From positions 84,199-133,151 of the forward strand of contig PMUI01000111.1 of assembly GCA_003166955.1 (NCBI GenBank): a stretch of DNA of 48,953 nucleotides, given 5' to 3'. This document shows, in pieces, positions 1 through 48,953 of the stretch. The notes beneath the pieces were generated by a model. That model was not told where the DNA came from. It searched no databases and was given only the letters and a program-made list of their open reading frames with translations. The position numbers and the translations under genes were made by a program. This DNA is from Acidobacterium sp. GTDB lineage: Bacteria; Acidobacteriota; Terriglobia; Terriglobales; Acidobacteriaceae. How positions within the stretch are numbered: position 1 is the first letter of the stretch; each line of letters starts with the position of its first letter.

Positions 1-965
<965 letters not shown>

Positions 966-984
966 CTACAATTGGCAGAGGGGC

Positions 985-2559
985 ATGGCGGACGGAAGCG
1001 GTCAGCAGGCGCAGAATTTTGGGATCAATCCGTGGCTCATCGCGGTCTCCGTGATGCTGGCGACCTTTATGGAGGTGCTGGACACGGCGATCGCGAGCGT
1101 CGCGCTGCCGTATATCGCGGGGTCGCTGTCGGCTTCAAACGATGAAGCGACGTGGGTGCTGACGAGCTACCTGGTGGCGAACGCGGTGATTCTGCCGGCA
1201 AGCAACTGGTTCTCGCTGAAGTTCGGGCGGAAGAGATTCCTGATCACGTGCGTGATCATCTTCACGATTGCTTCGTTTTTCTGCGGGGCGGCGCCGACGC
1301 TGGGATTCATTTTGATCGCGCGCGTAATCCAGGGCGCGGGTGGCGGCGCGCTGCAGCCGCTGTCGCAGTCAATATTGCTTGAGAGCTTTCCTCCGGAGAA
1401 GCGCGGGGCGGCGATGGCGCTGTTCGCGTTCGGGGTGGTGGTGGCTCCGGTGCTGGGGCCGACGCTGGGCGGGTGGCTGACGGACACGTACAGCTGGCGG
1501 TACGCGTTCTATATCAACATTCCGGTGGGCGCGCTGGCGGTGTTCATGATCGGCCGGTACATCAAGGACCCGGAGTACATCACGAAGGGGCACGCGAGCA
1601 AGTTTGACGGGCTGGGGTTTGGGCTGCTGGCGGTGTGGACCGGGTGCCTGCAGATCATTCTGGACAAGGGGCAGGAGGACGACTGGTTTGGGGCGACGTG
1701 GATCCGGTGGGCATTCTTCTTCCTGGTGGGGTCGTTTACGTGGTTCGTGGTGCATTCGTGGCGGAGCAAGACGCCGCTCGTGAATCTGAAGACGCTGAAG
1801 AACTGGAATTTTGGGCTGGGGTGCGCGCTGATTCTGCTGTTCGGGCTGTGTATCTATTCGATGATCACGGTGCTCCCGTTGTTTTACCAGGAGCTGCTGG
1901 GGTACACGGCGTTCACGGCGGGTCTGGTGGTGGGGCCGCGCGGGATCGGGTCGATTGTGGCGATGCCCATCATTGGGTATTTCGGGAACAAAGTGGACCC
2001 CAGGTATCTGCTGACGTTTGGGTTTGTGGGGTTCGGTGTGATGTCGCTGATGCTGGGGAACCTGACACTGGGGCTGAGTCCGTGGACGCTGCTGGTGCCG
2101 ATTGTGGCGACGGGGTTCGCGCTGAGTTTTGTGTTTGTGCCGATTACGACGCAGGCATACAGCACGCTGAGGAACGATCAGATCGGGAACGCGAGCGGGA
2201 TTTTCAATCTGTTGCGGAACGTGGGCGGGTCGATTGGGATATCGATTGCGCAGACGCTGCTGGTGCGGCGGAGCGCTGTGCACCAGACGGAGATTGGCGG
2301 GGCTGTGCCGCAGACGCAGTACTGGTTTGAGCAGCAGCTGAGCGGGCTGACGGGATATTTGACGCAGCACACGGCGGCGGCAAACGCGGAGCATGCGGCG
2401 GCGGGGACGCTGTATCAGCGGCTGGGGCAGCAGGCGCTGCTGTGGGCGTTTGTGGATGTGTTCCGGTGGATGAGCTTGATTTGTTTTGCTTGTGTGATTT
2501 TGGTTTGGTTTTTTAAGAAGGCGCGGCCTGGGGCCAAGCCACCGGTCGGGGCGCACTGA
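985..2559 (+). CDS. MFS multidrug exporter, DHA2 (EmrB/QacA) family, 14 TM
   Basis: Proton-driven drug efflux pump of the inner membrane. The 524-residue product has the length and hydrophobic profile of 14-helix DHA2 transporters. It begins with a short polar stretch, then TM1 with FMEVLDTAIASVALPYIAGS (motif D1 region). Motif A-like NWFSLKFGRKRF follows, and motif C-like GPTLGGWLTDTYSWRYAFYI around residue 160. The ATG at 985 follows a GGCAGAGGGG ribosome site at 974-983. No EmrA/HlyD membrane-fusion partner or TolC-like gene is next to it, so it either works alone or uses a partner encoded elsewhere. The substrate cannot be told from sequence. It converges on the carbonic anhydrase gene with only 22 bp between the stops. 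Confidence 0.93.
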   Translation: MADGSGQQAQNFGINPWLIAVSVMLATFMEVLDTAIASVALPYIAGSLSASNDEATWVLTSYLVANAVILPASNWFSLKFGRKRFLITCVIIFTIASFFCGAAPTLGFILIARVIQGAGGGALQPLSQSILLESFPPEKRGAAMALFAFGVVVAPVLGPTLGGWLTDTYSWRYAFYINIPVGALAVFMIGRYIKDPEYITKGHASKFDGLGFGLLAVWTGCLQIILDKGQEDDWFGATWIRWAFFFLVGSFTWFVVHSWRSKTPLVNLKTLKNWNFGLGCALILLFGLCIYSMITVLPLFYQELLGYTAFTAGLVVGPRGIGSIVAMPIIGYFGNKVDPRYLLTFGFVGFGVMSLMLGNLTLGLSPWTLLVPIVATGFALSFVFVPITTQAYSTLRNDQIGNASGIFNLLRNVGGSIGISIAQTLLVRRSAVHQTEIGGAVPQTQYWFEQQLSGLTGYLTQHTAAANAEHAAAGTLYQRLGQQALLWAFVDVFRWMSLICFACVILVWFFKKARPGAKPPVGAH

Positions 2560-2563
2560 GGTC

Positions 2564-2596
2564 AGCGCTCGGCGTTCGCGTTCAGCGTTCAGAAAC
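2564..2596 (+). repeat. Heptad array agcgttc type spanning the carbonic anhydrase stop codon
   Basis: Units agcgctc, ggcgttc, gcgttc (one base short), agcgttc, agaaac. The minus-strand reading of the array supplies the last residues (Ser-Glu-Arg) and the TGA of the carbonic anhydrase gene. Confidence 0.65.
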
Positions 2597-3262
2597 ATCG
2601 GAGGCCCAGTCTTCGAGGGGGAGGAATTGGCGTCTTTGCTGGTCCCAGGCTTCTACGGCTCCGGTGAGGATGTCGTAGTACCAGCCGTGGACTTCGAGGG
2701 TGTTGTGGGCGAGGGCTCGGGCTACTTCGGGGTGGGTCTTTAGATTCTCGAGCTGGGCGACGACGTTGGCGCGGATGAGCGCCGTGTGAAGAGTCGGAAT
2801 GTCGGCGTCGGAGATGCCCGCGGGCAAGTACTTCCAGGCGGGCTCGACGTAGCCGAGCCATTTGGCGGTGAGCGGGAGGCGGGAGAGATCGCGCGGGGTG
2901 CGAGGATCGCGCGGGGCGGATTCGTTGGGATCTGGCGGAAGGACGGCTTTGATGGCGCCGCAGTCGGAGTGGCCGCAGACGATGATGTGTCGGACGTGGA
3001 GGACTTCGACGGCGTACTCGATGGTGGCGGAGATGCCGCCGAGCATGGCTCCGTAGGGCGGAACGATGTTGCCGATGACGCGGCAGAGGAACATGTCGCC
3101 GGGCTCGGTCTGGAAGATGAGGTTGGGGACGACGCGGGAATCGGCGCAGGTGATGAAGAGGATGTCGGGGTGCTGGCTGTCGGCGAGGAGATGGAAATGG
3201 TCTTTGTGGTTGGGGAAGACTTCGCGGCGGAACTTTTTGTAGCCGGCGAGGAGACGCTGCAT
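2582..3262 (-). CDS. Beta-class carbonic anhydrase
   Basis: Zinc enzyme interconverting CO2 and bicarbonate in the cytoplasm. The 226-residue protein carries the beta-class ligands: Cys39 and Asp41 in CADSR, His98 and Cys101 in GHSDCGAI. The Asp-Arg dyad (Asp41/Arg43) is intact, so it should be active. Length is typical for plant-type/CynT-like members. Conserved NHKDHFHLLADSQHPDILFI precedes the site. The start at 3262 has only a weak ribosome site. The APC permease gene lies 110 bp upstream on the same strand, separated by a heptad array, so co-transcription is possible but unproven. The final residues Ser-Glu-Arg and the stop are encoded by repeat DNA. Confidence 0.95.
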   Translation of the reverse strand: MQRLLAGYKKFRREVFPNHKDHFHLLADSQHPDILFITCADSRVVPNLIFQTEPGDMFLCRVIGNIVPPYGAMLGGISATIEYAVEVLHVRHIIVCGHSDCGAIKAVLPPDPNESAPRDPRTPRDLSRLPLTAKWLGYVEPAWKYLPAGISDADIPTLHTALIRANVVAQLENLKTHPEVARALAHNTLEVHGWYYDILTGAVEAWDQQRRQFLPLEDWASDVSER

Positions 3263-3275
3263 TTCGTCAGGGTAC

Positions 3276-3303
3276 AGCGGATAGAGGATCGCGGATAGAG
3301 AAG
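3276..3303 (+). repeat. Heptad array agcggat/agaggat/cgcggat
   Basis: Four 7-bp units (agcggat, agaggat, cgcggat, agagaag) immediately upstream of the carbonic anhydrase start codon. Confidence 0.6.
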
Positions 3304-3372
3304 CAGAATCCTGGAGATCCGCGAAGGATTACAAGTACGCGCCCCGGCAACCACAGAGTGTAACCGCGATGG

Positions 3373-4800
3373 TTACAATTGTGTCGCTTTGGAGCGGGCT
3401 CCTCGCCAGTACAGGATGAGGCCGAGCGCAATGGCTGCGACAGTGGTGAGGACCACTTTAAATTCGAAGAGCGTCTTGCTGGAGGTGTCGCCGGGGGGGA
3501 TGACGGAGAAGAAGATGGCGATGAGGACCACGAAGAAGCCGAGGGCGCCGCAGATCCAGACGCCGGACTGGCCGCCGGGGACGAGGATGGCGTGCGGGTT
3601 CGAGGCGCGGTCAGGACGGCGGCCGAGGCGGATGACAGCCGCGAACATATAGAGGAAGGGGATGAAGTAAAGGATGATGGCCACGTCGACGAGGGATTGA
3701 TAGGCGCCGCGGGTGGTGTCGTTGATCTGACTCAGCAGCAGGAAGAGGCCGGAGGCTGCGCCCTGGACGAGGATCGAGACCCACGGAGTGCGCCAGCGGG
3801 GGTGAATTTTTCCGAAGGCGGCGGGGAGGTAGCGGTCGATGCCGACGACGAAGGGGACGCGGGCGATGCCGGCGACGGTGGAGCCGACTCCGCCGGCATT
3901 GCCGACGGTGACGAGGAGGGCGGCGAGGATGCCGAGGAATCCGATCCTGAGCGCGACGGAGCCGATGGTGATCGCGTGGAAGACGCCGCTTTGCGGATCG
4001 AGGTCGGCCGCGGGGACCAGCGCGAGGACGGCGAAGGTTCCGGCGATGTAGATGAAGGCGATCAGGGCGCTCGCTCCATAAACGGCGCGGGGCAAGGTGC
4101 GGCGGGGGTCGCGGACTTCTTCGCTCATGGCGGAGACGAGCTCGAGGCCGGTGAAGGCGAAGGCGATCTGCGACCAGAAGTTGACGGTGTCCCAGTTGAG
4201 GGTGGGCAGCATGTTGCGCGCAGTGAAATGAGTGACGGATTGGTGGTGAAACGCGACGAGCGCTCCGAGGGCGACGAGGATGGCCAGGGGGAGGAAGGTG
4301 CCGACTCCGCCGGCGTTCTGGAGCCATTTGCCAATGTTGAGGCCGACGATGTTGAGTCCGACGGCGACGATGAGGAGGCCGAGGGAGACTTCGAGCTGGA
4401 AGGCGCGGTTTTGCGCGAGGGTAGCGCCGTGGGCTCCGAAAACGTAGGCGGACATGGAGGCTGAGGCGAGGAGGAGGCCGGGGAAATAGAAGACGGTGTA
4501 GATCCAGTAGGTCCAGCCGGCGATGAAGCCGTGGAAGGGGCCGAAGGCTTCTTTGGCCCAGACGTAGAGACCGCCTTCTTCGGGGAAGCGGGAGGAGAGT
4601 TCGTTGATGACGAGTGCGCCAGGGACGAAGAAGAAGACGGCGGCGAGGATCCAGAGGCTGATGGAGGAGGTGCCGTTGTGGCCGGCGGCGGCGATCCAGC
4701 GAGGGCCGACGACGGTGGCGATGTTGAAGAGGAGGACGTCCCAGAAGCCCATGGTCTTGCGGAGTTGGGATTTTGGGGTGGGATCGGTGGTGGTGGTCAT
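3373..4800 (-). CDS. APC-superfamily amino acid permease
   Basis: Secondary transporter for amino acids or polyamines in the inner membrane. The product is 475 residues with about 12 hydrophobic segments. The first carries the APC pattern (MGFWDVLLFNIATVVGPRWI), followed by INELSSRFPEEGGLYVWAKE, the conserved FPxxGGxYxW element, and AFGPFHGFIAGWTYWIY. It is closest in style to the GadC/AGT-like and YjeM-like branches; the substrate is not assignable. The reading frame is open upstream to 4929, but that part translates a palindromic repeat (MPHPGRAALFR), so the ATG at 4800 (MTTTTDPTPKSQ) is preferred even though its ribosome site is weak. The carbonic anhydrase gene follows on the same strand. 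Confidence 0.9.
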   Translation of the reverse strand: MTTTTDPTPKSQLRKTMGFWDVLLFNIATVVGPRWIAAAGHNGTSSISLWILAAVFFFVPGALVINELSSRFPEEGGLYVWAKEAFGPFHGFIAGWTYWIYTVFYFPGLLLASASMSAYVFGAHGATLAQNRAFQLEVSLGLLIVAVGLNIVGLNIGKWLQNAGGVGTFLPLAILVALGALVAFHHQSVTHFTARNMLPTLNWDTVNFWSQIAFAFTGLELVSAMSEEVRDPRRTLPRAVYGASALIAFIYIAGTFAVLALVPAADLDPQSGVFHAITIGSVALRIGFLGILAALLVTVGNAGGVGSTVAGIARVPFVVGIDRYLPAAFGKIHPRWRTPWVSILVQGAASGLFLLLSQINDTTRGAYQSLVDVAIILYFIPFLYMFAAVIRLGRRPDRASNPHAILVPGGQSGVWICGALGFFVVLIAIFFSVIPPGDTSSKTLFEFKVVLTTVAAIALGLILYWRGARSKATQL

Positions 4801-4882
4801 CGGGAAATCACGATGATAGCGCTTGGGGGCGATGCGTGGTCGGGGCTCGGGGATCGAGAAGTGATCGCGCTCGAGCGCGATG

Positions 4883-4932
4883 CCCACCCTGCTCGCGCGG
4901 AAGAGCGCCGCGCGACCAGGATGGGGCACCGG
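4883..4932 (+). repeat. Palindromic CCCACC...GGGGCACC element, copy 1
   Basis: CCCACCCTGCTCGCGC, a short loop, then GCGCGACCAGGATGGGGCAC and CGG. The arms pair over most of their length. It lies directly upstream of the permease gene and creates a false N-terminal extension if translated on the minus strand. Confidence 0.8.
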
Positions 4933-4970
4933 ATGGTTTCTGGTAAGGACGGGGGACCCGGGTCGGGGGT

Positions 4971-6842
4971 TTAGCGGTGGTGGCTGCCGCCGCCACCGTG
5001 ACTGCTGGAGTGGCCGCCTCCTCCACTGAAGTGCCCACCACCGCCACCGCCGAAGCTGCGGCCTCCGCTACCACCGAAGCTGTGGCCTCCTCCGCCAAAG
5101 CCTCCGCCGCTGAAGTGGGGCGTGCTCGGGGTGCGGCCTTCGCCGTTGAAGGAGTTGGAGTGCTGAGAGCCGGAGTTGAAGCTGCGGTTATCGAATGCGG
5201 AGGAACCGCCGTAGGCACGATAGGTGGGCGCGGAGCGGAAGTTCGATTGTGGTTGGCGGAAGGCGTTGCCGTAGCTGAGTCCGCCGGGGGCTGAGGGGCG
5301 GGGATAGTTCTGGGCTGGGCTGCCGTAGTTCTGGAAGTTTTGCGGTGGGCGGTTGTTGAAGCCGGAGCCGTAGTTGGCGTTGGGCCGACCGTAGGCACCG
5401 TAGCTTCCGGAGCCGGGGCGCGCGTTGAAGGCGGGCATGCGGTTGAAGGACTGCTGCTGCGGGGCTCGACCGTTGTTGTTGGCGTAGCCGGGGCGATTCG
5501 CGAATCCGTTGCGGGGATCGTTGAAGCCTCGGTTTTCTCCGTAGGCACGATTCTCGAGGCCGCGATTCTGGCCGAAGCTGCGATTCGCGTAGCCACGCTG
5601 TCCATAGCCGCGGTTGGTATAGGCGCCGCGGTCATAGCCGCGATTCAGTCCCCGATCATAGGCGCGGGCGTAGGCGAAGGAGCGGTTCCAGCCATAGCGG
5701 GGGCCGCCGTTGCGGAGTCCCCAGTCGCGGAGGCCGGGGCCTTGGGGGAAGTAGCCTTCGTGGTTGAAGAAGAGGCAGTTGCCGAACCAGCTGAGTCCCC
5801 AGCCGAAGAATCCCCAGGGCAGGCCGGTGAAGGCGGAGATGACGAGGCCGGGGCCGAAGCGGACGCCGTAGTAGCCGAGCCCGTCGAAGAGGGCGAATCC
5901 GGGCCAGGGGGCGATGGGGGATCCGTAGACGACCCACGGATCGTAGGCGGGGACGTAGACGACTTGAGGATTGGCGGGAGCGATGTCGATGTAGCCCTGG
6001 TCGTTGGTGACGGCTTCCTGAGGAGTGGACTGGAGGTTGCCGGCGGCCTGGGCGCGCTGGCGCATGGCCTGGATGGCGTTGAAGACATCCTGCGGCTGGT
6101 TGTAGTAAGCGTTGCCGAGTTCGGTGGTCCAGGAGAGGTTCTGGTCGAGTTCAGAAAGGACCTGGGGGAAGGCGGTGAGGGCTTTCACGCTGGGGTCCCA
6201 GGGCTGGGCGTTGGCTCCGGCGGCGATGTCCTGAGGCGAGGCGTAGCCCATGGACTGGCGCCAGCGATCGGCGGAGGCGATTTGCTCAGGGAAGGTGGAG
6301 GCCGCGAGGATCTGGGCGATGAGGGAGTCCGGGTAGAGCGCGATGGGGGCGATCAGCTGGTCGATCTGATCGGGAGCGAGGGCCGGCTGCGTTTGCTGCG
6401 GCGGGGCCGGGGGCTGGTTGTAGGACTGGTCGGGGTAGCCGGGCTGCTGCTGGGGGTATTGATCCTGGGGGTAGGGCTGCTGGTACTGGGGCGGCGCCTG
6501 CTGCTGGTATTGAGGCGGCTGCTGTTGATACTGGGGCGGCTGCACGTATTGCTGGTCGGGCGGCTGCTGGGGATAGGAACTCGGCGGCGCCTGCTGCTGG
6601 TACTGCTGGTTTGGCGCCTGCTGTGGGTAGTCGGGGGGTGGGGGAGGGTAATCCTGTTGTGGCTGCTGGTCGGTCTGCGGCGGCGGGTAGCTTTGCGGGG
6701 CCTGGGCGAAGAGGTCGAGTTGGGCGCAGGGGAGCAGGAGGACGACGAGGCCGAGGGCGATAGCGCGGCGCGGGAGGCTGGCGGAGTTGGGGCTGGATTG
6801 CCGGGGATTGCGTGGGAAGGAGAAAAACGCCCGAGTGATCAT
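4971..6842 (-). CDS. Exported DUF3300 protein with Pro/Gln-rich and Gly/Ser/His-rich ends
   Basis: Function unknown. The 623-residue product starts at ATG 6842, chosen because GAGGAAG sits a few bases upstream; the frame is open further (to 7052) without a ribosome site. Order: signal-type segment (ALGLVVLLLPCAQLDLFAQA, about residues 28-47), a Pro/Gln/Tyr-rich linker (about 50-155), then the DUF3300 core beginning LAPDQIDQLIAPIALYPDSL and including DVFNAIQAMRQRAQAAGNLQ and VVYVPAYDPWVVYG. After it comes an Asn/Arg/Tyr/Gly-rich stretch with NRGYG-type repeats. The C-terminus is a Gly/Ser/His tail ending in Ser-His-His-Arg. Such proteins are common, secreted and uncharacterised in acidobacteria and proteobacteria. 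Two inverted repeats lie in its leader. Confidence 0.88.
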   Translation of the reverse strand: MITRAFFSFPRNPRQSSPNSASLPRRAIALGLVVLLLPCAQLDLFAQAPQSYPPPQTDQQPQQDYPPPPPDYPQQAPNQQYQQQAPPSSYPQQPPDQQYVQPPQYQQQPPQYQQQAPPQYQQPYPQDQYPQQQPGYPDQSYNQPPAPPQQTQPALAPDQIDQLIAPIALYPDSLIAQILAASTFPEQIASADRWRQSMGYASPQDIAAGANAQPWDPSVKALTAFPQVLSELDQNLSWTTELGNAYYNQPQDVFNAIQAMRQRAQAAGNLQSTPQEAVTNDQGYIDIAPANPQVVYVPAYDPWVVYGSPIAPWPGFALFDGLGYYGVRFGPGLVISAFTGLPWGFFGWGLSWFGNCLFFNHEGYFPQGPGLRDWGLRNGGPRYGWNRSFAYARAYDRGLNRGYDRGAYTNRGYGQRGYANRSFGQNRGLENRAYGENRGFNDPRNGFANRPGYANNNGRAPQQQSFNRMPAFNARPGSGSYGAYGRPNANYGSGFNNRPPQNFQNYGSPAQNYPRPSAPGGLSYGNAFRQPQSNFRSAPTYRAYGGSSAFDNRSFNSGSQHSNSFNGEGRTPSTPHFSGGGFGGGGHSFGGSGGRSFGGGGGGHFSGGGGHSSSHGGGGSHHR

Positions 6843-6858
6843 AGCTTCCTCATGGCCG

Positions 6859-6881
6859 CACAGGTACTTGAAATACCTGTG
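6859..6881. promoter_or_regulatory. 23-bp perfect inverted repeat in the DUF3300 leader
   Basis: CACAGGTA, 7 bases, TACCTGTG. It lies 16 bp upstream of the ATG at 6842, so it could be an operator or a leader hairpin that occludes or exposes the ribosome site. Confidence 0.4.
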
Positions 6882-6923
6882 TTTTCTTGCCTTTGCAGAA
6901 GGATGGGGGCTCCTGCGCCTGGT

Positions 6924-6976
6924 GGTACCGTTACGGGACCACGGTGATAGCACGGCGGTCCCGTTACTGCGGTGCC
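6924..6976. repeat. Imperfect inverted repeat upstream of the DUF3300 gene
   Basis: GGTACCGTTACGGGACC at 6924-6940 pairs imperfectly with GGTCCCGTTACTGCGGTGCC at 6957-6976, with a 16-base loop. The arms match apart from a three-base bulge and one mismatch. It does not resemble the other repeat families here. Confidence 0.4.
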
Positions 6977-7103
6977 GCCCTCTTTGATTTAGACCCGGGA
7001 TGGGGGGAATGGTTCCGGGGAAGTACAAAAGCCGGGGCGGAAGAGCATGCAAACCCTCTGGGGAGGATTCTGTGGTGTGAGTTTATACGAGGGAGATTAC
7101 GAA

Positions 7104-7138
7104 AGCGTTCAGCGTTCGGCGTTCGGCGTTCGGCCCTG
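7104..7138 (+). repeat. Heptad array agcgttc/ggcgttc
   Basis: Five units: agcgttc twice, ggcgttc twice, ggccctg. Exact 7-bp period. Confidence 0.7.
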
Positions 7139-7157
7139 ATCGCCCTTTGCGCGATGG

Positions 7158-7205
7158 CCACGCTTCTCGCGCCAAAAGCGGGCGCGACCAGGATGGGGCA
7201 CCCGG
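7158..7205 (+). repeat. Palindromic CCCACC...GGGGCACC element, copy 2
   Basis: CCACGCTTCTCGCGCC, AAAAG, CGGGCGCGACCAGG, ATGGGGCACCCGG. Same orientation as the others; the left arm is diverged at its outer end. Confidence 0.75.
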
Positions 7206-7218
7206 GTCATCGATGGGT

Positions 7219-7929
7219 TTATTGGGGCGGGGCGGTTTCGGGGGTGGACTGGAGGCCGGTGACGGTGTAGGGGCGGTCGAGGGGGTTGCCGGAGCCGCCG
7301 TAGGTGAGTTTGGTGAAGTGCATGAGATCGGGATCGCCGGCGGAGAAGCCGCCCCAGACCCATCTGTGACGCATGAAGATGCGGAAAGCGGGCGAGTCGG
7401 GCGAGATTTTGCCCTGACCGTTGTCGCGGGGCGCGAAGACGGCGGAGCTTTGCGGCCACCAGCCGGATTTCGGATTCTGGAATGGATTCTCGCGGGGGTT
7501 GAGGTCGATGGCGAGGCCGTAGGCGTGGCTGCTCCACTGGGTGGGGTCGTCGTCGGCGCGCTCGCAGTAGAACCCGACGGTGATGTCCTGTTCGGCGTAG
7601 ACGTCGGGGCCGTAGTTCTCCCAGGTGTCGATTTTGTAGATGGGAAAGCGGGCGGAGTAGAGCTGGCCGAAGATGTCGTAGGCTTCCTGGGCGAATCGTT
7701 TGTGGAGGACGATGGTACCCTGGTGGGTCTGGTTATCGAAGCCCCAGTACGTAACGCGGACGGAGGCCAAGTCGTCGAGAGAGACGGGGCAGCCGGGCTT
7801 CCAGGATTTGCCGGTCATGGCGGCGCGCTGCTGTGCGGTAAGCGGCGAGATGGGCGCGCTGAAGAGCGGCGCCTGGGCGTGAGCGGAGAGAACGAGAACG
7901 AATGCTGTGACGAGGAAGCGGGTCTTCAA
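7219..7929 (-). CDS. Exported M15-family D-alanyl-D-alanine carboxypeptidase-like protein
   Basis: Predicted zinc peptidase acting on peptidoglycan peptide cross-links in the periplasm. The C-terminal half has the M15 ligands: SSHAYGLAIDLNP (His and Asp) and DPDLMHF (His), with FMRHRWVWGGF before the last. It resembles the M15C/Peptidase_M15_4 group found in endolysins. The start is a TTG at 7929 that follows GGAGG by four bases and directly opens a signal peptide (LKTRFLVTAFVLVLSAHAQA); no ATG gives a comparable start. Length 236 residues. No glycan hydrolase or lysis genes are nearby, so a housekeeping cell-wall role is more likely than a phage origin. Confidence 0.82.
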   Translation of the reverse strand: MKTRFLVTAFVLVLSAHAQAPLFSAPISPLTAQQRAAMTGKSWKPGCPVSLDDLASVRVTYWGFDNQTHQGTIVLHKRFAQEAYDIFGQLYSARFPIYKIDTWENYGPDVYAEQDITVGFYCERADDDPTQWSSHAYGLAIDLNPRENPFQNPKSGWWPQSSAVFAPRDNGQGKISPDSPAFRIFMRHRWVWGGFSAGDPDLMHFTKLTYGGSGNPLDRPYTVTGLQSTPETAPPQ

Positions 7930-8060
7930 AATACCTCCGGAGGGGAGTCGACGATGGCACCATGATACGCACTCGGCGCCGATTCGAGTCGCCTTCGGCT
8001 TGCTCAGAGTGACAGAGTTTTCTGTTTGTTGAGATCTGCGAAGGTTCCAGCAGAACCGCA

Positions 8061-8138
8061 GGTCCTTCGACTCGCGCCTGAATTGTTTGTTGCGCCAAAT
8101 GCGGCGCAACAAATTTCGCGGCTTCGCTCAGGATGACA
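8061..8138 (+). repeat. Composite mosaic repeat: CCTTCGACTCG...CTCAGGATGAC split by a palindromic insert
   Basis: Outer halves GGTCCTTCGACTCGC and GGCTTCGCTCAGGATGAC match the short repeat seen at 38129-38156. Between them is GCCTGAATTG followed by a perfect 11-bp hairpin, TTTGTTGCGCC (8086-8096) and GGCGCAACAAA (8103-8113). A second copy with the same insert is at 38005-38080. Confidence 0.7.
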
Positions 8139-8201
8139 GAGTTTTTTCTTTTGTTGAGTTTTGCGGTGGTTCCGCAGAGTGTTTTGCGTGATGTCCGGCT
8201 T

Positions 8202-8225
8202 GGGCACCCGCGGATTCGGGTGCCC
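8202..8225. terminator. Perfect 9-bp hairpin after the SPFH gene
   Basis: GGGCACCCG, six bases, CGGGTGCCC, 11 bp downstream of the SPFH stop on the minus strand. No T-run follows, so termination is uncertain; it could instead protect the 3' end. Confidence 0.4.
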
Positions 8226-8236
8226 GGAGATTTCGG

Positions 8237-9202
8237 CTAGCGCGGGGTGGTCGTGGTGGGAGCGACGGGGCGCGGGATGGCGGCGGAGTTGCCGTCGAAA
8301 CTGCTTTGCGCGCCGAGGCCGGCCATGATCTGGGTGAGGAGGTCGTTGACGGCGCCGGGATTGTTGGGCAGCAGGATAGTGTTGGAGCGGCCGGCGGTAC
8401 CGATGTCGCGCAGCGTATCGAAATACTGTGTGAGCAGGACCATGGACATGACGTCGCGGGCGGTGGAGCCTTCGACCGCGGTCTGGAACTGCTCGACGGA
8501 GGCCTGGAGGCCCTGAATGATGGCCTGGCGCTGCTTGGCAACGCCTTCGCCCTGGAGGGCTTTGGACTGGGCTTCGGCTTCGGCCTGCTTGACCTTGAGA
8601 ATTTTTTCAGCTTCGCCGCGGGCCTGGGCGGCGGTTTGTTCGCGCTGAGCGGCGTTGATGTCGTTCATGGCGGCTTTGACTTTGGCGTCAGGGACCATGT
8701 CGGTGACGAGGGCTTTGAGGATGTTGTAGCCAAACTCGCTCATGACGGCGTCGAGCTCGCGTTTAACGGCGGCGGAGATCTGCGCCTGCTGCTCGAAGGC
8801 CTCGTCGAGGGTGAGGGTGGGGACGTGGCCGAGGATGGAGTTGAAGACGTAGCTCTCGATTTGCTTTTGCGGGGAGCTGAGCTTGTAGTAGGCCTCGAAG
8901 ACCTTGTCGGGAAGAACCTGGTACTGGACGGAGACGGGGATGGTGACGAAGACGTTGTCCTTGGATTTGGTTTCGACATTGACGTCGGCCTGGCGGATTT
9001 GCAGGTCCATGAAGCGGACGGTTTCGCACCACGGCACGAGGAAGTGAAGGCCGGGCTGGGCGATGCGGTTGAACTTGCCGAAGCGCTCGACGACACCGGC
9101 GGTGTAGGTGCGGACGGTGTACATGGTTTTGACGAGGGTGATGAGGACGAAGATGAGGATGATAGCGAGGAGGACGAGGCCAACGGTGGTGAGGGGTTCC
9201 AT
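8237..9202 (-). CDS. SPFH/band-7 membrane protein (stomatin-like)
   Basis: Membrane-anchored scaffold of the stomatin/prohibitin superfamily, forming large oligomers at the inner membrane and often linked to protease control or lipid domains. Length 321 residues. One N-terminal TM helix (about 6-28, VGLVLLAIILIFVLITLVKT) is followed by the SPFH core: VVERFGKFNRIAQPGLHFLV, VNVETKSKDNVFVTIPVSVQ and GYNILKALVTDMVPDAKVKA. A long Ala/Glu/Gln-rich coiled coil follows (about 190-240, AQARGEAEKILKVKQAEAEA). The ribosome site GCAGGAAAGG precedes the ATG at 9202. No NfeD-type or FtsH gene is adjacent, so the partner is unknown. It is not specifically HflC or HflK, since it stands alone. Confidence 0.92.
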   Translation of the reverse strand: MEPLTTVGLVLLAIILIFVLITLVKTMYTVRTYTAGVVERFGKFNRIAQPGLHFLVPWCETVRFMDLQIRQADVNVETKSKDNVFVTIPVSVQYQVLPDKVFEAYYKLSSPQKQIESYVFNSILGHVPTLTLDEAFEQQAQISAAVKRELDAVMSEFGYNILKALVTDMVPDAKVKAAMNDINAAQREQTAAQARGEAEKILKVKQAEAEAQSKALQGEGVAKQRQAIIQGLQASVEQFQTAVEGSTARDVMSMVLLTQYFDTLRDIGTAGRSNTILLPNNPGAVNDLLTQIMAGLGAQSSFDGNSAAIPRPVAPTTTTPR

Positions 9203-9315
9203 GGGAGTGCCTTTCCTGCGGTGTTACGGGGTGATTTGAGGGAGTCGGGATCAATATACGCGGGGTTGATGACGGGGGAGGAAACTTTGGTTTCTTGATC
9301 GCGCCTCGCGCGATG

Positions 9316-9409
9316 CCCACGCTTCACGCCACCACGCCAACATCGGGCGTGGCGGGGACCCCGGTCCTGCTCGCGCCAAAGACGGGCGCGACCAGAATGG
9401 GGCACCCGG
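9316..9409 (+). repeat. Two adjacent palindromic elements, copies 3 and 4
   Basis: The first unit (9316-9364) is CCCACGCTTCACGCC...GGCGTGGCGGGGACCCCGG; the second (9365-9409) is TCCTGCTCGCGCC...GGGCGCGACCAG, AATGGGGCACCCGG. The first belongs to a GGGGACCCCGG sub-type also seen at 13491-13531. Confidence 0.75.
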
Positions 9410-9425
9410 TTTATCGGTTATTGGG

Positions 9426-10034
9426 TTATTGGGCGGTGGCGATTTTGGCGATGTCGGGAGCGGTGGTGAGGTGCGGGAGGAGGATGCGCTGGCCGGTGCG
9501 GAGGCCGCTGTAGTCGCGAGTGAGTTTGCAGGAGGCGAGCTTGCCGTCGTCGTAGAACTCGACGAGGTTCTGGCCGCCGCTGGGGTCGGAGAGGGTGTTC
9601 CAGGATCCGCCGCGACAGGGGACGCCCTGAACGAGCTGATTGCGGCCGAGATAGAAGGAGCGGAGTCCGCCGTTGCGGTAGAAGGCGGTGGTGGCGCCGC
9701 GGGACCGATCGAGGCGTGTGCCGCCGCGGATGCGGAATCCGGCGAGGACGGTTTCACGCGGAAGCATGAGGTAATGGGGGGCGCCGCTGGGCCAGAGCTC
9801 GATGACAGAGCCGGGGGGAACGCGGAGGTCGCCGAGGGTGGCGGGGCGGGCGAGGGTGCACTGATTGAGTGCGCCGTCGGGATAGAACCAGGCGTCGCCG
9901 TGGGCGCAGGGGAATCCCTGGAGGATGGCGTCGTGGGGGAGCCGGCCGCGGATCGCATTGGGCTCGGAGGCCCCGCCAACGCTGGCAGAGGCGACGAGGA
10001 CGAGGAAAACCAACGGCAGATGAATCTTTTTCAT
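9426..10034 (-). CDS. Secreted protein with MORN/YwqK-like repeats, function unknown
   Basis: The 202-residue product has a clear signal peptide (MKKIHLPLVFLVLVASASVG), with the ATG at 10034 preceded by CAGGAG. It carries at least three short repeats of the form aromatic-Tyr-x-Asp/Asn-Gly-x-Leu: WFYPDGALNQCTLA, AFYRNGGLRSFYLG and EFYDDGKLASCKLT. These resemble MORN or YwqK-antitoxin-type beta-hairpins. The frame between also has conserved-looking PPGSVIELWPSGAPHYLMLP. Four Cys residues fall near the repeats and could form disulfides after export. Neighbours give no clue. I do not recognise a defined family with certainty. Confidence 0.7.
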   Translation of the reverse strand: MKKIHLPLVFLVLVASASVGGASEPNAIRGRLPHDAILQGFPCAHGDAWFYPDGALNQCTLARPATLGDLRVPPGSVIELWPSGAPHYLMLPRETVLAGFRIRGGTRLDRSRGATTAFYRNGGLRSFYLGRNQLVQGVPCRGGSWNTLSDPSGGQNLVEFYDDGKLASCKLTRDYSGLRTGQRILLPHLTTAPDIAKIATAQ

Positions 10035-10255
10035 GGGTAACTCCTGGCCAACGAAAAACAGTGTTCCCATTGCGGACTTCATGGCCGTTCGGCGGAGCGG
10101 TCTTAGCCCATGGCACTTTCGGGGACCCTAGGCAGCGGGACCAGCGATGAGTCCAGTCGAAGAGTAGTGTGATCCGCGAACGCGGTGGGACGCAAGATTA
10201 CCGACGGGCCAGGGCTTTGGTGTGAATCACTGAAGTCACCTGGGGCGCGGTTGGG

Positions 10256-10283
10256 AGCGGGTAGCCGGGAGCCGGGAGCGGGG
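10256..10283 (+). repeat. Heptad array agcgggt/agccggg
   Basis: Four units: agcgggt, agccggg, agccggg, agcgggg. Confidence 0.65.
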
Positions 10284-10291
10284 CACCTCGC

Positions 10292-10368
10292 GGGACCTTC
10301 GGCTCGCCTGAATTACTTCAGGACGCAAATAACGGCGCGCTGGAATCAGATGCTTTGCTCAGGGTGAC
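10292..10368 (+). repeat. Diverged composite mosaic repeat
   Basis: ACCTTCGGCTCGCCTGAATT at the left and GCTTTGCTCAGGGTGAC at the right match the composite at 8061, but the insert has a different centre (ACTTCAGGACGCAAATAACG). Confidence 0.5.
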
Positions 10369-10386
10369 AATCGTGCAAAGGGAAAG

Positions 10387-10419
10387 CCCGCCGCGCTCCT
10401 CTGCCAGGAGCGCGGCGGG
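10387..10419 (-). terminator. 14-bp GC hairpin, terminator-like on the minus strand
   Basis: CCCGCCGCGCTCCT and AGGAGCGCGGCGGG pair perfectly around a 5-base loop. On the minus strand the stem is followed by CTTTCCCTTT, a modest pyrimidine tail. It lies 255 bp past the ppdK stop. Confidence 0.45.
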
Positions 10420-10553
10420 ATGATTGCAAGTACGACAGATCAACATCACATGCGGCAGAAAGAGCTTCGGTCAGGTCACTGGCCTACAGGCCACGAGGCG
10501 TGCCCCACGAGCGCCGATTCGTGAATCGCTGCTCGAATTCCGCAACAAGTAAT

Positions 10554-10602
10554 CCGCCGCGTTTCGTTCGTAAGGAAGAGAACGTAAAAAGAAACGCGGC
10601 GG
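10554..10602. repeat. 12-bp perfect inverted repeat between the two flanking hairpins
   Basis: CCGCCGCGTTTC (10554-10565) and GAAACGCGGCGG (10591-10602), with an inner CGTTC/GAACG stem in the loop. It shares the CCGCCGCG core with its neighbours. Confidence 0.55.
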
Positions 10603-10634
10603 AACCGTACAGCTACCTCACCGAGTGTTGCAAC

Positions 10635-10666
10635 GCCCGCCGCGCAAGCGAACTCGCGCGGCGGGC
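10635..10666 (-). terminator. 11-bp GC hairpin directly after the ppdK stop
   Basis: GCCCGCCGCGC and GCGCGGCGGGC pair perfectly, starting 8 bp past the ppdK TAG. No T-run follows. Its position suggests transcript-end formation or 3' protection. Confidence 0.5.
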
Positions 10667-10674
10667 AGAGCAAA

Positions 10675-13422
<2,748 letters not shown>

Positions 13423-13490
13423 TTTGTTCTCCGTTCTGCCGCCGCAGGGGCGAGTGTCTATTGGGTATAAGTGCGTTGCGGTGCTGGCTA

Positions 13491-13531
13491 CCACCCCATC
13501 GCGCCAACAGCGGGCACGCTGGGGACCCCGG
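13491..13531 (+). repeat. Palindromic element, copy 5 (GGGGACCCCGG sub-type)
   Basis: CCACCCCATCGCGCCAACAG then CGGGCACGCTGGGGACCCCG. It lies about 70 bp upstream of the ppdK start. Confidence 0.65.
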
Positions 13532-13628
13532 AGGGTGTTGGGCGATAGCTATTGGGCACGGTAGCCATGCGCAATCTCATGACGGAGAAATTGTTAATTC
13601 GGGGGGATATGACTGTATGTGCCAGCGG

Positions 13629-13667
13629 TCACAAGACGGTGTGATGTGAATTGTGATGTGGGTCACA
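13629..13667. promoter_or_regulatory. Symmetric TGTGA/TCACA cluster upstream of ppdK (CRP/FNR-type site)
   Basis: TCACA-N6-TGTGA-N7-TGTGA-N6-TCACA. The right half, TGTGATGTGGGTCACA at 13652-13667, is a perfect TGTGA-N6-TCACA, the consensus of CRP-family regulators. It lies 207-245 bp upstream of the ppdK ATG. The next gene to the right starts 717 bp away. Confidence 0.5.
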
Positions 13668-13710
13668 AGGCAGGAAACAGGGTGCAAAGTGGAGGGTACA
13701 GGTGCGGCGA

Positions 13711-13745
13711 AGCGTTCAGCAGATAGCGGACAGCGGCCAGGAAAC
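13711..13745 (+). repeat. Heptad array agcgttc/agcggac
   Basis: Units agcgttc, agcagat, agcggac, agcggcc, aggaaac. A looser agggtgc/agggtac array lies just to the left (13679-13706). Confidence 0.65.
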
Positions 13746-14233
13746 CGGAGGAGACGGGAGAGGAAGGACATCGGGCAGGAAGATGGACAGAGTGCGACAT
13801 GGTGCGGTATTCGACGTCGTGCTCGTCACATTTTGCCTGTGTTTGAGAGGGCCGGCGGTTACGTTGTTCGCCGGGACGGCGTCAGTGGGGTGAATGCGGG
13901 GAGGGGCCTGGGGCGGGGTCTTTTCTATATATAGATATAGGTTGCGTGGTTAATGGGGAGCGGGGTGGGGGCGGGGCGCGGCATGCGCGGGAGATCCACG
14001 CGCACGGCGAAGCGGCGCAGATGCTGGAGGACGCGCTGCGGGGCGGAGAAGCTGGGGGAGAAGGAGCGGGGGGCGCGGGTGCGGGAGATTCGGGCGTAGA
14101 TGAGGAACCATCTGCGTGCGCGGAAGGCGAGTGCGGTGCCGGCTGGGTGAGGGCGCGCATATTTGGCGGCAGCGGATTAATTTTCCAGGGAAAAACTAAC
14201 GTCAAGACAAAAGCGGCAGCGCTGGCGCGCTAA

Positions 14234-14282
14234 CCCACCCTGCTCGCGCCAGAAGCGGGCGCGCCCAGGATGGGGCACCCGG
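14234..14282 (+). repeat. Palindromic CCCACC...GGGGCACC element, copy 6
   Basis: CCCACCCTGCTCGCGCC, AGAAG, CGGGCGCGCCCAGG, ATGGGGCACCCGG. About 100 bp upstream of the secreted protein gene. Confidence 0.8.
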
Positions 14283-14383
14283 CTGGGGATGAGAATCAGA
14301 AAAGCTTGACGAAATCTGGACGGGAATTTGACGCTTTTGATTTTGGGGATGGATAGGGTGGTCGCATAGCAGGAGGACCGCAT

Positions 14384-14775
14384 ATGCGATCGATTCTCCC
14401 TAAGACCTTTCTGGCGTCGGCAATCGCGGCGACAGCAGCACTGGCAACGAGCAACGCGTTGGCCGAGACGATGGTCAACGTACTCTTCAACTTCACTGTG
14501 AACTGCAAGGTTTGCCCAGCCGGGCGATACAGCCTGGACCGGAACGAAATCAGCGGTGTTGTGACGCTGAGAAACGATGACTGGAAGGTCGGCTTCTCCT
14601 GGGTTGCGTCGCCGGGCGCGCCGGCCCGACGGACGGCCGCGTGATTCTGCGGTTCGACCAGGACGGGCAGCAGTACACACTACAGTCGGTGCAGTATCGG
14701 AGCCTGATCACGCAGCGGCTGGACGGGCGGAAGCAGAACGAGGAACGGCCGACGCGGGTGTTGGTGGGCCAGTAG
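14384..14775 (+). pseudogene. Small secreted protein, frame broken by one missing base
   Basis: Looks like one of the small exported proteins common in acidobacteria, with a signal peptide and a beta-rich body; function unknown. The ATG at 14384 follows AGGAGGACC. The signal segment is LPKTFLASAIAATAALATSN, then VNVLFNFTVNCKVCPAGRYS, a pattern typical of the group. The frame stops at 14644 after ASPGAP, but the -1 frame continues immediately with TDGRVILRFDQDGQQYTLQS and RSLITQRLDGRKQNEERPTR to a TAG at 14773-14775, giving a plausible full product of about 130 residues. A one-base deletion around 14612-14630 explains this. Either the gene is broken or the assembly is wrong there. A strong terminator follows. 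Confidence 0.7.
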
Positions 14776-14837
14776 CAGACCAAAAGCCCTCCCCCTCGAG
14801 TTTCGTACCGGGCTCTCTGGAATCGCGCAGCAGCGAG

Positions 14838-14876
14838 GTCGCATCGCGGAAGCGGTGCGACTTTCTTTCTATTTTG
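14838..14876 (+). terminator. Rho-independent terminator after the small secreted protein gene
   Basis: GTCGCATCGC and GCGGTGCGAC form a 10-bp stem (one T-G pair) with a GGAA tetraloop, followed by the T-rich CTTTCTTTCTATTTT. It lies 62 bp past the TAG. Confidence 0.85.
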
Positions 14877-14899
14877 TAGGAAGGCGGCGAGGCGGGGGA

Positions 14900-14928
14900 T
14901 TGACAGAAGGGGCGCGGTGGTTTACTTT
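14900..14928 (+). promoter_or_regulatory. Promoter of the membrane protein/regulator operon
   Basis: TTGACA at 14900-14905, 17-bp spacer, TACTTT at 14923-14928. The -10 overlaps the palindromic operator that begins at 14924, so a bound repressor would block it. Confidence 0.65.
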
Positions 14929-14940
14929 GCAATGCAAAGT
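14924..14940. promoter_or_regulatory. 17-bp palindromic operator, copy 1 (perfect)
   Basis: ACTTTGCAATGCAAAGT is a perfect palindrome around a central A and overlaps the -10 element. It is the best of four copies in this locus (others at 15959, 15994, 16060). Confidence 0.8.
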
Positions 14941-14951
14941 GAAGGGCGGCG

Positions 14952-15566
14952 ATGAACGACCTGAATAAAGCGCTGGGCGAGATCAGCAGTATCCGCAGGC
15001 AGGTGGCGCGGACGACGGAGTTCCGCGGGTACGGGCCGGCAACGCTGGCGACCACGGGGGTGTTTGCATTTGTGGCGGCGTGGGTGCAGGCGCGGTGGGC
15101 GCCGGATGCGGCGCACCATATTAACGCTTACCTGGGCATCTGGATTTCGACGGCGGTGGTGGCGGTGGGGCTGACCGGAGTGCAGGTCTATCGGCGGACG
15201 CGGCGGGTGCACTCGGGCATGTCGGACGAGATGATCCGGATGGCGGTGGAGCAGTTTTTGCCGTCAGTGGCGGCGGGGTTGCTGATCACGTTCGTGGTGG
15301 TGCGGTCGGTGCCGGGGACGGCGTGGATCGTGCCAGGAATGTGGCAGGTGATTTTCGGCCTGGGAGTTTTTTCGTCGTGCCGGTTTTTGCCGCGGCCGAT
15401 GGTGGCGGCGGGGATTTGGTATCTGCTGACGGGTTTGATTTCGATTTCGTTTGGCGATGGGCGGGCGTTTTCTCCGTGGGCGATGGGGATTGCTTTTGGA
15501 GTGGGGCAGATGATCGTGGCGGGAATTTTGCTGTGGCCGGCGCGGAAAGGGGAACATGAAAGCTAA
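14952..15566 (+). CDS. Multi-pass membrane protein co-transcribed with a winged-helix regulator
   Basis: Function unknown. The 204-residue product has about five hydrophobic segments, among them PATLATTGVFAFVAAW, YLGIWISTAVVAVGLTGVQV, SVAAGLLITFVVVRSV, IVPGMWQVIFGLGVFSSCRF and MAAGIAFG-like MGIAFGVGQMIVAGILLWPA. The N-terminus is soluble (MNDLNKALGEISSIRRQVAR). The last 11 bases overlap the start of the regulator gene, so the two are translationally coupled. A palindromic operator sits in its promoter. Pairs of a small membrane protein and a regulator of this type occur in several phyla; the membrane protein may sense a signal or modulate the regulator, but that is inference. Confidence 0.8.
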   Translation: MNDLNKALGEISSIRRQVARTTEFRGYGPATLATTGVFAFVAAWVQARWAPDAAHHINAYLGIWISTAVVAVGLTGVQVYRRTRRVHSGMSDEMIRMAVEQFLPSVAAGLLITFVVVRSVPGTAWIVPGMWQVIFGLGVFSSCRFLPRPMVAAGIWYLLTGLISISFGDGRAFSPWAMGIAFGVGQMIVAGILLWPARKGEHES

Positions 15567-15942
15567 AGGGCGCGGCAGTGAGGGACGGTTTGCGTACGAG
15601 GGGCTGGACCGGGTGATTCACGAGCGGGCGCGGCTGAGCGTGCTGACGTCGCTGGTGACGAATCCGAAGGGGCTGACGTTTGGGGATCTGAAGCAGCTGT
15701 GCGCGCTGACGGATGGAAACCTGAGCCGGCATTTGCGGGTGCTGGAGCGAGGGAAGATGGTGGAGATTGTGAAGGGGCACGACAAGAACCGGCCGCAGAC
15801 GGTGGCGAGGATCACGGCGTACGGGCGGAAGCGGTACCTGGAATATCTGGGAACGCTGGAGCAGGTGGTGCGGGATGCGGCGACGGGGACGCAGGAGTTG
15901 CCGGCGGCGCTGATGCGGGGGCTGCGGCCTTCGCGGGCGTAG
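15556..15942 (+). CDS. Winged-helix transcriptional regulator (HTH_34-like), probable owner of the 17-bp operator
   Basis: DNA-binding regulator of 128 residues, MarR/ArsR-like fold. The sequence LDRVIHERARLSVLTSLVTN starts the winged helix; LTFGDLKQLCALTDGNLSRH carries the recognition helix (TDGNLSRHLRVLE), followed by the wing (MVEIVKGHDKNRPQTVARIT) and AYGRKRYLEYLGTLEQV, a helical dimerisation tail. No metal or ligand site is obvious. Its gene overlaps the preceding membrane protein gene by 11 bp, and operator copies flank the operon on both sides, which strongly suggests autoregulation and control of the next operon. The 3' end forms a terminator hairpin that includes the stop codon. Confidence 0.85.
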   Translation: MKAKGRGSEGRFAYEGLDRVIHERARLSVLTSLVTNPKGLTFGDLKQLCALTDGNLSRHLRVLERGKMVEIVKGHDKNRPQTVARITAYGRKRYLEYLGTLEQVVRDAATGTQELPAALMRGLRPSRA

Positions 15943-15949
15943 TTTTTTT
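15921..15949 (+). terminator. Terminator overlapping the regulator stop codon
   Basis: GCTGCGGCC (15921-15929) pairs with GGGCGTAGT (15935-15943) with one mismatch and two wobble pairs, around loop TTCGC, and seven Ts follow at 15943-15949. The TAG is in the 3' arm. It would separate the regulator unit from the prenyltransferase unit. Confidence 0.6.
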
Positions 15950-15958
15950 GATGCTGTA

Positions 15959-15975
15959 ACTTTGCATTACAAAGT
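15959..15975. promoter_or_regulatory. 17-bp palindromic operator, copy 2
   Basis: ACTTTGCATTACAAAGT, one mismatch from perfect symmetry. It ends 3 bp before the TTGACA at 15979. Confidence 0.75.
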
Positions 15976-15978
15976 GGA

Positions 15979-16007
15979 TTGACACGGGCGATGACTTTGC
16001 GTTGCAA
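15979..16007 (+). promoter_or_regulatory. Probable promoter of the prenyltransferase/radical SAM operon
   Basis: TTGACA at 15979-15984 in the same GGATTGACA context as the first promoter's GATTGACA. The -10 at 17 bp (TTGCAA, 16002-16007) is weak and lies inside operator copy 3. Two operators bracket the -35. Confidence 0.5.
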
Positions 16008-16010
16008 AGT
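15994..16010. promoter_or_regulatory. 17-bp palindromic operator, copy 3
   Basis: ACTTTGCGTTGCAAAGT, one mismatch from perfect symmetry, 35 bp centre-to-centre from copy 2. It covers the presumed -10 region. Confidence 0.75.
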
Positions 16011-16031
16011 TGGGTGGGACGGAGGATCGGG

Positions 16032-16970
16032 ATGCAGAGTGGGATGAGTGCGGGCGGGAACTTTGCGTTGCAAAGTGAGGGACGGGACGGGCCGCATGTG
16101 GCCATCATCATGGATGGGAATGGGAGGTGGGCGGCGCGGCGGGGATTGCCGCGGGTGGCGGGGCATCACGCGGGCGTAGCGGCGGTGCGGCGGGTGGTGG
16201 AGCGGGCGCCGGAGCTGGGGATCGGGACGCTGACGGTCTACGCGTTTTCTTCGGACAACTGGCGGCGGCCGGCATTCGAGGTGCGGAGTGTTCTCGCGCT
16301 GATCGCAGCGTATCTGCGGCTGGAGCGGGATGCGCTGCGCGAGGCGGGGGTGCGGCTGGAGGCGATTGGGAGACGGGATCGGCTGCCGCGGATGCTGCTG
16401 CGGGAGATTGCCCAGTGCGAGGCGGCTACGGCGGGGGGCACGCGGCTGCATTTGCGGGTTGCTGTGGACTATTCGTCGCGAGATGCGATTGCGCGGGCCG
16501 CGGCTCGGGCGGCGCGTGGACTGCATGGGTCAGGCACGCCCGAGTTGGTTGAGCGGGCGATGGCGGAGACGCTGCGCGAGGAGGGCGGCGATGTGGATTT
16601 GCTGATCCGCACGGGCGGCGAGAAGCGGCTGTCGGATTTTTTGCTGTGGGAGTCGGCCTATGCGGAACTGGTGTTCACCGATGTGATGTGGCCGGACTTT
16701 GGGGCGGCGGATCTGGAGGCGGCGGTCGAGGAGTTTCGTGGGCGGGAGCGGAGGTTTGGAGGCGTGCCGGTGTGCGAGCGGATAGCGGATAGCGGACAGC
16801 GTTCAGGAAATGCGCAGGTCGGCACTACCACTTCAGCACAGAGAGCACAGAGTTCACGGAGAGAGACAGGTTGGGTTGATCCGGTCGAGAAGGCTATCGG
16901 CGTGATCGAGCCCACTCAAGCCAAAGGAGGGCTTGAATGGGGCACCGTGGACATTGGGGGTGGGCGATGA
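16032..16970 (+). CDS. cis-Prenyltransferase (UppS family) with a repeat-derived C-terminal extension
   Basis: Chain-elongating Z-isoprenyl diphosphate synthase, condensing isopentenyl diphosphate onto an allylic primer. Signature HVAIIMDGNGRWA holds the catalytic Asp and the phosphate loop; also present are TVYAFSSDNWRRP, the RVAVDYSSRDAI region and the C-terminal DLLIRTGGEKRLSDFLLWES. The core ends at ERRFGGV, the usual end of the family, near residue 247. About 65 further residues are encoded by repeat DNA: a heptad array (IADSGQRSG), a CACAGAG-type repeat and a palindromic element. The ATG at 16032 follows GGAGG; operator copy 4 lies inside the early codons (NFALQS). The stop overlaps the next start as ATGA. 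This may be a second, specialised enzyme rather than the housekeeping UppS. Confidence 0.85.
   Translation: MQSGMSAGGNFALQSEGRDGPHVAIIMDGNGRWAARRGLPRVAGHHAGVAAVRRVVERAPELGIGTLTVYAFSSDNWRRPAFEVRSVLALIAAYLRLERDALREAGVRLEAIGRRDRLPRMLLREIAQCEAATAGGTRLHLRVAVDYSSRDAIARAAARAARGLHGSGTPELVERAMAETLREEGGDVDLLIRTGGEKRLSDFLLWESAYAELVFTDVMWPDFGAADLEAAVEEFRGRERRFGGVPVCERIADSGQRSGNAQVGTTTSAQRAQSSRRETGWVDPVEKAIGVIEPTQAKGGLEWGTVDIGGGR
16060..16076. promoter_or_regulatory. 17-bp palindromic operator, copy 4, inside coding sequence
   Basis: ACTTTGCGTTGCAAAGT, identical to copy 3, located about 10 codons into the prenyltransferase gene. It could act as a roadblock or a looping site. Confidence 0.7.
16777..16806 (+). 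repeat. Heptad array translated at the prenyltransferase C-terminus
   Basis: agcggat, agcggat, agcggac, agcgttc, ag. Read in frame as IADSGQRS. Confidence 0.75.
16911..16946 (+). repeat. Palindromic element, copy 7, with a different stem
   Basis: CCCACTCAAGCC, AAAGGA, GGGCTTGAATGGGGCACC. The flanks match the family but the stem is TCAAGCC/GGGCTTGA instead of the usual CTCGCGC/GCGCGA, and still pairs. It is inside the prenyltransferase reading frame. Confidence 0.65.
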
Positions 16971-18451
16971 TTGCGCCGGGGACGAAACCGCTGAAGGTGA
17001 AGTTCATTTTGCCGGCGCTGACGGAGGCGACCGATCCTTACTGGCGGCCGATTAAGTATTCGCTCTTCCCTCCCCTGGGGCTCGCTACGCTGGCGGCGTA
17101 TTTGTCTGCCGACGATGAGGCGACGATCGTCGATGAGCATGTGGAGCGGCTGACGCTGGATGATGCGCCGGAGCTGGTGGTGATCCAGGTGTACATCACG
17201 AATGCTTATCGGGCGTATCGGATTGCAGATCGTTACCGGAAGCGCGGGGCGTTTGTTTGTTTGGGCGGACTGCACGTTACGTCGTTGCCGGAAGAAGCGG
17301 CGGTGCATGCGGACGCGATTTTTCTGGGGCCGGGAGAGCAGACATTTCCTCAGTTCCTCGAGGATTTTCGCGCTGGCCAGCCGGGGCGGGTTTACACGTC
17401 GCTGTTGGGGCGGACGCTGGAGCGGGTTCCACCGATACGGCGGGATTTGATTCAGCGGCGACGGTATCTGGTGCCGAATTCGATTGTGGTGACGCGCGGG
17501 TGTCCGCAGCACTGCGACTTTTGTTATAAGGATGCGTTTTTCGAGGGCGGACGCGGGTTCTACACGCAGCGTGTGGACGATGCGCTCAAGGAGATTGAGC
17601 GGCTGCCGGGGCGGCATTTGTATTTTCTCGACGATCATTTGCTGGGGGATCGGCGGTTTGCGGAGGCGCTGTTTGCGGGGATGAAAGGGATGGGGCGCGT
17701 ATTCCAGGGCGCGGCGACGGTGGATTCGATTCTGCGCGGCGACTTGATCGAGCGCGCTGCGGGCGCGGGAATGCGGAGTATCTTTGTTGGTTTTGAGACG
17801 CTGACGGAGGGGAATCTGCGGCAGAGCAACAAGCGGCAGAATCTGGGGCGCGATTATCGGGCGGTGGCCGATCGGCTGCATGGGTTGGGAATCATGATCA
17901 ACGGCAGCTTTGTGTTTGGCATGGACGAGGATGGGGAGGATGTTTTTCGGCGGACGGTGGACTGGGCGATGGAGCGCGGGATTACAACGGCGACATTTCA
18001 TATCCAGACGCCGTATCCTGGGACGCGGCTGTATGTGCGGATGATGCATGAGGGGCGGACGGTGACGCGGAACTGGGATCTGTTTGACACGCGGCATGTG
18101 GTGTACGAGCCGGCGCGGCTGACGGCGGAGGCGCTGAAGACGGGCTACGACTGGGCGTACAAGGAGTTTTACCGGTGGGGTTCGATTGCGCGGGCGTCGC
18201 TCAATTATGGGACGGTGAAGCATCAGGCGAAGCACTTTTTTTATGCGGCGGGGTGGAAGAAGTTTGAGGGGCTTTGGGATTTGGTGATTCGGGCGCGGCA
18301 GCTGAACTGGATGACTCCGGTGCTGGAGGCGGTGCTGGCGCGGGTGACTGAACAGCGGATAGCGGATAGCGTACAGCGGACAGCGGATAGAAAAGCAGGG
18401 GCCGAGACGTCCGCGGAGTTGTTGCCGGTGTTGGGGCAGGAGCGGGGATGA
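16967..18451 (+). CDS. B12-binding-domain radical SAM enzyme (class B-like)
   Basis: Predicted cobalamin-dependent radical SAM enzyme. The N-terminal half resembles a B12-binding Rossmann domain: FPPLGLATLAAYLSADDEAT, ELVVIQVYITNAYRAYRIAD and FVCLGGLHVTSLPEEAAVHA. The radical SAM domain has Cys179-x3-Cys183-x2-Cys186 in RGCPQHCDFCYKD, then YFLDDHLLGD and FVGFETLTEGNLRQSNKRQN. The C-terminal part (GWAYKEFYRWGSIARA-like) resembles the extension of hopanoid and bacteriochlorophyll enzymes of this class, but the substrate is not assignable. Length 494 residues. ATG 16967 overlaps the prenyltransferase stop as ATGA; an ATG at 16937 is repeat-derived. The C-terminus QRIADSVQRTADRKAG is translated heptad repeat. 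The neighbouring prenyltransferase suggests an isoprenoid or lipid substrate; this is inference. Confidence 0.87.
   Translation: MIAPGTKPLKVKFILPALTEATDPYWRPIKYSLFPPLGLATLAAYLSADDEATIVDEHVERLTLDDAPELVVIQVYITNAYRAYRIADRYRKRGAFVCLGGLHVTSLPEEAAVHADAIFLGPGEQTFPQFLEDFRAGQPGRVYTSLLGRTLERVPPIRRDLIQRRRYLVPNSIVVTRGCPQHCDFCYKDAFFEGGRGFYTQRVDDALKEIERLPGRHLYFLDDHLLGDRRFAEALFAGMKGMGRVFQGAATVDSILRGDLIERAAGAGMRSIFVGFETLTEGNLRQSNKRQNLGRDYRAVADRLHGLGIMINGSFVFGMDEDGEDVFRRTVDWAMERGITTATFHIQTPYPGTRLYVRMMHEGRTVTRNWDLFDTRHVVYEPARLTAEALKTGYDWAYKEFYRWGSIARASLNYGTVKHQAKHFFYAAGWKKFEGLWDLVIRARQLNWMTPVLEAVLARVTEQRIADSVQRTADRKAGAETSAELLPVLGQERG
18354..18395 (+). repeat. Heptad array translated at the radical SAM C-terminus
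   Basis: agcggat, agcggat, agcgtac, agcggac, agcggat, agaaaag: six exact 7-bp units, in frame with the gene. Confidence 0.75.
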
Positions 18452-19011
18452 AGCAGCGGATGGCGGATAGCGGACAGCGTTCAGAAGCGCAAGAACTGCG
18501 GGCGGTGCGGGTTTGGCTGGCGGTGTTCATGGTGGGACTGGTGGTGAGCGGGTTGACGGCGTTTCCGCTGCGGACGGAGGTGCGGTGGCTGGATGCGGTG
18601 GTTCACTCGCATGCGGTGCGGCCGGTTGCGGAGCGGGTGCGGCTGGTGGCGTGGGTCGATCGCGTGGATGAGGCTCTCGAGCAGATGGGCGCGCAGTATC
18701 CGTTTCTGCAGTACGGGACTGACTGGCTGGCGTTCGCGCATTTGGCGATTGCGGTGGCGTTCATCGGGCCGTGGCGGGATCCGGTGCGGAACCGTTGGGT
18801 GATCACGTTTGGGTTGATTGCGTGCGCGGGGGTGGTGCCGCTGGCGCTGATTGCAGGCGCGGTGCGGGGGATTCCCATGGCGTGGCGGCTGGTGGATTGC
18901 AGCTTTGGCGTGTTTGGCTGTGTGCCGCTGCTGATGGCGCGGCGGCATGTGCAGTGGATGGAGTCAGCGGGCAGCGGGGAGCAGCTGGTCTCCGCTCGTC
19001 AGAGGAAATAA
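18448..19011 (+). CDS. Small multi-pass membrane protein of the prenyltransferase/radical SAM operon
   Basis: Function unknown; 187 residues. It begins with repeat-encoded MKQRMADSGQRSEAQELRAV, then hydrophobic segments VWLAVFMVGLVVSGLTAFPL, WLAFAHLAIAVAFIGPW, WVITFGLIACAGVVPLALIA and LVDCSFGVFGCVPLLMA, giving four predicted helices. A conserved-looking polar loop lies between helices 1 and 2 (HSHAVRPVAERVRLVAWVDR). ATG 18448 overlaps the radical SAM stop (ATGA), so translation is coupled and the three genes probably act together. Possible roles are membrane anchoring of the pathway or handling of a lipid product; nothing in the sequence decides this. Confidence 0.8.
   Translation: MKQRMADSGQRSEAQELRAVRVWLAVFMVGLVVSGLTAFPLRTEVRWLDAVVHSHAVRPVAERVRLVAWVDRVDEALEQMGAQYPFLQYGTDWLAFAHLAIAVAFIGPWRDPVRNRWVITFGLIACAGVVPLALIAGAVRGIPMAWRLVDCSFGVFGCVPLLMARRHVQWMESAGSGEQLVSARQRK
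18455..18489 (+). repeat. Heptad array translated at the N-terminus of the membrane protein
   Basis: agcggat, ggcggat, agcggac, agcgttc, agaagcg, starting a few bases after the ATG. Encodes RMADSGQRS. Confidence 0.75.
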
Positions 19012-19037
19012 TGCTGTCGCCCGCTTGTGATTTTTTT

Positions 19038-19113
19038 CGGCTGCTTTGCGACTGCCACTGCACGAAAAGCAAATGCAAAAGCAGCCGCAGGTCCTTCGCT
19101 ACGCTCAGGATGA
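19038..19113 (+). repeat. Hairpin joined to a CTCAGGATGAC repeat
   Basis: CGGCTGCTTTGC at 19038 pairs with GCAAAAGCAGCCG at 19075-19087 with one bulge; GGTCCTTCGCTACGCTCAGGATGACAAC follows directly (split here: GGTCCTTCGCTACG then CTCAGGATGACAAC). A T-run precedes the hairpin, so it is not a forward terminator. Confidence 0.55.
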
Positions 19114-19141
19114 CAACTTGAAAACAAGGACGACAGATTGG

Positions 19142-21583
19142 CTATTGAGCGCGGAGGGCTTCTGTTGGGTTGACGGCAGCTGCGCGGCGGGCGGGGATGT
19201 AGCAGGCGGCGAGCGCGACTAAAACCAGGACTACGGCGACGGCGGCGAAGGTGAGTGGGTCGTGGGGCGTGACTCCGTAGAGCTGGGCGGCGATGAGGCG
19301 GGTGAGCGCGGACGCGAGAAAGAGGCCGAGAGCGACGCCGAGGAGAGCCATGGTCGCGCCCTGGCGGAGGATGAGGTGGAGGACATCGCGACGCTGCGCG
19401 CCGAGCGCCATGCGGACTCCGATTTCGCGCGTGCGCTCGCCTACCAGATACGAGATGACGCCGTAGATGCCGATGGAGGCGAGGCCGAGGGCGAGGACGG
19501 CGAAAAAGGCGAGAAGGATCATGGCGAGGCGGCGGGCGGCGAAGGAGCGGGCGATGACGCCGTTCATGGTCTCGACGGAGTAGATGATTTCACCGGGATC
19601 GACCTGGGCGACGGCGGTGCGGACCGGAGCCATGATGGCGGTGGGATCGTCGTGTGTGCGGATAACGACGGCGACGCCATTGGCGACGAGGGCCATGAGC
19701 TTGGGCGGCAGCTGCATGAACGGGTAGAAGAACTGGGCTTCGATAGCGGATTTCGGATCGTTGCCGGGACCCCATTGCTTGAGGTGGCCGATGACGCCGA
19801 CGATTTCGGCCTCGGTGTCGAACTGGGCGATGTGGATGTGTTGGCCGATGGGGTCGCTCTGGGGGAAGTCGGTGCGGGCGAGAACGTCGTCGATATCGAC
19901 GACGGTGGGGGCGTGTTCGTCGTCGTGGTCGGCGATGAAACGACCGCGGATGAGATTGATGCCCATGGCGGGCCGGAAGCCAGACTCGACGAGGTAGAAC
20001 ATGGCGGGATGCATGTCGTTATCGTTGTCGGGCTTCGGCTCGCCTTCGATCCAGAAGGGTAAGGCGGAGTCGTGGATCATGGGGCGGGAGCCGAGGGTGA
20101 CGGAGACGGCTTCAACACCGGGGATGGCGCGCATGGCGGCATCGAAGCGGCGGAGGCGTGCGCGGGTTTCCGCAGCGGTGGTTTTGGAGTTGGCGGGCAG
20201 GGAGACGGAGAAGGTGATGGCGTGGTCGGGGCGGTAGCCTGGATCGACGCGCCAGAGGGCGGCGAAGGAGCGCAGCATGAGCCCGGCGCCGATGAGGAGG
20301 ACGAGGGCGAGGGCGAGCTGGACGGCGACAAAGATTCCCTGGAGGCGATGACGCGCGTGACTGGAGCCGCGGCCGGTTGTGCGCAGGATTTCCTGCAGGC
20401 TTGCGCGTGAGGTGCGGAGGGCGGGAGCGAGTCCGAAGAGGATACCGGCGAGGAGCGAGACGGCGAGGGTGAAGAGGAGAACGCGGGCGTCGATGGAGAC
20501 GCTGGTGGCGCGGGGTAGCTCCGCGGGGAGGGCAGCGACGATGGCTTTGGTGGCGAGGAAGGCGAGGGCGAGCCCGAGGAGACTGCCGGTAGCGGCGAGG
20601 AGAGTGCTTTCGGTGAGGAGCTGGCGGATGAGACGCGTGCGGCTGGCTCCGAGTGCGGAGCGGATGGCGAATTCGCCGGAGCGTGAGGCGGAGCGAGCGA
20701 GGAGAAGGCTGGCGACGTTGGCGCAGGCGATGAGCAGGAGGAATCCGACAGCGGCGAGGAGGACAAGCAGGACGGGCTGCACGTTGCCGACGATGTCTTC
20801 CTTCATGGACACGAGCGTGATGCCGACGTCTTTGTCAGCTTCCGGATAAAGGACGGCGAGGTTGCGCGCGATGGAGTCCATGTCGGCGCGAGCCTGGGCG
20901 AGCGAGACGCCGGGCTTCAGGCGGCCGACGGCGTGGGCGCTCATGTCGACGCGGCGATCGCGGAAAGAAGGATCGGTCCACTGGCCGATGGGGATGTAGA
21001 CGTCGCGATCGACTCCGTAGAAGAGGAAGCTGGCGGGGAGGATGCCGGCGACGGTGTAGTCGACGCCATTGAGAGTGATGGGCTGGCCGAGGATGGCGGG
21101 CGAGCCGCCGAACTGGCGATGCCAGAAGGCGTCGCTGAGGAGCGCGACGGGCGCGGCGCCGAGGAGGTCGTCGTCAGGATTGAAGTCACGGCCGAGTGCG
21201 GGATGGACGCCGAGGGTGGAGAGGAACTGCGCTGAGATCATGGAGCCGTTGAGGCGCTCAGGGCGGGCGGCGCCGGTGAGGTTGTAATCCTCGTGGCGAT
21301 ACATGGCGATGGAGGAGAAGGTGTGGGTCTGGCGCTGCCAGTCGAGGAAGTTGAGATAGCTGATGGGGGCGGTGGGCATGCCGGCGTTGCGCTCGTTGAT
21401 GGCGACAAGCTGTGCGGAGTGCGGATACGGGAGCGGGTTGAGGAGAACGCCGTTGACCACCGAGAAGAGCGCGGTGTTGACGCCGATGGCGAGGGCGAGG
21501 GTGAGGATGGCGATGAGGGCGAAGGCGGGGAAGCGGAGGAGCATGCGGAGAGCGAAGCGGAGGTCCTGCAGCAGAGGGATCAT
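19142..21583 (-). CDS. ADOP-type ABC transporter permease (MacB/FtsX superfamily)
   Basis: Large permease of the type multiplied in acidobacteria, thought to work with MacB-like ATPases in export. Length 813 residues. N-terminal TM helix (PAFALIAILTLALAIGVNTA), a periplasmic MacB-like core (about 50-260), an FtsX triplet of helices (VLLVLLAAVGFLLLIACANV onward), a second periplasmic part, and a second FtsX block (AMILLAFFAVLALGLASIGI; GERTREIGVRMALGAQRRDV) ending CYIPARRAAAVNPTEALRAQ. The ATG at 21583 (MIPLLQDLRFALRML) has GAGG seven bases upstream. The open frame continues to 22048 but crosses the divergent promoter region and PadR antisense, so it is not used. No ATPase gene is adjacent. 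Confidence 0.92.
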   Translation of the reverse strand: MIPLLQDLRFALRMLLRFPAFALIAILTLALAIGVNTALFSVVNGVLLNPLPYPHSAQLVAINERNAGMPTAPISYLNFLDWQRQTHTFSSIAMYRHEDYNLTGAARPERLNGSMISAQFLSTLGVHPALGRDFNPDDDLLGAAPVALLSDAFWHRQFGGSPAILGQPITLNGVDYTVAGILPASFLFYGVDRDVYIPIGQWTDPSFRDRRVDMSAHAVGRLKPGVSLAQARADMDSIARNLAVLYPEADKDVGITLVSMKEDIVGNVQPVLLVLLAAVGFLLLIACANVASLLLARSASRSGEFAIRSALGASRTRLIRQLLTESTLLAATGSLLGLALAFLATKAIVAALPAELPRATSVSIDARVLLFTLAVSLLAGILFGLAPALRTSRASLQEILRTTGRGSSHARHRLQGIFVAVQLALALVLLIGAGLMLRSFAALWRVDPGYRPDHAITFSVSLPANSKTTAAETRARLRRFDAAMRAIPGVEAVSVTLGSRPMIHDSALPFWIEGEPKPDNDNDMHPAMFYLVESGFRPAMGINLIRGRFIADHDDEHAPTVVDIDDVLARTDFPQSDPIGQHIHIAQFDTEAEIVGVIGHLKQWGPGNDPKSAIEAQFFYPFMQLPPKLMALVANGVAVVIRTHDDPTAIMAPVRTAVAQVDPGEIIYSVETMNGVIARSFAARRLAMILLAFFAVLALGLASIGIYGVISYLVGERTREIGVRMALGAQRRDVLHLILRQGATMALLGVALGLFLASALTRLIAAQLYGVTPHDPLTFAAVAVVLVLVALAACYIPARRAAAVNPTEALRAQ

Positions 21584-21833
21584 CGGGGCGCCTCGGGAGT
21601 GGGGATTTCTGATTGTAGGGAATTTTAGAGGGCGACGGGATTGGATTTGGGACGGAAGGGAGAGTGGGAGGGACGAATGGCCGGGTGAAGAAAGCGCTTC
21701 GTGCGGTTTCTGGAGTTGTGCTAATCCCACCCTGCTGTCTGGAACGATGCATCCTTGTTTGCGTACCCCTTGACAATCGACAAGAGAGTGGGAGATGCTT
21801 TGGGAATTCTGTTGTCGAACGTCGAGGGGAACA

Positions 21834-22163
21834 ATGCCGCCATCCGCAGATTTGCTGCAGGGAACGCTGGACATGCTGGTTCTGAAATCGATTGCGTTGA
21901 AGCCGGAGCATGGGTGGGCGATCGCGCAGAGGATCCAGCAGGTTTCGAATGAGGTACTGCAGGTGGGGCAGGGGTCGCTGTATCCGGCGCTGCATCGGCT
22001 GGCGTACAAGGGGTGGATTCGCGCGCAGTGGGGCGCGTCGGAGAACAACCGGCGGGCGCGGTTCTATTCACTGACGGCGGCAGGGCGCAGGCAGCTGGAG
22101 GCGGAGCTGGTGAACTGGGCGCGGCTGACGGGGGCCGTGAATCTGGTGCTGGAACGGATTTGA
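21834..22163 (+). CDS. PadR-family transcriptional regulator
   Basis: Repressor with a winged helix and a C-terminal dimer helix; 109 residues. Core ADLLQGTLDMLVLKSIALKP, EHGWAIAQRIQQVSNEVLQV, GQGSLYPALHRLAYKGWIRA and RRARFYSLTAAGRRQLEAEL is the standard PadR/ADOP-associated type. ATG 21834 follows GAGGGG; TTGACA at 21770-21775 is a likely -35. It lies between two divergent permease genes and probably controls the one downstream, possibly both. Such PadR-permease pairs are typical of acidobacterial genomes. The stop codon runs straight into a heptad array. Confidence 0.92.
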   Translation: MPPSADLLQGTLDMLVLKSIALKPEHGWAIAQRIQQVSNEVLQVGQGSLYPALHRLAYKGWIRAQWGASENNRRARFYSLTAAGRRQLEAELVNWARLTGAVNLVLERI

Positions 22164-22196
22164 AAGCTGGAAGCCGGAAGCTGGAAGCTGAAAGCC
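22162..22196 (+). repeat. Heptad array gaaagct/ggaagcc between padR and the permease gene
   Basis: gaaagct, ggaagcc, ggaagct, ggaagct, gaaagcc, beginning inside the PadR stop codon. Confidence 0.7.
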
Positions 22197-22248
22197 GATG
22201 GCGGTTGGTTGGTGGCGAGTCTGGCTACCAGGAGATGAGTGGCAGGCG

Positions 22249-24981
22249 ATGGGCGAGATTTGGGCGCGGGTGAAATTCTTCTTCACGGGCAAGCGGCGGC
22301 GTGAGGTGGATGAGGAGATCGCGTTTCATCTTGAGCGTCAGGTGGAAGCCAATATCGCGGCCGGGATGCCGGTGGCGGAGGCGAGGAGACAGGCGATGAT
22401 TGCATTCGGGAGCCGGGAGAGCGCGCGGGAGGAATGCCGCGAGGAGCGGCCGTCGTGGCGGGTGGAAAACTTGTGGCGCGATGTACGGTATGGGATTCGG
22501 GGGCTGGGGCGGAATCCTGGATTTGCGACGGTGGCGGTGCTGACCCTGGCGCTGGCGATTGGGCTGAACACCACGATTTTCAGTTTGCTGGATCAGGCGC
22601 TGATGCAGGCGCTGCCCGTGAGCGCGCCGGATGAATTGGTGGTGCTGAGTTTTGCGGGGAGCCATCCGGGGCATACCCATTCCGATGGCGGGAACAGCCC
22701 GGGTCAGGCGCACGAGTTTTCGTATCCGATGTACAAGGACCTGCGCGATAAGAACACGGTGTTCAGCGGGTTGATTGCCGCGGCTCCGACCATGGTTGGA
22801 GTGACGTGGAATAACCACGCGGAGAGCGTGGGCGCGGAGATGGTGAGCGGGAACTATTTCGAGGTTCTTGGCGTGCAGCCGGCGGTGGGGCGCTTGTTGG
22901 TGGCGAGCGATGAGACGGTGGGGGGGGCGAATCCGGTAGCGGTGCTGAGCTTCGACTACTGGAGGACGCATCAGGGAGAGGCTCCGGTAGCGGGGAAGAC
23001 GCTGCTGGTGAACGGGACTCCGTTCACGATTGCGGGCGTGGCGGCACCGGGATTTCACAGCATGGTGTGGGGACGGACGCCCGATATTTTTGTGCCGATC
23101 ACGGAGCAGAGGGTGGTGGAGCCGGACTGGGATTACCTGAACGATCACAGCTCGTACTGGATCGATTTGATTGGGCGGGTGCGGCCGGGGGTGACGGCGG
23201 AAGCGGCGCGGGCTTCACTGAACGGGCTTTTTCTGTCGCTGCGCGAGTCGGAGTTCACACTGCTGCACGACCAGTCGGCGAAGGCGCGGACGGGATTCAT
23301 CACCCAGGCGCACATCAATGTGGATGCGGGAGCGAAGGGATTCTCGCCGCTGCGCGGGGATGTGCAGATGCCGCTGACGATCATGATGGGGATGGTGCTG
23401 CTGGTAATCGCGATGGCGGTGGTGAATGTGGCGAGCCTGTTATTGGTGCGGGCGGCGGGGAGGTCGCAGGAATTCGCGGTGCGGTATGCACTGGGAGCGA
23501 CCAGCGGGCAGGTGCTGCGGCAACTGCTGACGGAGGGTCTGTTGCTGGGCTTTTGCGGAGCGGTTCTGGGCCTGCTGCTCGCGCCCGAGGCGCTGCGTCT
23601 GCTGATTCACCGGATTACGGAAGGGGCGACGGGCGAGTTGCTGCCGTTCACTCCGACGCTGGACTGGCGGGTGCTGGCGTTCACGCTGGGGGTGACGGTG
23701 CTGGCGAGCCTGGTGTTCAGCCTGGCGCCGATGGCGCAGTTCCAGAATCCGAAGCTGGCGGAGGCGATGAAGGAGCGGGGCGGGAGCGGAGGCGGAAGGT
23801 CTCTGCAATTCCGGCGGAGCTGTGTAGCGCTGCAGATCGGCATGAGCCTGCTGCTGCTGGTGGGGGCGGGGCTGTTTGTGCGGACGATTGGGAATTTGCG
23901 GCACGTGGATCCGGGATTTGCGACGGATCATCTGCTGGCGTTCGAACTGGACCCGGCGTTGGCAGGGTATCCGGCGGCGGGGGTCGCGCCGGTGGAGCAG
24001 CGGGCGATCGATGCGATGGCGGCGGAGCCGGGCGTGCGCGGAGTGGGGGCAACGAACGACAGCGATCTGGCGGGAAACGATATTCAGGGCGATGTGCTGG
24101 CGAGCGGGTATACGCCGAAGCCGGACGAAGACTTCGACGTGGAACTGCCGTGGGTGAGCAACGATTATCTGCAGACGCTGGGAGTTCCGCTGGTGGCGGG
24201 GCGGTATTTCAACGAGGGGGATTCGGCGACTTCAGAGAAGGTTGCGGTGGTGAATGAGAAGTTTGTGCAGCACTTCTATATGGGCGATGTGCGCGCGGCG
24301 CTGGGGCATGTGCTAAGCCGGCCGAACCACTCAGGAACAGAGGCGACGATTGTGGGGGTGGTGCGGGACGTGAAGCACGAGAGCGTGCGCGATCCTGCGA
24401 TTGCGACGGAGTACACGCTGTTCACGCAGGCGCCGAAGCAGGCGGGGCTAACGCTGTACGTGCGGACGTGGCAGGCGCCGGATGCGGCGGCAAACAGCAT
24501 TCGCGCGGCTCTATCGGATATCGATACAAAGCTGATTGTGGGGAATTTGCGCACGCTGACAGAGGAAATTGACATGAACCTTATTGCTGAGCGGGTGATT
24601 GCAATGCTGGCGACGGTGTTTGGGGCATTGGCGGCGGTGATGGCGGGGATCGGGCTGTACGGGATCCTGGCGTATTCGACGGCGCAGCGGACGCGGGAGA
24701 TCGGAATCCGGATGGCGCTGGGGGCGCAGCGCGGGACGGTGGTGCGGCTGATTGTGCGCGAGGTGATGATGCTGGCCGGGGGCGCGGTGCTGGTGACGAT
24801 TCCGCTGGCGATGCTTGCGACGCGGGCGGTGCGGAGCCAGCTGTTCGGGGTTTCGATTGCGGACCCGGCGGTGTACGGGGTGGGGATCGTGGTGATTTGC
24901 CTGGTGGCGGGTCTGGCGGGGTTTGTTCCTGCGCGGCGCGCGGCTATGGTGGATCCGGCTCGGGCTTTGCGGACGGAGTAA
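22249..24981 (+). CDS. ADOP-type ABC transporter permease with N-terminal prefix domain
   Basis: Second MacB/FtsX-type permease, about 910 residues. It differs from the divergent paralogue by a soluble permease-prefix domain (REVDEEIAFHLERQVEANIA, then VAEARRQAMIAFGSRE) before the first TM helix (FATVAVLTLALAIGLNTTIF). Then come a periplasmic domain, the FtsX block MVLLVIAMAVVNVASLLLVR, a second periplasmic domain, and the C-terminal block VFGALAAVMAGIGLYGILAY with RTREIGIRMALGAQRGTVVR, ending FVPARRAAMVDPARALRTE. ATG 22249 is preferred because the ATG at 22198 lies against repeat DNA; both are possible and neither has a strong ribosome site. PadR is 85 bp upstream on the same strand, so the two are probably co-transcribed. 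Confidence 0.88.
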   Translation: MGEIWARVKFFFTGKRRREVDEEIAFHLERQVEANIAAGMPVAEARRQAMIAFGSRESAREECREERPSWRVENLWRDVRYGIRGLGRNPGFATVAVLTLALAIGLNTTIFSLLDQALMQALPVSAPDELVVLSFAGSHPGHTHSDGGNSPGQAHEFSYPMYKDLRDKNTVFSGLIAAAPTMVGVTWNNHAESVGAEMVSGNYFEVLGVQPAVGRLLVASDETVGGANPVAVLSFDYWRTHQGEAPVAGKTLLVNGTPFTIAGVAAPGFHSMVWGRTPDIFVPITEQRVVEPDWDYLNDHSSYWIDLIGRVRPGVTAEAARASLNGLFLSLRESEFTLLHDQSAKARTGFITQAHINVDAGAKGFSPLRGDVQMPLTIMMGMVLLVIAMAVVNVASLLLVRAAGRSQEFAVRYALGATSGQVLRQLLTEGLLLGFCGAVLGLLLAPEALRLLIHRITEGATGELLPFTPTLDWRVLAFTLGVTVLASLVFSLAPMAQFQNPKLAEAMKERGGSGGGRSLQFRRSCVALQIGMSLLLLVGAGLFVRTIGNLRHVDPGFATDHLLAFELDPALAGYPAAGVAPVEQRAIDAMAAEPGVRGVGATNDSDLAGNDIQGDVLASGYTPKPDEDFDVELPWVSNDYLQTLGVPLVAGRYFNEGDSATSEKVAVVNEKFVQHFYMGDVRAALGHVLSRPNHSGTEATIVGVVRDVKHESVRDPAIATEYTLFTQAPKQAGLTLYVRTWQAPDAAANSIRAALSDIDTKLIVGNLRTLTEEIDMNLIAERVIAMLATVFGALAAVMAGIGLYGILAYSTAQRTREIGIRMALGAQRGTVVRLIVREVMMLAGGAVLVTIPLAMLATRAVRSQLFGVSIADPAVYGVGIVVICLVAGLAGFVPARRAAMVDPARALRTE

Positions 24982-25322
24982 ACGCAGGGTACAGGGTGCA
25001 GAGAGGCGGTTAGCCTTTCGACAAGCTCAGGGCAGGCTGTTCAGGGGTCGGGGCTGGGTTGGCGGTTGCTGCGGTGCGGCCGATTAGCGCAAACGCCAGC
25101 AGGAAGGCTGCGCCGATCCGGGATGACAGATTTTTCTTTCCTATTGAGATTGGTGGTAGTTCCAGCACACGAGCCGCTTGGCTGGTTGGGAGTTGCGGTA
25201 TCCCACCCTGCTCGCGCCAAAAGCCGCGCGACCAGGATGGGGCACCGGGCTTCGTGCCAGGTTGGGAGAGTTCCGCCCAGTTCGTCTTCCGAGACAGGCT
25301 TATTTTGTAACAGAGGTGGTTG
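24982..25322. other. Intergenic region between permease and M28 peptidase, repeats only
   Basis: No gene. It contains a heptad array agggtac/agggtgc (24987-25007), CCTTTCGACAAGCTCAGGGC (25013-25032), CCGGGATGACAGATTTTTC (25117-25135), and a palindromic element (25202-25249). The genes on both sides end here (convergent). Confidence 0.6.
25202..25249 (+). repeat. Palindromic CCCACC...GGGGCACC element, copy 8
   Basis: CCCACCCTGCTCGCGCC, AAAAG, CCGCGCGACCAGG, ATGGGGCACCGGG. Confidence 0.8.
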
Positions 25323-27488
25323 CTATTTCGTGATGGAGTCGAGGGTGGTGGCGGCTCGATTGATGGCTTCGGTCAGGACTGTCATTTGGGATTGGGCTCT
25401 GGCTGTGTCTTTGGCGTCGAGGGCTTCGTTGACCCCTGGGATCACGACCGCTGCGTAGCCGGTGTATTCGCCGGGGGCGTAGATGGTGTGCTTGAACCAG
25501 GGGCGGTTGGGGAGGCCTGGCTCGGAGAGGAAGTCGCCTTCTACGGCGCGGAGTTGGGTGTTGAGAGCGGCCAGCGCCTGGGTTGAGCCGGAGGTGGCCT
25601 GCTGCTGTTTGTCGCGGACTTTCTGGGCGAGGTCGGTGAATTTTTGCGCTGCGGCTTTGGCCTGGGAGAAGTCGAGGCCGGTGAGGTTGCCGTCTTTGGC
25701 TTTCTTTTCGGCGGCATCGAGGTAGGCGGAGATTTCCTTGCCGTAGGTGACGTAGTCGTAGGGGAGCACGTCCGTGTCGGCCATGCGGACGACGAGGAGG
25801 CCGAAGACGCGGGCCATCTGCTGCTCGTAGACGAAGGTCGGGTCGGCGTTCATGGTGAACCAGGCATAGTTATCGAAGACGGAGTGGTAGACGCCGTAGG
25901 GTCCGCCGGAGCCGATGTCGGAGGAGGGGACGCCGAGGTGCTGGATGAAGGGGGTGAAGTCGGAGCCGGAGCCGAGGTCGCCGACGTTGACGTCGGTATC
26001 GGTGTGGGCGTTGCCGCGGGCGCCGTGTTCTTCGACGCCGTTGGTATTGCGGTGGCGGGCGGCCTCGGCCTGGTTCTTCTTCCACTGGTCGTAGACGGTG
26101 CCGCCTTTGGGACTGGGCACGGATTTGGTGACGTCGCGGATGAATTCTTTGAGTGAGGGGACGGCAGAGGCTTCGAAGTTGGGGCCGGAGACGCCGACGT
26201 CGGTATTGAAGTAGGCGACAGCGTGGGCTAACTGGTTGGCGTGGTCTTCGGCCCATTCGGTGGAGCCGATGAGGCCTTCTTCTTCGGCATCCCAGGAGCA
26301 GAAGACGATTTTGCGTTTTGGTTTCCAGCCGGATTTCAGCAGTGCGCCGACGCCGTGGACGGCTTCGAGCATGGCGGCGGTGCCACTGTTGGGGTCGACT
26401 GCGCCGTAGACCCAGGCGTCGCGATGATTGCCGGCGACGACCCACTCATCGGGGAAATCTGTGCCGGGCACGGTGCCGATGACGTCCCAGATGGTGGAGT
26501 ACTCATAGTCCATTTTGAGGAGCAGGTGGACTTTGGCGCCGGGACCGATGTGGTACGTGAAGGGGAGCGCGCCCTGCCATTCGCGAGGAGCATCGGGGCC
26601 ACCGAGGTGCTCGAGGATGGGCGAGGCGTCGTGATAGCTGAGGGGCTCGGAGGGAATTTTGGGGAGGCTGACGACGTCTTCTGGTTTGAGCCGCTGGGAT
26701 TCAGGCAGGTCGGGGCGCGAGGCGATGCCGGGGGTGAGGGCGTCGCCGGGATATTTGAACATGAACTGGACGGATCCGCGCTGGACTGCGGTTGCGGGGC
26801 GGTAAGGGCCCTTGGGGTACATGTCGCCGCGGTAGTAGCCGTCGTCGGCGGGGTCGGAGTAGATGAGTACGCCAGCTGCTCCCTGCTGCTGGGCGATGTA
26901 GACCTTGACGCCGCGGAAATTGCCGCCGTAGCGCACGAGGACGATTTTTCCTTTGAGGTCGACGCCGAGGTCTTTGAGCTTCTGGAAGTCTTCGGGGCGG
27001 CCGTAGTTGGCGTAGACGACTTCGGCGGTGACGTCGCCGGAGGGAGAGGAGCCGTTGAAGGCGGGGGTGACGCGGGGATCATCCTGGAAGGGGTCGTTGC
27101 CGTCGACGTGTTCGCGGACGGGACCGGTCATGAGGAGTTTGCCGTCGGCGTCCCAGGCTTCGACTTTGACTTCTTTGGGCATGTTGAGCCAGGCCTTGTA
27201 GGGGACGATGGTGGTCTCGAGGCCGGCCTCTTTGAATTTTTGGGCGACGTACTCGGCGGTCTTGCGGTCTTCAGGCGAGGCGGCGATGTGGGGCTCGGCA
27301 GTGAGGGCCTTGAGTTCTTCGCCGGCGAGTTTGGCGTCGGGGACGGCGAGGAAGGTTTGTTCGGTGTGCGCTTCTTCCGTGGGGAAGTCTTTGTAGCCGG
27401 AGACGGTGGGGGTGGTGGGCGACGTTTGGGCGGCGAGGAAGAAGAGGGTGGGGAGGAGGAACGAGGCGAAGAGGGCGGGGACGCGCAT
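25323..27488 (-). CDS. Exported M28B metallopeptidase, glutamate carboxypeptidase II-like
   Basis: Di-zinc exopeptidase releasing C-terminal residues from peptides, in the periplasm or outside. Length 721 residues. Signal peptide (ALFASFLLPTLFFLAAQ), PA domain (about 120-300; VYANYGRPEDFQKLKDLGVD), peptidase domain with the ligands His and Asp in AGNHRDAWVYGAVDPNSG, Glu-Glu in CSWDAEEEGLIGS, Asp in YFNTDVGVSG, and His in YGVYHSVFDNYAWF. A C-terminal transferrin-receptor-type dimerisation domain follows. All metal ligands of the GCPII family are present. The ATG at 27488 is preferred; it has no ribosome site because a heptad array begins one base upstream, and the frame is open to 27626 through repeat DNA. 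Confidence 0.92.
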   Translation of the reverse strand: MRVPALFASFLLPTLFFLAAQTSPTTPTVSGYKDFPTEEAHTEQTFLAVPDAKLAGEELKALTAEPHIAASPEDRKTAEYVAQKFKEAGLETTIVPYKAWLNMPKEVKVEAWDADGKLLMTGPVREHVDGNDPFQDDPRVTPAFNGSSPSGDVTAEVVYANYGRPEDFQKLKDLGVDLKGKIVLVRYGGNFRGVKVYIAQQQGAAGVLIYSDPADDGYYRGDMYPKGPYRPATAVQRGSVQFMFKYPGDALTPGIASRPDLPESQRLKPEDVVSLPKIPSEPLSYHDASPILEHLGGPDAPREWQGALPFTYHIGPGAKVHLLLKMDYEYSTIWDVIGTVPGTDFPDEWVVAGNHRDAWVYGAVDPNSGTAAMLEAVHGVGALLKSGWKPKRKIVFCSWDAEEEGLIGSTEWAEDHANQLAHAVAYFNTDVGVSGPNFEASAVPSLKEFIRDVTKSVPSPKGGTVYDQWKKNQAEAARHRNTNGVEEHGARGNAHTDTDVNVGDLGSGSDFTPFIQHLGVPSSDIGSGGPYGVYHSVFDNYAWFTMNADPTFVYEQQMARVFGLLVVRMADTDVLPYDYVTYGKEISAYLDAAEKKAKDGNLTGLDFSQAKAAAQKFTDLAQKVRDKQQQATSGSTQALAALNTQLRAVEGDFLSEPGLPNRPWFKHTIYAPGEYTGYAAVVIPGVNEALDAKDTARAQSQMTVLTEAINRAATTLDSITK

Positions 27489-27530
27489 GGAGTACAGGGT
27501 ACAGGGTGGAGGGTGGAGGGTACAGGGTGC
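27489..27530 (+). repeat. Heptad array agggtac/agggtgg abutting the M28 start codon
   Basis: ggagtac, agggtac, agggtgg, agggtgg, agggtac, agggtgc. A second array of acaggag units follows at 27547-27570. Confidence 0.75.
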
Positions 27531-27608
27531 AGAAAAACGGAGCGACAGAAACAGGAGACAGGAGTGAGGAGACTGTGATTCTGGATCGGCGCGTGGAGAG
27601 TGGGGTAT

Positions 27609-27656
27609 CCCATCCTGGTCGCGCAAAAAGCCGCGCGACCAGGATGGGGCACCCGG
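27609..27656 (+). repeat. Palindromic element, copy 9, best-paired copy
   Basis: CCCATCCTGGTCGCGC and GCGCGACCAGGATGGG form a perfect 16-bp stem around AAAAAGCC, followed by GCACCCGG. Confidence 0.85.
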
Positions 27657-27687
27657 CGTTCCTGCCTAGTTCAGGAGGCGGCGCGCG

Positions 27688-28113
27688 TTATGTGATGGCG
27701 GTGGCGGGGACGGGCGTTACTGGTTGGCCGCAGTGGCCGCAGCGCCTGGCTGCCAGTGGGATGTCGGCGAGGCATTCAGGGCAGGAATGCGTGGTGGGCG
27801 GCGTGGCTTTGGTGGGGTGGAATTTCTTCAGCAGCGCGTTGATGGGGAGAACGAAGACGAAATAGACGACGACGGCGATGAGGAGGAAAGAGATGAGGGC
27901 GTTGAGGAAGTCGCCGTATTTGATCTTGCCGCCGTGGACGTCGAGGATGAGGGCGGAGAAGTCGGGCTTGTGGACGATGGCGGCGATGAGGGGGTTGACG
28001 ATATCGGTGACGAGGGCGTTGACGATGGCGGTGAAGGCTGCGCCGATGACGACGGCGACGGCGAGGTCAATGACATTGCCGCGCAGGACGAAGTCGCGAA
28101 AACCTTTCAGCAT
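27688..28113 (-). CDS. mscL: Large-conductance mechanosensitive channel MscL with C-terminal zinc ribbon
   Basis: Homopentameric inner-membrane channel that opens under hypo-osmotic shock. The 141-residue protein has the MscL N-terminus (MLKGFRDFVLRGNVIDLAVA), TM1 to about residue 45, a periplasmic loop (HKPDFSALILDVHGGKIKYG) and TM2 (FLNALISFLLIAVVVYFVFV). In place of the usual charged helical C-terminus it carries CPEC (Cys111, Cys114) and CGHC (Cys125, Cys128), a zinc-ribbon pattern. GGAGG lies 11 bases upstream of the ATG at 28113, somewhat far. It is divergent from the STAS gene; the next minus-strand gene is the M28 peptidase, 200 bp away. Confidence 0.95.
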   Translation of the reverse strand: MLKGFRDFVLRGNVIDLAVAVVIGAAFTAIVNALVTDIVNPLIAAIVHKPDFSALILDVHGGKIKYGDFLNALISFLLIAVVVYFVFVLPINALLKKFHPTKATPPTTHSCPECLADIPLAARRCGHCGQPVTPVPATAIT

Positions 28114-28175
28114 TTTGGGAGAACCTCCTGGGGTGGCGAATGGGCCGGAAGCGGAAATTATAGCGAGTAGCGCCC

Positions 28176-28217
28176 AACGTTCGGCGTTCAGGCAGCGGCC
28201 AGTGGCTCGTGGCTGGT
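28176..28217 (+). repeat. Heptad array aacgttc/ggcgttc/ggccagt
   Basis: aacgttc, ggcgttc, aggcagc, ggccagt, ggctcgt, ggctggt; two unit types joined without losing the 7-bp phase. Confidence 0.65.
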
Positions 28218-28327
28218 CGGCCGGGGTGGAAAGCGTAACGAAAATTTAACACGTTGTTGATGCGTTGACGGCTAGGATGGCTCCTACTCCCCGAATTTGC
28301 ACTGAAGGACTCGGTACAGGAGACAGC

Positions 28328-28666
28328 ATGGCCGTCGCGCAAAATGCAGAGTTTCGCTATGAGATAGAGGAGTCGCAGGACCACACTGGCTGGAAGACGA
28401 CGACGATTCATTGTCATGGCAAGCTGGTGAACCAGACTGCGGGGCAGATCAAGGAGCTGGTGAAGCCGCTGATCGCGAAGGGCGGCCGGATCGTGCTGGA
28501 CTTCGCAGATCTGGAATATCTGGACAGCTCGGGGCTGGGAGCGCTGGTGGGGCTGAAGGTGTCGGCTTTGCACCAGGGGCTGGTCAAGCTGGAACTGGAG
28601 AATTTGTCACAGCGGATTAAGGAACTGCTGAAGATGACGAATCTGCTGACGTTGTTTTCGAGCTGA
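28328..28666 (+). CDS. STAS-domain anti-sigma factor antagonist
   Basis: SpoIIAA-like partner-switching protein of 112 residues. A short N-terminal part precedes a STAS fold: TTTIHCHGKLVNQTAGQIKE, RIVLDFADLEYLDSSGLGAL and VKLELENLSQRIKELLKMTN. The phosphorylatable Ser in LDSSGLGAL is present. ATG 28328 follows AGGAGACAGC. No anti-sigma kinase, phosphatase or sigma factor gene is nearby, so its partners are elsewhere. In acidobacteria such orphan proteins commonly act in general stress or signalling circuits; this one's circuit is unknown. Confidence 0.9.
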   Translation: MAVAQNAEFRYEIEESQDHTGWKTTTIHCHGKLVNQTAGQIKELVKPLIAKGGRIVLDFADLEYLDSSGLGALVGLKVSALHQGLVKLELENLSQRIKELLKMTNLLTLFSS

Positions 28667-28735
28667 CGAGCGGCGGACGGCGTTCGGTTAGGCCGCACGC
28701 TCGCGGAGAACTCTGATCAGGAGTTTTCAGAACTA

Positions 28736-28783
28736 CCTCACCCTGCCCGCGCAAAAGGCGCGCGACCAGAATGGGGCACCCGG
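28736..28783 (+). repeat. Palindromic CCCACC...GGGGCACC element, copy 10
   Basis: CCTCACCCTGCCCGCGC, AAAAGG, CGCGCGACCAG, AATGGGGCACCCGG. Confidence 0.8.
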
Positions 28784-28808
28784 ATCCGTGCCGATGAGGC
28801 GAAAAAAG

Positions 28809-29777
28809 TCAGGAGTTTTCGGATTCGTTTTCGTCCTGGTCGCGGAGGAGGGTGCCGGTGCGAGGTCCGGCGGCGGTGTGGATGCCCCAGGCCATGCGCG
28901 GCGTGTTGTGGGCGAGGCCGTAGCGGCCGTCGGGAGCGAGGAGGATGATGCCGCCGTGTCCGCCGAGGCGGCGGAGGAGATAGGCCATCGCTTCCGGGGC
29001 GACCTGCTCGGGAGAGCGGCCGGCGAGGACTTTGTCGGTGGCCCATTTGCCGAGGACTAATTTCATGATGGGTTCGCCCCAGCCAGTGAGGGAGACGGCG
29101 GCCGCGGTGTTGTCGGCATAACATCCGCAACCGATGAGGGAGGAGTCGCCGACGCGGCCGGGATCTTTGTTAAGAGTGCCGCCGGTGGAGGTGGCGGCGG
29201 CGAGACGGCCTTCGGAGTCGAGAGCGACTGCGCCTACGGTATCGTGGGAGGTTTCGTTGGGGTCGGATTCGGGGTGGCCGGAAAAGGTGCGGTCGGGGGC
29301 ACCGGCTTGCTCGCGTGCGTGGGCCTCGGCGAGGCGGCGGCGTTCGCGGTCGAGGACGAGCTCGGAGTTATCGATGAGGGTCATGCCCTGGGATTGGGCG
29401 AAGGTCTCGGCGCCGAGTCCGACGAAGTAGACGTGGGGACTCCTGTCGAGGACGAGGCGGGCGGCCAGGATGGGGTTGCGGATGCGCTCGACGCAGGCGA
29501 CGCCGCCGGCGCGGAGGGTGGCGCCGTCCATGATGAGGGCGTCGAGCTGGACGCGGCCGTCGCGGGTGAGGAAGCTGCCGCGGCCGGCGTCGAAGGCAGG
29601 ATCGTTTTCCAGCGAGGTGACGGCGGACTGGACGGCATCGAGGGCGGAGCCGCCGGATTCGAGGACGCGCCAGCCTTCCTGGAGGGCGTCAAAGACGCCC
29701 TGTTCGTGAGCTTCGAGGAGGTCGGCGGGGATATCCCAGGCGCCGCCGTGGATGAGGAGGATGGGAGAACGGGTCAT
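28809..29777 (-). CDS. Isoaspartyl peptidase / L-asparaginase (Ntn-hydrolase, EcAIII type)
   Basis: Cleaves beta-aspartyl peptides and L-asparagine after autoproteolysis into two chains. The 322-residue precursor has the N-terminal motif ILLIHGGAWDIP, GGSALDAVQSAVTSLENDPA, FDAGRGSFLT, and the cleavage site HDTVGAVALD with the nucleophile Thr180. C-terminal GRVGDSSLIGCGCYADN and AAAVSLTGWGE are the usual substrate loops. The ATG at 29777 begins at the conserved core but has no ribosome site; an in-frame ATG at 29849 would add 24 residues. No signal peptide is evident from 29777, so it is predicted cytoplasmic. Confidence 0.93.
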   Translation of the reverse strand: MTRSPILLIHGGAWDIPADLLEAHEQGVFDALQEGWRVLESGGSALDAVQSAVTSLENDPAFDAGRGSFLTRDGRVQLDALIMDGATLRAGGVACVERIRNPILAARLVLDRSPHVYFVGLGAETFAQSQGMTLIDNSELVLDRERRRLAEAHAREQAGAPDRTFSGHPESDPNETSHDTVGAVALDSEGRLAAATSTGGTLNKDPGRVGDSSLIGCGCYADNTAAAVSLTGWGEPIMKLVLGKWATDKVLAGRSPEQVAPEAMAYLLRRLGGHGGIILLAPDGRYGLAHNTPRMAWGIHTAAGPRTGTLLRDQDENESENS

Positions 29778-29879
29778 AGGGGGAAAGAGGATTGTACCGT
29801 TTTGGGCAGAGAAGGCGAGGGCGAGAATATTTGTTTGAGGAAGGATCAAGTCGGCGTGGGGTGCGCCGATAACGAGGAC

Positions 29880-30269
29880 ATGCCAAGCGGATCGAGTTTT
29901 ATGCGATGGGACGCGCCGGCACCGGTACGGCGCGATGACGCGACAGGGAGCCAGGGTGCGCCGCGGCGTGGGACGGCGAGCGATGCGGAGATCGTGCTGC
30001 CGGGACGGGGTCTGCAGTATCCGGGACAGATTGCGGAGCTAAGTGTGGCCGGGTGCGTGATCGAGACGAAGTGCAAGCTGGAAGCGGGGACCGCGGTTGA
30101 GGTGTGGATGCGGACCGAAGGGATGCCGTTGCGGCTGGCGGCGCGTTTGGGGGAGCGGGGGGTACAGTTTGAGTTTCAGCCGATGCCGCTGCGGAAGCAG
30201 GAGCAGCTGGAGGTTCTGAAGATGGAGCTGGAAAGAGACGGGCAGCCGGGAACGGGGACCAACGTATAG
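29880..30269 (+). CDS. PilZ-like domain protein
   Basis: Short protein (129 residues) with a probable PilZ beta-barrel, the c-di-GMP receptor fold: GQIAELSVAGCVIETKCKLE corresponds to the (D/N)xSxxG strand, followed by GTAVEVWMRTEGMPLRLAAR and GVQFEFQPMP. The upstream RxxxR motif needed for tight c-di-GMP binding is not clearly present, so it may not bind the nucleotide. ATG 29880 has GAGG only two bases upstream, and an ATG at 29901 is an alternative. A much longer frame to the left is antisense to the peptidase gene and is rejected. The stop codon touches a heptad array. It is divergent from the isoaspartyl peptidase gene. Confidence 0.65.
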   Translation: MPSGSSFMRWDAPAPVRRDDATGSQGAPRRGTASDAEIVLPGRGLQYPGQIAELSVAGCVIETKCKLEAGTAVEVWMRTEGMPLRLAARLGERGVQFEFQPMPLRKQEQLEVLKMELERDGQPGTGTNV

Positions 30270-30295
30270 CGTTGAGCGGACAGCGGACAGCGGAT
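30268..30295 (+). repeat. Heptad array agcgttg/agcggac after the PilZ-like gene
   Basis: agcgttg, agcggac, agcggac, agcggat; its first base is the A of the PilZ-like stop codon TAG. Confidence 0.75.
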
Positions 30296-30387
30296 TTGGC
30301 GCTTTCGTGACAAAAGTGAAAGTGGTTTAATGGCGAGGGTCTTGCGGGCGCGGCGGTTTGGGGCGCTAACGCGGGACGAGGTTCGCC

Positions 30388-31368
30388 ATGTTCGTTCCGA
30401 CGACGTTTCATGCGGCGTTGTTGATGACGGTGCTGAGCACCATTTGCTGGGGCTCGTTCGCGAATACTTTTAAGGGCACGAAGAACTACCGGTTTGAGCT
30501 GTACTACTGGGATTACGGTTTGGGGATTTTCCTGATCGCGGTAGTGCTGGCGCTGACGATGGGGAGTTATGCGGGAGGGCCGACGGCTTTTCTCGCGAAT
30601 CTGCGCGCGGCGGACGGGATCAATTTGTTCTACGCGGCGCTGGGCGGGTTCATTTTCAACATTGCGAACACGCTGCTGGTGGCGGGGATTGAGATTGTGG
30701 GACTGGCGATCGCGTTTCCCGTGTCGATTGGGATTGCGCTGGTGGAAGGGGTGGTGCTGAGTTATGCGTTGCAGCCGCGCGGGAATGCGGTGCTGCTGGC
30801 GCTGGGGATTGGGATGGCGGTGGTTGCTCTGGTGCTGATCGGGAAGGCGTACGGAGCGCTGCGGTCGGGAAGCGATTCGGTTTCGCGGCGTGGCGTGGTG
30901 GTGTGCGTGATTTCCGGATTCCTGATGGGGATTTTTGCGCCGTTTGTGACGCGGGCGATGACGCGCGGGGCGACGCTGACGCCCTATACAACAGCGGTTT
31001 GTTTGACGGCGGGGGCGTTTGTGGGGCTGTTCTGCTTCAACACGATCCTGATGCGGAAGCCGATTACCGGAGCGCCGGTGGCGATGGCGGAGTATTTTCG
31101 CGCGCCGGCTGCCTATCACGGGCTGGGATTGCTGGGCGGTGCGATCTGGGGATGCGGGACGGTGTTCAATTTTGTGGCGGCGTCGCTGGTGGGGGTGGCG
31201 ATTTCGTACGCGATCGGGCAGGCGAGCCCGATGGTGGCATGTTTGTGGGGCGTGTTCGCGTGGAAGGAGTTTCGCGGGGCGAATGCGAAGGCCAAGGGGT
31301 ATCTGGCGGCGATGTTTGCGGCGTACGTGCTGGCGCTGGTACTGATCGCACGGGCGTATGCGGGGTAA
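30388..31368 (+). CDS. Sugar/ureide-type DMT permease, probably feeding the ribokinase
   Basis: Ten-helix transporter of the drug/metabolite superfamily, 326 residues, resembling GRP/RhaT-like and ureide permease-like proteins: FHAALLMTVLSTICWGSFAN, TKNYRFELYYWDYGLGIFLI, LFYAALGGFIFNIANTLLVA, IVGLAIAFPVSIGIALVEGV and a C-terminal FVAASLVGVAISYAIGQASP. ATG 30388 follows GACGAGG. The ribokinase gene starts 40 bp downstream on the same strand, so the pair probably imports and phosphorylates ribose or a related sugar or nucleoside. This link is inferred from position. Confidence 0.83.
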   Translation: MFVPTTFHAALLMTVLSTICWGSFANTFKGTKNYRFELYYWDYGLGIFLIAVVLALTMGSYAGGPTAFLANLRAADGINLFYAALGGFIFNIANTLLVAGIEIVGLAIAFPVSIGIALVEGVVLSYALQPRGNAVLLALGIGMAVVALVLIGKAYGALRSGSDSVSRRGVVVCVISGFLMGIFAPFVTRAMTRGATLTPYTTAVCLTAGAFVGLFCFNTILMRKPITGAPVAMAEYFRAPAAYHGLGLLGGAIWGCGTVFNFVAASLVGVAISYAIGQASPMVACLWGVFAWKEFRGANAKAKGYLAAMFAAYVLALVLIARAYAG

Positions 31369-31408
31369 TTGTGCCTCTGACTGTGACGAATAGGCGGCGA
31401 GAGAATCG

Positions 31409-32344
31409 ATGAGCGGGAAATTTGTAACCGTGATGGGTAGTTTTGTGGCGGACATGGCGTTTCGCACGGAGAAGCTGCCGACGTGGGGCGAGACGTATAT
31501 GGGGAAGGAGTTCCGGCTGGGGCCGGGCGGGAAGGGATCGAACCAGGCAGTGGCGGCAGCGCGGGCCGGGGCGCGGGTGAGCTTCATCAGCAAGCTGGGA
31601 CGCGATGCGCTGGGGGACATCGCGCGGCAGACCTATCGCGAGGAAGGGATCGACACGCAGCATTTGCTGGAGACGGAGGTGGCGACGGGGGCGGCGGCGA
31701 TCATTCTGGATGCGAAGAGTGGGGAGAACGCGATTATCGTGGTGCCGGGGGCTTGTTTCACACTAACGCCGACGGAGGTGGAGGGCGCGCGGGATTTGAT
31801 TGCGGAGTCGGCGGTGTTTTTGACGCAGCTGGAGCTGGCGTTGCCGACGGTTTCGTTTGGGTTGGAACTGGCGCATGGGCTGGGGGTGACGACGATATTG
31901 AATCCGGCGCCGGGGTTTGCGTTGCCGGAGTCTGTTTATCCGAACTGCGATTTCTTGACGCCGAATGAGAGCGAGGCGGAGGTGCTGACGGGGATTCGCG
32001 TTGGGTCGCTTGCAGATGCCGAGCGGGCAGCAGATGCGCTGCTGGCGCGCGGCGTGGGGACGGCGGTGGTGACGCTGGGAGCGCAGGGCGCGCTGGTGAA
32101 GAATGCGCGGCTTCGGGAGCATGTGGCGGCGGTGGACGCGGGGCCGGTACTGGAGACGACGGGCGCGGGCGATGCCTTCAACGGTGGGTTGGCGGTGGCG
32201 CTCGCGGAGGGCCGGGAGATTGTGGAGGCGGTGCGGTTTGGATGCGCGGTGGCGGGGATTTCGGTGACGCGGGCGGGGACGGCTCCTTCGATGCCTCGGC
32301 GGGGTGAAGTGGACGCGGTTTTGAGAGGAGACAGGAGACAGTAG
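31409..32344 (+). CDS. rbsK: Ribokinase (PfkB family)
   Basis: Phosphorylates D-ribose (or a related sugar) with ATP. Both PfkB signatures are present: GPGGKGSNQAVAAARAGA near the N-terminus and ETTGAGDAFNGG with the catalytic Asp near residue 253. VMGSFVADMAFRTEKLPTWG and ILNPAPGFALPE also fit ribokinase. Length 311 residues. ATG 31409 begins MSGKFVTVMGS. The last codons (GDRRQ) and the stop are encoded by an acaggag heptad array, so the native C-terminus has probably been replaced or trimmed. It converges on the deacetylase-like gene with about 20 bp between them. Confidence 0.88.
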   Translation: MSGKFVTVMGSFVADMAFRTEKLPTWGETYMGKEFRLGPGGKGSNQAVAAARAGARVSFISKLGRDALGDIARQTYREEGIDTQHLLETEVATGAAAIILDAKSGENAIIVVPGACFTLTPTEVEGARDLIAESAVFLTQLELALPTVSFGLELAHGLGVTTILNPAPGFALPESVYPNCDFLTPNESEAEVLTGIRVGSLADAERAADALLARGVGTAVVTLGAQGALVKNARLREHVAAVDAGPVLETTGAGDAFNGGLAVALAEGREIVEAVRFGCAVAGISVTRAGTAPSMPRRGEVDAVLRGDRRQ

Positions 32345-32354
32345 GCAGGAGAAG
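32327..32354 (+). repeat. Heptad array ggagaca spanning the ribokinase stop
   Basis: ggagaca, ggagaca, gtaggca, ggagaag; the TAG stop is within the third unit. Confidence 0.7.
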
Positions 32355-32366
32355 CAGGTCCCTCCG

Positions 32367-33746
32367 CTACGCGCGCCCTTCGGCCGCGCTCCGGTCGGGA
32401 TGACAAATCTCCAGAGAGAGGCGGCCGTCGAGTTCGGAGGCCCAGGCTATGCGGGCTCGTTCGCTTCCCTGCCCTTCGATTTGCCAGGCTGATCCTTTGT
32501 TGACGAGCTTCATCGCGGCTCTTTCACGCCACCATTGATTGATTTCGCGGGGGAGCGCGGTCCAGACATTTTCTTTGTCGCGCAGTTGGGCGAGGTGATC
32601 GAGGAGGGCCTCGAAGGTGGCTCGGGCGCGGGGTTCGATGATGTAGTCGGGGTGGATGATGAAGCTCATGAGGCCGTGGCGGGCGAGGATGAGCGCGGTT
32701 TGGCGCTTCCAGATTTCGATGGAGTAGTCGTTGAGGATGTTGAAGAGGGAATAGTCCTGGATGTCGGTGACGGGGATTTCGAGGATGTCGCCGATGAAGT
32801 ACGGCATGACGGTGCAGCAGCCGCCGCGTTGGGGGTCGAGGTGGGCGACGTTGGGGACGGACATGTCGTAGGCGAAGTCGAGTTGGTCGAACCAGTCCTG
32901 ATTGCGATAGAGGACGGCGGCGCGGAATCCCTGCGCTGAGAATTTGCGGCCGTAGTCGTTGATCCTGGCGACGCGTTCGAGGAACTGGGGGCGGTTGTCG
33001 TAGAGATGGCCGTCGTGGTTGAGGTCGTGGACGGCGACTTCGTGGCCGCGGGCGTGGATGGAATCGATGTACGACGCGGGTACTTCGTAGCGTTCTTCGG
33101 GGATGACGGTGAAGGAGCCCTTGATGCCACGAGAGTCGTCGAGGTCCATGAGGGTGGGGCAGAAGTCGCGGCCGGTTTTGGTTTCGACGTCGTGGGACAT
33201 CATGGCGCAAGCGGATTTGCCGTCGGGCCAGAACCAGATGAAGGGGAGGCGCTCGGCTCCCGTTGCTCGGAGGGAGATGAGGAGGAGCTGGTCATGCAGA
33301 TTGTCGGCGGAGAAGTCGACGGGCCAGCGGGGGAAGGGGCGCTTGTCCCAGTTGCGGAGGCGGAGTTTTTGGAGGTGCTTGCGGGCGGAGACGGGGAGGA
33401 AGGGGCGGATGGCGTAGTAGATTTTCGCGGTGAGGGATTGGGTGCCGGAGCGGGCGTCGGGGCCCATGTAGGTTTCGTGGCGGAGGCTGGTGAGGATTTC
33501 GCTGGGGTTGAAGGGGAGTTGGACTTTGTTGTCTTTTATTGCGATGTCTTTGGTGGCGTCGGGTAGGGGTTGGTCGGTTGTTGGGGCTGGGGTTTGGGTG
33601 GAGAGGTGGCCGTAGCAGGTGGTATCGGGGCCGAGGTGGAAGTAGCCTGGAGCGCCGGAGTGTGGGGCTGCGGTGAATTCGGGGAGGAATTCTTTGGGGC
33701 AGCAGTAGTAAGTGGTGAGGCAGGATTGGATTTCGGATTCGGGCAT
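32367..33746 (-). CDS. Polysaccharide-deacetylase-like protein (NodB-type), divergent
   Basis: Predicted carbohydrate esterase of family CE4-like fold, 459 residues. The catalytic-type motif MMSHDVETKTGRDF aligns with the NodB TFDD motif region, and HDLNHDGHLY with the HxxxH metal-binding motif; GFRAAVLYRNQDWFDQLDFA corresponds to the conserved RxPxG/Trp loop. A long N-terminal part (about 1-130) has no recognised domain. The C-terminus ICHPDRSAAEGRA is translated from a CTCAGGATGAC-family repeat, so the true end is likely near residue 445. There is no signal peptide. ATG 33746 lacks a good ribosome site. The substrate could be a cell-surface polysaccharide, but no such gene cluster is adjacent. 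Confidence 0.75.
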   Translation of the reverse strand: MPESEIQSCLTTYYCCPKEFLPEFTAAPHSGAPGYFHLGPDTTCYGHLSTQTPAPTTDQPLPDATKDIAIKDNKVQLPFNPSEILTSLRHETYMGPDARSGTQSLTAKIYYAIRPFLPVSARKHLQKLRLRNWDKRPFPRWPVDFSADNLHDQLLLISLRATGAERLPFIWFWPDGKSACAMMSHDVETKTGRDFCPTLMDLDDSRGIKGSFTVIPEERYEVPASYIDSIHARGHEVAVHDLNHDGHLYDNRPQFLERVARINDYGRKFSAQGFRAAVLYRNQDWFDQLDFAYDMSVPNVAHLDPQRGGCCTVMPYFIGDILEIPVTDIQDYSLFNILNDYSIEIWKRQTALILARHGLMSFIIHPDYIIEPRARATFEALLDHLAQLRDKENVWTALPREINQWWRERAAMKLVNKGSAWQIEGQGSERARIAWASELDGRLSLEICHPDRSAAEGRA

Positions 33747-34215
33747 GGGCTTTATCTATATGTGGGGTCGCTGGTGCCAGCATATTGGGCGGGGCGGGTG
33801 GGGGCAACTGAACTTTGGGGTGATTTTGAAACAAGGAACAGGGAACAGTTCGGCTGTTCGGGTTCGGCGCGATCCCACCCTGCTGCGCGGAAAAGCGCCG
33901 CGCACCAGAATGGGGCACCCGGGTTCTTGCTCAGGTGAGAGAACAACAACTCTCCACCGCTGAGAGAGCTTTTTCTACTCCTGAGATTGGGGGCGGGTTG
34001 GGGAAAACGAACACGAGGTGCCATGCGACTCCCTTCACTCCGTTCAGGGTCGCTCAGGTCAGGCTCTTCGTTCGGCTCGGGATGACAGGGCTCGCGTTGA
34101 CGAAAATGCGGGACAGTGCTGGCGGTGCGTTATATTCTGGTCCACAAAGTCCTTAGGCCTCTCCAGCTCTTCCCTTCCCCCTTTATTTGGCCTGGACGTT
34201 GCGGATCACACCGAT
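33747..34215. other. Intergenic region with heptads, a palindromic element and mosaic repeats
   Basis: No gene. It holds an aacaggg-type heptad stretch (33830-33850), a palindromic element (33874-33922), and a CTCAGG/GGGATGACAG mosaic (34024-34088). The remaining bases up to 34215 should hold the kinase promoter; no clear hexamers stand out. Confidence 0.6.
33874..33922 (+). repeat. Palindromic element, copy 11, with a changed stem
   Basis: CCCACCCTGCTGCGCGG, AAAAG, CGCCGCGCACCAG, AATGGGGCACCCGG. The inner stem TGCGCGG/CCGCGCA replaces TCGCGC/GCGCGA and stays paired. Confidence 0.8.
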
Positions 34216-37200
34216 ATGGAAGAGAGCCCTAAACAACGTGCCAGCGATATGCCCACGCAGATTGGCGCTGCGGCGGCGGTGAGTAGTTCTACGGACAATT
34301 TGCGGCCTGATAAGACGATGGTTCCTCCTTCACGGGGTGACGAGACTCTGGTTCCTCCTTCGCGAGGCGATGCGGCTACGGTGGTGCCGGGGAGTGGTGC
34401 GGCTGCTGCGCCGCGGGGTGCGGGCGGGGCTTCGGGGGCGAGCGGGGCTTCGGGTGGAGGAGGGAGTCGCGCGGGGTCGGGCGGGTTTGGCGAGGGCGGC
34501 GTCGATCTGGAGCCGGGGACGGTGCTGGCAGGGCGGTACGAGATTCTCGCGGTGCTGGGCACGGGCGGGATGGGCGCGGTGTACCGGGCGCAGGATCGCG
34601 AGCTGGATCGGCTGGTGGCTTTGAAGGTGATCCGGCCGGAGCTGGCGCGGAACGCGGCGATCGTGGATCGGTTTAAGCAGGAGTTGCGGCTCTCGCACAA
34701 GGTGACGCACCGGAATGTAGTGCGGATGTACGACCTGTCGGAAGACCTGGGGATGCGCTTCGTGACCATGGAGCTGGTTGCGGGGCGCGATCTGCGGTCG
34801 TTGATCGAAGAGCGCGGGAAGCTGCCGGTGGATGAGGCGGCGGACATCCTGCAGCAGATTTGTTTTGCTTTGCAGACGGCGCACAACGAGGGGATTCTAC
34901 ACCGCGACCTGAAGCCGCAGAACGTGATGCGGGAAGAGTCGGGGCGGGTGGTGGTGATGGATTTCGGGCTGGCGCGGACGATTGAAGGCGATGGGATGAC
35001 GCAGTCGGGCGCGCTGGTGGGGACGATGGAGTACATGTCGCCGGAGCAGGCGCTGGGGAAGGAGCTGGATCAGCGGTCGGACATTTTCGCGCTGGGGCTG
35101 ATCGGCTACGAGATGCTGACCGGCACGATGCCGTTCAAGGCCGAGAGCGCGATTGCGAGCCTGCTGAAGCGGACGCGGGACAAGGCGCAGCCGCTGGTGC
35201 AGGTGGATGCGACGATTCCGGCGGCGCTGAGCGGGATTATTGGGAAGTGCCTCGAAGTGGACGTGGAGCAGCGCTACAAAAATGTGGGCGAGGTGCTGCA
35301 CGACCTGGAGGCGTGGCGGGGGAAGACGGCGGCGGCGAGTTTGCACTTCGAGGCCGATGTGCCGTCGCAGGGACTGAGCGGGCGCTGGCTGACGGTGGTG
35401 GGCGGCGGAGCGCTGCTGATTGCGCTGGTGGCGGGAATTTCGTTTGCCGTGCGGCATTTCTCCGGGGCGGGGACGGCGTCGACATCGACGGTGGCGAGCG
35501 CGCCGACGATTTCGCTGGCGATCATGCCGTTTTACAACACGTCGGGGGATGCGCAACTGGACTGGCTGGGCGCGAGTTTGGCGGAGATGCTGGGGGGCGA
35601 CATTGGCGCGTCGAGCCAAGTGCGGATGGTTTCGCCGGATCGGATGCAGCAGGTGCTGGGGGATCTGCACATCACGGCGAACTCGCAGGCGGACGTGGCG
35701 ACGCTGAAGCGGGTGGCGGAGTTCACGAGCGCGCAGACGGTGATCTTTGGGCAGTTCGTGAAGATTGGGAACCAGATCCGGATCAACACGACGGTGATGG
35801 ACCTGGCGCACGACACGCGGTCGACGCTGACGACGGATGTTCCGGATCAGAATCAACTGCTGGCGGCGGTGGACAAGCTGGCGGGGGAGCTGCGGGGGAA
35901 GCTGACGGCGGATCCAAAGGTGCTGAGCGATTTGAAGGCGCATTCACTGCGGCCTTCGACGACGTCGGTGGAGGCGCTGAAGGATTTCGAAGACGGGTCG
36001 GCGCTGGAGAAGGCGGGCAACAACATCAAGGCTCTGGAGGATTTCAGGGCGGCGACGAACGCGGATCCGAATTTTGCGCTGGCTTACGCGAAGCTGGCGG
36101 CGACGTATTCGAACCTGGGGCAGGACGATCTGGCGCAGTCGGCGTCGCGGAAGGCGATGCAGCTGGGCGAGACGCTGCCGGCGGCGGAGCGGTATCTGAT
36201 CGAGGCGAACAACGCGGAGATCAACAACAACACGCAGAAGGCGATAGACGCGTATCAGCAACTGGCGGCGGCGAATCCGTCGGACACGGACGTGCAGTTT
36301 GCGCTGGCGAAGCTGTACGAGCGGAGCGGGGATTACGCGGCGGCGAAGCAGAGGCTGGCGGCGGTGCTGGGGAGCGATCCGAAGAATGTGACGGCGCTGC
36401 TGGCGAGCGGGCGGGTGGCGATCATGAGCGGCGATCCGCGCGGAGGGTTGGATTTTCTGAGCCGGGCACTGCCGGTTGCGATCGAGCTGAACAACCAGGA
36501 GGAGAAAGCGGCGATCCTGCAGGCGACCGGCATCGCCTACAACCACCTGAACCAGACGGAGGAGGCGCTGAGCAATCTGAAGCAGTCGCTGGCGATCAAG
36601 GAGCAGATCGGGGACAAACGGGGCGCGTCGGCGAGCTACGAGCAGATCGGGTCGATTGAGGATCTGGCGGGCGATCAGAAGGAAGGGCTGGCGGACTACC
36701 AGCGCGCGCTGGGGCTGCGCAGGGAGATTGGCGATCAGGCAGGGATTGCGAACACGCTGATCGACATTGGCTCGTCGTATCACGACCACGGCAAGCCTGC
36801 TGAGGCGCTGCAGTATTTCACGCAGGCGCTGGAACTGGCGCGGCAACTGAAGGATCAGGCGAACCAGGCGTTTTGCCTGAACGATATCGGGTCAATCAAA
36901 GCGGATCAGGGGCAGTATCAGGATGCGCTGACGTATCTGGAGCAGGCGTATGAACTGCGACAGAAGCTGAATGTGCCGGCGGATGTGGGCGAGTCGCTGC
37001 ACAACCTGGCGGAGGTGAACACGAAGCTGGGGCAGTACGACACGGCGCTGGGGGATTATCTAAAGGCCATCGACGCATACCGGAGCGCGAACGACCAGCA
37101 CGGCGTGGCGATGGCGTCGGATGCGATGGCGCGGGTATTTGCGGTGCAGGGGCGGTATGGCGCGGCGCTGCACTCGATGCAGGACGCGGTGAACATTCTG

Positions 37201-37896
37201 CGGCAGACGAGAGAGATGACCTGGCTGACGGTGGAGGCGGTGGGAGGCTGGGGAGATCTGCTGGCGCAGGTGGGACGCGGGCCGGAGGGCAAGGCGAGCC
37301 TCGATGAGGCGCTGAACGACGCGCACCAGATCAAGGACGATGCGTACGCGGCGATGGCGACGAACTGGATGGGGGATTTTTATTACTACCAGGGCGATTA
37401 CGCGAATGCGCGCGCGCAGTACAGCCAGGCGCTGGGGATCGCGTCGAAGACGGCGGACAAGGAGACGCAGCTGCTGGCGAAGGTAAACCTGGCGAAGACG
37501 GATCTGGCGCTGGGGCATGTGGCGGCGGTGATTCCGCAGCTGAAGAAGCTGGCGCAGGACGCGGATGCGCTGGGGCTGAAGGCGCTTTCAGTGGAGTGCT
37601 CGGTGGTGCTGGCGCAGGCGCTGGTGGCGACGAAGAACGATGGTGCGGCGGAGCAGACGCTGACGCTGCCGCAGGCCCGGGCGGAGAATCTGGGGCTGCG
37701 GATTTTGCAGGCGAAGGCGGATGCACTGGAGGCATCGCTGGCAGCGAAGAGCGGGAAGAGCAGCGAGGCGCAGCGGGATTCTGCCGAGGTGGTGCGGATT
37801 TTGGAGGGGATCAGCAAGGAAGACGGAGCGGGGAAGGTTGTGGAGCGGGCGGATTTGAAGGGGATTTATGCGTCCGCGGTGGCGGCGGGGAAGTGA
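34216..37896 (+). CDS. Membrane Ser/Thr protein kinase with TolB-like domain and TPR array
   Basis: Eukaryotic-type (PknB-like) kinase of 1226 residues. Order: disordered N-terminus with two VPPSRGD repeats (about 30-60) and a Gly/Ala/Ser linker; kinase domain about 100-375 with GTGGMGAVY near 115, Lys137 in VALKVI, HRDLKPQN (Asp231), DFGLA (Asp249) and YMSPEQAL; one TM helix about 390-412 (TVVGGGALLIALVAGISFAV); a TolB/FlgO-like domain (about 430-575, SLAIMPFYNTSGDAQLDWLG); then many TPRs to the end (e.g. ALEKAGNNIKALEDFRAATN). All catalytic residues are present. The kinase faces the cytoplasm and the TPRs the periplasm. ATG 34216 (MEESPKQRASDM) is favoured; the frame is open upstream through repeats. 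Substrates are unknown. Confidence 0.93.
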   Translation: MEESPKQRASDMPTQIGAAAAVSSSTDNLRPDKTMVPPSRGDETLVPPSRGDAATVVPGSGAAAAPRGAGGASGASGASGGGGSRAGSGGFGEGGVDLEPGTVLAGRYEILAVLGTGGMGAVYRAQDRELDRLVALKVIRPELARNAAIVDRFKQELRLSHKVTHRNVVRMYDLSEDLGMRFVTMELVAGRDLRSLIEERGKLPVDEAADILQQICFALQTAHNEGILHRDLKPQNVMREESGRVVVMDFGLARTIEGDGMTQSGALVGTMEYMSPEQALGKELDQRSDIFALGLIGYEMLTGTMPFKAESAIASLLKRTRDKAQPLVQVDATIPAALSGIIGKCLEVDVEQRYKNVGEVLHDLEAWRGKTAAASLHFEADVPSQGLSGRWLTVVGGGALLIALVAGISFAVRHFSGAGTASTSTVASAPTISLAIMPFYNTSGDAQLDWLGASLAEMLGGDIGASSQVRMVSPDRMQQVLGDLHITANSQADVATLKRVAEFTSAQTVIFGQFVKIGNQIRINTTVMDLAHDTRSTLTTDVPDQNQLLAAVDKLAGELRGKLTADPKVLSDLKAHSLRPSTTSVEALKDFEDGSALEKAGNNIKALEDFRAATNADPNFALAYAKLAATYSNLGQDDLAQSASRKAMQLGETLPAAERYLIEANNAEINNNTQKAIDAYQQLAAANPSDTDVQFALAKLYERSGDYAAAKQRLAAVLGSDPKNVTALLASGRVAIMSGDPRGGLDFLSRALPVAIELNNQEEKAAILQATGIAYNHLNQTEEALSNLKQSLAIKEQIGDKRGASASYEQIGSIEDLAGDQKEGLADYQRALGLRREIGDQAGIANTLIDIGSSYHDHGKPAEALQYFTQALELARQLKDQANQAFCLNDIGSIKADQGQYQDALTYLEQAYELRQKLNVPADVGESLHNLAEVNTKLGQYDTALGDYLKAIDAYRSANDQHGVAMASDAMARVFAVQGRYGAALHSMQDAVNILRQTREMTWLTVEAVGGWGDLLAQVGRGPEGKASLDEALNDAHQIKDDAYAAMATNWMGDFYYYQGDYANARAQYSQALGIASKTADKETQLLAKVNLAKTDLALGHVAAVIPQLKKLAQDADALGLKALSVECSVVLAQALVATKNDGAAEQTLTLPQARAENLGLRILQAKADALEASLAAKSGKSSEAQRDSAEVVRILEGISKEDGAGKVVERADLKGIYASAVAAGK

Positions 37897-38004
37897 TCAG
37901 AGAACACTGATAAGAGATCACTGGTCGAGCAGATCATAGAAACGAGGCTCTTTGAAGAAGAGAAATCGCTTTTAGATCCGCGGGGTTCCGGAAGAGAAAT
38001 GCGG

Positions 38005-38080
38005 GGCCTTCGACTCGCGTCTGAATTGTTTGTTGCGCCAGGAGCGGCGCAACGTATCCGACGGCTTCGCTCAGGATGAC
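38005..38080 (+). repeat. Composite mosaic repeat, second full copy
   Basis: GGCCTTCGACTCGCGTCTGA, ATTGTTTGTTGCGCC, then GGCGCAACGTATCCG and ACGGCTTCGCTCAGGATGAC. Same insert as at 8061, but the hairpin is shortened to 8 bp (GTTGCGCC/GGCGCAAC). Confidence 0.7.
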
Positions 38081-38128
38081 GCAGTTTTCATTTTCCCTGA
38101 GAGTCGTGGTGATACTGGCGATGAAACT

Positions 38129-38156
38129 GCAGGTCCTTCGACTCGCTCAGGATGAC
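38129..38156 (+). repeat. Simple uninterrupted form of the mosaic repeat
   Basis: Reads CAGGTCCTTCGACTCG then CTCAGGATGACAGG without any insert. It is the form from which the composite copies at 8061 and 38005 are derived by insertion. Confidence 0.65.
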
Positions 38157-38177
38157 AGGAGATTCGGAGACAAGAAT

Positions 38178-38210
38178 CCCGGTGGGGTTGGCCACCGGGG
38201 TTTTTGTTTT
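38178..38210 (+). terminator. Rho-independent terminator downstream of the kinase gene
   Basis: CCCGGTGG (38178-38185), loop of six, CCACCGGG (38192-38199), then GTTTTTGTTTT. Clear intrinsic terminator, about 280 bp past the kinase stop. Confidence 0.85.
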
Positions 38211-38286
38211 GGAAGAGGAACCAAGTCTTCAATGCGAGACCTGGGGTGCCCGAGCTTTCAGGACAGCCGCAGGTTTTCAGAACTAC

Positions 38287-38333
38287 CCCACCCTGCTGCA
38301 CGAAGAACGCGCGCACCAGAATGGGGCACCCGG
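38287..38333 (+). repeat. Palindromic CCCACC...GGGGCACC element, copy 12
   Basis: CCCACCCTGCTGCACG, AAGAA, CGCGCGCACCAG, AATGGGGCACCCGG. It lies 11 bp past the exoprotein stop. Confidence 0.75.
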
Positions 38334-38344
38334 TTTTCGCGGCT

Positions 38345-41300
38345 TTAGTTGCCGGTGCCCTGGAGCGGGATGGACTGTAGGCTGTTTTGGGCGTTGTCGG
38401 TGACTACCAGGGTTGCGGTTCTTGAGCCTTTAGCAGTGGGTTTGAAGGTGACGGTGATGGAGCAAGGCGTCGCCTTTGGCGCCAGGGTCGCGGTGCAGGT
38501 GGTGGTTTTGCTGAAGTCGCCTGCGTTGGTACCGGTGATGGCGTAGCTGGTGATCGAGAGGGTGGTGCCGCCTGGGTTCGAGAGGGTGATGGACTTGGTT
38601 GCGGTGCCGCTGCTCGCCTTGACCGTTCCGAAGCTCAGGCTGTTGGCACTGAATTGCGCGACGGGGTTGATGACGGTTGCGGAGACGGGCACCTGTTGCG
38701 GGCTGCCTGCCGCGTTGTCCGTGATTTTGAGCACCGCGGTTTGCGGGTTGTAGAAGGGCCCGGCGACGAAGGCGACGATCATGGTGCAGCTCTTGCCTGC
38801 GGCCAGGGTTTTGGGACAGAGGTTGAGGGTGCCAAACTCGCTGGAATCGCCGCCTCCCAGGATGGCGATGATGGGATCGCCGCTGAAGGTCAGGGTGGCG
38901 TCACCGGTGTTGGTGATGGTAACGGTTTTGACGAGGATGGAGCCGAGATAGATGTTGGTGCCGAAGGGAATGCTGGTGGGCGAGAGGGTGGCGATCGGAA
39001 CGGCGTTCACGGTGACCGAGCCTTTGGCATAGCTGAAGACGTAGTTGGCCGGAGCCGTGCCGCCGGAGCAGGTGCTGCTGTTGGGGTAGGTGACCGCAGC
39101 CGATGCGGTGGTGATTCCCGTCGACCGTGCAGGTCGGCGCGGCTGGGAATTGTAACCGTCCCGCTTACAAACCCGGAGTAGCTGGGGGTCGAGGGTTGGC
39201 AACGGACCGCCGTAGGTCATGTTGGCGGGATTGGGGCTGGGTGTGACCAAAAGCGTGGCCGGATTGACCTGCACGCTGATGGTGGTGATGGTGACTGAGT
39301 TATAGCCGGGGACGGTGGGGGTGAAGGTAACGCTCTCGGACTGCGGTCCGGCTGAAGGCGTGGTGGTTGGATACGTGAAGGCGAAGGTGCCTGGGACGTT
39401 GTTGTTGTTGAAGGAGGCCGATCCGCCGGTGAGGTTCGAGGAGTTGAGGGTCTGACCGTAGGTGATGGCGCTGGCGGAGGGCCAGATCACGGTGGGTGTG
39501 GCCGCTCCGACGCTGAAGCTGGTGCTCTGCGTGGTGAGCGTAATGGCCGCGATGTTCGGGTTCAGTTGCAGGGAGGCGGTGAGTTTGTCACTGGTAGTTG
39601 CGTTGGTGAAGATGAGACTGTTAAAGGGCGCGACGCCGGCGGTGGTGGTTGCTGTGGCGGGCGAAGTGGTGAGGTCGGAGTTGGCGTCGGTTGCGGTGAG
39701 GCTGATGGAGCCGGTGGTGAGGGTGGCTCCGCTCTCGGTGATGGTGACGGTAGGCGCGGGTGTCATGGCCGTGCCGGGGAGGGTACCGATTGAGGGCGGT
39801 TCAGTCGTGAAGCTGAAGGCGTAGTTGGTCTGGACCGCGCCCAGGTCTGTGCAGGCGGTGCTGTTGTAGGTGGTGGAGTTGGGGAAGCCGCGCTGGTCTT
39901 TTGTGATTCCGGTGGGGACGAGCGAAGAGGACGCGGCGCAGATGGCGGGGCTTGCGGGCAGGGGGAGCATGGTGGGGGTGGGTCCGCCGTAGTTGCCGAG
40001 GGGGGCGAGGTTGGGATTGGGGTCGTTGGGAACGGAATTGGTGGGGGTGCAGTTGAAGCAGTCGCTCGCGTTATTGGCCAGGTTGTTGTAGAAGAGGTTT
40101 TGGTTTGCGTTGAGGCTTCCGGCATTGAACAGAGCACCGCCAGAGAAACCGGCGGAATTGCCGGAGAAGATGCTGTTGACCACGGTGGTTGTGCCACCGA
40201 GGGTTGCGATGGCTCCGCCGGAATTCGCCTGGTTGCCGGAGAAGGTGCTGTTGGCGATGTTACCGGAGCCAACGACAATGATGGCGCCCCCGTCGCCAGC
40301 GGAAGTATTGCCGGAAAAAGTACTGTAATTCACGGTGAGTGTGCCGTTTTCGCTGAAAATGGCACCCCCCTCGCCGGCTCCACCGGTGTTTGCGGAATTG
40401 GTGGAGAAGGTGCTGTTCGAGACGGTCAGGGCGCCCTCGTTGAAGATGCCGCCACCGAAGCCGCTTCCGGCAGAATTGTTGAACAAGACGCAGTTGGAGA
40501 GGGTCAGCGTCGCACCTGTTGGGTTGAAGATGCCGCCGCCGAAGCCAGTGGCGGTGGTGCCGTGGGCGATGGTGAGGCCGTAGATGCCGATGGTCCCGCC
40601 AGCGATGTAGAAGATGGCACCGACGTTCGAGGAACCGGCGCCGGAGACGGTGATGAGGTTGGCGCCGGGACCCTGGATGCTGATCTGACCGATGAGGTAG
40701 GGCAACGAGCTGGCGAGGGTAATGGTGCCGGTCAGGCCTGACTTAAAGGTGATGGTGCCGGCGCCGCCGTTGTTCACATCGGCAGCAGCGATGGCGTCGC
40801 GCAGACTGCAGGCAGAGCCCTGAGCCGGAGCCAGGGGACAGTTGGTGGAGAGCGCGGTCGCGTCGTCAGCCGTGGTGGTGACGATGTAGCCGGGGATGGG
40901 CTCGAAGTCGGCGATGAGGTATTCGACCCCGTTCATGGTCACGAAGGTGCTGAGGCTGTTGGGGCTGCCGATGTCGGAGGGGCTGGCAGCGCCGGACCAG
41001 CCTTTGAAGTAGTAGCCGGGATTGACGGTCGCGGAGATGGGCTGCGGGGTTCCCGGAGTGTAGTAGGCGGATGTGGCTGTGACCGAGCCGCCCGTGGTGC
41101 TGGGGACCCCGCCGGTTTCGGCGGTGACGGTGAGCTGATAGAGCGGGTTGAACATCGCCGTGTCGCTGAGGGTGCCGGAGGTTGGCGTCAGCGAGTCGGA
41201 GAGGGTGGTGACGCCGTCGCTCCAGTTGGAGAAGACGTACTCGATGCCGGGGTTGGCGGCGAGGGTCTGCGGCGATGTGGTGGAGAGGGTGTATGCGGTG

Positions 41301-43579
41301 CCGATGTTGAGGGTCTCGGTTTGGGTCGAGGTGAAGGGGTTGACGTTGATTGAGAAGCTCAGGCCTGGCGGCGAGGTGCCGATGGAGACGGCGACGGTTC
41401 CGGAGACGTTGATGCCGAGGCTGTTGGAACTGGCCGCGTGGTTGGGGTCGCCGTTGTAGTTGGCGTAGAGGGTGACGGGGCCGGCCGAGCCAGGCGCGGT
41501 GTAGCTGCAGGTGGCCGTGGCATGGGTGGTGTCGACGGAAGACAACGTGACTGGGCCGCCGCAGAGGGTATTCGTGCCGTCGCTGAAGGTGACGGTGCCG
41601 GTGGGAGCGCCGAACTGGGCGGTGTTGGCGGTGACGGTGGCGGTGAGGAGGTCGGACTGACTCTCAGCGGGGGTGGTGGTGGCGGCGCCGAGCTGCGTGC
41701 CGGTAGAGGGAACGACGGTGGTGGAGGTGAAGACGAAGTCAGAGAAGTTGGTGGTTCTGCCGGTGGAGGTGCCGTCGATGTTCTGGGCGATGTAGGAGGT
41801 AAAGATGTTCTGGACGTTGGAGGAAGTGAGGTAGCCGGGGGTGGAGGGTGAGCCATCGTCGACCGAGGTCTGGGCCGTGAAAACGTTGGGGGTGGACGGT
41901 GAGGCGGTGGTCACGGTGTAGCTGCCGTCGAAGGTCGCGGGGGTGGCCCCGGTGACGGAGACGGTTTGTCCGTCGGTGACGGAGCACTCGCCGGTGCACT
42001 GGAAACTGGCGGTACCCGCGTGGATGCTGAGGGATTTGATCTGGGAGTAGAGCGGGTCGCCCTGGAGGAAGCCGGGAGATGGCGGGATGACGTTGCTGTC
42101 GCTGTCAAAGGCGGTCTTGACGTTGATGCAGCTGCTGGCGTTGTTGCCGATGCAGTTGGAGACCGCGGCGGCGGGGCACTGCGTGGGAGCCCCGGTTGCG
42201 GTGAAGAAACAAGAGACGGAGTAGATGACGCAGTTGCCGCCGGTGTCGTCATAGACCTGGCATGACGAACCGGCGAAGGGAGTGCCGGCGATGAGGAGGT
42301 CAAACGCGCCCTGGCTGATGGTGGTAGCGGTGACCGTCATGCTGATGCCGGAGACGTTGCTGTTCTGCGGGTACTGAACACCATAGGTGTGGGAGCCGAA
42401 GTTAAACGGCTGGTACTTGGTGGGGCTGGGCGGGGCGAGAGGCTGCTGCTGCGTGACGGGGGTGTGGGGGGTGAAGGTCCAGGCCATGAGCTCATGCTGT
42501 TCGAAGGCGGAGCCGGTGGCGGAGGTGAAGCCGATATACGCGTCGCTGGGGGCGCTTGCCCCTGCAGGAGTGATGAGGTTCAGGGCTGTCGTGATATCGA
42601 ATGTGCCGGAGAAGACGGGGATGGATCGGGCGACGGGGGTGTGGGTTCCGGAAACGTAAGCCGGGTCGAGGAAAACCTGGAGTTGGTTGGCGGGGGTTTC
42701 GGTGGGCCCGCTGTAGGTGACGACGACCTGATGGACATTGCCATCGGCGAGGGTGACGGGGAGCTGGTTCTCAGAATTATTGGCGGAGGTGAGGGGCTGG
42801 GTGATGAGGGTGGAGACGGGGTTATTGCCGGAGCCGGTGAGGGTAACGGAGCAGTTGCGGGTGGCGGTGTTGTCGGGGGGAAGGGTGAAGGTGTCGTGAT
42901 CGGCTGAGTTGGGCAGGCCGGGGCCGCAACCCTGGAGGGCGATGTGGTTGTTATTGGGATCCCAGCTATTTTGATAGGTGTCGAATTCGAGGGCGAGGCT
43001 GTTGTTGATGCCGGAGTAGCCCATACCGCCGCCGCCGCCGCCGAATGCGGTGGGGCCGCTGCCATTTTGCCCGTCTCCGGTGCCGGGATCGACCGCGGCG
43101 CTGGCGGCGGTTGGGGAGTTCTGGATGACGAAGGCGAGGCCGTCAGCGGTGGTGGAGTTTGAGGCGGGGGGGACGGCGCTGTTGTCGGGGGTGAATTTGA
43201 AGGCGAACCAGGAGGTAAATCCGTTGGCGACGTTCTGGGGCACGGAGAACCAGAGGCTGACATCCTGGCCGCCGGTGTCGGGGGTCATCTGGGTGGCGTA
43301 GAAGTCGGGAGGATTCTGGGAGGGGTCGGGATCGATGGAGGCGGGGTAGGCATCGAGGAAAAACGACGGGCTGCCGCTGGAGCCGTTGAAGCAGAAGAGC
43401 GGATTGGTGGCGGAGGTGGGGGAACAGGCATAGGAATACTGAGTGGAGTCGGCCTGGGGGGCGTTGAAGTCGTAGTAGGTGACCTGCTGGGCGGCGGCGC
43501 TGGGGGCGGAGACGACGAGGATGGCGGCGGTGAAGAGCGCAGCGAGGAGCAGGTACGGCTTCGATCCGGAGACGGTCAT
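38345..43579 (-). CDS. Giant multidomain exoprotein: lectin-like, Ig-like, beta-helix, MBG and ASH-type domains
   Basis: Secreted surface protein of 1744 residues. ATG 43579 is chosen because AGAAGGA lies seven bases upstream. Order: signal peptide (LLLAALFTAAILVVSAPSAA), an L-type-lectin-like domain (about 30-365; DGLAFVIQNS, SLALEFDTYQNSWDPNNNHI), Ig-like repeats (about 605-725; APTGTVTFSDGTNTL), an InlB-B-like repeat (about 730-810), a CSLRDAIAAA element (about 925) opening a right-handed beta-helix (STFSGNTSAGDGGAI and similar), MBG-type domains (about 1365-1520), and C-terminal choice-of-anchor/ASH-type domains with SPTSIPFGTNIYLGS and ANSLSFGTVKASSGTA. No barrel or sorting domain is seen. 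A short stretch near 39117-39193 reads out of frame with the MBG pattern. It may bind surface or plant-derived glycans; that is inference. Confidence 0.85.
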   Translation of the reverse strand: MTVSGSKPYLLLAALFTAAILVVSAPSAAAQQVTYYDFNAPQADSTQYSYACSPTSATNPLFCFNGSSGSPSFFLDAYPASIDPDPSQNPPDFYATQMTPDTGGQDVSLWFSVPQNVANGFTSWFAFKFTPDNSAVPPASNSTTADGLAFVIQNSPTAASAAVDPGTGDGQNGSGPTAFGGGGGGMGYSGINNSLALEFDTYQNSWDPNNNHIALQGCGPGLPNSADHDTFTLPPDNTATRNCSVTLTGSGNNPVSTLITQPLTSANNSENQLPVTLADGNVHQVVVTYSGPTETPANQLQVFLDPAYVSGTHTPVARSIPVFSGTFDITTALNLITPAGASAPSDAYIGFTSATGSAFEQHELMAWTFTPHTPVTQQQPLAPPSPTKYQPFNFGSHTYGVQYPQNSNVSGISMTVTATTISQGAFDLLIAGTPFAGSSCQVYDDTGGNCVIYSVSCFFTATGAPTQCPAAAVSNCIGNNASSCINVKTAFDSDSNVIPPSPGFLQGDPLYSQIKSLSIHAGTASFQCTGECSVTDGQTVSVTGATPATFDGSYTVTTASPSTPNVFTAQTSVDDGSPSTPGYLTSSNVQNIFTSYIAQNIDGTSTGRTTNFSDFVFTSTTVVPSTGTQLGAATTTPAESQSDLLTATVTANTAQFGAPTGTVTFSDGTNTLCGGPVTLSSVDTTHATATCSYTAPGSAGPVTLYANYNGDPNHAASSNSLGINVSGTVAVSIGTSPPGLSFSINVNPFTSTQTETLNIGTAYTLSTTSPQTLAANPGIEYVFSNWSDGVTTLSDSLTPTSGTLSDTAMFNPLYQLTVTAETGGVPSTTGGSVTATSAYYTPGTPQPISATVNPGYYFKGWSGAASPSDIGSPNSLSTFVTMNGVEYLIADFEPIPGYIVTTTADDATALSTNCPLAPAQGSACSLRDAIAAADVNNGGAGTITFKSGLTGTITLASSLPYLIGQISIQGPGANLITVSGAGSSNVGAIFYIAGGTIGIYGLTIAHGTTATGFGGGIFNPTGATLTLSNCVLFNNSAGSGFGGGIFNEGALTVSNSTFSTNSANTGGAGEGGAIFSENGTLTVNYSTFSGNTSAGDGGAIIVVGSGNIANSTFSGNQANSGGAIATLGGTTTVVNSIFSGNSAGFSGGALFNAGSLNANQNLFYNNLANNASDCFNCTPTNSVPNDPNPNLAPLGNYGGPTPTMLPLPASPAICAASSSLVPTGITKDQRGFPNSTTYNSTACTDLGAVQTNYAFSFTTEPPSIGTLPGTAMTPAPTVTITESGATLTTGSISLTATDANSDLTTSPATATTTAGVAPFNSLIFTNATTSDKLTASLQLNPNIAAITLTTQSTSFSVGAATPTVIWPSASAITYGQTLNSSNLTGGSASFNNNNVPGTFAFTYPTTTPSAGPQSESVTFTPTVPGYNSVTITTISVQVNPATLLVTPSPNPANMTYGGPLPTLDPQLLRVCKRDGYNSQPRRPARSTGITTASAAVTYPNSSTCSGGTAPANYVFSYAKGSVTVNAVPIATLSPTSIPFGTNIYLGSILVKTVTITNTGDATLTFSGDPIIAILGGGDSSEFGTLNLCPKTLAAGKSCTMIVAFVAGPFYNPQTAVLKITDNAAGSPQQVPVSATVINPVAQFSANSLSFGTVKASSGTATKSITLSNPGGTTLSITSYAITGTNAGDFSKTTTCTATLAPKATPCSITVTFKPTAKGSRTATLVVTDNAQNSLQSIPLQGTGN

Positions 43580-43891
43580 GATCATTCCTTCTGGGCCGAT
43601 GGGACGGCTCTGTGCGACACAGATTGGGGCGGGCATCCTTCAACACCAGAGAGCATGAAGAGAGGAATCCAGCTGGGGAGCAGGCAGTATTCTCAGCGAT
43701 CTGTTGGCGTAGTTTCGGACAATGATGATAACCAGTGGGAGATTGAAGTTTGTGTGAAAATTCGTAAGCGCCGCTGGTCACTATTCTGAGGGCAGAAACG
43801 GGGGATTGGAGAGTTACGACGGCGGGCCGGGAGGGCGAGGGGGTCCGGCGGGGGTTCTAAACTCCGCCCGCGAATCTCCGATAACGAATAC
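43580..43891. other. Divergent intergenic region, exoprotein and TonB-receptor remnant
   Basis: No gene and, unusually for this window, none of the repeat families. It must contain the promoters of both divergent genes; AT-rich stretches near 43717-43800 (tttgtgtgaaaattcg, cactattct) are the likely place, but no convincing hexamer pair was found. Confidence 0.5.
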
Positions 43892-44440
43892 GTGATCAGG
43901 CGCTCGCGCCAACGCGGCGGGACGATCTTTTGCGGGGCAGTGCCGGTGATCGTGGGGGCGCTGCCGGTGGCAGGCCTGGGGCAGACGACATCGGATCAGG
44001 ATCTGATGTCGATGCCGCTGGAAGATCTGACGCGCGTGAAGGTGTACAGCGCGTCGCGGCATCCGGAGGAGGCGAGGAAGGCTCCGTCGTCGGTGAGCAT
44101 CATTACGGCGGAAGAGATTCACAGCCGGGCGAAGCTGAACGGGAGTGTTCCGACGGGGCGGTGGGGTGCGGGAAGCGTGGAACTGCTGTACGTGAGCGCG
44201 CTGACCGATATGCGGGGGACGCGGGTTTCTCCTTATTTGCGGCCGAGCGTCACGTTTTCGACGAAGCCGTTGTGGGGCGGGTGGCAATTTTCATCGAGTT
44301 TGTATGACGCGACGAACCGGCGGTGGTTCAGTCCTGGCGGGCCGAACGATCCGGAGGATCAGATCCAGATGGATGGGCGGGGGTGGCGGTTCAAGGCGGG
44401 GTATCGTCTGCCGCCGCGAGGCAGCGGGAGGAATCGTTGA
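43892..44440 (+). CDS. TonB-dependent receptor remnant with a large internal deletion
   Basis: The 182-residue product fuses the two ends of a TonB-dependent outer-membrane receptor. Residues 1-30 are a signal peptide (GTIFCGAVPVIVGALPVAGL). Residues about 36-78 match the start of the plug (DLMSMPLEDLTRVKVYSASR; APSSVSIITAEEIHSR). From about residue 80 the sequence jumps to barrel and terminal strands (SVELLYVSALTDMRGTRVSP, YLRPSVTFSTKPLWGGWQFS, WRFKAGYRLPPRG). Most of the plug and barrel, several hundred residues, are missing, yet the frame is intact across the joint near 44130. It cannot form a working receptor. The start is GTG 43892 with a weak ribosome site. The stop overlaps the TTG start of the YfiR-like gene. 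Confidence 0.75.
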   Translation: MIRRSRQRGGTIFCGAVPVIVGALPVAGLGQTTSDQDLMSMPLEDLTRVKVYSASRHPEEARKAPSSVSIITAEEIHSRAKLNGSVPTGRWGAGSVELLYVSALTDMRGTRVSPYLRPSVTFSTKPLWGGWQFSSSLYDATNRRWFSPGGPNDPEDQIQMDGRGWRFKAGYRLPPRGSGRNR

Positions 44441-45000
44441 AGCGGGGAGCCGCAGGACGGTGGCTGGGGTGGGGGCTTCTGCTGTGGCTGGCAGGCGCGG
44501 GGAGTGTCTCGTCCTCGACAGGGGCGGCGCAGATGCGCGATGAGCGCGCAGTGCGGGCGGCCTATGTCTTCAACCTGATCAAGTATGTCGAGTGGCCATC
44601 GCAGGACAGGGAACTGACGATTGGGCTGGCCGGCGACGCGGCGACCGGCGAAGTGATGGAAAAGCTGCTGAACGGAAGAGCCAGCGACGGCGAGACGGTC
44701 CGGGTGGTGCGTTCTCCGTCGGATGAGGAGTTGGCGAAATGCAGGGTTCTTTATATCGCGGACGGACAGGCGGGCGAGGCGCTGAGGTTCCTCGAGAAGG
44801 TGAGGGGCAGGAGCATTCTCACGGTTGGGGAGACAGAGGCCTTCGCGCGCGCGGGAGGAATGATTGGACTGGTGAACAGCGGGGACCACATCCAGATTGA
44901 GGTGAATCTGGATGCAGCGCAGAGCGCGGGAATCCGGATCAGCTCGCGGGTATTGAATCTGGCGACGATTGTGCGGACTGGGCAGAAGGGCGGGAACTAG
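44437..45000 (+). CDS. YfiR/HmsC-like periplasmic protein (DUF4154)
   Basis: Periplasmic regulator typically encoded beside a diguanylate cyclase, whose activity it represses in the YfiBNR system. Length 187 residues. The start is TTG 44437, directly after GGGAGGAATCG and overlapping the receptor stop (TTGA). It opens a signal segment (WLGWGLLLWLAGAGSVSSST). The domain is clear: MRDERAVRAAYVFNLIKYVE, WPSQDRELTIGLAGDA, KCRVLYIADGQAGEALRFLE, GRSILTVGETEAFARAGGMI, GLVNSGDHIQIEVNLDAAQS and RISSRVLNLATIVRTG. The cyclase gene follows after 2 bp, so it is very likely its regulator. Confidence 0.9.
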   Translation: MKRGAAGRWLGWGLLLWLAGAGSVSSSTGAAQMRDERAVRAAYVFNLIKYVEWPSQDRELTIGLAGDAATGEVMEKLLNGRASDGETVRVVRSPSDEELAKCRVLYIADGQAGEALRFLEKVRGRSILTVGETEAFARAGGMIGLVNSGDHIQIEVNLDAAQSAGIRISSRVLNLATIVRTGQKGGN

Positions 45001-45002
45001 CG

Positions 45003-46988
45003 ATGCGCATCCCGACCGGCAACAGCTTCGCGCACAAGATGACGATGATGGCGCTGGTGGCGAGCAGCGTAGCGTCGGCAACGCTGATGGCGGCGTTTCT
45101 GGGCTACGACTCGATGAACGCGCACCGGCAGATGCAGAACCGGCTGACGACGCTGGGGAATATCGTGGGGCAGAACTCGGCGGCGGCGCTCGAGTTCGAC
45201 GATCGGGCGGCGGCGATGGAGGTGCTGGGAGCGCTGGAGGCGGAGCGGTCGGTGGTGTCGGCGTGCCTGTACCGGCCGTCGGGCGAGCTGTTTGCGGAGT
45301 ATCAGCGGCGGCGGGGCGTTCATGATTGCCCGGCGCGTATCGAAGGGCTGGTGGGAGCGCCGGGCTACGCCACAGTGAGCCGGGGGGTGGTGCGGGGTGA
45401 GGATTTTGCGGGCACGCTCTATTTGAAGTCGGACCTGACGGAGATCGAAGAGCGCTGGCGGCAGATGCTGGAGATCACCGGGGTGCTGCTGGTGGTGGCG
45501 CTGGTGGTGGGAGGGATGGCGGGATCGTTGCTGCAGCGGAGGATTTCGAAGCCGGTGGGGGAACTGGCGGCGGCGATGCACGAGGTGACGGAGGAGCACG
45601 ATTTCAGCGCGCGGGTGAGGATCCAGGGAGCCGATGAGATTGCAGAGCTGGGCAGCGGGTTCAACGCGATGCTGGCGGAGCTGGAGAAGCGCGCGGCGGA
45701 GAAGACGGCGTTCGAGGGGCAACTGCGGCATCAGGCGCTGAACGACGAGGTGACGGGGCTGCCGAACCGGAGGCTGCTGGCGGACCGGCTTTCGCATGCG
45801 CTGGATGTTGGGAAGCGGCAGGGCCATCCGGTGGCGCTGCTGTATATCGATCTGGACGGATTCAAACTGATCAACGACAGCCTGGGACACTCGATTGGGG
45901 ATGCACTGCTGCGGCAGGTGGGGGAGCGGCTGCGGTCGCGGGTGCGCGCATCGGACACGCTGGCGCGGCTGGGGGGCGATGAATTCGCGGTGGTGCTGGC
46001 GGGGCCGGAGGCGCGCGAACAGGCGGGGGTAGTGGCGCTGACGCTGCTGGACATTCTGGCGCCGCGGTTCACGGTAGAAGAGCATGAGATCACGATCAGC
46101 GCCAGCGTCGGCGTGAGCGTTTTTCCGGATAACGGGGCGACGCCGGTGGAGCTGCTGCAGCAGGCGGACAGCGCGATGTATGCAGCGAAGCGGATGGGGA
46201 AGAATCGGATGGTGGTGTTCTCCGACGATCTGGGGGCGTCGATCCGGGAGCGGGTGAATCTGGAGACGCAGCTGCGGCACGCGATCGCGCACAGCGAGAT
46301 TGTCGTGCACTATCAGCCGGAGTTCGATGTGACGACGCGGAAGCTGGTGCGCTTTGAGGCGCTGGCGCGGTGGAATCATCTGACGCTGGGCGCGATCTCG
46401 CCGGGGAAGTTTATCCCGATCGCGGAAGAGACAGGGCTGATTGTGCCGCTGGGGATTTACATCATGGAGTTGGCGTGCGCGGAGGCGGTGCGATGGCAGA
46501 CGGTGGCTGGGTGTCCGGTGCAGGTGGCGGTGAATGTGTCGAGCATCCAGTTGATGCGGGAGACATTTGTGGAGGAGGTAAGGGCGACGCTGCGGGACAC
46601 GCGCCTGGATCCGCACCTGCTGCAGATTGAGCTGACGGAGTCAGTGGCGCTGAACGGGGCATCGAAGGTGGCAGCGGCGATGAACGAGCTGGCGGCGCTG
46701 GGGGTGAGCCTGGCGATTGACGATTTCGGAACGGGGTATTCGTTGCCTGAGCTATCTGCCGAAGCTGCCGTTCGACGCGCTGAAGATCGATCGCTCGTTT
46801 GTGAACGAGCTGGGGGTGCGGAGCGAAGTGGTGACGCTGGCGCACAACTTCGGAATGCGCGTAATTGCCGAGGGGGTAGAGACGGAGCGGCAGATGGAGC
46901 TGATTACGGAGATTGGGTGCAACGAGGTGCAGGGATATTTGCTGGGGCGGCCTACAGCGGATCCGGGGCCGTTTCTGGAGCCGCGTGA
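45003..46988 (+). CDS. Membrane GGDEF-EAL protein (YfiN-like), EAL domain broken by frameshift
   Basis: Predicted c-di-GMP turnover enzyme under YfiR control. N-terminal TM, a CHASE8-like periplasmic domain (TTLGNIVGQNSAAALEFDDR), a second TM (TGVLLVVALVVGGMAGSLLQ), HAMP, GGDEF with intact GGDEF at 324-328 and an RASD I-site nine residues earlier, then EAL with EAL at 452-454 and DDFGTGYS at 573. At 46743 the frame shifts: after GTGYS the reading frame turns to arginine/alanine-rich nonsense ending at 46988. The correct continuation lies in another frame (46744-47181). One extra T at 46743-46744 explains it. The GGDEF part should still be functional; the EAL part lacks its final strands and some metal ligands. 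Confidence 0.88.
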   Translation: MRIPTGNSFAHKMTMMALVASSVASATLMAAFLGYDSMNAHRQMQNRLTTLGNIVGQNSAAALEFDDRAAAMEVLGALEAERSVVSACLYRPSGELFAEYQRRRGVHDCPARIEGLVGAPGYATVSRGVVRGEDFAGTLYLKSDLTEIEERWRQMLEITGVLLVVALVVGGMAGSLLQRRISKPVGELAAAMHEVTEEHDFSARVRIQGADEIAELGSGFNAMLAELEKRAAEKTAFEGQLRHQALNDEVTGLPNRRLLADRLSHALDVGKRQGHPVALLYIDLDGFKLINDSLGHSIGDALLRQVGERLRSRVRASDTLARLGGDEFAVVLAGPEAREQAGVVALTLLDILAPRFTVEEHEITISASVGVSVFPDNGATPVELLQQADSAMYAAKRMGKNRMVVFSDDLGASIRERVNLETQLRHAIAHSEIVVHYQPEFDVTTRKLVRFEALARWNHLTLGAISPGKFIPIAEETGLIVPLGIYIMELACAEAVRWQTVAGCPVQVAVNVSSIQLMRETFVEEVRATLRDTRLDPHLLQIELTESVALNGASKVAAAMNELAALGVSLAIDDFGTGYSLPELSAEAAVRRAEDRSLVCERAGGAERSGDAGAQLRNARNCRGGRDGAADGADYGDWVQRGAGIFAGAAYSGSGAVSGAA

Positions 46989-47181
46989 AGGAGCAAAGGC
47001 GCTGGTGGGAGCAGCGCTGAGGGGGGCGGCGTTGCCGGAGCTTTCAGCGAGCGGCGGCGCCGGCAGAGGCGCGCAGGCGCGCTGGGAGAAAGGGATGGAT
47101 GAGGATCTGGTAGGCACCGCCGCCGAGGGCTCCGCCGATGAGGGGGCCGAGGACAGGGACCCACCAGTAGCTCTGTGGTGA
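46744..47181 (+). pseudogene. Displaced end of the EAL domain
   Basis: In this frame CLSYLPKLPFDALKIDRSFV, NELGVRSEVVTLAHNFGMRV, IAEGVETERQMELITEIGCN and EVQGYLLGRP complete a canonical EAL domain. After that the frame runs on with PREGAKALVGAALRGAA and low-complexity sequence, antisense to the end of the aquaporin gene, to a stop at 47181. With the base at 46743 removed the protein would be about 725 residues. Confidence 0.8.
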
Positions 47182-47853
47182 GGGAAAGGCGGAGGTGCCC
47201 CAGCCGGTGCAGAAGGCGAAGAGGCGGGGGCCGAAGTCGCGGGCAGGATTGATGGCCCAGGCTTCGAGGTAGCCCATGGAAGCGCCGATGAGGGCAACGA
47301 GGAAGCCGATCATGAGGGCTCCGAAATTGGCGCCGGGGGCCATTTCGTTGTACTGCTCGGTAATGGCGAAGATGCCGAAGAGGAGAAACGCGGTGAGGAC
47401 GATTTCGTCGCCGAAAGCGTGGAGCGGGGTGATGATGGCGGCGGGATGGGTGAAGAAGACGCCGGCAGCGCCGCCGGCGGCGCGGGTGAGGTGGTGGTCG
47501 AGGTTGAACTGGTCGATGACGGGGGAGTAGAGGAGATAGACGACCGAGGCGCCGAGGAATGCGCCGATGGTTTGGGCGATGCAGTAGGGGGCGACGTTTT
47601 TCCAGGGGAATTTGCGATAGAGGGCGAGGGCGAGGGTGACGGCGGGGTTGGCGTGGCAACCGCTGATGGAGCCGGTGGTGTAGATGGCAATGGCGACGGC
47701 GAGACCCCAGGCGATGCAGACGCCCCAGTAGGCGTGCTGGTAGGGGCTGGGGTCGTAGAGGGAGTACATGGCGGCGACCGAGTCGCCGAAGGCAATGATG
47801 ATGAACATGGCAATGGCTTCGGAGAGGAGCGCGCCGGTGAATAGCCTGCTCAT
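47044..47853 (-). CDS. glpF: Aquaglyceroporin, MIP family
   Basis: Inner-membrane channel for glycerol and water. Length 269 residues. The six-helix pattern is clear, with the two pore loops: GCHANPAVTLALALYRKFPW (NPA) and EAWAINPARDFGPRLFAF (NPA followed by Arg-Asp). The Asp after the second NPA-Arg marks the glycerol-facilitator branch. ATG 47853 has GAGGACTCC upstream. No glycerol kinase or dehydrogenase is adjacent. Its last 138 bp overlap, antisense, the run-on part of the EAL frame. The C-terminal extension ARLRASAGAAAR is poorly conserved. Confidence 0.93.
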   Translation of the reverse strand: MSRLFTGALLSEAIAMFIIIAFGDSVAAMYSLYDPSPYQHAYWGVCIAWGLAVAIAIYTTGSISGCHANPAVTLALALYRKFPWKNVAPYCIAQTIGAFLGASVVYLLYSPVIDQFNLDHHLTRAAGGAAGVFFTHPAAIITPLHAFGDEIVLTAFLLFGIFAITEQYNEMAPGANFGALMIGFLVALIGASMGYLEAWAINPARDFGPRLFAFCTGWGTSAFPSPQSYWWVPVLGPLIGGALGGGAYQILIHPFLPARLRASAGAAAR

Positions 47854-48333
47854 GGAGTCCTCGCGGGAGGTGCAGGGACATCTTACGGGAAATCAGGAGG
47901 CGGGAGCTTGGAGCTGGGAGCCAGGAGGCAGGAACCTGTAACAGAGCGTGTTGTAAATGTTCTTATTACGTCACAGATGTGGTTACATATTGCCGGTTGC
48001 GCGGGGATTTGGAGAGAAAGAAACGCCTCCACCGGGTGCACGATGGAGGCGGAAGTTGCTGCAACGTTCACAATTTGGTCTAGCGGAGGGCGGTTTGCAT
48101 TTTGCCTCCGCGGGCGGAGTGTGGTGCGGTGAGGGGTTGGGTCCGATGGCCGTTGTAGGACTGGGACGGTGTGAGGGTCTGGGCTTTCAGCGAATGCGTA
48201 GCGGCGAAGGGATGGAGAGTAACAGCACGACGAGCGAACGCTGACGCTGCAAAGCCAAGGGCGGTGGGCGGAGGCGGAAGCGCTGGATCGGCAGCAGATT
48301 GCGAAGTGCAGACAGATCGAGGGTCCCGACTCG
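47854..48333. other. Intergenic region with heptad array and traces of a TPR gene start
   Basis: Heptad array at 47889-47937. CGCCTCCA (48026) and TGGAGGCG (48043) form a short hairpin. From about 48250 the frame of the downstream TPR gene is already TPR-like (GRWAEAEALDRQQIAKCRQI) but has no start codon and meets a TAA near 48221. Confidence 0.55.
47889..47937 (+). repeat. Heptad array ggaggcg/ggagctt/ggagcca
   Basis: gaaatca, ggaggcg, ggagctt, ggagctg, ggagcca, ggaggca, ggaacct: seven units in phase. Confidence 0.7.
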
Positions 48334-48933
48334 ATGCGGGGATTATTGGCGGCGGATAATCTGGCGATCATTCTTTATCGCGAGGGGCGCTTTGCGGAAG
48401 CGGAGGCGCTGGACCGCGAGACGCTGGCGACGAAGAAGAGAGTGCTGGGGGCGGATCATCCGGAGACGGTGCGGTCGATGAACACGCTCATGGCGGTGCT
48501 GGCGGGTGAAGGCAAGCTGGACGAGGCGCAGGGGCTGGAAGAGCAGGTGGTGGCGATTCGGACGCGGGTATTGGGGGCGGATCACCCGCTAACGCTGTCG
48601 GCGATGAGCAACCTTGCGAATAGTCTGATCCGGCGTGGGGATTACGCTCGGGCGGAGAAATTGTTGGAGGAGTCGAAGGCGCGGCAGGTGCGGGTGCTGG
48701 GTCCGGAGAACCCGGCGACGGCGATCACGACGTATAACCTTGGCGCGCTGGCGCTGCGGCAGGGACGGAAGGATGAGGCGCTGCGGCTGTTGCGCGAGTC
48801 GGTGGATCACGGTCTGGCGGGATGGGTGATTGCGGGGATGGCGAAGGATCCTGACCTGGCCGCACTCGATGGGGAGCCGCAGTTCGACGCGCTGGTGGCG
48901 TATGCGAAGGCGAAGGCGAAGGCGGGAAAGTAG
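48334..48933 (+). CDS. TPR-repeat protein, probably 5'-truncated
   Basis: Length 199 residues from ATG 48334. It contains kinesin-light-chain-type TPRs: AADNLAIILYREGRFAEAEA, RETLATKKRVLGADHPETVR, LDEAQGLEEQVVAIRTRVLG and ARAEKLLEESKARQVRVLGP, ending with DPDLAALDGEPQFDALVAYA. The same repeat pattern continues upstream of the ATG for at least 25 codons without a start, so the N-terminal part of a larger protein (often a Ser/Thr kinase or other multi-TPR protein) is likely lost. There is no ribosome site. The stop TAG runs into a heptad array at the window edge. Confidence 0.65.
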   Translation: MRGLLAADNLAIILYREGRFAEAEALDRETLATKKRVLGADHPETVRSMNTLMAVLAGEGKLDEAQGLEEQVVAIRTRVLGADHPLTLSAMSNLANSLIRRGDYARAEKLLEESKARQVRVLGPENPATAITTYNLGALALRQGRKDEALRLLRESVDHGLAGWVIAGMAKDPDLAALDGEPQFDALVAYAKAKAKAGK

Positions 48934-48953
48934 CCGGGAGCCGGGAGCCGGGA
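48932..48953 (+). repeat. Heptad array agccggg at the window end
   Basis: agccggg three times, sharing its first bases with the TPR stop codon. Confidence 0.7.

Follow-up and report, generated by a model that had tools for sequence, protein, structure and literature searches.

What this locus of Acidobacterium sp. asks is which protein a four-fold 17-base palindrome belongs to, and what the copies that lie away from the promoter may do. The window is the whole stretch of DNA that was analysed, 48,953 nucleotides in length. In an initial annotation, four copies of the palindrome had been reported, and a direct sequence check found all four exactly where that annotation had placed them. The features of the locus are listed below; the palindromes carry no strand.

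14900-14905, + strand: -35-like TTGACA ahead of the membrane protein/regulator operon, read directly
14924-14940, no strand: site 1 (operator A), ACTTTGCAATGCAAAGT; overlap with the -10 region, 11 bp from the ATG
14952-15566, + strand: six-helix membrane protein, 204 aa, homologue-supported
15556-15942, + strand: HTH_34 (PF13601) winged-helix regulator, 128 aa; 11-bp overlap with the membrane-protein gene
15943-15949, + strand: T-tract directly past the regulator stop codon
15959-15975, no strand: site 2 (operator B1), ACTTTGCATTACAAAGT, 16 nt past the regulator gene
15979-15984, + strand: second TTGACA, not conserved, probably no promoter
15994-16010, no strand: site 3, ACTTTGCGTTGCAAAGT, with the TTG at its centre (16002) in frame with uppS
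16032-16970, + strand: uppS paralogue (Prenyltransf PF01255; PRK14839-type cis-prenyltransferase), predicted start codon
16060-16076, no strand: site 4, ACTTTGCGTTGCAAAGT, within the opening codons of uppS, with the TTG at its centre (16068) in frame
16967-18451, + strand: B12-binding radical SAM protein, predicted start ATG 16967 overlapping the uppS stop codon
18448-19011, + strand: 187-aa protein without a family match, probably membrane-bound

Specificity of the palindrome

With up to three mismatches allowed, eight matches were observed in the window (four sites, both strands), compared with 0.03 expected by chance. The exact arms, ACTTTGN5CAAAGT without mismatch, occur four times in the whole 5.4-Mb genome, and all four are at the window locus. 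When up to two mismatches were allowed, the genome-wide search gave no enrichment (57 matches versus 90 for the reversed control), so that looser matches in the genome are meaningless by themselves. The initial annotation had named a palindrome scattered through the genome without a tie to this regulator as the result that would speak against it, and the exact arms are restricted to this locus. Chance and a dispersed repeat were ruled out because the exact arms are found only here and the controls give almost nothing at 0-1 mismatches. Site 3 lies within a 26-nt repeat, the next copy of which is 66 bp downstream.

The regulator and operator A

The regulator scored 63.6 bits against the Pfam gathering cutoff of 27 for HTH_34, and more weakly, over the same helix, 29.8 bits against 27 for HTH_20 (PF12840). 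The Pfam model MarR_2 (PF12802; 23.6 bits against a gathering cutoff of 27) and the NCBIfam model for ArsR/SmtB metalloregulators (NF033788; 25.3 bits against 55) stayed below their cutoffs, and fold comparison indicated a MarR/PadR-like fold. The six-helix membrane protein matched no family in Pfam or NCBIfam and no PDB fold at E ≤ 0.001.

The locus set consisted of the best 80 of at least 575 confirmed relatives from a genome scan, in three phyla; 76 of the 80 loci were testable for the upstream operator and 79 for the downstream operator, with contig ends cutting the others. Counts of loci are not counts of independent events because many of the loci are closely related (Methylobacterium, Bradyrhizobium). 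Set A1 contained 24 of 30 loci, five having been left out for TAG codons and one for TGA codons inside the matched stretch; A2 contained 10 loci, and A3 contained 41 rows (P0001 and 40 of 77 homologues).

Within the best-80 set, a membrane-protein homologue with a start codon is present at 77 of the 80 loci, and the operator ACTTTRYNNNRYAAAGT was found upstream of it, with no more than one mismatch, at 71 of the 76 testable loci. This is the outcome of the search beside regulator homologues in related genomes that had been proposed as a check on the palindrome. In the tested stretch, L138 lacks operator A, and L104, L117, L120 and L128 have versions with two mismatches only. Over the remaining 740 kb at these loci, ACTTTRYNNNRYAAAGT matched three times, and reversed or altered control motifs gave none. 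The palindrome accompanies regulator homologues down to approximately 36-45% identity and across phyla. In the 41 genomes common to the homologue search and the motif search, operator and regulator co-occur (19 of 24 versus 3 of 17, p = 1.3e-4, for an E-value limit set after the list had been viewed; 20 of 29 versus 2 of 12, p = 0.005, when every hit is counted). A degenerate motif occurred 60 times in 61 genomes, versus 3 for the control, and 26 times in 16 genomes (a manual selection of 16 among the 80 loci), versus 2 for the control; by coordinate comparison, 20 of these 26 are in the regulator locus.

A -35-like TTG lies 23-27 bp before operator A at 70 of 76 related loci of the best-80 set, while 5-base windows shifted by more than 5 bases contain a TTG at 24 of the 76 loci at most. 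At this distance operator A overlaps the -10 region. The consensus promoter scan of 14700-16200 listed no promoter. Copy 1, which the initial annotation had put on the -10, overlaps the place of a -10, but the window's own hexamer there is poor. The role of site 1 at the -10 is assigned because the geometry is conserved in relatives. At 70 of the 76 related loci (best-80 set) the operator covers the promoter of the regulator's own operon. By position the regulator therefore belongs with autoregulated local repressors, and autorepression of the membrane protein-regulator operon is, as judged from operator placement, well supported. The winged-helix protein, earlier named as the natural owner of the palindrome, is the best candidate for that role: the palindrome accompanies its homologues, co-occurs with them and overlaps its own -10 region. 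The HTH_34 protein, which is paired with a membrane protein, appears to control its own operon and envelope genes through one 17-base palindrome.

Internal operators and the start of uppS

The window uppS product exceeded the NCBIfam cutoff for the PRK14839 cis-prenyltransferase (357.9 bits versus 334) and is one of two copies in the genome. A GGAGG precedes the candidate start ATG 16032; if translation begins there, copy 4 falls in the first codons of this gene, as the initial annotation had stated. In the best-80 set, a downstream operator with no more than one mismatch is present at 54 of 79 loci. Operators linked to uppS are in frame in 50 of 51 cases, the dyad centre is ATG, GTG or TTG in 44 of the 47 in-frame uppS-linked sites, and an SD-like sequence was found at 40 of these 47 sites. 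A search of plasmids gave five records, one from Aureimonas and four from Streptomyces; in the Aureimonas record, the one that was read, the annotated uppS start is exactly the operator dyad centre. Operator B1 (15959-15975) is, presumably, the positional counterpart of the operator at the uppS start in G005 and G006. At 10 of the 55 loci with uppS directly downstream the internal operator is absent at up to two mismatches, and it is therefore dispensable. Neither the start-codon position of the operator nor remote targets such as creD had been picked up by the initial annotation.

Targets in relatives and downstream genes

In relatives, creD, a uppS locus of a second kind and a small membrane protein appear to be among the genes, adjacent or remote, that the operator would address. 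The Pfam cutoff for CreD (PF06123) was passed at the operator in L074, L182, L183, L186 and L192, and the CreD of L201 was found by tblastn only (34.9% over 441 aa). Operators lie ahead of CreD-family genes in four relatives and in Rhizomicrobium, and ahead of the small membrane protein in two genomes. Where a gene of the creD cluster follows the regulator, in four Acidobacteriaceae loci (L067, L069, L071, L075), the pair of sites 34-36 bp apart is kept. The window genome gave no match to CreD.

Twenty further motif places were read, eight of them with a readable gene and 12 without a readable target. The motif lies at a small membrane protein in L181, at CreD in L182, L183, L186 and L192, at uppS in L189, and at membrane-protein cassettes in L184 and L195, which are diverged relatives. 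The places without a readable target are L176-L180, L185, L187, L188, L190, L191, L193 and L194; five of these are in G025, which has eight sites.

Downstream of uppS in the window, the radical SAM protein (P0004) scored below the NCBIfam cutoffs for HpnR (82.3 against 650 bits), HpnJ (74.5 against 577.6) and BchE (52.7 against 481.35), and a Bradyrhizobium neighbour (L129) passes the BchE cutoff. Cluster members of the 187-aa protein come after creD or uppS in relatives.

Proposed mechanism and alternative explanations

The best overall explanation, and in our judgement a probable one, is an autorepressed single operon with a roadblock at the start of the target gene and a regulon for the envelope. 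Sequence comparison shows the operator, where it is placed, how it is tied to the regulator and the genes at which it lies; from there we infer binding, repression, the single transcript, the roadblock, the signal and the sensor. The HTH_34 protein would bind ACTTTRYNNNRYAAAGT, presumably as a dimer, and at operator A would cover the -10 of the membrane protein-regulator promoter, leading to autorepression. The uppS, B12 radical SAM and small protein genes would be transcribed mainly from this same promoter. The internal operators would extend over the beginning of the first target gene, often with its RBS and start codon, and regulator bound to them may stop the elongating polymerase and add a second level of repression for the target gene. 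The six-helix partner probably senses an envelope signal or holds the regulator. Elsewhere in other genomes, the same operator would recruit creD, a further uppS or the gene of a small membrane protein, and with the operator at these genes the regulon looks like one for envelope maintenance and undecaprenyl-lipid supply.

The initial annotation had proposed two units, in which a terminator ends the regulator unit and the TTGACA at 15979 forms a promoter that, with operators of its own, drives uppS and the radical SAM gene. This TTGACA is present between copies 2 and 3, as described, and in the window a weak stem (-18.1 kcal/mol, z -1.4) and a T-tract are found past the regulator. However, the consensus scan gave no acceptable -10 at a fitting distance from 15979, and an exact TTGACA within 90 nt past the regulator was found at none of the 80 loci of the best-80 set and in none of four close same-genus relatives, which argues against a separate second promoter. 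A run of at least five T within 70 nt of the regulator is present at 39 of 81 loci (best-80 set and window; 0 of 81 for the control inside the gene), but the hairpin before it is not conserved (mean z -0.09 over the 39 cases). The terminator scan gave one weak stem at 15922-15936, among 8 terminator-like sites listed over 1.5 kb versus 1.3 expected. The stable, conserved hairpin of an intrinsic terminator is thus missing before the T-tract, the terminator said to split the units is not borne out, and the two-unit arrangement is distinctly unlikely. What remains of the proposal of autorepression plus control of a second operon is the autorepression, by operator position, and not the separately promoted second operon. 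Judged by their placement, the internal operators indicate where the next gene begins and not a promoter.

The internal sites may also be explained as auxiliary operators that loop to operator A, as the auxiliary operators of lac loop to the main operator, instead of forming a roadblock. The same operator recurs 1026-1188 bp apart in 52 loci, and all spacings together gave Rayleigh p values of approximately 3e-4 at a period of 10.0 and 0.008 at 10.5. The unique spacings (n = 38), however, gave p = 0.30 at 10.5 and p = 0.08 at 10.0, a period of 11.0 gave nothing, and the site in uppS loci is locked to the reading frame. Looping is considered unlikely. That the regulator activates some targets rather than repressing them would fit L184 and L195, where the operator ends 2 bp before a TTGACA, but is very unlikely in view of the TTG 23-27 bp before the operator at 70 of 76 main-set loci (best-80 set), which puts the operator over the -10 region. 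An mRNA hairpin controlling translation could be formed by a palindrome that contains the start codon and often SD-like bases. Yet an A-C combination, which does not pair in RNA, occupies positions 6/12 in 26 of the 74 downstream sites and positions 1/17 in 25 of 74, and the same motif is also found at the promoter. The hairpin, to which we attach hardly any probability, was ruled out because such unpaired combinations are common.

Beyond the roadblock at a single operon, a broader reading is tentatively put forward. The six-helix membrane sensor and the HTH_34 repressor may form a portable, promoter-independent repression module, common to Acidobacteriota, Alphaproteobacteria, Planctomycetota and some Gammaproteobacteria, that serves an undescribed envelope response. 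Such a module would capture uppS, creD and possibly ispH, PAP2, DUF4153 and glycosyltransferase genes by means of an operator positioned where each gene begins, its dyad centre coinciding with the initiation codon in the case of uppS.

Relation to known systems

The best match of the regulator, in both sequence and fold, is PH1061 (PDB 1ub9), an HTH_34 (PF13601) protein with the same domain. In the accessible portion of the open-access literature searched, no operator or targets are described for the HTH_34 family, although subscription journals could contain such a description; likewise, the portion of that literature covered for the motif, HTH_34, CreD, uppS regulation and roadblocks contains no description of this regulator-operator system. 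In our reading, the system is an envelope regulon not described before, whose membrane partner lacks a fold match. A common but little-described regulator family would thereby gain a defined operator, a membrane partner and likely undecaprenyl-lipid and envelope targets. The control of uppS, which acts at one step of wall-lipid supply, can then be tested in genera that include cultured strains (Edaphobacter, Granulicella, Methylobacterium), and the conserved start-codon operator is an unusual geometry that can be checked.

Local repressors of the MarR family, such as MepR, combine a winged helix with a short palindrome at their own promoter, beside a membrane-protein gene. The window system is similar in its winged helix, its palindrome at its own promoter and its membrane-protein neighbour, and MepR-DNA complexes are among the fold matches. 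It differs in a MarR_2 score under the cutoff, a partner without a known family and an internal operator on the start codon. It resembles CreBC-CreD in that the operator occurs at creD, among other genes; the difference is that creD in relatives follows the HTH_34 regulator or bears its palindrome. In Stenotrophomonas, envelope integrity depends on CreD (PMC4689548).

A likeness to the uppS-cdsA operon is found in G017 (L189), where the operator lies just before uppS and a CTP_transf_1 (cdsA-type) gene follows. In contrast, the window uppS is of the PRK14839 type and one of two copies, and the G017 site near uppS is outside the uppS frame and the start-codon register.

Palindromes and gene layout

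The four copies of the 17-bp palindrome described in the initial annotation were all located, starting at 14924 (site 1), 15959 (site 2), 15994 (site 3) and 16060 (site 4). Mismatches to site 1 are 0, 2, 2 and 2 on the + strand and 0, 1, 1 and 1 on the better strand, at a chance expectation of 0.03 matches per window. The genes at this locus are as follows:

14952-15566, + strand: coding sequence of a six-helix membrane protein (mem)
15556-15942, + strand: coding sequence of the HTH_34 winged-helix regulator (reg)
16032-16970, + strand: coding sequence of a prenyltransferase (uppS)
downstream of uppS, + strand: coding sequence of a B12 radical SAM protein
downstream of the B12 radical SAM gene, + strand: coding sequence of a 187-aa protein

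Overlaps of a few bases join mem to reg, uppS to the radical SAM gene, and the latter to the 187-aa gene. The genome has two UppS genes and gave no match to CreD. When it was checked for wide scatter of the palindrome, the exact arms (ACTTTGN5CAAAGT) were found four times, every one at this locus, while at up to 2 mismatches there was no genome-wide enrichment (57 versus 90 in the control). The degenerate motif ACTTTRYNNNRYAAAGT occurs five times (control 0), and its fifth copy, at C121:61606 with a poorer copy abutting, lies ahead of a gene for a 126-aa protein that has no Pfam match. Relative genome G005 (L181) encodes a protein resembling it, likewise with the operator.

Conservation of the operators with the regulator

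A scan of named genomes gave at least 575 confirmed relatives, and the best 80 of these were used for counts, which are inflated by kinship among the genomes. These 80 are Acidobacteriota, many Methylobacterium and Bradyrhizobium, and other Alphaproteobacteria, and include, as labelled, three Planctomycetota and five Gammaproteobacteria MAGs or MAG contigs. A mem homologue with a start codon lies upstream of reg in 77 of the 80. When the palindrome was sought beside regulator homologues at up to 1 mismatch, operator A (site 1, ahead of mem) was present at 71/76 loci, the downstream operator, after reg, at 54/79, and both together at 50; the background was 3 matches in 740 kb, and reversed and altered motifs gave 0. 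Among 16 whole genomes picked out of the 80-locus set, 15 hold the exact degenerate motif, in 26 copies (control 2), and coordinate comparison placed 20 of these at the regulator locus. Three of the remaining six make up an additional Edaphobacter cassette (mem 65%, reg 76%), and one, in Rhizomicrobium, lies directly upstream of a CreD homologue (34.9% identity, 441 aa). In Singulisphaera, the genome's sole exact operator (L200, 1501-1517) is away from the regulator locus.

The proposal that the winged-helix protein owns the palindrome gains support from co-occurrence in sequence comparisons. Of 41 genomes, 29 gave a regulator match, the one that contains the window among them; identity is 77-88% for four orthologues from the same genus. 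The motif is present in 19/24 genomes with the regulator versus 3/17 without (p = 1.3e-4) at E <= 1.1e-13, a limit chosen post hoc from sight of the list, and in 20/29 versus 2/12 (p = 0.005) when all matches to E 1e-3 are taken. At up to 1 mismatch it occurs at 22 of the 30 homologue loci L014-L043, the window's own (L014) among them, within the 2.2-3.4 kb examined. L038, L040 and L041, in which the recognition helix has LGxQ in place of LSxH, have 0, 1 and 0 such sites, and none was found in the stretches examined of L039 or of L042, which retains LSVH. The predicted fold of the regulator is MarR/PadR-like (top match PH1061, 1ub9).

Promoter geometry and the proposed single transcription unit

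A TTG lies 23-27 bp ahead of operator A at 70/76 loci, compared with at most 24/76 for unrelated offsets, and the commonest hexamer over its 5′ edge is TATACT (17/76). By this geometry, operator A overlaps the -10 region, a usual position for repression, and repression there would be the likely outcome; L184 and L195, where an operator lies just ahead of a TTGACA, count against it.

The initial annotation had also placed a terminator after reg and a second promoter ahead of uppS, neither of which was borne out. A scan over 14700-16200 listed no promoter, and the 90 nt that follow the regulator contain an exact TTGACA at 0/80 loci and in 0/4 close relatives. A run of at least five T within 70 nt past the regulator does occur at 39/81 loci (control 0/81), but the 35 nt ahead of it is no more stably folded than shuffled sequence (mean z -0.09). 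A terminator present in the window alone is possible: 14700-16200 holds 8 terminator-like sites versus 1.3 expected, one at 15922-15936, and the stretch ahead of the window's T run folds at -18.1 kcal/mol (z -1.4). Because a conserved hairpin and a conserved TTGACA after the regulator are both absent, a single transcription unit with internal operators is the preferred reading.

The downstream operator and the uppS start

The uppS gene directly follows the regulator at 55 of the 80 loci and lies further on at 4; none was found in the stretch examined at 21. At 45 of the 55, a site (up to 2 mismatches) opens in frame into the MDGN motif of uppS. The centre codon of these 47 sites is ATG (40), GTG (3), ATA (2), TTG (1) or CTG (1), and SD-like bases adjoin 40. 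Centre-to-MDGN distance is 42-108 nt, in frame in 50 of 51 rows at the same threshold, and the RefSeq uppS start on an Aureimonas plasmid (5415 of L146) is the centre of a 1-mismatch site at 5407. The absence of such an internal operator from 10/55 loci counts against the proposed reading.

G005 and G006 have paired sites at the uppS start, spaced 36 bp, the first centred on GTG and the second on ATG, in frame on reading of the sequence; site 2 of the window is the positional counterpart of the first. Sites 3 and 4 each lie in a copy of a 26-nt repeat, the two being 66 bp apart, and site 2 has a further copy at 69%; this suggests a lineage-specific duplication. The window's uppS start is likely ATG 16032, with GGAGG. 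Four Acidobacteriaceae loci (L067, L069, L071, L075) keep the site pair, 34-36 bp apart, with a creD-cluster gene after the regulator and no uppS in the stretch examined. Since the pair persists there without uppS, conservation seems to act on the DNA site rather than on the peptide. The spacing between operators A and B (the downstream operator) has no firm helical phase. In L067, L069 and L075, the regulator gene is closely followed by an ATG-centred operator from which a tiny frame of 8-24 aa (MQS...) opens, apparently a remnant of a uppS start.

Candidate targets

At 14 of the 80 loci, the gene after the regulator falls in a 15-ORF cluster of which the only tested member (L074) is CreD. 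Single tested genes at other regulator loci are LytB/IspH (L117), DUF4153 (L091), PAP2 (L111), a glycosyltransferase (L104) and, at L138, which lacks operators, a subtilase. Operator-bearing CreD-family genes occur in G012, G018, G050 and G059, the regulator match of the first two being on a different contig, and in G017 a site just before uppS, out of its frame, is followed by uppS and then a CTP_transf_1 gene. A Stenotrophomonas study (PMC4689548) reports that CreD deletion harms envelope integrity. Judged from gene names, the shared theme would be the envelope and undecaprenyl lipids; 12 of 20 further motif places inspected had no readable target, which counts against the overall reading. 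The G025 genome has eight exact operator sites, three of them in 420 bp (L176, 1464-1882) on a contig other than that of the regulator match. In Bradyrhizobium, the B12 radical SAM protein after uppS (L129, 6269-7792) passes the BchE cutoff (538.8 versus 481.35 bits).

Membrane partner and other features

Helices were predicted in mem at 2-21, 29-49, 57-86, 89-119, 121-141, 150-166 and 175-203 (pLDDT 85). Six of these are read as membrane helices, and the first (2-21) as non-membrane; the predicted fold had no PDB match at E <= 0.001. The conserved pairing and overlapping genes invite the speculation that mem senses a signal or sequesters the regulator.

A short secreted-protein-like frame at 14384-14644 has an early stop codon. 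It may be broken, since it encodes 86 aa and its matching cluster member in L066 132 aa. Short GCGGATAGCGGACAGCG-type repeats occur at 13719-13735, 16778-16801, 18355-18385, 18456-18479 and 30269-30292; with up to 3 mismatches allowed, 11 matches were counted versus 0.48 expected. Several lie inside coding sequence, at the 3′ end of uppS or of the radical SAM gene or at the start of the 187-aa gene, and give the encoded proteins odd tails or heads.
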